Shown here: one piece after another, positions 1 through 64,000 of the stretch
Position numbering within the stretch: the first letter of the stretch is position 1
Layout: each line of letters starts with the position of its first letter
Assembly: GCF_037975245.1 (NCBI RefSeq)
Contig: NC_092565.1
Coordinates: 12,146,499 to 12,210,498 of the forward strand
Reading direction: 5' to 3'
Length of the DNA: 64,000 nucleotides
From: Apostichopus japonicus
Taxonomy: Eukaryota; Echinodermata; Holothuroidea; Aspidochirotida; Stichopodidae
Program-made: the position numbers and the translations under genes
Notes under the pieces: generated by a model
Told to the model about the DNA's origin: nothing
Databases searched by the model: none
Seen by the model: the letters and a program-made list of their open reading frames with translations, nothing else

Positions 1-2312
1 GGAGATTGTTGTGTTCAATTAAGTGTATATTACTTTAAAAACTTAGAAACACGCATTGACAAAGACCTCCGGTATAGAAGTAGCAAATATTGTACTTTAT
101 GAAAGTAGCGGTCGTTGACTGTTCAACTTGGTTAATAGTGGAATGCGGGGGGAGGGGTAGGGGCTTGGTGGATTGATCAAGTGAGAGGTGCGGTGGGGAA
201 TGGGAGAGACTCTCGTACAATCCTGTACAAGAGACAATGATATACAGGTTAATTTGGTTGGTTATGCAACAGCAATAATGACAACTCTGCGATACTTTTT
301 ATACTTATTCATAATGCCATTACACCTGCTATGAAAAAGATCGGCCCATTGTGACGACTCTAATTTCAATTCATAATTGTTACTTTTTATGTCGCTTAAT
401 TTTAATAAATCTGGCAACACTTTGATGCAGATAGCATAATTACGTTTTCAAATAAACAATTAATACTGGGAAATAACATATAAATATTGCACCATCTTAC
501 ATCCAGGGCCTTTATAAAATATTAAAGTTTACCCCGACCAGTGCCCCACCCGCCCACTTTCAAACATCAAATCCCTCCCCGCCCGCCGGACAATGTGAAC
601 ACCACCGTTAGTGCATGGTTCTGATTTCAGAGGTGTCTCTTGAGGTTGTATGGTTTTACTGTAGTCATAAAACGCACCGAGCAGCTGATTCAATCTTTCA
701 AATCTCTCTCTCTCTCTCTCTATTTATTTTGTCAAGCAGCACTGTGAAATAATCCAACGAGTGTCAGTAGAATGTCCCGTAGGCTACACTGCTACGTATA
801 AAAGTTGCACTTCTTTATGAGGAACAAACACAATAACATGCAGGAATGTCCTAACTCCAGCTGCTTTTTCTTTTTGAAGGGCTCCTTATAATAATGGGAA
901 ATATTCCCTTTTAAAGGTCACAACCTTTGCACGCTATGACGCAAGTCTTTAAGCCACCCCATCCGCCACATGCTGTCCGCTAATCGACCCGATCTATGTT
1001 TTGCACAGCAACCATTCTGATAAATGTTTAGAAGTTATTCGAAAACACCATTCATGTTCTTTATTACAGCTTTTCTAGTAAATAATCATTTCAAATAATG
1101 AAGCAAATAACAACATGAAAATGAAATTTCGATATTATTCTTAAATGTGTTTTATATTCTTGTGGAAAGTGTCCGGGGAGCAAATGTTGTAACTCGGGAA
1201 TGGATTGATTTCATACTTCAGATTAGCATTACTCTCATGAGACAAGATCAAAAAGGTTTTATGCTATTTCATTTAAAATCCAGTACAATTCAAAATACAA
1301 ACAACTGCTTTCAAATCATTTTATAAGAAGTATGTCTCAGGTCTCAGATAAGATTTCGATAACAGGTTGTCAATTTTTCATGGAAAAAAACGGTGTTGAA
1401 ATTCATATTTACCGTGGGCATTCGTGCTTTATGATTATAAGGTAGTGATGGGGGGGGTATAGGGTAGTGATGGGGTGGAGTCATGGCTATAACCCCGTAG
1501 AAAAATGTTGAAGTAGTACTCGTCGGTGCTTCTGAACACAAAATCCCGTGGGTATTTTCTTTTCTTTCATTATTTTCTTTGACCATTGTGTTACTTCCGT
1601 CTTCAAAGTAACCACTTTGACATTTTATTGCTATGTTTGTTATTTTTATTCCAGTTACATTTACCTTTCAGAGTCATCTTTCCTGGTGACATAATTGTCA
1701 AGTACAGCTGAATCAGCATGATGATACTTATGCATACCTTACATAATAATAGCCATTGTGCGGAAGACATTCCTTTGCGTGCTAACACTTTACCTAACTT
1801 AATCTTTACCCCTCTTTTATCTTCTTCTAGTCTCATGAACTTTTCAACCTTTACAAGAACAGTCAAGCCCATGGATATGTTCTTCGCATTTTTTTTAAAA
1901 AACTTTTGTTTCGTTCTACGTCAGTATTCACCGACTTTCTTTCTCTTCGGCCTCCCAGCAGACGTAAGAGAAATAGTTCTACCAGCATCCTATTTCAATA
2001 AATTCTTGCCCTGTCTCTGAACCTTTTCCTGCACTGCTTCCAATGAATAACATACTTACATGTATGCATGGGATTAACATATATAGTGCCAATGTCCCAT
2101 TCAACCAAGCGGCGTCCTTGTTATCGTAGAATGGCTAAAACATATTTCCCTCGATATGATTATCTATTATAGGTCACAGATATATCCGGCCTGTTCTTTT
2201 TTTTTTTTTTTTTTTTTTTGCTAATGTATTTTCTTGGAGGGAGGTTCGCACCCCTCCATATTAATCAACGCAGAATGTTCAGGGGAATCCATAAAATGTT
2301 TGTTATTCCATC
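1..2312. other. non-genic stretch, no gene recognised
   Basis: I see no convincing exon on either strand. The open frames are short, lack family motifs and lack paired splice signals. The stretch holds a short (CT)n run near 703-722 and several homopolymer runs, including a T-run near 2198-2219. Confidence 0.5.
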
Positions 2313-2320
2313 GGTGATAT

Positions 2321-2685
2321 CAGTGGCGTAGGAAGGTACTTTTCAGTGGGGGGCTGAAGACTGATGGCCGGCCTGGGGGAGGGGTCTAAGGGGAGGGGTG
2401 TCCCCCTCCCCTTTGGAATTTTTTGCATTTCCAGGTGGCCTCAGATGCAATTTGGTGCAATATAGCACACTTCAACACCCACTCCATTTTGTAAACTTAA
2501 TTTTGTATTTTCACCTGGCCTTAGATGCAATTTGGGGCTCCAAATGAGATTTTTTTCTCATTTGGAAATGAAAAAGGGGTTTTCTGACTTGCGGAGCGGG
2601 GGGGGGGCGGAATGATACTTCCGCCCCTCCACATTTTTCACTGGGGGGGCTGGCGCCCCCCAGCCCCCCGGTTCCTACGCCCTTG
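2321..2685 (+). mobile_element. hAT-like non-autonomous MITE, copy 1, with 8-bp target-site duplication
   Basis: This is a 365-bp element with imperfect terminal inverted repeats: the left end is CAGTGGCGTAGGAA and the right end reads CAAGGGCGTAGGAA on the opposite strand (12 of 14 match). It is flanked by a perfect 8-bp direct repeat GGTGATAT at 2313-2320 and 2686-2693. An 8-bp duplication and CA(G)...(C)TG ends are typical of hAT transposons. There is no coding capacity. A second full-length copy (366 bp, opposite orientation) lies at 17190-17555, and fragments lie near 56.83 and 61.46 kb. Confidence 0.8.
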
Positions 2686-3285
2686 GGTGATATTAAGGAG
2701 GCAATAGGATGATGCAGTAATAGCCCCTCTTTGCTGTCTCAGTTGCCATAGCAACGGTTGTCATTTCCTTAAGTAGTGAGTTTCGGTGGCAGGCTCACAA
2801 TAGAGATGTATGACCCAAACAGAACTGCAGAAAATAATACGTTACAGAGAGCAGTACTGACATGATGGCACCAGCACTACAGTAAATATATAAGCGCTGG
2901 CAATTGTCACGGAAATCAATTACGAGATTTCCAATATCTAAGCACAAAGCTGAATTAAATTGGAAATAACGACTTAAGTTCTAAAATATGATTTCAAGTT
3001 AAGATTTCTTTCTTTCTTTAAGGCTGGGCATTCTAAAATAAAAAGAAATGCATCACCCAATTTGTAACTAATCCATAAATTACATATCCGATCATGAATT
3101 ACAATATATATCCTGATATTTTCCTGAAACGATCGGAATATTAGTATTTCTGCAACGATATCTGCTTAAATAGTTACGGCCACGGTTCCGGAAATCGAGG
3201 CTTTTCAGAAACTTTTCGAAATTCAAGGCTGTTCTTAAATATTCTGTAAACTTTACAATGCGAATTACTATTTACGTCCGGCGAG

Positions 3286-3870
3286 TCAATTCTGTTTATA
3301 TATGTTACTTAGTCTTAACTTAATTGCATTACTTAACCATGTTTTGGATAGTATAAGGTCAGCAGTGCCATGAACTTGGTGTGCTTTGTTAGGCAGATTC
3401 AAAACATACGACATATCGGCTTCTTCAAGAATACTTTTAACGTTACTTAAACCAAGGAGAGGAATAGATATACTTTCTTCGTATAGAGAACCTAAAGGAA
3501 CTTGTAAATCAAATTGCGATGATAAAGTGGTCTCACTACTATTTGCGGTTCTACACCAAAAATTAACCATTCTTGCTTCAATTGTTTTAGTCAGCTTATG
3601 GCGTCCCTTATTCACTACATGCAATACAATTCGGTGTATACTTGATAAGTTTCAGAATTTGTTTACAGAGTTTTATATGAAACAGCTTCAACTTGACTAA
3701 AATGACCACAACTCCAAATCTCGCCGTATTCATTGAGTAGATCAGGGAGAACTTCCAGTTTATCAAATATCTGAACTTGTAAATCCAATGGTAGCTGTAG
3801 GTTCCAAGATTTACTCAATAGACTGTAATCTAAGCTTGGTTTACTTGTTTATTAATAGACTTTGAAAATC
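3286..3870 (-). mobile_element. decayed LINE (non-LTR retrotransposon) fragment, C-terminal part of ORF2
   Basis: The minus-strand frame at 3286-3624 carries the pattern seen downstream of the RT domain in many LINE ORF2 proteins: a segment 'IEARMVNFWCR' followed by a region ending 'WLSNAIKLRLSNIY'. Further upstream on the same strand, 'KQILKLIKYTPNC' resembles the common K-x-I-L-K-x-x-x-x-TPN motif but lies in a different frame with stops between. It is an old, broken copy. The exact clade cannot be set from this piece. Confidence 0.55.
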
Positions 3871-4479
3871 TATAATTATAGTTAAAAGTATACATCCCAG
3901 ATAAGAATAAACCTCAACAACGCCTACGTGTAAGAACGTGGTTTAAACCTAATTTTGTCACTTGAAAATGCAACTAGTTTAGTTTTAACTGTGTTTACAG
4001 TCATTGCCAGGTATCGCAATACGTCTTGACCCCATGAAGTGCATTTTAAAGTTTGGTCTCACTTTCAGCTTATACAATGGTATCGTTTGCATATATAGTA
4101 GTAGTGTAAACAGTTTTAATAAAATATCAACATCGTCAGTACTAAATGCATATTTCATGGACGAGGAAAGGATGTTTTAAACCATTGTAACAGTGAGTAG
4201 TGACTCAAATGTCTGTCCAAATCATTGAGAAATATTACTGAAAGCTTGCGCAGATGCTATCTCACGACTAGCTTTTTGTTCATGAAGGGTGTTTGCGATG
4301 ATATATACGCAACTCCGTGGGCTGCCTCTGGACTAGAATGAACATCATGCTATTGTTACAAGGAGATTGGTGAAAGACATATGTTGTGGAGAACGAATAC
4401 AGGAGAACAGTAATCTGGGTTGTTGGGACTCAGGAGAGGGTGGTTAAAATACGGGCTATTTGGACGCTCGTGGTTTTAA

Positions 4480-4834
4480 AGGCATTGAAGACTCACCCCA
4501 AACCGCGTGCCGCCATCTGAAAAAGTTAACTTTCCATTGCTTGCAAGTGAAGTTTTCTTCTTGTCGCTACAATTTGCAGACAGTAATGAAACGTGTTACC
4601 TTGTTATCTTTCATCTGGACGTGAGATGTATATCGCTGCTATGTACACTGTGTTGTGGGTATTGACCGTAGCTGCATATATTGACTGTACACTAGTGTCT
4701 AATTACCGACAGTAGCAAGTTGTGTGTGTATTTTCTGGGATCGATGGTGGTGTCTAACAATTCTGTTACACCTCATTCGAAACTAGGCAGATTACCGGCA
4801 TGAGACGTTACTCTGTGCGCGAGTCTTCAATCCT
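4480..4834 (+). mobile_element. TTAA-flanked MITE, copy 1
   Basis: This 355-bp non-coding element is bounded by TTAA at 4476-4479 and 4835-4838. Its ends are inverted repeats: AGGCATTGAAGACTC on the left and AGGATTGAAGACTC read inward from the right. A related copy in opposite orientation (360 bp, also flanked by TTAA) lies in a HELB intron at 52433-52792. TTAA duplication is known for piggyBac and Kolobok superfamilies; the choice between them is not possible here. Confidence 0.75.
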
Positions 4835-4838
4835 TTAA

Positions 4839-9962
<5,124 letters not shown>

Positions 9963-10168
9963 CCAGTTGGGACAAATTATTTCCTAATGCTAAGACCTCT
10001 TTAAATTGTCCTCCAATATCATGCTCTCAAAGCACTGGTATCGACAGCACAATCAGTTCCTTACCTTGGTCTGATAGAAACATGATATTCATACTGCTGG
10101 TACTGACAAAACGAGTGCTCTGAAGCGGGACATGACACTACAGTATAGAAAAGAATTGTCCCAACTGG
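9963..10168. mobile_element. short inverted-repeat element (MITE-like)
   Basis: A 206-bp segment starts CCAGTTGGGACAAATT and ends with its near-exact inverse complement AATTGTCCCAACTGG. The terminal inverted repeat is about 15 bp with one base inserted on the left. No clear target-site duplication is visible and only this copy occurs in the window, so the class is open. Confidence 0.5.
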
Positions 10169-13100
10169 GTGTGTAAAGGATACGCCACATGATACGTATC
10201 AGTGGTCACGGAGCTAATACAAACATGTGAACAATAACTTTTGTATCAATACATGTACTAAGAGTGACAACAACAAAAAAATATAAAAAGAAACAACAAC
10301 AAGGGTGCCCTCTCATAAAAGACATAATCAACTGCGAATGAAAAATAAAGATTAAATTCATTAATTAAAACCAATATTAAGACATTTTTATTTTAAAAAA
10401 AATTGCAAGCATCCGACCGGGTTTATTTCTAGGGACAGAACAATATTGGAACTGTATGTATTTCAAGTTGATTCGATTATATCAGAAGTGAACTTGAGGC
10501 ACGTCCTACTACCACGCTCTCCACACCTTGAACCCCCCCCCCCCCTACACCTCCTGATGACATTTAGCCTTCAGTTTTTCAGTTTAGAGTAGAGTATTAA
10601 GTTGGGACTAGAGTGGGGTGAAATGACTTACTTTCCCCTTATTTTTTCTCTTTATATATTTCCATTTTGAAAGTAAACAATAATGTTACTAAAAGTCAAT
10701 GCATGCAGTCACTTCAGACTTACTCAAGTCGTTGAACTGAATATATTGAAGGAACCCACTCAATTTTGTATTTGCTGTTTGCGGTAGTTGTCGCTTACAG
10801 TGTGGATGGTTGAGCTTGCCTGCAATTTAATCAGCTGTATTCAACAAAATATGCATGGATGTCTCTCTTGATGCTTACTACAGTTAGAAGCAATGTTCTT
10901 CTATAGTAATTAAAACAGAGTCCATCTTTTCATCTGAGAGGAGGGACCTTTGCAGAGCCATAAATACGCACTCCCCCCCCCCCCCTTAATCTCAGTGTTA
11001 ACTAAAGACAACATTACAAAGTACTCCACACAAGTAGGTCTATACATATTGTTTCATTTTCAAATAAAGACTTTGAAACGGGCAAAGAATTTTCCCCAGT
11101 GAACGTTGTTTATACTTATACAATAAAACTTGACAGATTTACCAAATGTCAATACATCCTATTATCATGCAAACATTTTGTCAAACCTTCCATACCTATA
11201 TCGCCGTGTAATTTGACACCCGAGGTCGATAAAAAAGTTATTTGATAACATGGTGTTTCTATTTAGTGTTTTGATTCCGTTGCTTAGCACACCGTTTGAT
11301 CAAGGCGGTACCTTATGCATACTTTTACACTGCATGAGAATAGTTCACAGAGAGGGCAGAAGAGGATCAAGCGGTTCACTGTGTAACGTCGAACAGGTTC
11401 CGATGTCAAAGCTTATTCATGTCACACGCTGACTGTCTGTCATACTACCCTTCATCTGCGCATGTCCGACACCTACTACTATTAAGAATGATCGGCACCC
11501 AAGTATTGACCTCCACTATTGTACTCCTTGTAACCGCGTAACAGCGCTATGACAAGACAATTTCACAGGGACTCTCATAACAAGAATAATTGAAACGTTG
11601 CAATATTGGAGTTTTGAACTAGTTTTCAAGTATACCAGAAGTGAAAAAAGTAAAAACTGAAATGTACTTTTGATACAAAATGTACAACTGCAATAGGCCT
11701 ATGCATGTACGGGAACACAAAAAAGCAAAGAGCAACACACGGGTCATCCAAAAAGGGGCACAAAAACACCCGTTTGTTAAACACCTATGCTGTCCGAAAT
11801 CAATGTTATTATAAAGAGAGGCGGGTGCCTGGGCGGTGAGGTATCAATCTGTTCTTGAGAAGTTGAGGAGTTGATATACTTGAACTCTGACGTAAACTTG
11901 GGACCAATGAAATCTTACAAACAGATCAGGACATCTATAGTATGAGAGCAATATAACCTTTTTATATCAGTTATACTAAGCCTTGTTCACTATACAGTAT
12001 AGTCTACATAGTAGCTTATATTGTCAAATTAATTGTGGACACTCGAGGATGCCAAATAAATAGTTTATCACCGTCCTCATAGCACGTACATGATAACTTA
12101 ATGGTTTTGAATATGATGCGTTTAGGGGCTTCACTGACAATATGCACTGTAGGGCCTCACAGTTCATTTGCAAGGATTTCAATAATCAATAAGTCTCTTG
12201 TAAATTTGTGCTAATGGTCATACCGTATGTGGGCCCTTATAAGGCATGTGGCGTCAGCACTCTACATTCCCAATCCTGTTGTAAGTGTAAAATAATAAGA
12301 ATAATTCGGTCTATAAACCTTTGTTCAAACTGATATTTTACCGCTCTGAACTTACACAGTAGACTATTAATTGAGAGCCCCTGCAGTGTTATAGGGTGCT
12401 CTCACCTTCTGTAATCGTGTTACGATCCCTCTCACTCGACTGAGATCATTTGCAATAATCGAACTTTCCCAAAAGTTTGTACGTGAAGCGGCATACTGCA
12501 CCAATTACATATAGACCCCCCCCCCCCCCTTCTTTTCTTACAACTTTTCTAGACATTATATCTTGACAAAATGTTAGCATTGTGTCGATAATACAACCAC
12601 CCAATATCCCATCTGACTGTTAGTTTATGTCGATTCAGTTTACAAAAAGACTATATTTGAACATAAAGCAATCATCAGTTCTGATGTGCGTTTAAAAGCC
12701 ATTGCTCTTAATGTTTACAACCATTCACCACTACTCACATATATATTATAGCAATGATATTGTCGGGAGAGGAACATAGGGGGTCATAAATATTGAATGA
12801 TTAGTCAAGTTGTTTGTAGTGCACTTTATGTTCCCATCGGCTTGTCTTCTAGTTTCATATCACATATCAGTGACCTAAATCGCTGAACCTTCGGGATGTC
12901 AATGACTGCATTGTATCTTCATGCACGTTTTACTTTTTCTGTTTTCTCGTGTTACGTTAACAAGACGCTCTTGTTACAGATTCAAATCGTGATCTTGATT
13001 ATTTTTATACACAATCTGGAAGTTGCATATTTTTTTTGTTGATGTTCTATACACAGCGTTGTCTATACGCATCTGGTATCGTTTTTACAATTATTTTTCA

Positions 13101-13255
13101 ATGGTTGAATTCTTCTTTGGAGTTTCATGGTTCTCCATAATTATTCAGCATTTTTCTGTTTCGTGTTTTGTAACTCCGCCCACAATCAAATTGACAATCT
13201 GTAAGCAAACAATGCAAGTGATCGAGTTGTAAGTACTCTATCAGTAGCGGTCATA
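10169..13255. other. non-genic stretch, no gene recognised
   Basis: No exon with family similarity or consistent splice phases was found on either strand. The stretch contains scattered poly-C tracts, near 10533, 10973 and 12516. It lies upstream of the possible CYP26 5' exon, so distal regulatory DNA is possible but nothing specific can be shown. Confidence 0.45.
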
Positions 13256-13269
13256 AGGACACAAGTTCA
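13256..13269 (+). promoter_or_regulatory. possible DR2-type retinoic-acid response element
   Basis: The sequence AGGACA-CA-AGTTCA is a direct repeat of two nuclear-receptor half-sites with a 2-bp spacer. The second half-site fits RGKTCA and the first has one mismatch. It lies about 190 bp upstream of a TATA box that may serve CYP26. CYP26 genes in chordates are induced by retinoic acid through such elements, usually of the DR5 type. A match this short can arise by chance. Confidence 0.2.
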
Positions 13270-13444
13270 CGTACATCCCCCGTAAATAGTACACACCACG
13301 TACCACAACTTGCAGATTGTGAATATTTTTGTTCGTTCGTTCACTCTGTATAGTTTTATTGAATAATATAAGATAGAGTTTATTATTTTCTATTCACATT
13401 TCTACTCGACTGCAGTTGCCGGTAAACATGTGGACAAGTTGAGT

Positions 13445-13452
13445 TATATAAG
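13445..13452 (+). promoter_or_regulatory. candidate TATA box
   Basis: TATATAAG sits about 30 bp before a stretch that ends in a strong splice donor (gtaagt at 13715). The ATG of CYP26 exon 1 lies 4 bases after a splice-acceptor-like ccttacag at 18991-18998, so a separate upstream 5'UTR exon is expected, and this is the best candidate region seen. Confidence 0.3.
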
Positions 13453-13474
13453 CCTGCCCCCGTTTAGGTATAAA

Positions 13475-13714
13475 TTGGAGGTTCACAATATCCACACTAA
13501 CAGTGCGGTCTCGGCTCTCACGGTGGCGTGTCAAACTTTGTCTGCATGCAATACAGGAAAGAAATGCAATAGCTATCGGGGACATTCACAAGATCGCTGA
13601 AACTGCTGTTCACACTTCATTACCATTTGATGAAAAGTCGATATTGCCATCTTCATCCTTGCTGCTTTCGGAAGTGTTCTTGTTTTATCGACGGAAGAGT
13701 CACGTTCTAACAAA
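13475..13714 (+). other. candidate non-coding first exon of CYP26
   Basis: The exon start is only estimated from the TATA box; the 3' end is set by the donor AA|gtaagt at 13715. An ATG at 13503 opens a frame across the region. If this exon is spliced to 18999 that frame would close a few bases before the CYP26 start, making it an upstream ORF and not an N-terminal extension. The link to CYP26 is an inference. Confidence 0.25.
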
Positions 13715-14363
13715 GTAAGTACACTTGTGCGTATTGTAAACCTGTATCCATATAAATTGTGGTACTATAGGCCCTACATATATAGGCCTACCTATTCCAG
13801 AGGCAGCGGATTTTCATTAATCTACTTGTTTTATTGTTTGATGAAAATATCTTCATTAATTTGGAAGCACAGACTATCATAGTTAGATGTGCTTTGCACT
13901 TGTTCAAGGTAACGTTCCTTATATATGCATCATGTAGCCTACATAAGTTTCTTCCCCGTTGTGCCAGTCTTGTTTTTTGCTGTTGTTTATTTTATAATTA
14001 GGAGTGCTTTAATGCGAAGTGATACGGTCTTTTGAGACTTTTTCTAATTTCACTTTCTTTCCAGAAATGTCAAAACGTCAGTAGATCTACAAACATTTGC
14101 TTCATTTTGTTGAGAATTTTCAAGATGTTAGAGATGAAAATTTCGCAGTAATGGTATAATCGATATCATACTGGAGGTAGGGGAGGGGAGGGAAGGGGTA
14201 CACTCTATTGTCAAATAATATTGCCAGTTGCAATAGTCACGTGGTAGTTTTAGGGTACGTATGTTGAGGCAGAAGGTATAAATTCATTAAAAAATCAAGT
14301 ATAGGCTGCGTTTTGTGACTTTTACAGCTGACTTTGCAATTGTAAACTCCCGGACTTATATAT

Positions 14364-15990
14364 ATGTATAAATATATATATATACCACTTGCCCATATTT
14401 GTAACCTATCATTTAATACAGGTGTCTTTCCAGACAAGTTAAAAATTGCTAAAGTCTTACCAATATACAAAAATGGCCAGAACAATGCATATGAAAATTA
14501 CCGGCCAATATCGTTACTCTCTTGTTTTGCGAAACTTATAGAAAGACTATTGTTTAATCGTATTTGTAGATTCTTGGACAAACACAACATTCTTAATAAA
14601 CAACAGTACGGATTTCGATACAATCACTCCACTGAGCTCGCCCTGGCAGATGCAATTGATAATCTCTACAGTAAACTTGATCAACGTAAGACTTGCATTG
14701 GTGTATTCCTAGACTTAAGTAAAGCGTTTGATACCATTAATCATTCTATTTTACTGAATAAGATGCACTTTAATGGTATAAGAGGTACTACTCTGAATTG
14801 GTTCGACAGCTACCTATCTCACCGTTACCAATTTACTGCGTATAAGTCACATAACTCTGATCTTGCCCAAGTCCCTTGTGGTGTACCACAGGGATCTATC
14901 CTGGGACCTCTGTTATTCATTATTTATGTAAACGACATATGTCAAGTGTCCAACATTGCAAAAGTTACTTTGTTTGCTGATGACACCACTATTTTTTTTG
15001 ACTCTGACAACATTAGCATCCTACCTATTACTGTATCTAATGAACTAGAAAAGTTTAGTAACTGGTTTCGGTCAAACAAGCTTTCTATCAATGTCAACAA
15101 GACACACTACATTGTTTTTAATTCATCCAACAACCCTCCTCAAGTTCACAACATTAATATGAATGGTAAACCAATTAACAATGTTGACTACATAAAATTT
15201 TTAGGTGTATATATTGATTCAAAACTAAGTTGGCAACAACATATTTCAGCAATCTGTTCTAAGGTCGCAAGGAACATTGGTATACTCGCTATAATAAAAC
15301 ATTTCCTACCGACACACATTCTAAGAATGATTTATAATACGCTCATTCTACCTCATCTGTCCTACTGTTCTATTATTTGGTCTGGTGCTAACATAACTTG
15401 TCTTGACCGTCTCAATAAACTACAAAAAGGCGCAATACGTAACATAACACATGCTGCATTTCGTCAGCATACTAGTCCATTGTTTAAAAGTCAAAACCTG
15501 CTGAAATTAAATGATATTATAAGGCTACAACTTGCTGTATTTACGTATAAAGCATGGCATGGGCTACTTCCGGGTTCCTTTCATAATTTCTATACAATTA
15601 ATGTAGAATTATACAATTATAATACCCGAAATAGACAAAATGCTCATTGCAACTTCTATCATACGAAATTAGGTACACGCAGCTTTCGCAACCGGGCAAC
15701 TAAGTTATGGAACTCATTAAGCAATACCGTTAAATCTAAGGCTACAAAGAATTCATTTAAGAAATGTTTAAAAAAAGAATTGATATCATCATATTAAATT
15801 ATGTAAATGAGTTATTTACTTCAGCAGTTTCTGTACATAATGTAACAAACATTCAATTTGTATTTATTAATTTATTTTTTTTTTTCTTTAGGGAGTCTTC
15901 CACTTTGTTAAGCTTTTAAGCTTTATGGAAGACTTCCCTCCGCTTTGTACTTCTGTGGAAAAACAAATAAATAAATAAATAAAATAAATA
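14364..15990 (+). mobile_element. 5'-truncated non-LTR retrotransposon (Jockey/CR1-group LINE) with open RT frame
   Basis: One uninterrupted frame (14364-15797, 477 codons) encodes most of a LINE reverse transcriptase and its downstream region. Visible motifs are NYRPISLL (residues 45-52), QYGFR (81-85), motif A VFLDLSKAFDTI (114-125), GVPQGSILGP (173-182) and the catalytic FADD (204-207). The endonuclease domain and the N-terminal part of RT are missing; similarity begins around residue 8, so the copy is 5'-truncated as is usual for LINEs. A 3'UTR of about 190 bp with a stem-loop (15891-15938) runs into a (TAAA)n tail around 15960-15990. The intact frame suggests a fairly recent insertion. 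Clade naming would need a phylogeny. Confidence 0.85.
15891..15938 (+). other. stem-loop in LINE 3'UTR
   Basis: GGGAGTCTTCCA at the left pairs with TGGAAGACTTCCC at the right (one bulged base), enclosing a second self-complementary core AAGCTTTTAAGCTT. It lies between the RT stop codon and the (TAAA)n tail, where LINE-encoded RT is known in some families to recognise its RNA. Confidence 0.6.
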
Positions 15991-16029
15991 AATATATATA
16001 TATATATATATAGGCTATATATATTTATG

Positions 16030-16061
<32 letters not shown>

Positions 16062-16062
16062 T

Positions 16063-16242
16063 AATTGAAAATTTAATGAGTTGGAAAATCCAGAACAGTG
16101 AAAAAATGTTCTAGCCTCCACCGTGATTCGAACCCGGGCCTCCCGCTTTATATGCGAACACCCTAACCACTAGGATATGGACGCTGATTGTATGTCCAGA
16201 GTTTCGGAACCGGTATGTAAGGTCCTTTTTCCATTGTAGGCT
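16063..16242 (-). mobile_element. tRNA-derived SINE with (TA)n tail, copy 1
   Basis: Read on the minus strand it carries an A-box-like TAGTGGTTAGGGTG and a B box GGTTCGAATC, then a body ending TTTTCCAACTCATTA and an AT-rich (TA)n tail on the left side (16000-16062). Three relatives occur at 32292-32470 (-), 46712-46869 (+) and, truncated, 55538-55606 (-). The tRNA part cannot form a full cloverleaf, so this is a retroposon and not a tRNA gene. Confidence 0.75.
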
Positions 16243-16682
16243 GTATACACACACGCGCATTGATTACTGTTTCGGAAAGCATATATGTAAAAACCTAGAT
16301 ATCACAATATGTCGCAATGGCAATAGCTAGTGACTTATATGAATAAATCATTCATTTATCAATTTACTTCCCTTCCTTCCTTACTCTCTTTTGGGGAAAT
16401 TCTCCAAAATTGGTAAACCAATGATGATTTGACAAGAAGCGCCCTTCGCATCAATATTCTATGGGCTTTCGTGTAAACTTGAATTCAGACACGTGTTTGT
16501 CGATCACGTGGCATGTTACAAATAATATTACCAAGGCTGCAAGTGAATTAATGAATAATGCTTTCTATACATAGCTGTATTATCAGGGTTTGTGTGCAAT
16601 GGTTAGACGGAAGGATATCACAGTGATACACACGTAAACACAGACACACGCGTAAATGCTGCGCAAATCATGTCCAAAGAGA

Positions 16683-17085
16683 TACATGTGATAATAATAA
16701 TAATAATAATTATAACACTTATATGGTGCCCATTATTGCACGTAAACATACATTCAATGGCACCTTACAAAATTACAACCCTGGTCATTGGTAATTTGAC
16801 ACACCTACACACCAAAGTGTGCACAATTCAATCAATCTCTCCTGGGGCACCACAGTGCACCACAACCACGTGTCCCCCGGGGGACTTCCCATAGGGTGCA
16901 GCCACAAACCGGCGCACGCAACTATATTTACAAGTTACCTCGTAGGTCCCCATTTATACACCTGGGTGAAGGGAGCGATGGAGATAAAGCGCCTTGCCCA
17001 AGGACACAACGCAATGATCTGGCAAGGGCTCGAACCTGTAATCCTTAGATCACAAGTCACTGCCTTAACCACTTGACCACAACCC
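16683..17085 (-). mobile_element. second tRNA-derived SINE family, near full length
   Basis: Read on the minus strand: a tRNA-like head with A box TGGTCAAGTGGTTAAGG (near 17062-17078) and B box GGTTCGAGCCC (17026-17036), then a central block GTGTCCTTGGGCAAGGCGC of a kind common in marine-animal SINEs, and a 3' end CACCATATAAGTG followed by an (ATT)n tail at 16684-16711. Head, body and tail are in the expected order. Only one copy is visible here. Confidence 0.65.
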
Positions 17086-17095
17086 CCCCCCCCCC

Positions 17096-17139
17096 TACGC
17101 GTGTTTATATAATGATACATCATTATATAAACACGCGTA
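17096..17139. repeat. perfect 44-bp palindrome
   Basis: Two exactly complementary 21-bp arms (17096-17116 and 17119-17139, starting TACGCGTGTTTATA) are separated by only 2 bp (AC). It sits between the SINE head and the hAT-like MITE copy 2. Confidence 0.95.
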
Positions 17140-17189
17140 GGCATACTTATATAAACGTATACACACACACATATATATATATATATATA

Positions 17190-17555
17190 CAAGGGCGTAG
17201 GAACCGGGGGGGCTGGAGGGGCGCCAGCCCCCCCAGTGAAAAATGTGGAGGGGCGGAAGTATCATTCCGCCCCCCGCTCCGCAAGTCAGAAAACCCCTTT
17301 TTCATTTCCAAATGAAAAAAAAAATCTCATTTGGAGCACCAAATTGCATCTAAGGCCAGGTGAAAATACAAAATTAAGTTTACAAAATGGAGTGGGTGTT
17401 GAAGTGTGCTATATTGCACCAAATTGCATCTGAGGCCACCTGGAAATACAAAAAATTCCAAAGGGGAGGGGGACACCCCCTCCCCTTAGACCCCTCCCCC
17501 AGGCCGGCCGTCAGTCTTCAGCCCCCCCACTCAAAAGTACCTTCCTACGCCACTG
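17190..17555 (-). mobile_element. hAT-like MITE, copy 2, inserted in a (TA)n tract
   Basis: This 366-bp inverted copy of the element at 2321-2685 is similar along its whole length and has the same ends (CAAGGGCGTAGGAA ... TTCCTACGCCACTG). It is flanked on both sides by TATATATA, which fits an 8-bp duplication but is uninformative inside a (TA)n tract. The tract is split into about 17170-17189 and 17556-17574. Confidence 0.8.
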
Positions 17556-17849
17556 TATATATATATATATATATGAACATGTCACATAATAACACACGTA
17601 CATAAGCATGCCGGCACAAGAGGGTGAGGTTCGGATGAACCAGCACCCCCCCCCCCCTTCATAAAAAAGTCGCCAACACCAAACCACTTTAATGTGTATA
17701 GATTGATCGTTCAAATCACTTTAAAGTAATTTTCAGATAAAGTCTGCCATTCTTCATTCGGCGGCCGACTATACATGAGTACGTCACAAATTTCATTGGT
17801 TACACAGAAGTTTGTTTACATTGAAGCTTAAAACTTTTGAACTTATATA

Positions 17850-17851
<2 letters not shown>

Positions 17852-17914
<63 letters not shown>
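17852..17914. repeat. (TA)n microsatellite
   Basis: An uninterrupted TA run of about 30 units. Confidence 0.95.
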
Positions 17915-17919
<5 letters not shown>

Positions 17920-18330
17920 GCCCATTATCACTTAGCCATATGTGGATTTACTATGTATTATCTCATTCAATAAGGTCAAAGTCCTTTAAAATCTATATTA
18001 CTAGGATAACGACCTGGGCTAAGCTACCATGCTCGTTGTGCCAACACGTGTCTATATAAGCAGAGACTAGTGAGTCCCACCCAGTGTTATAGAGATTTCG
18101 ATCAGCGAATGCATGGTTTATGTATGGGGTTGAAACATAAATTATCAAAGAATGTTCACGCGTACTTCGGCGTGTGAATGTGGATAATATACACTATATC
18201 ATTACAGTGGTATGACATAGCACTTTTTCGACAATGGATTAGTATATAGGTGAATTACATTCTATGAAGGCCTATAATAGTTCGTTTATTATAGTTTGTA
18301 GAGTAATATTTTTTATAATATAACTATAGC

Positions 18331-18366
18331 TATAACCAGGGAGTTGTTATGGACTCCCTGCTATAA
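18331..18366. mobile_element. mini-hairpin insertion, copy 1 (TSD TATAA)
   Basis: A 26-bp hairpin (18336-18361) with ends CCAGGGAG and CTCCCTGC is flanked by perfect 5-bp direct repeats TATAA at 18331-18335 and 18362-18366. The loop GTTATGGA is shared with the copies at 24235 (inverse strand) and, with one change, 53093. It lies upstream of CYP26 coding exon 1. Confidence 0.65.
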
Positions 18367-19001
18367 CTTGCATTTTTTTTATTCTCTATACCGCACATAT
18401 TGAGTTGAACGGCGATCTGAATTTCACAACTGGCGGGGAAACGCAAGAACCTTTAATTGTATATAATTAGTTAAGACTAGGCCTATATACTAAAACCGTA
18501 AGCACGGAACTCCGTGATCATTTCTGTTCCTACTAATGACTCTTCATTTGGTATGATGGATATTTCTTGTACAATAATTGCTGAATAATCGTAAGATAGA
18601 GTATGACTCGACGGATCAGAAATCAGCACGCAGCTGCATGGCCGTGACGACATCAAAATACTACATTATCATCATACAAAATGACCAGCCTAGCTGACGA
18701 GGGAAGACTTGTGTTGGTGGGTGCATTTGGGTGGGGGAGGGGTGGGGTTGGTTGTGAGAGGGTAGGGACCGACAGGGAGTTCAGAAATGTCACTTGAAAG
18801 GGAGGACGAGATTATGTTCTTGTAACTGACGAAGTTTGTGACAACTTTAACCAACGTTTTCGACTATATAGTCCATATTTCTTGATGGAAGCAAATTGTC
18901 GCCATTCTCCGCTTTATTCTTTCCCTATTGAGTAATCATGAATACAATGTATAGTATAGTGAGTATAGGCTAAACTCGTTTATGCGTCTACCTTACAGTT
19001 A

Positions 19002-19202
19002 ATGATGACGATGATGAGCATACTGTCAGCCTTACTGGACACTTGCAAGCCATTGGTTTTGACATCATTGCTACTGTGGCTAGTCACCCGTCTGTGGCAT
19101 GAATATATCATTGCGACCAAGGATCCCTCCTGCAGTGCTCCCCTTCCACCCGGTAGCATGGGGTTGCCATTCTTTGGGGAGACACTGTCATTCCTAGCAA
19201 AG
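19002..19202 (+). CDS. CYP26: CYP26 coding exon 1
   Basis: Encodes residues 1-67: membrane anchor and proline hinge up to ETLSFLAK. The donor is AAG|gtaaga at 19203. Confidence 0.9.
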
Positions 19203-22200
19203 GTAAGAGGAACATTCATGTTTGTAAAAAAAATGGGTGTATATGTGGATTGCGACTATAGGAGGTTGTGTGACATAATACTCAGCTTTTTAAATCCAAT
19301 GTTAGCTGACAGGTCCACGCAGGGAAGGAGCCAATCAAAGGGAAACTTTCCCCCTATATATACTTAAGCCCCCCCCCCACGCCCATCCCACCGCGTCCTC
19401 TAATCCACGAGAAACGACCCCCTTTTATATTTGTATCAACTTGAGTGACCAAAGTTTGTGATTTAGTTTGTGTGAGTCGATCCACAATTTCTGATAGGAG
19501 CAAACCTTCGTTTGCGCAAAGACACATTTAGAAGCTTTGCAGTAGCTCTTTGCCTTTTAAAAACATATTTCATTACTCATGAAAAAATTACTTAAGTAAA
19601 ATGGTTAATGGACTTGTGTGTGCCATTTCTGCTCGTCAAATTATAAAGTCTCAGTTAAAAGGCCGGTGGTTAGGCTCAACAGTTAATAATAATCATATAT
19701 AAATAATCAGCAGTTACTTTTACGACGCATAAGCAACCACAGATGTGGGAGAAACCAGAAAGGGTTTATGGATTACAACTTACTTCGTTCGGGTGGTTTC
19801 CAGTTCAACATTTTAACTCAAATTTGGAATCTTTTCAATTTAGGAAGTCATTTCAGATAGGAAAACCCGTAAATTGCTCTTGGATGATAAACCCATCTTA
19901 CTATTACCCGGCCGGGTATTGAACCCGGAACCCCCCCCCCCCCCCCCGTTTGCTAAGCTTATACTTGCTTCAAGTGCCAGCGCCTTTATCCACTCGGCTA
20001 GTGACAGCACCGGTACAAAATCAAACTCAAAATCAGTTCCACATGTTTAATGTCAAATAGGCTAGGTCTAGGATAAAAGTTGATGTTTTGTTCTGAATAG
20101 AAGCAGTCGATCTTCAAATATTAATTATCTCTCATAATAATGCCCCGAAAAATTCTTAACAAACCCCTATCCCTACCCCTCCCTCCCGTTGATTGTTGAA
20201 CCGTTGAGGCGCATTTTGCCATAGCAACCAACTATACTCTGAAAACACATTGAACAATTCTGCTGCTTTGAACGTAACAATTCATGAATAAATATTACAG
20301 AAATAATTGGGGCAAAACGAACCCAGTTAAACATAACCCCTGCAGTATAGCTCCATCGAATTCCCTCCTGCTTCGCCATCACATGCTAACTTGGACGCCA
20401 CGCAACGGATCTTCAAGCCAATAAGATTAAAAATAAAGTCTTTACACAACCAGACAAAACAAGAAAAGGTATACACAGCTGTTCAGAAATGATTGCAAAA
20501 GAACATGCTTGCCAAAAAAAAAAACACAAATCTCAAAGGACTAACAGAAGGATCAATTTATAATTCCCCGGCTTCGCATCTAGAAAAACACAGTGTTTTT
20601 TTAAATATTTATTTTATACAATTTATACAATTTTTAAATACAAAAAAAGAAGAAATATTTGTCTGAGAAAGCACAAACAGACGAACAACAAATAGACAAG
20701 TTGGGATTTGTAATAACTACCACATGCTTCTTCTTTTTCTTGTTTATTTGCTCTTATTTGTTATTGCACTTGACTTTTCGATCGTTAGATTGACTGTAAA
20801 TGAAGAACAGACTAAATAGTTAAAAAACAAAGTGTATCGTAAAACGATAGTGAATGTCTAATGACTTTAACCTCATTCTTATTCATGAGCTCATGACCAT
20901 GAGCTCCCTTCCCATCCACCTCCCCCCTCCCACCCCGCATGTTCTCTCCTATCTGTATTATACTGAATCAGTATTATTTTTTCTCACAATCTCCATCGTG
21001 ATCCCCATCGTTATATAAACATTTCCCTTAGCCTTTATACACGTCTAACCTAATGTTACTGCAAGGATATTCCAAAAGATATATATTGCCATTTCTAAAT
21101 ATATCTTCAAAAATGGCACCACTAGAAAATCTTGACCTTTCGTTTTACACCAGTCAGCTAAAATACGTGCTTCCACGTAAGTTCAAATGGCGGTCAAGAT
21201 GGCGGCAGAGCGTGACCGATTAAACTATAGTACGTCAGAGGATATCTTCTCAGAGCGGTCAATCGGAAGTTGTTAGACACATTCTAAAACTAGTATTGAA
21301 ACGGTGACGGAATGAGACGGGAAAGGGAATTCTGAAAATTACATATCACTGTCTAGCCTTTAGATTAGTTTCCTGTAAAAAAAAAAGCTTCCTGTAAAAA
21401 AAGGGACATAGAGAACGTTGAAAACAAAATAGAATTAACTTGTAGTAGCTAGCTGAAAGGCGTACACAATATTTTGACCACGGTGGGGGATAGAGGTGAG
21501 GGTGTAACGGCCAAAACAAAAATCAAAATATGCCTACTGCCCCTAGATATATATGACTCCTGGCAGAAGATCTCCTTTTTATGTGACCAGGAGCGCAACT
21601 ACATATATTTCTGAAGGAGCCCCACAATAACACAGGGGATCCGTATACCATGCATTTACGCTGTGCAACTTAAATTGACAAAAATTCTTCAATGTTTGTA
21701 ACACATTTATCACAGGGGATGGTTTAGCCCTTCTCTTAGAACCCTCCCCTCGACGGCACGGATATCTAAGCACCCCCCCCCCCACCACCAAGTATAAACA
21801 TCGTGGTTGCGCTCCTGTTTGTTAACAAGTTCTAATAGAAGCTTGCTTTCCTGCCCATGGAGCAAAATAAGATTAATAGAGTATTAAAAGCAAAGTCAGT
21901 AACAAGAACCATCGAGAACAAATTGTGCCCCATCAAAATATATATCACCGGGACTGTACCCTGTCTTTCTGCACCCGTCCTTTTCCCTTCAGTTTATATT
22001 CAAGTGGGGAAAAACATTACTCTTTAATCTATCTATATTTTTTCCGGATTCTTCAGTTTTCCGAGCCCCTCATTAACGCCGGACCCGGGGCTATGTAGCA
22101 TTTCATATGTATTTTTTAACATAGCCTATACATATAGACAAAGCCTATAGACGAAAATGACCTATATTGTAAATATTTATATATAATCTCTGTCTTGCGT

Positions 22201-25200
22201 GTTGTCTAGAGCAATGTCTGAACTTATTCTACACGTTTCCGCCCTTCATTGCTTCACGTTCCTCAAGTGCATCCTCTCATTTAAAAACCGTTCTTAGATT
22301 TAGGCGACTTAAATTATTACTTCCGTACGTCACCGCATGCTGTTTGAGTACACGTAGTTGCATCTATTATGACATTTCCAGAATCATACTTATATCACAT
22401 TAAATGGTTATTTCATTTCTTGTTTCTTGTTGATATATATTTATACATATGTATATACGTACATATATATATATATATATCAATATATATCAATATATAT
22501 GGTATGTTTTCTTTGCCCAGGGTTCACAGTATTACGAGGATAAGTTCAAGATTTACGGTCGTCTATTTATGACCCATCTCTTGGGTGCGCCTACCATTCG
22601 AGTACGGGGATCGGACCACCTGCATAAAATACTTCATGGCGAAGATGACATTGTGTCTTTTGAGGTAATGTTACATCATTCGGTTACCTAATCGTAACAC
22701 GATTCATTTATTTCTATTCAGAAGCTGTTCAGGTCATTTGAACTAATCCTTTGATGAGAACAACAAAGTTTGCCCTGATTCTTATATGCAAATTAGGTTC
22801 CACCATGATTATGTCTACATCCGCCGTGAGGTTGCAAGCGTTTGGTTTAGCCTTAGGTTATATACCGTGCATCAATTTATCAGTTATATTATGCCACAAT
22901 TCTTTTACGTGTTGAGAGAAACCATATTGGGAACGTCGAGAGGGTTCAGCACATGCAGCTTGCGAAACTATTCTATCCGTCCATCATGCCAGTGAATTGA
23001 CACGTGACAAATATAAGTTTATCAAAAAAAGTTTGTTCCTACAAAATTGTACGTTGCATAACAAGGTTGCATTTGTTAATTGATATTCAGAATGCAGCGT
23101 CGTATAGGCGTGTTTGGAGCCCAAATTTGTTGGTTTTTGTAAAGAGGAGGTGGAATAAAAAAATTGTAAACAAAAATATGCCCTTAAATGGAAAATGTGG
23201 ATTCTCTCAATCTCCGGAAGCCTTACAAAATAGTTTGATTTTATAATCAGTTTCCTTGAAATTATGGCCGTAGGAGAGGTAAAGGAGGATGAGAGGAAGG
23301 GTTGAGAGAAGAACCCTTCCTTGGTTTTCACCTCAATAGTCTCATTTTTGTAGCCCACAATTAACATTTAAATAATTTGATATCTAAGATTGCAAATGAA
23401 AAAATAAACAGGGGGAGAAAGGAGAACGGAAAGTTTCCGTGATTTCTCCGTTCTATGTTCTTACCTGGAATATATTTCTCTTTCTTCTAGTATCCGAAGG
23501 CTATCACGGGTATCCTTGGTAAAAACACCCTAGTTCAGGCCAGAGGACAACACCACGTCATTCTACGTAAGAGGGTAGCAACTGCTTTTACCCACTCTGC
23601 CTTGGAAGGATACCTACCTCTTATTACAGTAAGTACAAAATAATGTTACAGTCAAGGCTAGTATCTAATGAAGAAACATCTCCACCCCCTCCCAATCCCT
23701 CCCCTCCCTTCCCTTTTTACAGCACATTTACATATACTAAATCGCTCATGCGTTTTCTGTTGTAGATACTCCCGGTAAGCGAACTTTAACAGGGATTTAT
23801 AATTCGTGATTTTTTATTGTTTTTTTTTGGCATAGCTTCACACACTCTGTCCTACTGGGAGATGCTGGGGGTCAGGTAGTATAAGTTGCCGCAATACCAT
23901 GCAGCCAAGTCTTTGACACGCGAGTAAATATACTACGATGGTGATCATTGGGCTGTTCATTATCACACAGTTAGCCAGGGGCGTCAATCTCATATTTGGA
24001 AATGACTAAACAAGGATAAAACTGAAGGAGTGTGCGCCTAGCGCACACTGTTAGTGCGTTGGCTCAAAGCCTTTTTGGGGGTGGAGTTCAGGGGCCAGCT
24101 TTATGGCCCTTGATGGGGTCCAGGGACCAAAGCTCCTGCGGGGGCCCAGGGGCAGACTCACATCTAGAAATGTTCAAGTTTGCTTGTGTTTGGTCCGTGC
24201 ATTCACAATTATGTCAGTCATAAATATAGTTTAACCAGGGAGTTTTTCCATAACAACTCCCTGGTTTAACAAAAGGCCCCATCTGACAAGTAATTAGACT
24301 TAAAATTAAAAAAGACTTATCTATTAAACATCCGGGTGTCATGATTTATAAAATTGAAAATTTTTAAGCAGTAGTCGAACTCTTCACCGGAAGCATGTAA
24401 AAAAATCCCCCACCCTCATCCCCACGCACGCCACACCTGATATGTATTTCAAAGTGTGTTGCGATGGCAGAGGGAGAGAGAGAGAGCGAGAGGTGTAGGG
24501 AGAATAGTTTTTCGTTAAATATGTTCTCGAAGTCACAATCAGTTCTAGCCTTGATACAGATGTAACCACATCTCATAAACAAGCACATTTATGAAGGTTT
24601 AAGTTTCCATACGCCAATTTAGGGTTTTCTCACTTATTGGTGAATTTGACTTCATTTTTCTACAGGAGCCGATAAAGGACGCTATTGAGCACTGGTGCAA
24701 CCAGCCACGCACCATCACTTACCGTTCGATGCAGGAGCTTGTATGCAAGTTGAACGGCTCCATACTATGTGGCTTTCATTATAGCGATACCGACGTCGCC
24801 GAGATAACGGAGCTATTATTTCAAATCGATAACGGTATATTAGCTCTACCAATCGACCTACCGAATACAGCATACAGAAAGGTACGTAATGTCCCGCACC
24901 TCTCAATATCGAGTCCTTTTCAAACCGCGATGTGTGACGGTATCTATCTCGTCTGTGTCCATATTCCAATCCTAATTAAAGTCATTTGGAAATTGTTTTT
25001 CTTCTATCTATTGAATTACTTAGGCCATGCAAGCAGGGAAAAAACTTCGAGAAAAGATCGCCGACAGGATACGAATGAAAGAAAACTTATCAACCCAAGA
25101 GGACGACCAAGATGTTCTACGGGTGCTCATGGATGCCGACTTGTCTCACTTTGGTAGTAAAGGAGAGAGTCACGAAATCGTGTCCGACAATGCATTCGAT

Positions 25201-25484
25201 TTGCTGATTCTCGGCTTCGGTACCTTATCAAGTGCATGTACTTCGGCTGTATTACAGTTAGCTAGACATCCTCATGTAGTTGAGAAGATCAAGGAAGAGC
25301 TGGAAGCAGCCAGGATCTTAGACCCACATGTACCCATTATCCACAAAAGCCTCACAGACTGCAAGTATGTGAATAATGTAGTCAAGGAAATACTGAGAAA
25401 CAACCCACCAGTACCGTCCAGTTTCAGAAAGGTCGTAAAAACCTTTATTTTAGATGTGAGTTTAATCCCGCTTTATAAACAACC

Positions 25485-25577
<93 letters not shown>

Positions 25578-25620
25578 ATATATAGGCCTATATATCCTAT
25601 TTATATATATATATATATAT

Positions 25621-25657
<37 letters not shown>

Positions 25658-25741
25658 CCATATATATATATATATACACACACATATATATATATATATA
25701 ATATATAGGCCTATATATCCTATTTATATATATATATATAT

Positions 25742-25783
<42 letters not shown>

Positions 25784-25801
25784 CATACATACATATATAT
25801 T

Positions 25802-25862
<61 letters not shown>

Positions 25863-26393
25863 GTACATATATATATATATATTATAAATAGTTATATAAA
25901 AATATTATATCAAATTGTCTAAGCTATGATTTAATCATAATCTGTTGAATATTTGGTGCTGTGCAATGACGATGCCTGAGTACTGGTCAGGTGATGACCA
26001 GTGGTTCCTCATCGTGCTTCATATTCTTGGTCTCCACAGGGACTCCAAATACCAAAAGGTTGGACGGTTCTCTACAGCATTCGAGACACTTTGAAGTTTT
26101 CAGAACACTACAAAAACAAAGACATTTTCGATCCAGATAGGTATTCACCAGAAAGGAGGGAGGACAAAAAAGGAGGGCGTTACAACTATCCTGTATTTGG
26201 AGGTGGGCAACGCGCATGTCCAGGAAAATTCTTGGCGACCATGATTTTGAAAGTTCTTATCATTGAACTGGTGCGTTCTACAAAATTTGAATTACTCGAA
26301 CCTGAAAAGGTTAAGATGAGAAGCATCCCGGTTCCTCATCCAGTCGATGGACTGCCAGTTAAATTTACAAGCACCCGTGATCTGGTTATTTAG
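19002..26393 (+). CDS. CYP26: Cytochrome P450 family 26 (retinoic-acid hydroxylase-like), 6 coding exons
   Basis: CYP26 enzymes are ER-bound monooxygenases that clear all-trans retinoic acid by hydroxylation. Exons 19002-19202, 22521-22664, 23491-23628, 24666-24881, 25024-25455 and 26040-26393 join in phase 0 throughout to a 494-aa protein; human CYP26A1 is 497 aa. Seen in order: N-terminal hydrophobic anchor (about 5-31), proline hinge [14 protein letters not shown] (47-60), I-helix [10 protein letters not shown] (294-303), K-helix ExxR (E355, R358), DPDRY (408-412) and the haem loop [10 protein letters not shown] with Cys437. Exon-by-exon alignment with recalled vertebrate CYP26A1 holds, for example QIPKGW after the last intron. 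Odd: in the I-helix the usual acidic residue before Thr300 is Gly299 (GFGT in place of GHET). The ATG is the first in the exon and sits just after a splice-acceptor-like site, so a separate 5'UTR exon is likely. Subfamily A/B/C is not assigned. Confidence 0.93.
19203..22520 (+). other. CYP26 intron 1
   Basis: A 3.3-kb intron with donor gtaaga and acceptor tttgcccag. It contains a tRNA-derived SINE (about 19.80-20.02 kb), a poly-C tract near 19931-19947 and a (TA)-rich stretch just before exon 2. No further exon was seen. Confidence 0.8.
19800..20020 (-). mobile_element. third tRNA-derived SINE family, single copy
   Basis: Minus strand: A box TAGCCGAGTGGATAAAGGCGC (19984-20004) and B box GGGTTCAATACCC (19916-19928), with a C-rich expansion (G-run on this strand) between them near 19931-19947, followed by an unrelated body. 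The A and B boxes fit a type-II tRNA (Ser/Leu-like) origin. The ends are estimated. Confidence 0.55.
22521..22664 (+). CDS. CYP26: CYP26 coding exon 2
   Basis: Encodes residues 68-115 ([13 protein letters not shown] ... DDIVSFE), matching the region after the hinge where vertebrate CYP26 has KYGxIYKTHLFGRPTVRV. Acceptor tttgcccag, donor gtaatg. Confidence 0.9.
23491..23628 (+). CDS. CYP26: CYP26 coding exon 3
   Basis: Encodes residues 116-161 ([15 protein letters not shown] ... EGYLPLIT), including the C-helix region HHVILRKRV. Acceptor tttcttctag, donor gtaagt. Confidence 0.9.
24230..24269. mobile_element. mini-hairpin insertion, copy 2 (TSD TTTAA)
   Basis: A 30-bp hairpin (24235-24264) with ends CCAGGGAG and CTCCCTGG is flanked by perfect TTTAA repeats at 24230-24234 and 24265-24269. 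It lies in CYP26 intron 3. On the reverse strand its loop reads TTGTTATGGA, as in the copy at 18336. Confidence 0.7.
24666..24881 (+). CDS. CYP26: CYP26 coding exon 4
   Basis: Encodes residues 162-233 ([10 protein letters not shown] ... [12 protein letters not shown]). The ending matches the SLPIDVPFSGLYRG region of CYP26. Acceptor ttctacag, donor gtacgt. Confidence 0.9.
25024..25455 (+). CDS. CYP26: CYP26 coding exon 5 (I- and K-helices)
   Basis: Encodes residues 234-377: the I-helix with its unusual LGFGT, the ExxR motif KEILR, and the segment leading to FILD. Acceptor ttacttag, donor gtgagt. The frame runs a short way into the intron before a large (TA)n block begins. Confidence 0.92.
25491..25880. 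repeat. compound (TA)n microsatellite in CYP26 intron 5
   Basis: About 390 bp of TA repeats with internally duplicated blocks. The unit ATATAGGCCTATATATCCTA recurs near 25580 and 25705, showing a tandem duplication of about 126 bp within the array. Confidence 0.9.
26040..26393 (+). CDS. CYP26: CYP26 coding exon 6 (haem-binding loop, C-terminus)
   Basis: Encodes residues 378-494: QIPKGW, DPDRY, the haem loop [10 protein letters not shown] with the axial Cys437, and the C-terminus ending TRDLVI followed by a TAG stop. Acceptor tctccacag. Confidence 0.93.
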   Translation, partial: GLQIPKGWTVLYSIRDTLKFSEHYKNKDIFDPDRYSPERREDKKGGRYNYPVFGGGQRACPGKFLATMILKVLIIELVRSTKFELLEPEKVKMRSIPVPHPVDGLPVKFTSTRDLVI

Positions 26394-26935
26394 TATAGAC
26401 GTATATCAAAATATATAGAAAGTTCCAACCAGCTGAATGTAAAAATATGCACAAGTGTCGAAGTTCAAAAGACCGCTTTCTGAAATAGGGCGAGGCGAAC
26501 CAATGTTCAGACTTGGGTTCAATTTTTGTCCAGCAGCTATAATGTAACCGGCTATACGAAGCTGCTTATTCAATTTCGTCGTCTTACAATGATGGCAGTT
26601 ATGCCTGGCTTGCGGTGCTGCGGAGTCAACATGCAGAATATGTCATCGGGTTGTGGCGAATACAGACGGAAGAATATGAGGGGCAAAATGTTAGAGCAGG
26701 ACCAATGTTCATAGAACTATAAACGTATGTTCGCTCTCTCCCGTCCCTCTTCCCGAGAAGGGGAACTTCACCTCCCCCCCCCCTTCTTGCTGGTTGCAAC
26801 AATGCTTATATAAGTTTGTATATAAGGGAGTGGCTTTTTCTTTTGGCTATAGGTCCAAATGTTTTGGTATTTTATTAACATACCATTATTGTTGCAAATG
26901 AAAAAAAATCCTTCAATATTATAAATCATGGAATA
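26394..26935. other. CYP26 3' flank
   Basis: Downstream of the CYP26 stop. No canonical AATAAA was spotted close to the stop, so the 3' end of the transcript is not placed. No other gene is seen. Confidence 0.5.
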
Positions 26936-27320
26936 TTATACAAATAATGAATGGTTATGAGTGCAATAATGCAAATATTTCATGAGTTGAAAGATGGAAT
27001 GTTCCATTCAACGAGGCGAAGCCGAGTTGAATGGAACAAATTACATCTTTCAACTCATGAAATATTTGCACTATTGCACGAATGGAAACCATGCATTATT
27101 TGTTTTATACAACATATTATATTATGATGGGTAAAATGCACTCATACAACAGATTGTTTTGAACAGACAGGTTTCTCTGCTCTCTTACCATTGAAAAACG
27201 TGCTACTAAAAAAGTATAACCCATGGTTCTATTTCATAGAGTGGAGTAGAGCGGATTTTGCATGCAATCAATGAGCAATTGACCAATGAAATGACCAGAA
27301 TACAATTAGGTGTTGTATAA
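26936..27320. mobile_element. foldback element, copy 1
   Basis: A 385-bp segment bounded by TTATACAA on the left and its inverse complement TTGTATAA on the right. Inside is a long hairpin: arms 26961-27012 and 27026-27079 (containing TTTCATGAGTTGAAAGAT) around a 13-bp GC-rich loop. A shorter, inverted copy with the same hairpin and the same outer ends lies at 59521-59746. Confidence 0.7.
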
Positions 27321-28637
27321 AGGCCTATTACTAATGCATTCCAGGTATTTCTCGACAAAAATTTCATTGGGAGCAACCGTGGATTTACGATCATCGGTTA
27401 ACGGAGACGAAACCAACCTTATAGGCCTAACATGTGGGCAACATATACAGGATAATTCGCCATTAAACCGAAAAGAAACATGATATATAGCCACAACATG
27501 TGCGGAGCAAACTGATCCTCGAATAATCGAACTGAAAGAATTACTTTCGTAAGGGCTCAGTACATGTGTTCGTAAGTTAACTTCGTAACCTACGGGTCGT
27601 CTAGGTGTCGGAAGAAACCTGATATTCAGCCCAAAATATGTGGTATGTAATGCTTTTTAGGCTGGTCCAATCATTTAGGGAAATAAATTTGGCAATTGGA
27701 CAAGAAAAAAAAATTCTAAAGAGATACTGTGCCAAATTATGTAATTTTGTGTTTAGTAGGACCTATGCATAATTTTAAAGGAACGGGATAGCGGGAGGGA
27801 CATTTCGCCATGCAGAGAAGTCGGTTTGTTGGCGGTATATTGTTTTACCCAAGATAATAAATGATATATGTCGACATATCCGGGAAACTGTTGCTTTAAC
27901 GCAATTAAAAGATTTGAATTAGTCCGCGTAGATTAAGCCATAGTAATTTGGCCTAGTAATATATGTACACATGCAATGCTTTACCAAATCACCAGCCAAA
28001 CAAATGTTGGTGGTCGACCAACAAACCACCCCCCCCCTCCCCTGCCTTCCCATTCCTCGGGCTTAGAGACTTATACTCGCACTGCTATACTCATAACAAC
28101 ATTAATCTGACTTGTATTTGTCGTTCTCATGATGTTTAACCCATCCTACAAGTCTGCGAGTTACACTTTTTGGTTCCTTTCCGATGTACTTGCGATCTTT
28201 CATAAAATATGTATGTTACTAAACATGAGTTTCAAAATCATCAGCTTAATCCTCCAGTTACTCCAGTTTTAAGTATGTATACATAACAATTATATTTAAA
28301 ACATTGTATTCGAGCTTTTTTGGTAGCATGGCATTTTTGTTTTTAGGATTTCAAAATTTGAGCTTAAAGAAGGTTCATTTATAGACTCTAATATGTTGCT
28401 GTTTTGTATTCAGAAATCATGACGATTATTATGTCGGTGAATAAAACTATTATCAATTAATAGTATGAAAATATCTTTGAGGACATTCACACATTTGGTC
28501 GACTTTGGGGCATACAAAAAATAACAATAGATGGGTATAAATAATTTTACAATCATTTTAGGGGCGATATTTTCGTTCTGAAATGACGAACGATCTTCGA
28601 GGACTGCTCCCTAAAAAATGAACTATTGATGGCTTCA
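27321..28637. other. non-genic stretch
   Basis: No exon or recognisable element. It includes poly-C near 28027-28040 and AT-rich DNA. Confidence 0.45.
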
Positions 28638-28805
28638 TTTTAGACTAAAATAAAAGCTGTGCTCACAAACGGACAGTAATAATTATTCGATATTTTGAAT
28701 ATATTTTACCTTAAGCTATGTACTTGATTTGTATAACTTTTGGGCCAGATAAAGATAAATAATATTAACATATATTTTTCATTTTTGCTTTTATTTTGTA
28801 AATAA

Positions 28806-28866
<61 letters not shown>
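28638..28866. repeat. dispersed repeat ending in (TA)n, copy 1
   Basis: About 170 bp (28638-28808) that recurs with high similarity at 42594-42768 (shared words include CAAACGGACAGT and TTTTGGGCCAGATAAAG). Both copies run directly into a (TA)n array, as expected of a retroposon tail. Its family is not recognised. Confidence 0.7.
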
Positions 28867-28870
<4 letters not shown>

Positions 28871-28872
28871 TA

Positions 28873-29304
<432 letters not shown>

Positions 29305-29822
29305 ATGTATACACTGCTCAGAAGATGTAAGTTTAATTGTCCATTATTCATTATTGTATTAAATATGTGAAGGGAATCGATTATATATTGCTTGTATACC
29401 TTTGTCAACTTATATATTGACGAAAGAAAAAATATATTATACTATATATTTTCGTTACATTTTTGTCGCGACATGAGCTTTCTATTTTTCTTTCCTGTTT
29501 TTATTTTTGTCATTTCGCTACTCACTGTCCATGACGTCACTTAAAGACATCGTTCATATGCAATTGGTAGGGAGGGGTAGAATCTCAAAGAAGTCAAAGA
29601 AACTGTTCTCTCGTTAAAAGTGGAGGGTCAACCTCTTCAATTTTAAACTGGTTGATATGTTAATTCTTTGGACTGTTAACCGTTAATCGAAAACCCGGAA
29701 ATTGCTTGCCCATCCCGATCCCCTCTGGATATTACACCCCCCCCCCCCCCCTCCCGTGCGAACGTTCATAGATTCCACGACCTGTTGTGTCATTTCACTG
29801 GATTTTCCTGCACGAGTCTCCA

Positions 29823-32291
<2,469 letters not shown>

Positions 32292-32470
32292 AATGAAAAT
32301 CGTAATGAGTTGGAAAATCAAGAACAGTGAAAAAACTTCCAGCCTCCACCGGGATTCGAACCCGGGCCTCCCGCTTTGTACGCGGACACCCTAACCACTA
32401 GGCTATGGACGCTGACTGTATGTCCAGAGGTTCTAAACCGGCAAGGAAGGTCGTAATTCCACTGTAGGCG
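32292..32470 (-). mobile_element. tRNA-derived SINE with (TA)n tail, copy 2
   Basis: Minus strand: TAGCCTAGTGGTTAGGGTGT (A box) and GGGTTCGAATCCCGG (B box), body ending CTCATTACGATTTTCATT and a (TA)n tail on the left. It is the best preserved copy of this family, and its head extends to about 32470. Confidence 0.8.
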
Positions 32471-32597
32471 TTTGTCACCTGTATCGAACAATACTAGTTC
32501 TGTTTTCGGTGACATATTTTGCCTTACTCTATAGAGATCAAACATGATGCTAACCAACTCGAAAATCATTTGTGATTCCTAAAGCCGGATCTCGAAA

Positions 32598-32718
<121 letters not shown>

Positions 32719-32841
32719 TTGTAGAATCTACTTCTAGTATCATTACCATGGAACTGAAAAGTATTAAAATAAAGAAGTAAGAGCATTTTTAGAAAGAAAA
32801 CTGCACATCATGATATCATTTCTAAACAAGTTGTTGTTGCT

Positions 32842-34090
32842 TTAAGGACGACGTATCTTCATCTCGGTTACTTGAGGGAGTAATGATTCCTCGCCACGCA
32901 TACCAGTTAATGCCGTTGCCGTAGGAATCATGTTCCCCTCCAAGGTATAGTCCATTCAGATTTGAGGAGTGGCAAGCATTATACCACCAGGCACCGCTAT
33001 ACGCCTCTGCACAGTTATTGCCCGCCGAAGGATCGTTGTCCGAGTCTTTGGTGGAAAAGGCTCGGCCGTTTTGCTGAGAGAATGAATCACCTGGATGTTG
33101 GAAAGGAAAAATCGGAGAGAATGTGAGAGAGATATTTGTCATTCATATCAAAACAGTACATAAGAAAGAATAGAAACAAATATTTCTCGTTTATTAAATA
33201 TGGTGTTCAGTCTTGGCAGCTAACCGATTAACCTGTTAATATATTTTTTTAATTGTAAACGGAGGTTTCCTTTCCTCCTTTTCATTTTGTCTTTTTGCAG
33301 ACGTCCATGCTAAGGATGTTAACAGTACAGCTTAGTAACTTGTCTTGGTCTTACCTGCGGTTACACTGAATCCGCCAAGAAGTAGTTTATAGAGATTTGT
33401 CTCGTCTCCAATACGAAAAAAGTTTGGCGAAACGAGTTTCTCCATCAAAATCAGCCACATCAACCCGCATCTCGTATGATCCTTGTGCGGTCAAATAAAA
33501 TAGTTTCTCGTTTCCAATCTAAAATTCAGAGTTGACGTTCCCGAAACCTTCTCGGTATTCACTCCATCCTCGAAAAAGATCCAACCGAACCGTCAAGACG
33601 TCTTTGAAAAACCTATCAGAAGAAATCTACAAATATTATACCCTTTGCATATAAAATGTTATTACCATGAAGTTTCATACATATGTAGCCAATATGGCGT
33701 TCGTAACGATTGTTGAGGCCAAGAGATTATTGCGAAATCAGTAGGTATGACGTTTCTGAACCATTCAAGAAATCCATAATTGCCAGCCTAACACTGTTTG
33801 TTTGACCAGCGGTTCCCAGCATGAGGATATGGAGCCCCGGATTGGGGGTTAATGAGCCGATTTTGGGAGGCTATTGGACTGTTGCTGATAGAACTAATTG
33901 GTAGAAAGGAAGTAAGATTCACTAAAGCTATATGATGGTCTTATCGTCCAGCCACCCCCGTCAGTGTCCATGTCACAGTATATATAGAAGGGTTCGGGAT
34001 AGGTCGATGGCTGGATGGCGTAAACGCCACTCTTACACACGCCTTTATCTTTGATATCCATACAGTCTTTGGGGTAACGTTGATGGTCGC
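32842..34090 (-). pseudogene. FReD (fibrinogen-related) pseudogene, exons 3-5 only
   Basis: A tandem copy, in the same orientation, of the 3' part of the intact gene at 38057-41710. It keeps exon 3 (33945-34090, same 146-bp length), exon 4 (33355-33612) and exon 5 (32842-33090). Signs that it is dead: the donor after exon 3 reads ATAAG where the intact copy has GTAAG; exon 4 has a 1-base insertion and a net 5-base deletion; exon 5 has two separate 1-base losses near its end; and the signal-peptide exon and exon 2 are not found upstream. About 390 bp of intron 3 is also missing. Duplicated flanks run from about 32715 to 34575. Confidence 0.85.
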
Positions 34091-34575
34091 CTTGCAAAAA
34101 AAGCAGTAAATGTATTCAGCCAAAGAAGCAAAATGTTAATGCGACATAATTAATGTAAACCTTTGCGAAATTCTTTACTTATTAAAGGAAAGAATTTTTA
34201 CACCACATCTCTGACTAATGGACAAGGTTGGCTGTATGAAAGATTTGTAACGAACAGTTACTACAACTGTACAGGTAAAGGTAAATAGGCTGCAGCCCGG
34301 ATGATTTTTCTTTCTTCTTTTTTATAAATCTATAAGTAAGAGGGTTTGTTGATGAGGGCGTAAAGACAATGAAGTATTTCCAAATGTCACAGCCTTCTAT
34401 GGCAATTTACAGTAGGATTATTTGAATGAAAACGCTGGTCTTTTACAGAAAATTGTTGTTTAAGTTTTGCAGGTTGGTTGCGGCTTATAATGACAAGATT
34501 AACGTTAACCATTGTCGGAATTCCACCGGTGTCGAAGGGTTGGCGATACAGTTTATGAAAAGTTGTGAAAATATG

Positions 34576-37500
34576 TCTCAATTGCTCAAAACAATAACAG
34601 TGGGAGTTAAATCCAAAACCTGACCTCAGATGACCTTTCACATGTACAAACAGATAAAAAAATAGATTGTTGTGTTTACAGTGTCAACCTTCTCTGTTTG
34701 AGGCATATGTATGCGTGTACAGTATACTCGTTGCTTACATTGTAACAGAAATTTCAAAAGAGGTGTACAAAAATGTTGAGTAAATCTGTCCCCACGTTTT
34801 CAAAGTTAAGAGAAGTCAAAGAGAAGGTATTCGTTTCGATATGAAATAAGATTTGGAAGATGAAATGTTTGAAGCTGTTTTTCCTCCCTTACTAAATACA
34901 AGAAGACGTTAACGTTAATACCAAAGTGTCGCCTTTATTGTTGTCACCGTTCTTTACCGACGGGCTTACCCGTTACATCCCTCTCCCGTTTGGCCGCGTC
35001 CCAAAGGGGTTGCAGCTTTGAACTTCTCCACCTCATTGTAGTTAATGAAATGTAACTCAGTTGTGCCCACCAAAATAAGCTCCACCAAGCGGATAAAAGC
35101 GATACGGAAGCTTCGTATGGACTTTGATATAATGAAAATCTTAATTGGTGTTTCTTTCTACAAAGGGGTAAAAACTCTATAAAAAGGATTATGTGTTTAT
35201 TCCAGAGTCTGTTAAAAATACTTTGTATTTATTTCAGCCATGTTTATGGACAATTAGGATGATTTTCGAGGTTAAAACTTGGCTTCCACACCACGGAGTA
35301 GCAGCTCAGTAAGTGATTGAGTGTGGAACTTTTATAGTTTCGTTTTTTGATGGAAGTTTAGAATTACATATCGATAACTTATGACTCTAATAGACCTGTT
35401 TATTTATTTAAGATTATGTTAAGTACCCTATGTATGAATTTCAGCTACATTTATAGACAAATAGGGTGTTTCCCGGGGTGGAGACATTAGTTTTATTCAA
35501 TATCAGACATTTATCATATTAGAATAAGTTAGGATATAGCAGAAGTTTGAAGCCTTTTGCAGGGTGGTACTGAAGCCCAGCATCCTTGCATAAACCATAT
35601 GAGCCAATACAACATTGGGACATTTAATTCAAGTAAATATCAGACAATATCAAATTAGAGTAAGTTAGGATATAGGATAGGTTTGATGCCCTTTGCAGGG
35701 TGGTGGTGTAGCCCAGCCTCCTTGATCATCGGTCAGGTGTGTAATACAGCTGACCTACAAGGGGAAAATAATGGTACATATGATCTTAGGTAGAAGCCTG
35801 AGAAGCGTTGCTGTATAGAAAAATGTGCGAGGGGTGACGATGAGTGTGGGAGGGGTGACGACAAGGGCGAGGGTGTCGACGAGTGTGGGAGGGGTGACGG
35901 CGAGGGCGAGGGGTGACGACGAGGGCAGGGGGTGATCACGAGACAAGGGCGAGGGGTGACCACGAGGGCGAGGGGTGACGACGAGGGCGAGGGGTGATCA
36001 CGAGACAAGGGCGAGGGTGACCACGAGTGTGCACGGGTGACCAAGAGTGCGAGGGGTGACAACCAGTTCGAGGGATGATGACGAGTGCGAGGGGTGATGA
36101 CGAGTGCGAGGGGTGATGACGAGTGCGAGGGGTGATGACGAGGGCGAGGGGTGACGTTCCAAAGAACCATGTCTTAAGTATCAATTGTCACATACTCTCA
36201 AGGCTAATAACTTAATTCCTCTGTTTGGAAATGTATGCGAGGCACCCCTAATTTGATTTTTTATTGCATTGTCGTAAAACTGAAAGAGGAAACTTCAACC
36301 AATTACACTTCATAAAAGTTTCAGCGGGGGTTGGTGGGGGGGGGGGCATGCCTACCCATTTACTGGATCAGAACTGGTGTGTTCATATTGGGTCAAGGGC
36401 ATCCATTTGAGAAACCTGAGGTGTCAATTCAAATGGTGCTAGTTTTAGGGTCCAAAAAGCTTGCTTTTTCCAAACCCCAGCCCTGCCAGTTGGTTACTAA
36501 GCCAGTAGATAGTGTTGCCTCAGTCCGTCACTGGCTCCAATCAGATTAACTCAAGTTGCTTGATTAATGGTCTATACAAGAGGTCCGCAATCTTTTAATC
36601 TTGGACTGCTGACTTGATGTTGAAAAAAAATGATAATAATTATAGCTGCCAAGCACCGGAAAATGTAGATAAATTTAGGCAACTTCCTGAAAAAAATCTT
36701 GTTGTTGCTGCAAGCTACCAAACTTTGTTTGCAGAACATTTTCCATCCACGGATTGCAAGCAACAATGTAGAAATGTTAACATCCATAGGGAGTATCACC
36801 ACAGAGTCCCATAATGGTTGAGATCTCTGAGATCAGCAAAATGTCAGGTCACTTTGTCAGAGATGGCACTCCTCAGGTTCCTCACAACTCTCTTTACAGC
36901 TTGTGTATTTCGGTAAAATTTTGATGGTTGTGGTTAACTTTTTCGGACCCTTATTGTCTTAATGCAGATCCCCTTAACAGACAGCAACCATATTGCACGG
37001 CTAATCTAGGGGTCTACTGTCCCTGGGTTGAGAAACATGGGTCTTTACAAACACGGCATGCAACTAATTTCATGTGGCCAATAGTAGGGATACATTGATG
37101 ACACTTTTTTTATGAAATTTAAATTTTGATAACTTGTGAAAGGTGATTGATTTTATGCACATTAAAGATAGCTCTACAATAGTATTACATTCTCTGCCGT
37201 TAATAGTTTACGTTATGCACAAATATTAAAGTAATACAGATTTGATGTGGATTCTGCCTTTATCAATGTTTTTCGCCGTGTGAATGGGTGCGTAAAATTA
37301 TACTGTGATATAGAGCTAATTTAGTTGCCCCCAATGAGATTCAATGCATTCTCACTGGTAACTTGAACAAATTTGCAAGTATAAAAGCTTCCAATATTTT
37401 GTGGGAGATGATATTCAAATGGTATAGAAGGCAGAACTAGGAATGAACTGGCTGAACACAATTTTAAGTACTATTCACACATTTGATGGGGCACGATGTA

Positions 37501-37892
37501 TACTGTACGCCTTTGTTTAAATAACAACCGAAGGCAAGGCATCATTTAGAAATATTTTATTGATTTGTGTTTTGGTTTTATTGAGCAGACGCTCAATATA
37601 ACAGAAAGTTCAATTTATCTTTAAAATTTCATATTAATTTTTAACTACAGTTGAACTAATGTAACGAATTTTCACATTGTGTACCCATTGACGCTTCACC
37701 ATGTTGTCACAAGGTTCTTTAAGGAACTATGCAACTGTTAATACCTTAACTATAGGAAGCAAAATATGGAGTATCAAATGTTATCCCATCAGTTACTCAT
37801 GTAATCTGGTTTGGAGAAATGTTATGTTTCTCTGTCACTTTTTTGAGACAAATATACAGTATGTAAATAGTACCTAAAATTTAACACATAGG
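34576..37892. other. spacer between the two FReD copies
   Basis: No gene recognised. It contains a local duplication (35500-35592 against 35637-35728, sharing AAGTTAGGATATA and GCAGGGTGGT), similar diverged blocks near 35.21 and 35.40 kb, and the 19-bp minisatellite described separately. Confidence 0.5.
35825..36155. repeat. minisatellite of about 19 bp (GCGAGGGGTGATGACGAGT-like)
   Basis: About 17 units, partly degenerate, of GCGAGGGGTGAYGACGAGT type. Because the unit is not a multiple of three, it opens mixed-frame Pro/Ser/Leu-rich frames on the minus strand that are artefacts. Confidence 0.85.
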
Positions 37893-38056
37893 TCATTGTA
37901 GAATCTACTTCTAGTATCATTGCCATGGAACTGAAAAGTATTAAAATAAAGATGTAAGAACATTTTTAGAAAGAAAACTGTGCAACATTATATCATTTCT
38001 AAACAAGAAAAAGGAGAGAAAAGATGGTGTTTATTCTGGCTGTTGTTGTTGTTGTT

Positions 38057-38304
38057 TTAAAGACGACGGATCTTCATCTCGGATGTCTTGAGGGAGTAAT
38101 GATGTCCTCGCCACTCGTACCAGTTCATACCGTTGGCGTAGGAAGCGTGTTCCCCTCCAAGGTATAGCCCATTCAGATTTGAGGAGTGGCATGCTGTATA
38201 CCACCAGGCACCGCTATACGCCACTGCACAGTTACTGTCTGCAGTATCGTTGTCCGAGTCTTTGGTGGAAAAGGCTTGGCCGTTATGCCCAGATAATGAA
38301 TCAC
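38057..38304 (-). CDS. FReD gene exon 5
   Basis: C-terminal third of the domain with the calcium-binding loop KDSDND, the cysteine pair region (NCAVAY ... ACHSSNLNG) and TAA stop. Acceptor cattcag. Confidence 0.92.
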
Positions 38305-41300
38305 CTGAATGTTGGAAAGGAAAAATCGGAGAGAATGGGAGAGAGAGAAAGATTTGTCATTCATACATTAGACATCGCAAAGAGGAAAGTGGCAGGGAAA
38401 TCAATCATAACAGTAAATAAACAAGAACCAAAACATATATTTCTCGTTTATTAAATATGGTGTTCAGTCTTGGCAGCTAACCGGTTAACCTGTTAATTTT
38501 TTTTTTCATTGTAAACCAAGGTTAAATTTCCATTCCTTCTTTGCATTTTGTCTTTTTGCGGAAGTCCATGCTAAGGATGTTAACAGTATAGCTTAGTAAC
38601 TTGTCTTGGTCTTACCTGCGGTTCCACTGTATCCACCAAGAAGTAGTTTATAGAGATTCGCCTCGTCTCCAATGCGAAAGTAGTCGTATCTGGCGAAACG
38701 AGTTTCTCCATCAAAATCGGCCACATCAACCCGCATCTCGTATGATCCTTGTGCGGTCAAATAAAATAGTTTCTCGTTTCCAATCCAAAACTCAGAGTTG
38801 ACGTTCCCGAAACCTTCTCGGTATTCACTCCATCCTCGAAAAAATCCAACCGAACCGTCAAGACGTTTTTGAAAAACCTTTCAGAAGAAATCAACAAATA
38901 TTATACCATTTGCATATAAAATGTTATTACCATGAAGTTTCATACATATGTAGCCAATATGGCGTATGTAACGATTGTTGAGGCCAATAACAAACTGATG
39001 AACATGGCTCGTTCCGGAAATGATATACTTGGTCGTGATGATTACTTGCATCACTGCAGGGTCTGTTCCAGTAGGAGGGGGCAGGGGGAGGGGGCAGGGG
39101 AGGGGGTGAGGTTACTTAGTGCTTCCTCGCTCGGAAAATGAATAAACTATTTCTAAATGGTTAAAAAAGACTTCTTGATTAACAATTGTATCGGAACCAT
39201 CAAAATGTAACAAATGAGAATTAAGTCATGGTAACAAATTTCATATCACGGATTTACCTTTTATAGTCCTTTTGACCTTGTTCGTTTCCAAACCTGGTTC
39301 TTCTGGATCTCTACTTATTGGGGGGTTTTACATCTATATTGGCGTGTATTGCATCAGCCTTTAAGATATTATTAACCTCTGAAAATAGCAGGTGACATTT
39401 CCATCCATGCCCATTTCCTCCCTTGCCCCTCCTCTCCTCCAAACGAAATTTAGAATGGAAAAGATTATTGCGAATAGCGAAATCAGTAGGATTGACGCTT
39501 CTGAACCATTCAAGAAATCCATAATTGCCAGCCTAGCACGTTTTGTTTGACCAGCGGTTCCCAACATGAGGATATGGAGCCCCGGATTGGTGGTTAATGA
39601 GCCGATTTTGGGAGGCTATTGGACTGTTGCTGATAGATATAATTGGTAGAAAGGGAAGTAAGATTCACAAAAGCTATATGATGGTCTTACCGTCCAGCCA
39701 CCCCCGTCAGTGTCCATGTCACAGTATACATAGAATGGTTCGGGATAGGTCGATGGTTGGATGGCGTAAACGCCACTCTTACACACACCTTTATCTTTGA
39801 TATCCGTACAGTCTTTGGGGTAACGTTGATGGTCGCCTTGCAAAAAAGTAGTAAAAGTATTCAGCCAAAGAAGCAAAATGTTAATGCGACGTCATTAATA
39901 TAAACCTTTGCGAACTTCTTTACTTATTAAAGGAAAGAATTTGTACATCACATCTCTGACTAATAGACAAGGTTGGCTGTATGAAAGATTTGTAACAAAA
40001 AGTTACTACAACTGTACAGGTAAAGGTAAATAGGCCGCAGGGATATTTTTTTAGTATTATTTTATAAATATATAAGTATGAGGGTTTGTTGATGAGGGCG
40101 TAAAGACAATGAAGTATTTGCAGGAGAGAAGCAAAGATTTCAAATGTCACAGCCTGCTATGGCAATTTTACAGTAGGATTATTGAAGAGAAAACACTGGT
40201 CTTTTACAGAAAATTGTTTTTTAAGTTTTGCAGGTTCGTTGCGGCTTATAATGACAAGATTCACATTATCCATATTCGGAATTCCACCGGTGTCGAAGAA
40301 TTGGCGATACAATTTATGAAAAGTTGTGAAAATATGAATAAGAAATAATCATCTGAACATATATATAAACATCACAAGTACTTTACAGGGCAAATTTTGA
40401 AACCTATCATATAAGATACATGATAACATTAACATAAGAATCAGTATATTGCAGTTGCTGTTATTTTTCATTATTATCTTCGTCATCATAGGCCTATTAT
40501 AATTATTGGAAACATGTAATAGACTTACCATGATCACTCCCGTGCCATGACCCACAATGATCCGCAGTACTCTGCCAGAGAAACATTAATTAAGATAAAT
40601 ATGGGTAATATGTCTGTCTGGGAGATGGAAGAGGACCAATGTTTGTCTCAGTGTTTGTGTGTGTGGGGGGGGGGGAGGGGGCTAATCCGTCAATGGGCAT
40701 TGGGGCACGTGGCTTTGATAAGAGAGAGGGGGCCACAAATGAACCCTCTGTGGATACCGTGGACACGCATTTCCAGATATTTAAATATATATATTTCAAA
40801 ATTCAAATACACGGACACAAATGACTCAAACTTGGACTTAAAAAGGAAAAAAGCCATGACTTGGAACCAGACGTGAGTACCGAGGATTAGGACTTTCGAC
40901 TGCAACACTGGCTCCTAGTGTAGTGAGTACTCGTAATCACTTTTAAGAATCTCCCAAACCTAGACTTCATGGTAATTTCTTGTGATATATAGATTCATCC
41001 ACATCATAAGTTTACAAACTATAACCAGAATAATGAAAGTTTACTAAAGATAAAGGAATATGTTTTTTTTTACAAGATTACTACAGATAGCTCTTTATAG
41101 ACTACATATTTCCATATTATATTATAAAGTAAAAATAAGGTTTTCATCAAAGATAATGAAAGATAATGATATATACCATTAGAATTGGCGAAATATAGCA
41201 CCGGACCTGATTGAAATGATATATACCATTAGATAATGATATATACCATTAGAATTGGCGAAATATAGCACCGGACCTGATTGAAATGATATATACCATT

Positions 41301-41710
41301 AGATAATGATATATACCATTAGAATTGGCGAAATATAGCACCGGACCTGATTGAAATGGCTCCAGCATAGGAAGCCCAACAATTAACGTTTATTTAGTTA
41401 TAACACTAATTTGCAACTAAACGACCAACTGATCAGAATTAAATGTGTAGCCCTTCTCTGCATTAAAGATTCGACAGAGACCGTAAAAGTATGACATTCA
41501 TCTTGTACCCCTTAAGCGTATGACGTGCATTGCAGAGTAACAATGATGATGACCTAAGGAGTTGGGGTGTTTACCCCAATCCCATCCCATGTTGCACCCC
41601 AGCATGAATAGCTCTAGACAGTAGACTGAGTTCACTTAAATGAAAACGAAAGGTCTTACCTGCTTAAGAACAAACAGGATACCGATAAAGACCAGTCCAA
41701 ATATCTCCAT
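38057..41710 (-). CDS. Secreted fibrinogen-domain protein (FReD, holothurian fibrinogen-like type), 5 exons
   Basis: Exons on the minus strand: 41710-41660, 40571-40529, 39836-39691, 38877-38616, 38304-38057. All junctions have GT/AG and matching phases (0, 1, 0, 1), giving 249 aa. Residues 1-17 ([17 protein letters not shown]) are a signal peptide. The fibrinogen C-terminal domain fills the rest: [35 protein letters not shown] across the exon 3/4 junction, [23 protein letters not shown], the calcium-site stretch KDSDND (182-187), and [13 protein letters not shown] near the end, finishing EMKIRRL. FReD proteins of this size are secreted lectin-like recognition or agglutination proteins; the ligand cannot be read from sequence. 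A minus-strand AATAAA lies at 38030-38035, just past the stop, and a TATA-like TATAAG lies about 90 bp upstream of the ATG. A partial, decayed duplicate lies downstream at 32842-34090. Confidence 0.92.
38616..38877 (-). CDS. FReD gene exon 4
   Basis: 87 codons plus one base: [16 protein letters not shown] to GYSGTAG. Acceptor ctttctgaaag on the minus strand, donor gtaaga. Confidence 0.92.
39691..39836 (-). CDS. FReD gene exon 3
   Basis: Start of the fibrinogen domain, [13 protein letters not shown] to DTDGGGWT, with three cysteines. Donor gtaaga intact, unlike the duplicate. Confidence 0.92.
40529..40571 (-). CDS. FReD gene exon 2 (micro-exon, 43 bp)
   Basis: Encodes [14 protein letters not shown] plus one base. 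Acceptor ctctggcag, donor gtaagt. It joins exon 1 in phase 0 and exon 3 in phase 1, and adds one cysteine ahead of the domain. Confidence 0.8.
41161..41358. repeat. 70-bp tandem repeat, 2.8 units, in FReD intron 1
   Basis: Two complete units (41161-41230, 41231-41300) and a partial third (41301-41358), seemingly identical. Each unit itself contains the word ATGATATATACCATTAGA twice in near-copy form. Confidence 0.95.
41660..41710 (-). CDS. FReD gene exon 1 (signal peptide)
   Basis: 17 codons from ATG, strongly hydrophobic, donor gtaaga. It is the only plausible start that joins exon 2 in frame. Confidence 0.85.
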
Positions 41711-41797
41711 AATGACTTTAGAGTTCTTTCTTTTTCACGGTCTTGTGAAACAGGCTCTCATGTAGTTTACAATGATATTAACGGTGACTATTCCTCA

Positions 41798-41808
41798 ATC
41801 TTATACCG
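41798..41808 (-). promoter_or_regulatory. TATA-like box upstream of FReD gene
   Basis: On the minus strand CGGTATAAGAT lies about 90 bp upstream of the start codon. Its position fits a short 5'UTR. Confidence 0.3.
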
Positions 41809-41810
41809 AT

Positions 41811-42593
41811 CAAGAAATGAGAAAAAAATATAAATAACCTTAGTCAATCTAATTTGTTCTCAAGTTCCTTTCGCTAGGTGTCACTAACCCGTGAATCAGT
41901 GACACAATATCCATACAAAGGAAGTAGATATATGTCATTTGATGCTCTTAGCACTGTAAACGTATCCCACAATGCTTGTAGATCCATAAATGACATCTGA
42001 TACACTATAACACTAAAAGAAATATGATGAATTCAATAACTTAGTATCAATATTTTTAGACCTTGTCCTTGACCTGTTTTCATTGGTTTCTTCAAAGTTC
42101 TGTTATCGAGTTTCTTTGTTTCAAACCCGCAGAAAAAATAAGACCTTGCTTCAAAGGTTTATGTTTTGGGTTTTTTTTTTCTGTGGAAGACCCCATCGCT
42201 CCACATGGGTTTCGCCTATAGTGACCAGAGTGCAACACCGCCTCCTTTATCAAATCCTAGATTCCTTCCTGGTTTTGTCCTATTGGGACTCATCAGGCGA
42301 AGGAAGGAATCAAACCCCGGATCTTGTGTCACAGACCGAAGACCGTACCTCTCGACCACAGGGATTCTACTGGTGTGTGAATGCGTATAAATTGGCTTTG
42401 TATAACTGTCATTATTGAGAGCGTATTACCCAAGTGTTATGATTTTACAGAGTGCTTCTCTGGAGTGTTATTCGTTATTTATTTACTATATAGCTGTCAT
42501 ATCACTTGCTACACATTCATTTCTTATTTACGACTTGCCTTGTCTATAAAGAGTGGTTATTCTGTGTAGATTGTCAGATTCAAGCACCAATCA
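41811..42593. other. intergenic stretch upstream of FReD gene
   Basis: No gene recognised. It contains short open frames only, with no motif. Confidence 0.4.
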
Positions 42594-42782
42594 TTTTAGA
42601 TTGAAATAATAGCTGTGCTTACAAACGGACAGTGATAATTATTCGATATTTTGAATATATTTTACCTTAAGCTAAGAACTTGATTTGTATAACTTTTGGG
42701 CCAGATAAAGATAAATAATATTAACATATATTTTTCATTATTGCATTCTATTTTGTAAATAAGCCATATATATATATATAGC

Positions 42783-42877
<95 letters not shown>
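42594..42877. repeat. dispersed repeat ending in (TA)n, copy 2
   Basis: Nearly the same 170 bp as 28638-28808, followed by a (TA)n array to 42877. The array abuts the Penelope-like remnant. Confidence 0.7.
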
Positions 42878-42880
<3 letters not shown>

Positions 42881-42944
42881 TAGGAAGAGTTTTACATTTG
42901 TAGAACCATATAAACGAGCAAAATAAAACGAAACAGTTGATGAA

Positions 42945-43391
42945 AGTCATGGTAGTGTATATTCAAACGTTTTCGAAGATTTCCCATCTTCCTCGTCAGG
43001 AAATAGATAACAATATAGTCACTTATGTATAGACTTTAGTGCATACGAAAGTTGTAGTATTAATGTTGACTATCCATGTTCAAAGATATAGGAGGTTCTA
43101 AAATAAGTTGAGTATATATGACGATCCATGTTGAAATAGTTGATTGTTTAAAACGGGTTTGAGTTTCTTGATGTACAGTGCCTCCTTAATTTTAATTTCA
43201 AAGTCTGTATAGCCGCTGTAAGACTAAAAGACATCTGGCTACAAGGGTCAAGGAGCACTTATCTGACAAATCTGCAATTTATGCGCATATCACTCACTGT
43301 ATAGACTGCCGAACAGCTAACATCACCAACTTTAGTGTCATAGAGAATCATGGTTGCTTAGAATGGAACTATGGTTTGAATTTTAGACTGT
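42945..43391. mobile_element. Penelope-like element remnant with internally inverted GIY-YIG pieces
   Basis: The + strand at 43217-43357 encodes CKTKRHLATRVKEHL ... SAIYAHITHC, typical of the GIY-YIG endonuclease region of Penelope-like retroelements. The minus strand at 43203-43098 encodes FEIKIKEALYIKKLKPVLNN and a stop, typical of the end of the same domain. At 42955-43005 (minus) the terminal motif CCTGACGAGG ... GAAAACGTTTG typical of these elements is present. So the upstream and downstream halves of one domain lie in opposite orientations, meeting near 43.21 kb. RT is not present. Confidence 0.6.
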
Positions 43392-44995
43392 TTAGTTGTG
43401 ACACATATACATATTTAAGCTCTGTAGACTTTTTTGGAATATTATGTCTGCCAGTGGCGGGAGGGTGGGGGTTCAGTCCCAGATATATACGCCTGTTCTA
43501 AAGGATTGGAAAGGTCTGTATATGTCTGTCTGTGGGTTGGTCTCTCGTAAAGTATCAGTATGGACTTGCATTACACAATATTTCATGCATTGCAAATTAG
43601 GATTTGATGTTTCTGAGCTGCTGTCCTTTTTGCTGTGGCTGTTGTAAATATTTTCCAACATAAGTAACCTTATTTCATTCACTTGTGTGGTCTCACCAAA
43701 TTGCTTGTATAAGTTTTCTTACACAGAACATATTGTTCCTATATGACAAACTGTTTACTATCACCTGTGTAATACTTCTATACATGATACAAACAGGACA
43801 ACATTATACCCAATGCTTTAAGTTAACTCACCCCCCCCCCCCCCCCTCATGCCAACCCGTCTTTCTTTCGGTGAATTAGTTATCCACATTTATATATGAA
43901 AGATCCACGTTTCTTGGTGGACAATGGTAATGCTGACTGTGTCTCATGACAATATCTCATTGTGCCAGAAATATAATATCAAAATAAGCTCTAAAACACG
44001 CTGGTATTTTTACACAAGAAAATTGTATTGCATATAACAATTATTGCACAGTTACAATGATCGCCAATGGGCATATGCCGTTTAGTTGGCTTGAGAATTA
44101 CAGTAAAATGTGACGACAATATTTTAAGCTTAAAATCACCTGAACTGGAGGCATTGATAACATCATTATGTGTCTATATTATATAGATAAAACATTGGTT
44201 TCTAAATTCTAAAGTAAGTCATTTAAGCATGATGGCATCACTCACTGCTGTTGCCAGGTGCAAATTTCATCAGACTTCATCATTTTACAATATCAAGCCT
44301 TATCTTATCATCTAGGTCCACCAGAAATATACAGCATAATTAATTCTGCAACAGAAAAACTTTCGATTACATACATTTTTATACTAAATATGAAAACACA
44401 GGTTATCTATGGGTGATTTCCTAGATATGACAAACATATAAAGAAATATGTAACTATTCTTTCTGCATTGGTTAAGATTTCAAAATTTATACAAAAGCAG
44501 CTATATTTATTTACTTGTTCACTACTTTATAACCATATATCAAAACGACACACCATGATAACTTAATCTTTGCGTGATTTTGTAGATATCATAATACATA
44601 AGAGAAAAAATCATATTTCTCATCTTTGATTAATGTTACAAACTTCATAAAAATATGTACTACCCCTTATATTTCTTTACTGTTTTTAATTTAAAAAGAA
44701 TATAAAAAATTGAACATTGGAATACTTATTCCCAATCTTCCATCACAACAGTTCTTTATAATCTTCACAAAAGAAGAACATATCACTGCTTCGATCCCAT
44801 TTAGGCTTAATCTTAATCCCATCTAATCTCATCTTAATCCTAGCCAATAGTTTTCTGTGCTCAAGCCATGTATTATTTCTCACACAGTTATTAATTATTA
44901 TTGTTGTTAGTGTTCATGATTTATGTTTAATTAGATCAGCCCAATTAAGCTAACTTTAACAAAATGAAAAACTTCTGTTTAGTACAACATGATTA
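43392..44995. other. intergenic stretch downstream of HELB
   Basis: AT-rich; no gene recognised. Poly-C near 43831-43846. Confidence 0.4.
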
Positions 44996-45001
44996 TTTAT
45001 T
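44996..45001 (-). terminator. HELB polyadenylation signal (AATAAA)
   Basis: AATAAA on the minus strand, 111 bp beyond the HELB stop codon. Confidence 0.55.
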
Positions 45002-45111
45002 ATGCAATATACAAAACATGAATGATGAATAAAAACAGAGTGTAGCTCTGGCTTTGTCTGTGAATGTGGCTGCCTTATAACGATAGGTGTCTTGGGAGCA
45101 TAGTTTCTAAT

Positions 45112-45819
45112 TTATGTCTTTGGAGATTTGTAGTTGACATATTCCTTGTTTAATTTATCACCTAGTCGCTTGCGTACGCCTTTGCCCTTCGGTGATAGCA
45201 GAGTCGGTCTTTCATGTTCTGAACCAGGTCTCGAAGCAGGGCCAGGACTGGAAGTAAGGCCAGGACTGGAAGCAAGGTAAGGACTGGAAGCAGGGCCAGG
45301 ACTGGAAGCAGGGTAAGGACTGGAAGCAGGACCAGGAGTGGAAGCAGGGCCAGGACTGGTAGCAGAGCCAGGACTGGAAGCAAGGTAAGGACTGGAAGCA
45401 GGGCCAGGACTGGAAGTAAGGCCAGGACTGGAAGCAGGGCCAGGACTGGAAGCAGGGCCAGGACTGGAAGCAGGGCCAGGACTGGAAGCAAGGTAAGGAC
45501 TGGAAGCAGGGCCAGGACTGGAAGCAGGGCCAGGACTGGTAGCAGAGCCAGGACTGGAAGCAAGGTAAGGACTGGAAGTAGGGCCAGGACTTGAAGCAGG
45601 GCCAGGACTTCCCGCACTTTCCGCTGCCAGAGCTTTCCTGAGAAACACTGTTAGACCAGTGTTTCTCTTGTAGTCGGTCTTGACAGCTTTTCTCAGATCT
45701 TCTCTCGAACCGATCACCACCACTTCTTCTCGACCTCGGGTCACGGCAGTGTACACATGCTTCCACGATTCTGTTGTACATCCTGACATCAGATAGATTA
45801 CAGTTTTAACCTCTGACCC
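45112..45819 (-). CDS. HELB: HELB exon 8 (motif VI and repeat tail)
   Basis: Begins [10 protein letters not shown], completing motif V, then [10 protein letters not shown]; the second half is a Pro/Ser/Ala/Gly hexapeptide repeat tail before a basic C-terminus ([12 protein letters not shown]). Acceptor cttaaag. Confidence 0.92.
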   Translation of the reverse strand, partial: GSEVKTVIYLMSGCTTESWKHVYTAVTRGREEVVVIGSREDLRKAVKTDYKRNTGLTVFLRKALAAESAGSPGPASSPGPTSSPYLASSPGSATSPGPASSPGPASSPYLASSPGPASSPGPASSPGPASSPGLTSSPGPASSPYLASSPGSATSPGPASTPGPASSPYPASSPGPASSPYLASSPGLTSSPGPASRPGSEHERPTLLSPKGKGVRKRLGDKLNKEYVNYKSPKT

Positions 45820-46577
45820 CTTTAAGAAAAGATACACAATTGGGAGTTGTTAGGTCAAAGGCTGCTGATTGACTCATGTTTGATTTAAACATTTTAATCT
45901 ATAATTATTTAATCCTACAATGTTGTATATGTACAGTTAATATCCTGGTTGCTAAATCATTAATGTAGACCCATGAGTAGTGTAACTATCTTGACATCCC
46001 AGGTCAAGCTCACCGTACACTCCCGGAGGTAACTAATTCAGGTATAAAAAAATGAATAAGCAGCAAATTTACAGATGATTTCACAGGCTATTGAAAGTTT
46101 GTGAGAAAGGGGGAGTTTGTGGGAAAGGGGAAGTTTGGGGGAAAGGGGAGGTAGGGAGGGAAGCCGATGAGGCCATCAGTTGAACCCAAGCAATATTTAA
46201 ATTGGCATCAATTAGTGAAAATCAACAAAGACAACCAAATTTTCTAATGACGGCTAGTATTGCAAGTATTTACAATCTTGCTTCTATTATGTACTTCTTT
46301 TTACTCTCTTAAAAGTCAACCATGCAATAAGAAGAAACAAGTCCTCCTCCTCACAAAGTCATTGCAAAAGCTGAATAAGCAGAATAGGTGAATTGTAATG
46401 GTATAAATGAATTGCATATTTTGACTGACTGTTCTAGATAATATAATCTCCTTGGTTGATACAGGGTGGAAATGAAGAACAACAGACTATTGCCCCCCTT
46501 CCCCCCACTCAAACTATATATATACATATATATATATGTTTTATATATATATATATATATATTTTATATATATATAT

Positions 46578-46664
<87 letters not shown>

Positions 46665-46667
46665 TAA

Positions 46668-46710
<43 letters not shown>

Positions 46711-46864
46711 TCCTTACCGGTTTCGAACCTCTGGACATACAATCAGCGTCCATAGCCTAGTGGTTAGGGTGTCCGCGTACAGAGCGGGAGGCCCGTGGTT
46801 CGAATCCCGGTGGAGGCTGAAAGTTTTTTCACTGTTCTTGATTTTCCAACTCATTACGATTTTC

Positions 46865-46903
<39 letters not shown>

Positions 46904-46904
46904 T

Positions 46905-46943
<39 letters not shown>

Positions 46944-49900
46944 TTGATATATATATAGATATATATAGATATATATATATATAGATATATACAAGTAGAA
47001 ATTTAATTACCTGGTATGTATGGATAGTCCTACACCAGGCATGCTGTGCTTTTCCCAGTTTACAGAAACTAGTAAAATCGACTGTCATCAGCCTATCATC
47101 TAGATCATCCAGCTCAGCTATCTCCTTTTTAGATTCCTTATTTCCTTGAATGCCATGCATCTACAAAGATTTAAAATCATTGATGAAAAGTTGCAGCTTT
47201 AGGGAGGTGATTCTTCACTTCTTAAAACGATTCATAAAGTACTGAACAAAAGAAAAGGAGAATGGTACATTTGAATGGAAAATGAAGTGGGCATTGACCC
47301 TGTAGTAGGGTCAGATGGGACGCAGTGCTAAAGTGTAGATAGGAGACAGGTAAAAGAGGAGTCAAGTATAAGATCATTCATTTTCTCTAAATTATCAAAC
47401 TTTTCAGGTGGTGGTACTATTCACTTACCTTCTTTATTTTGAATATCTCTCCATTACGTAACTTTATGCTGTCATCATCTTTGTCTCCCAACCCCTGATT
47501 CGTCTTGAACACAACATTTGAATCTGCGTCGCCATTAGCTCCTTCCACCTTCCACCTTCCAGTTTCAACTTTCTGATCGTCATTAGGATTTGCTCCATCC
47601 TCATCCTTGATCGTTCTCTTGAGTGCTTGGGTCATTTCACTGTCCAAATCATCTGTGATTGGTTCCTGGTTCCTTCTACTCTGAATGTCTCCCTCTATGA
47701 TCTGAGGATAATCCCTTATATCTGTCCAATTGTTGTTATCTTGTTCTTGACTCCAGTCTCCAGGATCATCCATTCCAGTCGTATCTGGATCATCTTCAAG
47801 ATCACAAAACATCCGAGCTGCTTCTGCTCCATCAAATCTCTCCTTCTTTTTCTCGGTTGTAGAAATTTCAGTAGTGGCAGTCTTATTAGCTTCACATTTT
47901 TTCCCTTCCGGAAGATGAGACTTGGGGACCAAGCAGTTCTTACGACAGCAGATTTTATCGTTCGGTTGAAATATCAGCTTCCCGTTCTGATGAGGGTAGT
48001 GACCGTTGTAGTGATTACAACATATGTCATTAACAGTTGTCACCAATTTTCTGGTAAATGAATATACATGTGTGTTTGTAATCCACATAATGTTTGTACT
48101 GCACATAAACTGGAGATAGTATAGGTTTATTCTTAAACAGTTGCTTTCATAAAGCTTTTATCAGAGAACTATTTATCCAGTATCGCATTGCTGAATGGTG
48201 ACGTGTTATACAAGTGTGAAGATGTATAGCCATTTTCTACACAGGAACTATGGTATTCAATGAGAGAAAATAACTCAGAGACTTCAAAAACGCTACACAG
48301 ATCTTAAACGCTAACTTATGCCCAATGAAGATGACAAGCTTACCTGTCTCCTCACAACCTCAGCAGTATAGTTCTATCATGCCTAGAATGAATTGGTAAC
48401 CTTTGGACACTGTGCGTCCTCTTTGTCCATACCTCTCTGGTCAATGCCCATGACCCTTCTCCCTCTACCACCCAAAGTGCTTAAACGTGCTTACAGCGAA
48501 GTCAATATTGCAACACCAAATTATTCAGATTGAAGATGACCAATATAGTACGCTACGTAAAATATGGTACATAATAGTTGCACCTACCCCCACCCACCTA
48601 CCCCATAACACCCATGAACACGATCATTTGATTAAACAATTCTGTTTTGTAGAAACAGCATTCTTAAGTTTCTCATTTTAAGTGGTTCCCCACTCATTAA
48701 CATGCATGCTATCTTTACCAAATTGATAGATATCACCACTGGAACTGAGACTTGGATATCATTGTGGCAAGAATCAACTCAAACCAATGTTACAGTTCTT
48801 GAGACTTTTGTGCTTACCAACTAGTTAAACTATAGCAAAAATCTCATTTGGCCATGGCACTGATGAATCTTTATTCAGCCGAACTGAACAGCTGGACTGA
48901 CACAAACTACCAATATACCTATCCCAAATATGTAGTCAATACAAACTGGTATAACAGTGTTTTCGTTTTTCACTTTTTAATTCCCACCCGCTCATATGTT
49001 GTATTTCTTCTCTGCCTTTTGGCCAAGATGTTGTGATCATGTTTAAAGGGTACACTGTAGGACACTCAAAACACTTTAACCTGATCATGTGTAACATCTA
49101 TTCCCTTTCCAATGGACTGGTGATGCTCACTTGTTGATCATATATACGGTCAAACAGTCACGATGTGTGGGGGACTGTGGGTGGAGAGTGGATCAAGTTC
49201 TTTGGTTTTCATAACCATAACTGCGGTCATAGGGGTATCGTTCATTTAAGCAAATACCACCTTTAAAGGCTTGCAAGTTACAGTTCTTTAGATTACATGC
49301 TTACAAGCATCACACATACACACACACAAACACACATGATAAAAACTGTCCCTGATGCCTTCAGCATGTAGGAACTAAACATTGACATACCTCGTGAAGG
49401 TTATTATCTGCGAGGTAGCATCGTCTTTAATGCCCTCCCATTTACTGTCTAGAAGATCCTGGAGACGAGACAAAGCTATGGAAGAGATAAATGGGAAAAG
49501 AAAAGAATAACAATTAAATAACATTATTAACATCTCACTTACTGTCTAAATGGTGCTGGAGATGTTAAGAAGTTATGGGAGAGATGAGTGGTTGGGTGGG
49601 CAGGAAAATGGGAAAATATGAAAACTGAATGAACTTTCTGTACACTGTACAGGATAGTTTATTCAGCTATCAATGTTAAACGAGAAAGCCTTTGGAACTA
49701 GTAGTCACATCCTGTGTATACTGTTTTTGTATATTTTTTAATATATTCAATTTAGGGTATATTTTATCCACACTGTTCTGATTCCTTGAATGATGACTTG
49801 AAAGAATTAATTCCGTTGCAAAAGTTTTCAGACTTATTAATTTTGATTTCAAATGGCCTTTCACTATCAAAATCAAAATGGCAATTTAGCTGGTAATTAG

Positions 49901-52900
49901 CTTCAACAGTTTCTTACATACAAAATTGCTATGTCTACATACATACATACACACACGCTTAAATAAACACATACACGCATACATGTACACGCTTATACAC
50001 CCACACATACATACACGCATACATACATCTGTCATAAACACCTAGGTCTATGGGTCAGGCTGGTCTATGTTTACTTTCAAAAGTAGCTGACTTTCTCAAC
50101 ATTGTACACATTTGCTCTGACATTATAATTAAATTGACTACACCAAACAAACTTACCCTCCTCCTTGACATCACGCACATCTGAATCAATTCTCAAAAGA
50201 TGAAAACGACAGCCACTTTCTTTCGGCAGTGTGTATGTCTCTTCGTCAAACTTTGGCATTTTCATCCTACTGATTCTCTTGGCATTCTTCACGATACTTT
50301 TCCCCCCTTCGTCGACGCGGTGATTCGTTTTCAAGTCTACGCCCAAGCCTTGTTCTTCGGCTATTTTAAACGTGTCTTCGAAGAAATTTCCGGGCTCTAT
50401 GGACGGCAGCTGCCGAATGTCTCCGACCAGTACTACCTTACAGAGACGGGAATCTTTGAGCAGGATTTCGAGCAACCTCGCAATGATTGTCACGGCAACC
50501 ATGCTGCACTCATCAACTACTAGCATTTCAGTGGAGGCAAATTTCCATTTTGCCTCACTGTACTCATATTTGACTGTTTTCTTCCAGACCATGTGACTGT
50601 ATATGACACTATGAATGGTATGAGATGATAGGTCACACTTCTTACCCAGAAGAGAAGCAGCCTTACCAGTTGGTGCTGTGAGCAGAATTTCTGGCTCTTC
50701 AGAGATATCGTCAGGCGACAATTTCCTATCTAGCTCTTCAGAGCTGACATTAGGTAACAATTTCCGTTCTAGCTCTTCAGAGCTACCATCAGGCAACAAT
50801 TTCCTTTCCTGCTCAAGTTTACGGTGCTGGAAGTATGTTGTTACCAGTTTTGCAATCACAGTCGTCTTCCCACAGCCACCCATACCCGACAGTATTGTCA
50901 ACGGTTTGGAGCGGATATATTCTACAGCTGTTTTCTGGCTATCATCTAACCCCTCCCAGTCTTCGGCATCTAACTTTGGAAGATACATCCCGTCATGTGA
51001 CCTATCTTCACCGGTTATAATCTGTTTCATATATTTGGCAACTTTCTTTTCAGCATCCCAGTAGCGCCAGAGATAGAGCGACGGCAAATCTTTTGATGTC
51101 GATGTGTTGTGTCGTGGTTCGCACCTTGCTGCCCTGACGGTGTCACGGCAGAGAAACATCTGCGTCTTGCCTCTGTCTTTACATTTATGCTGAACGAGAC
51201 GAGTCAAGTTTTTCTTGCCGGGACAATGAATAAATGTGTGTCCATTTCTTCTGCAGTAGGTCTTCAACTTGTCATACACAGTAAGGTTGTCCTGCATAAC
51301 TTTGTCCAATTTTAAGAAGACACCGGACCGTTTAAGATCGTTTAGCCTGGCTTCACAACCACTAACATTGTACTTGCGGTGGAGAACCTGTCAAGATATA
51401 CCAATAACATAATAAGATGCATTAATATCTCCTTTAACACCTTGTGACTGTTGACTGTTTTTAGTCATTAAACACATCATGTTGACATGTTTTACTTTAA
51501 AAAAACATCATATAATCATATAATTAAAGTGTCTTCTATGAAAAGATCACAAAAGAACCAAGAGAAGGCATCTTTCCAACAGAAGAACCTTTTGCCTTAT
51601 TTTCTCTCTCTCTTATGATGTGACAATTACTATATAAAAATTTTAAAAATAAACATTTCCACATAACGTGGATCTCTTAGTCCATGTTATGTAAGTAAGG
51701 TAGCAAAAATCACACATACAAAAGAGAAAAAAAGAAAAAAGCAGAAAAACAAAAATGCCTGGAACAGTTTCATAAATCTTTTCAAAATATCTCTCCCAGC
51801 TATTCTAATGTTTTGTTCTTTCCTCTCAGGCAAGTTTGAGCTAGCAATTAAAGAATCGTAAGTCACAGAAATTTACATGTGACACTAAAAAAACCATTAA
51901 ATATTGTTGTTTTCTATAAAAACGTGGCACACTGGCAATGTCAGTTTAAGTAAATTTATTCACATGAAATGGATAACATTCGTGTACAATCTGGACATTA
52001 TACGGACCATAAATGATGAAAGATTTCAATAGCAAGATAATCCAAATAACACCTCCCTCCTCCTCCTCCTGTAAAACTTTTCTTCCAAAATACTAAGAAA
52101 CAGGATTTTTATTATCCTTTATGGCTAGTACTCACATAGCTAAATGCAAATTCCCAAGGGGTTTTCTCCACAGCTTCACTCAACGCTTCAAAGTTTGGTC
52201 CATTATTAGACATTTCCCTTTTCTCCTTCTGAGGCTTTAAATTAAAATTATGAGTTAAGATGCTGAAAGCCTTCTTGGGTAGGATAGATGGCAGAGTCCA
52301 GAATAACCGAGGATAATCTGTTGCCCGTTTGATCAACTTTGTGTGGTCTGCCAGCAAAGAAAGACCACATAGTTTAGATATACAGTAGTAATATCCTAAA
52401 AGCCATCAGCTTAGAAGGCAAGAAACCCTTAAAGGGTGTGAAGACTCGCGCACAAAGAAATGTCTCATGCAGGTAATCTGACCTAGTTTCGAATTAGGTG
52501 TAACAGAAGTGTTAGACACCACCATCGATCCCAGAAAATAAACACACAGCTTGCTACCGTTGGTAATTAGACACTAGTGTACAGTCAGTACATACAGTTA
52601 CGGTCAATACCCACAACACAGTGTACATAGCAGCGATGGACATCTCAGTCCTAGATAAAAGATAACACATTTCATTACTGTCTGCATTTAGTAGCGACAA
52701 GAAGAAAAACTTCACTTGCCAGCAACGAAAAGTTAACTTTTTCAGAGCGCTGCATGCAGTTTGGGGCGAGTCTTCAATGCCTTTAAAGCAGCATTTTGCG
52801 TTTGGTCGCCGTTTTCTACTTTTTTGACATGTCCATCCATTTTTTTACATGTATCAATCACAAAACAGCAAACTAAGATATTAGCCAAGTTTTTTTCTTG

Positions 52901-55304
52901 CCAACAATGTTACTTGGCGAGTAATTAAGGATATTTGCAGATAATGAGAAGAGTGTCCTCGACAGATTCTACAGTTAAAATTAATCGCATACAGTTCCGC
53001 CAAACCCACTAGTTTGAATTCAACCAATCAGAGATGCAGGTTTAGTTGTGAGCCGTTGCTAAAAATAGATTCAAGACTTTGCGTTGGTACAACCAGGGAG
53101 ATGTAATGGAACTCCCTGGTACAACTGCAATATAAACTGTACACGAATCAAGCATGGTGTTGTATTGGTCGATGACGTTTCGTAGTGTTTAAATATTCAT
53201 ATTATGGGCGAGGTTTATTGGGTTCTAACAGTAAATATCTTGGAGAAAAACAAAGTTGAAAGTTGCAAATTTTTCGACTTTTATGCCACCATGTGAAGTA
53301 AGATTTAAATAGATAAGCTAGTTATGTATGTAGTTAGGGCATAGTGGAGTCAGTGAGGTTGAGAAAAATCATAGAAAAGGACGCAAAATGCTGCTTTAAA
53401 TGGATTGAGCAATGAATAAACATTCAGATAAATTGCTAGACAAACAAGATATGGTCACCATCTGCTGTTTCTTCATTAACACAACTGCATGCCATTTATA
53501 TTTCATGATATCAGACAACAATAAAATACAAAGAAATTGAAAAATAACAAACATTTTTCAGAGCTGTTTTTTTTAAATTGTGTTGAATATACTGGCACAA
53601 ACTTGTGGTGTAATTCTCCATCCCTACAGTTTCTGGCAAATTCAAAAAAGCAATGATGACGGCATCAGTGTTGCAGTATTATTAACATTTTAGGAAATAA
53701 GGAATCTTCAATTCAAAGCCTCGCTACGCATTCCATTATAAATACGGGCAAACCGATATGAACGTTTGCTTAGCTACCAAACTAATTTAACTGCAAGGCA
53801 TTGGCAAGGGTTGCATTGGTTATCAATTTATGTGGGTGAGGGGTAGGGGGGTGTTAAGATTCATAAACTCTGGATTAAGATTAAACACAATAAGAAAGAC
53901 ATTTTCAGCATCATAATGACATGTGTGAAATTCAAAGCAAACTTCTGCCACCAAAATTACCCTCATTAATATTTGAATTCACCCCCCATTTCAAACTTTT
54001 ATCTCTATAGCCTGTTTGTTGCACACAAATCATTTAAAAGATGATGATTTTTATTTGACCACACACATTTGCAGTCTATCCTACTAACAACTGTACATAC
54101 CTGATCTGGAGGAGTACTGCGAGAATAATTCAACCGCAGAGAACTCTTGGTCTGTTTTACACACCATCTGTTTCAAAGACTGTGGTAACTCCAAAACTTG
54201 TTCAACAGTCAAAAATATCTTGCGGCTTTCATCGTCTTTCTTGGACACCCTTACAATGACATCTATGATGCTCTGGAAAGGTTGTTGGTTTTCACTAGTC
54301 ATTAGCTTTTGTACATACTGAGATATCATCGGTATGTCCCATGTCTTCTTTATTCTGTACTTTGGAACGTCCTTCACTTTCTTTGTCTTTGAGTTGATAT
54401 TTGCTTCAATCTCCCACCAGGAATCCGTAAATAGGAATGGCCCGATGATGGTTATCCTCTTCTTGGCAATTTGGTCATAAAAGTCAACTGTTTGAAAACA
54501 GAAGAAATGTCTCAGTCTACTTTATAATGCGGTGACTCAGGATGAAAGTTTTAATTCCATATATTACAAAACCTTTAAAACAGAGAACTACAAACTGTGC
54601 AGGTTTAATATGCAAGACATAGAGTAATATTTATAAAGTTTGGTCCATCAATCGAAACGATTTCGACTGAGTAGTTAACACAAGAGACCGTTGACTGTCA
54701 GATCCTCAATTTATTCAAGAAAAAAACTTCAAAGGTGATAGGAAAACAAAGACCACTGCTGTGTCAGATAACAGTACACTTACGAAATGGTATCTGATAG
54801 TAGATCCTACTATGATAAAGGGTAATTTATACATCTAGGAAGGTAAAGAACAGTTTTTTTCTTTCTTTATTTGATCAGAGATAACACTCTGGTTACATTT
54901 TAGTCTTCAACTGAAGTGTTTTTTTTTTTGGCGTGACCATTTACTAGTTGCTACATGTAACCATTTAAGATCCAGAAAATGTTTCATCTGCTATTTGAAG
55001 GTAAAAAACAAACAACTAAGAGGTATCTCATGTTTTGGCTAAAAAAAAAAATTTTATATTTACTTTGAGCACTAGCCATATTTCAGTTTACAGTACCTTC
55101 CCTTCCAGAGACAAGTTGTGACTTTGACTGGAAGGCACCATTTTCAACAGCTCTGATATCATCCATTTCCATGAAATCATCTTCAAGTTCTTCCTCGTCA
55201 TCAGCATCATCACCCGACTGATGACATTCAGCTTCCGAAACTTTGGATTCTTTCTGGACAATGCAGATGATAGACCCACAAATTGTTTGCAATGACTCAT
55301 TCAT
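45112..55304 (-). CDS. HELB: DNA helicase B (HELB), 8 coding exons
   Basis: HELB is a nuclear SF1B 5'-3' DNA helicase that binds RPA-coated ssDNA and acts in replication-stress recovery and control of end resection. Exons (minus strand): 55304-55097, 54487-54101, 52347-52136, 51387-50157, 49475-49391, 48050-47429, 47160-47011, 45819-45112. Phases 1,1,0,1,2,0,0 all fit; total 1200 aa (human 1087). Motifs: Walker [11 protein letters not shown] (436-445), TAPTGKAAS (506-514), Walker B VVDECSM (559-565), [12 protein letters not shown] (591-602), [14 protein letters not shown] across exons 7/8, and motif [12 protein letters not shown] (986-995). N-terminal segments also match vertebrate HELB ([22 protein letters not shown]). 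Odd features: a triplicated acidic repeat between Walker A and TAPTG, a long acidic insert in exon 6, and a GPASSP repeat tail. The start ATG has an in-frame TAA five codons upstream. Confidence 0.94.
45225..45615 (-). repeat. 18-bp coding minisatellite (GPASSP repeats) in HELB exon 8
   Basis: About 21 units of an 18-bp repeat (CAGGGCCAGGACTGGAAG type on the + strand) encode variants of [12 protein letters not shown] and GSATSP. Higher-order duplication of multi-unit blocks is visible. Because 18 is divisible by three, all three minus-strand frames stay open, which gives two artefactual overlapping ORFs. Confidence 0.95.
46509..46711. repeat. (TA)n array with TTTTATA interruptions
   Basis: About 200 bp of TA repeats on the 5' side of the SINE at 46712, in HELB intron 7. 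Confidence 0.9.
46712..46869 (+). mobile_element. tRNA-derived SINE with (TA)n tail, copy 3
   Basis: A box TAGCCTAGTGGTTAG (46753-46767) and B box GGTTCGAATCC (46797-46807), body ending TTACGATTTTCATT, then a (TA)n tail from 46868 to about 46990. It lies in HELB intron 7, antisense to the gene. Confidence 0.8.
46870..46990. repeat. (TA)n tail of SINE copy 3
   Basis: TA repeats with GATTGATATA interruptions occurring twice, ending 20 bp before the HELB exon 7 donor. Confidence 0.9.
47011..47160 (-). CDS. HELB: HELB exon 7
   Basis: 50 codons, [11 protein letters not shown] to [11 protein letters not shown] (helicase motif V region). Acceptor ctttgtag, donor gtaatt. Confidence 0.92.
47429..48050 (-). 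CDS. HELB: HELB exon 6
   Basis: From [18 protein letters not shown] through DKICCRKN to [11 protein letters not shown]. The roughly 140 residues between DKICCRKN and LRNGEIF are mostly acidic and low-complexity ([13 protein letters not shown] and similar) and much longer than the matching part of human HELB. Acceptor atttaccag, donor gtaagt. Confidence 0.92.
49040..49205 (-). repeat. diverged repeat related to 60985-61140
   Basis: Lies in HELB intron 5. Shared words with 61 kb include GATCATGTGTA, TTCCCTTTC, TGGTGATGC, GGGACTG and GGATCA in the same order. Here the corresponding frame is closed by stops. Confidence 0.5.
49391..49475 (-). CDS. HELB: HELB exon 5
   Basis: 85 bp, [15 protein letters not shown] to ITFTR (split codon). 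Acceptor cttccatag, donor gtatgt. It matches the TSQFIAFRR segment of vertebrate HELB. Confidence 0.88.
50157..51387 (-). CDS. HELB: HELB exon 4 (helicase core)
   Basis: 1231 bp, [17 protein letters not shown] to VKEEG. It carries Walker [10 protein letters not shown], Walker B and the [12 protein letters not shown] motif, and the acidic 45-bp triplication. Acceptor tatcttgacag, donor gtaagt. Confidence 0.95.
50695..50820 (-). repeat. in-frame 45-bp triplication in HELB exon 4
   Basis: Three tandem 15-residue units of the form [13 protein letters not shown], at protein residues about 461-500, lie between Walker A and TAPTGKAAS. Vertebrate HELB has its acidic RPA-binding segment here. Confidence 0.85.
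52136..52347 (-). CDS. HELB: HELB exon 3
   Basis: [17 protein letters not shown] to [18 protein letters not shown] matches HPWKLGFS of vertebrate HELB. Acceptor tttgctggcag, donor gtgagt. Confidence 0.9.
52433..52792 (-). mobile_element. TTAA-flanked MITE, copy 2, in HELB intron 2
   Basis: A 360-bp inverted copy of 4480-4834, flanked by TTAA at 52429-52432 and 52793-52796, with ends AGGGTGTGAAGACTCGC and GCGAGTCTTCAATGCCT. It shares its right-hand TTAA with the next element. Confidence 0.8.
52797..53396. mobile_element. second TTAA-flanked inverted-repeat element, abutting the first
   Basis: A 600-bp element with 15-bp perfect terminal inverted repeats AGCAGCATTTTGCGT, flanked by TTAA at 52793-52796 and 53397-53400. 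The ends differ from those of the neighbouring element, so this is a separate family. It carries the mini-hairpin at 53093. Confidence 0.75.
53088..53124. mobile_element. mini-hairpin insertion, copy 3 (TSD TACAA)
   Basis: A 27-bp hairpin (53093-53119) with ends CCAGGGAG and CTCCCTGG and perfect TACAA repeats at 53088-53092 and 53120-53124. It is nested inside the 600-bp TTAA-flanked element, so it is younger than that element. Confidence 0.7.
54101..54487 (-). CDS. HELB: HELB exon 2
   Basis: [20 protein letters not shown] to [21 protein letters not shown] matches FPITGAWWRVKV of human HELB. Acceptor caaacag, donor gtatgt. Confidence 0.9.
55097..55304 (-). CDS. HELB: HELB exon 1
   Basis: [19 protein letters not shown] then a strongly acidic stretch ([18 protein letters not shown]), comparable to the acidic N-terminus of vertebrate HELB. 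Donor gtactg. Confidence 0.85.
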
Positions 55305-55479
55305 CCTGATTAAATGACTTTACTAGACCAACACCAGAGTAGAAGATATTCACCTATAAAAAGAACAAAGGAACATCTGTTAGAAATATATTTTACATTT
55401 ATATATATATATATATTAATAAGAGCTCCAATTAAAAAATATATACAATATATATATATATCTATATATATATATCTAT

Positions 55480-55537
<58 letters not shown>

Positions 55538-55543
<6 letters not shown>

Positions 55544-55606
55544 GAAATTGTATTGAGGAAAATCTAGAGCAGTGAAAAAACTTCCAGCCTTCACTGGGAT
55601 TCGAAC
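55538..55606 (-). mobile_element. tRNA-derived SINE, copy 4 (truncated)
   Basis: The minus strand keeps the B-box region GTTCGAATCCC and the body (AAGTTTTTTCACTG) plus a (TA)n tail; the A box is gone. Confidence 0.65.
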
Positions 55607-56281
55607 TTGGTATATAATTGAAATCCTAGTGTTGGAATATCAAGAACAGAGAAAATACTTATTAATTAATTAAAGTATAAAACCCTGACAGCTCTCACAT
55701 GGTTACTTTGGTAAAAAATTGGCATCAAACCCCTACCTCATGCGGAATCGCAGCATGTTATAGCAAATTTTAGAGTTGCACAATTTGCAAATTTATTATA
55801 GGAAAGCATTGTAATTATTATTATGTATTGTTTGTACTAGACATAATAACCTCTGAAAGAATCAAGTACCCTGAAGCAATGGTTTAGGAGCAATTCATCA
55901 CTAAAAATAGCACATTTTTTTAGTGAAAAGGACAAAAATTGAATATTTTGACACTTTTAAGTTGACCTAACTCCACAAGACAATATTTTTGTAGCCTAAT
56001 TTTTTATTTTCCTGTTCTATGGGATAGACTCTATAAGCATCTGTAATAAAAAGGTAGTAGAATGTTAAATTGCTGAGAAATGAGACTTCAAAAGTCAAGA
56101 AAATGCCAAAATGCCACAGTGACGACAAATTGTGGAATTTCAAGGTGTGATATATCGGCCAATTGTAAAGCAATGCAACTGAAATTTTCAGAATATGCTT
56201 ATTTCATGGTGGTCCAATCATACAAAAAATATTTTGGAGAGGGTGCAGCAACAGCCATCCGTGATTTGACACGGAATGACC

Positions 56282-56284
56282 CAT

Positions 56285-56366
<82 letters not shown>
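56282..56366. repeat. (TA)n array
   Basis: About 40 TA units. Confidence 0.95.
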
Positions 56367-56371
<5 letters not shown>

Positions 56372-56830
56372 TATATATACATATGACATTCCAACTCACA
56401 TGCATTTTGCGTGTGACACATTTCCAGCCCTTCACACCCTACTGTATGTGCACTTGATCACATGCAATCCACAAACAATCTCCGAAAAAACCGTCCTGAA
56501 AGATGCTTATAAGGCTACATAGGCCTACCTCTACAACACAAAGCAACTTTGAGTACTTACACTTACAAGAGTAGTGCGCTTGCCATGGTGGAGGAAAACG
56601 CTGGGTGGGAGAGGTGTTAGTACTAGAGTTTGAGAAGTGCGCTTCAATTTTTTAAATGTTCAATTATGTTGGCAAGTGATTACTTTCATCGATTCAAGAA
56701 AAGTCTTTGTTGAGACATGTCATGCTTGTTGAGTTCAATAATATATGTATGATGAAATTCTCAATATAAAATTACTCAGAGAAACTGAAAAAGAATGCAC
56801 CATTTTGCATCTTGGCAGTGAAATATACGA

Positions 56831-56876
56831 CAGGGGGACACCCCCTCCCCTTAGACCCCTCCCCCACTGCCGCTCT
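56831..56876 (-). mobile_element. hAT-like MITE fragment
   Basis: Matches the GGGACACCCCCTCCCC-TTAGACCCC part of the element at 17190-17555. The ends are missing. Confidence 0.5.
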
Positions 56877-57045
56877 TCGTCTTCGTTACGGTGACACATC
56901 CGCAAAACGGGACAATATCTCACCACACACACGTCAAGAGAGTAATTAGTTAAATCTGACACGAGCTGATGACACTCATAAATTTTCCTCAATGTTGGAA
57001 AGTCTGTATATATATATATATATTTATATATTATTAGAAAAAAAA

Positions 57046-59354
57046 CCAAAGAAATAAGATATGACTCATAATTTGTAAACTAAGGAGTAAAGTTTTAGAA
57101 AATATATTGGAATTTTCGGTCTCCCTGGGACCTTCGTCAACATTACTGAGCAGTTGAATGAAAAGTACAATATGTAACACAATGAAGTATGACGCTAGAT
57201 ACATGTAAGTTGCAACAAACTGCATGGCTAGTACTGTCTATGATTATCCCCTTATTATCATGAACCTATTCACCTATTCCTTTAGATACGCAATGTACTG
57301 TTCAAATTGGGTAGGCCTTACTTTCTGTAGCCTAGCATTCCAGTGTAATTTGGCGTAGGCCAAAGTGTAATTAATTTAAGCCTATCGTTTCATTCGTTTG
57401 GCCTACATATATGTTACTTTTGTACTCTGTTAGACTAGAACTTGGTGTCGACATTTGACTCCATATTTAGCAGTCACGATCGTGTACTTTATCTTGACCA
57501 AATAGACTGAATCCCTTAGTTTATTCCACCTTAAACTTACCAAATTTTACCCGATGCGTCCTGTCCGAATAGGTCAAAATAGGGCACTGCGATAATCACT
57601 TGCTTGTGGCATCGTTATGATCGTTGCGGTTTCAATAGGCTCCTCTTCTGCAAGGAGTGATAAATGTCTAGTGAACTCTAGCCTCTTATCGCATAGTTAA
57701 GTCAGGGAGCTGCTGTTAGAGTAGCAGCTCCCTGGTTAAGTGAAAGTTAAATATAGTACATAAAAAATCCCCGCAGATATTAGATACGGTGGCCGAAAAA
57801 ATCCATAGTTGCGACACACTGTGAACAATGTGTCGTGCTTTCTCAATCGCAATAATAATATGGAAGGCTTTTGTCAGAAAATTTGAATTTCTGTAAGAGA
57901 TTTATAATTCATGAACAAACGTTGCACACTTTCAGTGGTGTTACAATGCCGGGCAGGGCCTTTTCTAAGAATTCACAAATGTGTGTGTGTGTACGGGGGG
58001 GGGGGGGGGGCGGGCAGTTAACTTGCACTGTATTATACCTATAATAATGTTTATATGATTTACAAATATCGTGGAAATTTTGGGATAAAATACTCGAAAG
58101 TTCGAATTGAAGTATAAAAATTCCCTGTCGTGTTGTACAGGGACGTCGATCCGTGTCCTCCGGATTGGAAGGGCCACTTACCAATACCAATTAAGCTCAT
58201 CATGAATACAAATGCAGTGTGCTTGATTAGAAGCATACACAAATTAGCTGTAAGACGTACCCCCTTCTTCGCCTGTACCTATCATTGTTACGTTTTCATG
58301 AAGCGAATTATTTGTACCTCTTCAAATAATTTTATGAGTACGGTCGATGTGTATAACTTTTCAACAATGATGTTCGAAAATTCTTACTGATGTTTTCTTA
58401 TTCTTTCGACATGTAATGCTTTCCATAATTTGAAGGAAAAATAATCTATTCAAACTATCGTGTTAACTGTATTGGTTATATACCTCAATTAGCAATTTTT
58501 GAAGTGGCCCGCTGCTACCCGTAAGCAGGGCCCCTGATCCCTCTATTCACTAAGATCGACGCCCGTGGTCAGGTCTGTTAAGCTCTTTTCTTTCTACACA
58601 TGAGTCAGACGGCAGTGAAAGCCGTTATCACACCTCCAGCCTTGACTGGGTTGACTCCTTTGTTCAAGTTACGTTCATTATACTATAGGCTAAACGTAAT
58701 ACCTGTGTTCCTTTTCATACATTGTTTCCCCTGCACAATGGATCAAGTCCATTCCACTCCCACTTTAGCAGACATTTGCCAAAAAATATTACGTCATAAT
58801 CAAGTTTTGGGATTCAGGGAAAGTTACTGAAATGATGGCGCTCTCACTTGTTTCTTCCTACTATAGGGTCTCTATCTCTATATACAGCTCTGTTTCCTGC
58901 CAGAAATATACGGCTCGGTTTTCTGCTAGATATCCGACATTTTAATCAAAATGGAGACGATGGAATATGATCATTACCCCCTCGGGTTTTACTTCATTAT
59001 GATGGAAACGATAAAACATATACATGTACCCAAAACGATCAATTTGCATACTATAAAGTAAAACTATGCGAAATTAACGCAATTAACTGTATAATAATAA
59101 TAATGTACAAGCAAGCACGGCTCCAGTGTACGGAAATCATTAATGACACAACAGGCTGTGAAATCTATAGAAGACGGGTGTGTAACACATTATAGGGCCG
59201 AGTTAATAGACGGCAAATTCAAAGAGCCAGCCACAGTTTAAAACCTGGTTTTTTTTATCCCATATGTTGCATCATCAAAAGTGTTGATAACAACATTGTT
59301 ATATAGCGCCGACAAACCGGAACTGTTTACTTCTGCGCTTCAAAATGAAATTGT
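57046..59354 (-). repeat. inverted duplication, arm B
   Basis: The inverted partner of 29823-32180. It carries the mini-hairpin at 57702 that is absent from arm A, and keeps a 76-codon open frame at 58600-58830 (+) almost identical to that on arm A. Confidence 0.8.
57697..57740. mobile_element. mini-hairpin insertion, copy 4, with empty site in the paralogous arm
   Basis: A 34-bp hairpin (57702-57735) with a stem of 14-15 bp is flanked by perfect TTAAG repeats at 57697-57701 and 57736-57740 (CTTAA on the other strand). At the matching place in arm A (about 31518-31530) the sequence reads GCATAGTTAAGTGAAAG on the inverse strand, with one TTAAG and no hairpin. Confidence 0.8.
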
Positions 59355-59520
59355 ATTTTATAATACCAACCACGCCGATAGCTGGTCTCAGTAATTGGCT
59401 ACATTGGAATATAGGGAAAGGGTCATTTTAATAGCATCATTCTGCCAGTTCATTTTTTTTATATAGGTTTCATTTAGGTATATATTCTCATGTCAGGTTT
59501 ATGTTATGGGCTATATAGTG

Positions 59521-59746
59521 TTATACAACACCTAATTGTATTCTGGTCATTTGATTGGTCAATTGCTCGTTGATTGCATGCAAAATCCGCTAGCGGTTTC
59601 AATTCGTGCAATAGTGCAAATATTTCATGAGTTGAAAGATGGAATGTTCCATTCAACTCGGCTGCGCCTCGTTGAATGGAACATCCCATCTTTCAACTCA
59701 TGAAATATTGCACTATTGCACTCATAACCATTCATTATTTGTATAT
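59521..59746. mobile_element. foldback element, copy 2
   Basis: Inverted, shorter relative of 26936-27320 with the same outer TTATACAA end and the same hairpin (arms about 59607-59659 and 59672-59722). About 165 bp of the unpaired part seen in copy 1 is absent. Confidence 0.7.
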
Positions 59747-60875
59747 TATTTATCGTACTATAACTAGCAGTTATCATGTATCCTGTCTGCATGACTATAT
59801 CACTACGCTCTTTACCAGTAATAATTTGGATTTGAATCTGTACAGACTATACATTGACTAAACCGTCAATTCTTACAATTCATAGGTGCATGTTATCCGC
59901 TCCCAATGACTATAGATTGAGTGTCTGGTTGCATGAACTGAAGGCAGACTAACAGAGAGAGAGAGTGACCCGGGTCGAGCAACAGCTGCAAACCTGTCGC
60001 CATTTACTTTTGAGTGTTCCGATTCATTTACATTTATACTGGTATTACCATGACGTGCTCGTATATACATGCAGTGTTGGTAGATTTATATTGATACTGT
60101 TGGTATTTTGGCACAGACCATCGGCATGATACTATGGAATCAACACATCAACATGAACACATGATGGAACTGACTAATGCTTTTTCATGTAAGTATATAT
60201 CAATATATGAATCATTTTTCAATCGATGCTAAGATCCCATAATAATGTATTTCGTTAGCTTGATTGTATATACCGATGTAGTCAAGTTTAAATGTGGAAA
60301 ATCTTGAACTCAACCATACACCTAAGCCCCGTCTGGACGTCTGCTTATATAAATTCCATGACCACCCAATCAGATCGGTCGACGTGTGAAAGGTCCAACA
60401 CCTGTGCTTGGAGGACTATATATGGTTAGTGCACCTTTACAATCAGTACAGTATATTCAATAAAATGTCTTCAAAACTGACTCTTGACAAGTTCGACCAG
60501 GGAATTATACGGTCCGATTGACCAACCTATACTTGTTCAAAGTCGGTTAAAACGTTCGCCTCATGGTACCCGTTCCCGTTAACCACACAGATGGAACCGA
60601 CACACATCAGGGGGGGGGGGGCTCCTTCTCTTTAAGGACGCTGATAAAGAATCTTCTGACCCTATTTAAGGCTTAATCTTATATTCCCTCACATGGCTAT
60701 ATTTTCAATTGGTCAAACATAAATAGATTCAATTAGCCTTTTCGAATGAGTTTAGTTTAACACTTCTGTATGATCTAATGTTCTGCAACTTTATTACGCT
60801 AATCATTTATAATTTTAAATCCTGATATGCAACAAAGACATTAACAAACAAGAAGTTTGAACATCTGTCTCTAAT
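59747..60875. other. non-genic stretch
   Basis: No gene is established. An ATG at 60134 opens MESTHQHEHMMELTNAFS up to a donor-like gtaagt at 60189, but no following exon was found. Confidence 0.4.
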
Positions 60876-61292
60876 TTACAATGGATTCAAGGTCATCATC
60901 AACGCCGTGGTTGTATGTCCTTCGTTGGATGGTAGTATCTCCATGTTTGATATGACGTCACCGTGAAGAGGAATAGGCACGTGGATCTCGGCCTTCTGGC
61001 TAAGATCATGTGTAGTATATATTTTCCCTTTCGAGGGGAATGGTGATGCACACTCGACGATGATGACACAGTCACAGTCCCAATGCAAGGGGACTGGGGT
61101 TGAGACTGAGAGCGGATCAGTCGTTCGGTAGTTTGGTTTTTGTGCCCAGGTTCTTTCCTGGCCGACCTTTTTCTTAAAAAGTTTAGACACATAGTTCTGA
61201 AGAGGCAGGGAATCGAGGAGGGGGAGGGGTGAAAGCCCAGTCGTCTCCCCACTATATTGGTTTGATACATGCAAATTTAGAAGGTTGTTCAA
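60876..61292 (-). other. unidentified 138-codon open frame within a dispersed repeat
   Basis: The open frame runs from MNNLLNLHVSNQYSG to ALMMTLNPL. No domain is recognised. Part of it (60985-61140) has a diverged relative at 49040-49205 where the frame is broken, so it may be a piece of a mobile element and not a host gene. A second frame overlaps it on the same strand. Confidence 0.3.
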
Positions 61293-61461
61293 CGATGAAA
61301 TTCATGAACTCGTCGCGCAAAATTTTTTTTTTTGCTTTTTTTTTTCTTTTGTACTAAATAGTAATTTACTAGGATTTTATCGTCCATTCCTTCAATTGAC
61401 AATATACATAATTTATCAACCAGAGTGGGCCATTATACCTTACTGTCACGCATCCATCATT

Positions 61462-61590
61462 ATCTGAGGCCACCTGGAAATGCAAAAAAATCCAATGGGG
61501 AGGGGGACACCCCCTCCCCTTATTACCCTCCCACAGACCGGCCATCAGTCTTCAGTCTCCCCCACTCAAAGGTACCTTTCTACGCCAGCG
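61462..61590 (-). mobile_element. hAT-like MITE, partial copy
   Basis: Matches the last 130 bp of the copy at 17190-17555 (CTGAGGCCACCTGGAAAT ... TTCTACGCCAGCG). One terminus is kept; the other end is missing. Confidence 0.7.
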
Positions 61591-63626
61591 TAATTTCCTA
61601 CTTCTACTTCGAAAGCTAAACATTTTTATCTTGACACTGTGTCATATCGTTGCTACCGTAGCCAATAAACGCCCTAATCAAGTAGGCAATTTTAGCATTC
61701 TGATTACGTTTTGGTAAGGACATTGGAAGTGTATTATCCAATAGTTTGTGGGTTCTTAAAGATACGTCCAGATCATTGAAACAAGGCATTTCCTCCTTTA
61801 TTTTTTCTAAAATTGCTAGACTATATATGTTTAAAGAATTCCTACCGAATATAATCATGGGAGCCATCACTTTCGTTGTGTGCATCCCTAATATTATAAC
61901 GGGGCATAAACAGCACTTTCTCCACCTTTATTAGTGATGGACTCCTCTCGCTCACCCAGGCCGAACCCCTACGATATTTTCCCGATTTTAACCGTTTATT
62001 AAATGCAACTATGTCTTTTCTACGCTTCTGTATAAGTTGAGTGTGGATAGTCTCATACCGATTGCGTCATGACAGCATGCTGCGTAGACTTAAAAGAATT
62101 TACACAACACAAAACATAGGTTGGCACATGTTATCTCAGCCTCAAGAATCACAGCAGCTTTGAAGATGTGCAGTAACGTTATTACCATGCTTTGCGAAGA
62201 CCAACTGCAGTAGCAAAATATGCCAAAGAAGAATTTGGCTTTGTGTATTTTGTACAAGCTTCTTCACGTAAGACGTGTTGCAAACTATCTTTCTTTCAGG
62301 TTCATGAAGAGTGCTCCTGGGTTATTCTATGTTATGTTATGGCTTAGCCTAACAGTACCTTACGCCTAGCCCACTTTAGGCGTACTGAAAGTGCGGAACC
62401 AACGTTGGCCTAGGTGGAAACCGTAGGGTAGTGCTTTTACTTAGTATTAGTAGCCTACTGCACCATCTAACATTGCGATCGTAGTTCTCTTTATCGGAGA
62501 AACGGTACTACACGAAGTGTTTTCATATCATTTGTAGCACAGTAACCAAGCTCGTATTTGTAAGCAGTAAGGCATGTACATTACTTAAGTTAGGCCTAGC
62601 CTATAGATGTCAAGCATGGTGAGCATGCTTGTATTATGGGCATACAAAATATAGCCAATTAATAGTATCATGGTGTGTCAAACAGCCTGCTGCTGGTGGA
62701 ATGTCAGTTAACCAGGCTTCAACTGTGGTTTTCTCCTATGGTTCACCAAAATTTAGTGTTCAGTTTCATATTTAAAGCAAATGTTCATGTTCAACATGTA
62801 AAGTGTGCCGTGCTATAAATTACCTTCGGCAATGTATTGCCTTTGTCAGTATGTGACCATTCATACTTTGTTAAGCTCAATATCATTTCTGTTGAAATAT
62901 CATTGCAAAAAATTGCACTATTTTGGTTCATATCACAGTGTTAGTCTAATTTTACTGAGTGGAATATATCTGAAATTCAAGAGGTCAGGAGTTACAAATA
63001 GTCTCATTTGTTATTGTGCTAATTGAATTTATGACAAATGGAACTGTTTACATAGAATAATTTGTAAACGTTCCTTTTAATGTTCTTTCTGTTAGACACT
63101 CTTTTTTCTCTTGGCATAGATTTTTGTAAAAACACATTCAGTTGTCCAGTATTAACATATACAAATCATAACTATCTATGCCTAAACTATTCTCTTCAGT
63201 TTTAACAGGTTCCTTATAATCATATTATATTGGGGTGCATTCTTCCACTAAATTGATCCCTTTGGCAATGATTGAACAAAAGAAAGTTATGTTTTTCAAC
63301 ATTTACAGTGATACAGGCTTGCCTTTGTAATACAGTGCTGCTCTGTAAGATTTAGGAAGTACTGTATGTCTCTAAATGCATGCACTAGTATGCATACAGT
63401 TACTTTTATTCCTCTCTTACCTGTCTCCAGAACCACAAGTGTTACAAGTATTTTTGTTAAAAAAACTATCCTATGCACAATATTAACACATATCCTGTAG
63501 CACTTGTGCTATCTACTACTGAATATGTGTCCATCTACAGCATCGTTTCCATATTTTGATAATTTCTGCCCAATGCAGATAGTCATAATCAGGCAATTTG
63601 TCCGTCTCTCACTGTACATATCACAG
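61591..63626. other. non-genic stretch
   Basis: No exon supported; short open frames only. Confidence 0.4.
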
Positions 63627-63834
63627 ACTTTTCGATAATGATGGAAGTACCAGGGTTCAGCAGTGCTGACATCAATGTGTTGAACATCGATGTTCGGAAC
63701 TTTCCCTCTAACTTCAACTTGGAATTGGAGGAATCTGTTGATCTCATGCAGCGAGTTGATGGAAGCCCGGAGGAAGAAACTGTTGACGTGGAGACCATCG
63801 GTGATGAGCTAGGAGCAGACCCACAGCAAGATCG
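63627..63834 (+). CDS. candidate exon of an unidentified gene running off the right edge
   Basis: An acceptor-like pyrimidine-rich tract ending tatcacag precedes an open stretch, FSIMMEVPGFSSADINVLN to GADPQQDR, which ends at a donor-like gtaagg at 63835. ATGs at 63638 and 63641 could start it. The encoded segment is acidic (EESVD, EEETVDVETIGDE) without a recognised domain. It may be a first or an internal exon. Confidence 0.35.
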
Positions 63835-63895
63835 GTAAGGAGGGCACCACTATATGCCTAGCAACTAAAGCAACTGTTCTTTAATGCATTATGGT

Positions 63896-64000
63896 CAAGG
63901 GCGGCGGAAGCACTTTTAATCTGGGGGGGCACCAACATCGAAGGGCACTTTGCAGAAATTCGATTGGACTGATGCAGCCTGACATTTAGTACCCTTTATA
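63896..64000 (+). mobile_element. possible start of another hAT-like element
   Basis: CAAGGGCGGCGGAAGCAC followed by a G-run and GGGCAC resembles hAT-type ends but differs from the MITE family above. The element is cut by the window edge. Confidence 0.3.

What the first reader, a model, noticed from the sequence alone, without database searches (positions are those of the whole stretch)
57690..57745. A 34-bp hairpin captured as an insertion: filled site in one duplicate arm, empty site in the other
Arm B of the inverted duplication has GCATAG-TTAAG-hairpin-TTAAG-TGAAAG. Arm A (inverse strand, around 31518-31530) has GCATAGTTAAGTGAAAG with a single TTAAG. The extra DNA is exactly one hairpin plus one 5-bp repeat, as expected of an insertion with a 5-bp target-site duplication. 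Three more hairpins with the same ends (CCAGGGAG...CTCCCTGG) occur at 18336, 24235 and 53093, each with its own perfect 5-bp repeat (TATAA, TTTAA, TACAA; this one reads CTTAA on the other strand). At 26-34 bp they are far smaller than ordinary MITEs and consist of little but the inverted repeat. I do not know a described family like this.
Basis: partly seen in the sequence, partly recalled or inferred. Interest (0 to 1): 0.88.

Follow-up and report, generated by a model that had tools for sequence, protein, structure and literature searches.

The report
Hairpin scars left by jumping genes
Thousands of tiny hairpins in a sea cucumber genome are best read as scars left where large P-type jumping genes cut themselves out, which makes the genome an archive of how such elements leave and how the cell heals the cut.

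Summary
The hairpin and its empty counterpart are real, but the target duplication is 7 bp, not 5: GTTAAGT|CAGGGAG...CTCCCTG|GTTAAGT. The genome (most likely the sea cucumber Apostichopus japonicus) holds at least 3,000 such hairpins against 59 for a backwards control. In an unselected stretch, 17 of 32 unique-flank sites have a perfect 7-bp duplication and 24 of 32 at most one mismatch.

Long elements with the same ends exist: four inverted pairs (4.5-13.1 kb), 25-33-bp identical ends, 4 of 4 perfect 7-bp duplications. Both 12-13-kb ones carry P-type transposase RNase H halves. Yet 0 of 37 sampled type-1 hairpins keep 20 or more nt of that repeat and 18 of 37 stop at nt 18. P transposase is known to cut 17 nt inside its ends, and the two commonest junctions are what 2-nt annealing of 18-nt tails gives.

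So the hairpins look like excision scars, not miniature transposons. The focal hairpin is of a second type whose parent was not found; the cleavage is inferred.

The parts
57703..57734 (-). focal hairpin, type 2: (minus strand) CAGGGAGCTGCTACTCTAAC (20 nt arm) + AGCAGCTCCCTG (12 nt arm)
57696..57702 (+). left copy of the 7-bp target duplication GTTAAGT
57735..57741 (+). right copy of the 7-bp target duplication GTTAAGT
31519..31525 (-). unoccupied target GTTAAGT in the inverted duplicate (arm A)
18337..18360 (+). type-1 hairpin, 24 bp; duplication CTATAAC at 18330-18336 and 18361-18367
24236..24263 (-). type-1 hairpin, 28 bp; duplication GTTTAAC at 24229-24235 and 24264-24270
53094..53118 (+). 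type-1-like hairpin, 25 bp, GTACAAC on both sides, carried inside a larger dispersed repeat (not an independent event)

Best explanation
The hairpins are scars of excised transposons. A large P-superfamily-type element with ends CAGGGAG... inserts at a 7-bp site (roughly G/C-T-NNN-A-C/G) and duplicates it. When it later leaves, the transposase cuts the outer strand about 17-18 nt inside the terminal repeat, as P transposase does, so each side of the gap keeps a single-stranded tail of about 17-18 nt. The cell joins the two tails head to head, mostly by 0-2 nt of pairing and with trimming of one tail. What remains is duplication + tail + inverted tail + duplication, that is a 17-40 bp hairpin. 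Arm B of the window took such an element after the arms had duplicated and then lost it; arm A was never hit. Shown: 7-bp duplications, numbers, long elements with the same ends and duplications, P-type RNase H halves in two of them, cut-off of the arms at nt 17-18, junction classes. Inferred: the staggered cut itself, the joining, and that type 2 (the focal hairpin) had a like parent.
For: Copy number: at least 3,000 CAGGGAGN{0,25}CTCCCTG places vs 59 backwards (3,000 looks like a cap); 962 vs 1 for the 8-nt ends. 7-bp duplication: 17 of 32 perfect, 24 of 32 within one mismatch, in the unselected stretch of contig C1; sharp edges of the 7 positions. Parents: 17 exact sites of CAGGGAGTTGTTATGGAATGGAG, 0 in the control; 8 of the 17 form four convergent pairs of 4,560, 4,480, 12,042 and 13,118 bp with 4 of 4 perfect 7-bp duplications GTTTAAC, GGTAATG, GTCTGAC, CTGAAAC. 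P-type transposase: PF21787 at E 1.1e-27 and 1.8e-27 in 628-aa open frames, and PF21789 at E 6.6e-6 on the same strand, inside the C3 and C17 elements. Cut-off: 0 of 37 type-1 hairpins reach 20 nt of the parent end, 18 of 37 stop at exactly 18; genome-wide 1,829 sites hold the first 17 nt but only 17 the first 23. Known 17-nt staggered cut (PMC7776569, section 7 read; PMC10983969, passages). Junctions: the 28-mer (7 sites) and 25-mer (5) are the two products with 2-nt pairing predicted from an 18-nt tail. In-between products: 83-bp L106 = 18 nt of an end + 65 nt of the parent's left end, duplication GTATGAC; 68-bp L108, duplication GTTCGAC (compared by eye). One-arm remnants: L016 duplication-15 nt-duplication, L098, L099, L102 with 18 nt only.
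Against: Long parents are very few beside thousands of scars; only four pairs were seen. No parent was found for type 2 (the focal hairpin), and type-2 arms reach 20 nt, not 17-18. PF21788 (GTP-binding insert of P transposase) gave no match in any of the four long elements. The two 4.5-kb elements hold no PF21787/21788/21789 match, so they would need help in trans. The junctions would also arise by small central deletions in a 36-bp perfect palindrome, and such full palindromes exist. The hairpin sample was limited to at most 39 bp by the search pattern, which leaves out some long arms; the 17-mer/23-mer count does not have that limit but includes copies carried in the dispersed repeat. 15 of 32 unselected sites lack a perfect duplication.
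Confidence: 0.74

Rival explanations
1. The hairpins are themselves mobile: ultra-short (25-40 bp) non-autonomous elements moved in trans by the P-type transposase, their arms trimmed afterwards because perfect palindromes are unstable.
For: Copy number, perfect duplications, near-identical 25- and 28-bp forms at several unrelated sites, full 36- and 40-bp palindromes, nested and tandem hairpins with their own 7-bp duplications.
Against: No reason for arms to end at nt 17-18 of a 25-33-nt parental end. P transposase binds internal 10-bp sites (PMC7776569 section 7), for which 25 bp leaves no room. One-arm remnants between perfect duplications (L016) cannot be mobile. Full palindromes, the presumed moving form, are rare: 0 of the 40 type-1 rows is a 36-mer.
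Confidence: 0.13
2. In-place shrinkage: full elements lost their interior by incomplete gap repair or slippage after insertion, without a tail-leaving excision.
For: In-between products exist: L106 (83 bp), L108 (68 bp), L107.
Against: Such deletions should leave arms of all lengths; of 1,829 sites with the first 17 nt only 17 run to nt 23. It may still explain the longer minority.
Confidence: 0.08
3. Ordinary hairpins of another origin (transcription terminators, RNA genes, chance).
For: None found; no Rfam family other than three tRNA matches in the window.
Against: 7-bp duplications, the empty duplicate arm, backwards controls of 1 and 59, and long elements with the same ends.
Confidence: 0.01

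Closest known systems
P element of Drosophila and its excision products
   Same: Terminal repeats of 31 vs 25-33 bp; duplications of 8 vs 7 bp; 17-nt staggered cut vs arms that stop at 17-18 nt; RNase H transposase halves of the same Pfam families; partial gap-repair products (P details: PMC7776569 section 7 and passages; that P scars keep terminal-repeat ends is recalled, with general support in PMC3878927 passages).
   Different: Thousands of scars beside a handful of parents in one echinoderm genome; parents of 12-13 kb; 7-bp duplication; GTP-binding insert not detected.
Galileo (P superfamily, Drosophila)
   Same: 7-bp duplications with consensus GTANTAC/GTATTAC, palindromic GT...AC target (PMC4168063, PMC2775673, passages).
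   Different: Galileo has very long repeats and is known from full or long copies, not from hairpins; terminal letters differ.
MITEs
   Same: Terminal inverted repeats and target duplications, high copy number, no coding.
   Different: 17-40 bp with no body of their own; arms cut off at a fixed point inside the parental repeat.
Small dispersed repeats of cyanobacteria and REPs of bacteria
   Same: Hairpins of 20-40 bp in many copies (recalled; seen only in listings).
   Different: Bacterial; no P-type parent.

Membership tests
P superfamily (long elements) | Transposase with P/THAP9-type split RNase H fold | tested here: met
   PF21787 (E 1.1e-27, 1.8e-27; 628-aa frames) and PF21789 (E 6.6e-6 both) inside 2 of the 4 long elements; 0 of 2 for the 4.5-kb ones
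P superfamily (long elements) | GTP-binding insert (PF21788) in the RNase H fold | tested here: inconclusive
   40 matches in the genome, none in the four long elements at E <= 0.001; the two halves lie about 2.8 kb apart, so it may be diverged or split by introns
P superfamily (long elements) | Terminal inverted repeats (31 bp in P) flanked by 7-8-bp duplications with a GT...AC-type target | tested here: met
   25, 25, 33, 33 bp exact and 4 of 4 perfect 7-bp duplications; 15 of 17 perfect unselected duplications have T at position 2, 13 of 17 A at position 6
P superfamily (long elements) | 17-nt staggered cleavage inside the ends | tested here: inconclusive
   Inferred from arms that stop at 17-18 nt; no biochemistry possible
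[quoted passage not shown]
   No search made
hAT superfamily | 8-bp target duplication | tested here: not met
   7 bp; scars of hAT are said to be hairpin-derived and short (PMC3878927 passages). A search with a hAT family did not complete
MITE | Short non-autonomous element that moves as such, with its own body | tested here: inconclusive
   Duplications present, but no body beyond two truncated ends; movement not testable here

The most novel reading that the evidence does not exclude
The elements are removed from somatic cells wholesale during development: the assembly matched here was made from longitudinal muscle (PMC10344927, passages), so thousands of hairpins could be scars of programmed or near-complete somatic excision, with full elements kept in the germ line. 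Nothing here shows it; it would explain why parents are so rare.
Probability: 0.06. Interest if true: 0.93.

Novelty: new variant of a known kind. Interest (0 to 1): 0.68.

Why it matters
Excision scars of cut-and-paste elements are usually studied a few at a time. Here one genome appears to keep thousands, from one recognisable family, with parents still present. That would give a natural record of where the enzyme cuts (17-18 nt), how the host joins such tails, and how often elements leave compared with how often they stay. It also warns annotators: abundant tiny hairpins with perfect target duplications need not be miniature transposons.

Tried and rejected
5-bp duplication and 8-nt ends: rejected by the 7-position match. 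Transposase genes with PF21788 as direct parents: the five loci fetched (L093-L097) showed no CAGGGAG ends with a 7- or 8-bp duplication. Long type-1 partner for L098, L099, L102: none within about 8.2 kb. Similarity of P0072 to P-type transposases of this genome: best E 0.082, not significant. Pfam on the two open frames of L128: nothing below E 0.06. Searches for a published account: listings showed no paper on such hairpins in sea cucumbers; only these ten searches of one open-licence library were made. Scans planned but not made: type-2 17-mer, CATGGAG and CACTGATC family counts, empty copies of the dispersed repeat.

Full report
1. Where we are. The window is G000:C5:12146499-12210498 of a 671.6-Mb genome in 35 contigs. 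A helicase-B frame at 50077-51309 is 97% identical to an Apostichopus japonicus protein over 16% of its length, and two open frames from another locus match A. japonicus proteins at 88 and 94%. The published A. japonicus assembly has 671.60 Mb and 34 scaffolds and was made from muscle of one female (PMC10344927, passages).

2. The observation. The hairpin at 57703-57734 is present and arm A carries the same site without it. The direct repeat is 7 bp, GTTAAGT. The three other hairpins also have exact 7-bp repeats: CTATAAC, GTTTAAC, GTACAAC. A blind scan of the window found 7 hairpins with repeats, 4 of them these, against a mean of 0.23 in simulations. The copy at 53094 lies in a larger dispersed repeat with 22 other fetched copies, so it is not an independent event.

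3. Genome-wide. CCAGGGAGN{0,25}CTCCCTGG has 962 places against 1 for the pattern read backwards. CAGGGAGN{0,25}CTCCCTG has 3,000, probably a cap, against 59. I fetched 79 distinct sites with flanks. In 44 with unique flanks, 26 have a perfect 7-bp duplication and 33 at most one mismatch. The first list demanded C and G next to the ends, so this sample is partly selected. In the unselected stretch of C1, 26 of 48 are perfect, and 17 of 32 with unique flanks, 24 of 32 within one mismatch. Position by position, 34-40 of 44 match at the seven sites, 11 and 10 of 44 just outside; permuted flanks give a mean of 0.09 perfect cases of 44, at most 2. Among the 17 perfect unselected duplications T at position 2 occurs in 15 and A at position 6 in 13.

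4. Two types of arm. Type 1 reads CAGGGAGTTGTTATGGAA, type 2 CAGGGAGCTGCTACTCTAAC. The window holds type 1 at 18337 and 24236 (and, carried along, at 53094); the focal hairpin is type 2. Of the 58 sites left after dropping 21 that are carried in the dispersed repeat, 40 were sorted to type 1 and 18 to type 2; at least two of the 40 (L057, L026) share only the 7-nt ends, lack a duplication and are probably chance. Usually one arm is nearly full and the other shorter. The 28-mer with arms 18/12 occurs at 7 sites, the 25-mer with arms 18/9 at 5, a 29-mer at 3, a 27-mer at 3.

5. Long elements. A search for ends 50-110 bp apart gave 58 places, 0 in the control, mostly neighbouring or nested hairpins plus a few longer copies. 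The longer left end CAGGGAGTTGTTATGGAATGGAG has 17 exact sites and 0 in the control. Eight of the 17 form four convergent pairs: C2:29714454-29719013, C12:11435185-11439664, C3:19626415-19638456 and C17:23626432-23639549. Their flanks carry perfect 7-bp duplications in 4 of 4 and the ends are identical for 25, 25, 33 and 33 nt. Identity of the first 23 nt is built into the search; the duplications and the further identity are not. A fifth convergent pair (C17, 46.7 kb) and the seven other sites were not all followed; three of them are L106-L108.

6. The transposase. PF21787, the N-terminal part of the RNase H fold of P/THAP9-type transposases, has 45 matches in the genome; two lie in the C3 and C17 elements, in 628-aa frames without stops, E 1.1e-27 and 1.8e-27. 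PF21789, the C-terminal part, has 16 matches; two lie in the same elements on the same strand, E 6.6e-6. PF21788, the GTP-binding insert, has 40 matches, none in the four elements. The 4.5-kb elements have none of the three. The middle of the C2 element codes for stretches 83-88% identical to an uncharacterised A. japonicus protein of 460 aa of unknown role.

7. Why scars. P transposase cuts the outer strand 17 bp inside its 31-bp repeats (PMC7776569, section 7 read; PMC10983969, passages). The donor site must then keep tails of 17 nt. In this genome 1,829 sites hold the first 17 nt of the end and only 17 hold the first 23. Of 37 sampled type-1 hairpins with an arm of at least 10 nt, none reaches 20 nt, one reaches 19, eighteen stop at 18, four at 17 and four at 16. 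The parental repeat runs on to nt 25-33, so the stop is not its natural end. Two identical 18-nt tails can pair their last two bases (AA) at two inner places, which gives exactly the 25-mer and the 28-mer; a 17-nt tail gives the 24-mer seen at 18337 and the 27-mer. These classes make up 16 of the 40 type-1 rows; the 29-mer needs joining without pairing, and other rows carry substitutions or filler. Products expected of interrupted gap repair are present: L106 and L108 keep 65 and about 57 nt of the parental left end with perfect duplications. One-armed remnants occur (L016; L098, L099, L102).

8. What speaks against it. Parents are few. Type 2, to which the focal hairpin belongs, has no known parent and arms of up to 20 nt. 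Central deletions in a perfect 36-bp palindrome would give the same junctions. The hairpin sample excludes forms above 39 bp. Nearly half of the unselected sites lack a perfect duplication, as expected of older scars but not proof.

9. Verdict. That these are transposon-derived 7-bp-duplication sites is as good as shown. That the type-1 parent is of P-superfamily type is well supported (two of four long copies). That the hairpins are excision scars is the best explanation, about three in four; for the focal type-2 hairpin it rests on analogy.

Noticed in passing
window 57349-57364: A second tiny palindrome, TTTGGC-GTAG-GCCAAA, flanked by AGTGTAAT on both sides; the aligned arm A seems to lack it.
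   Followed up: partly
L002:1411-1432 and L002:2959-2983: Two palindromes with other ends, CACTGATCTGTACAGATCAGTG and CAGAGCCTTTATATATAAGGCTCTG, each with a perfect 8-bp duplication (GTTGTATC, ATTGTACC): perhaps scars of further families.
   Followed up: no
L032, L007:2743-2778, L112, L113, L116: A CATGGAG...CTCCATG hairpin family with 7-bp duplications (one mismatch in several), sometimes inside type-2 hairpins or next to CAGGGAG hairpins at one target.
   Followed up: partly
L003, L110, L116; one search list: Hairpins spaced by exactly one 7-bp target copy: the same site was hit more than once. Five listed places show it, two of them evidently copies of each other.
   Followed up: partly
L109 and L117: Three arms between one perfect duplication (ATCTATC, ATCTCAC): a 19-nt arm joined to a whole palindrome. 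Template switching during repair is a guess.
   Followed up: no
L115 (C17:34977248-34977355): A 108-bp unit with CAGGGAG ends alternating with GTCAGAC in a tandem array: a satellite in the making from element plus duplication.
   Followed up: no
window 30164-32179 and 57054-59123: The inverted duplication itself: blocks 90-97% identical, about 25-29 kb apart.
   Followed up: partly
window 53040-53180: A dispersed repeat that carries a hairpin at one fixed place in at least 23 copies; copies without the hairpin were not searched.
   Followed up: partly
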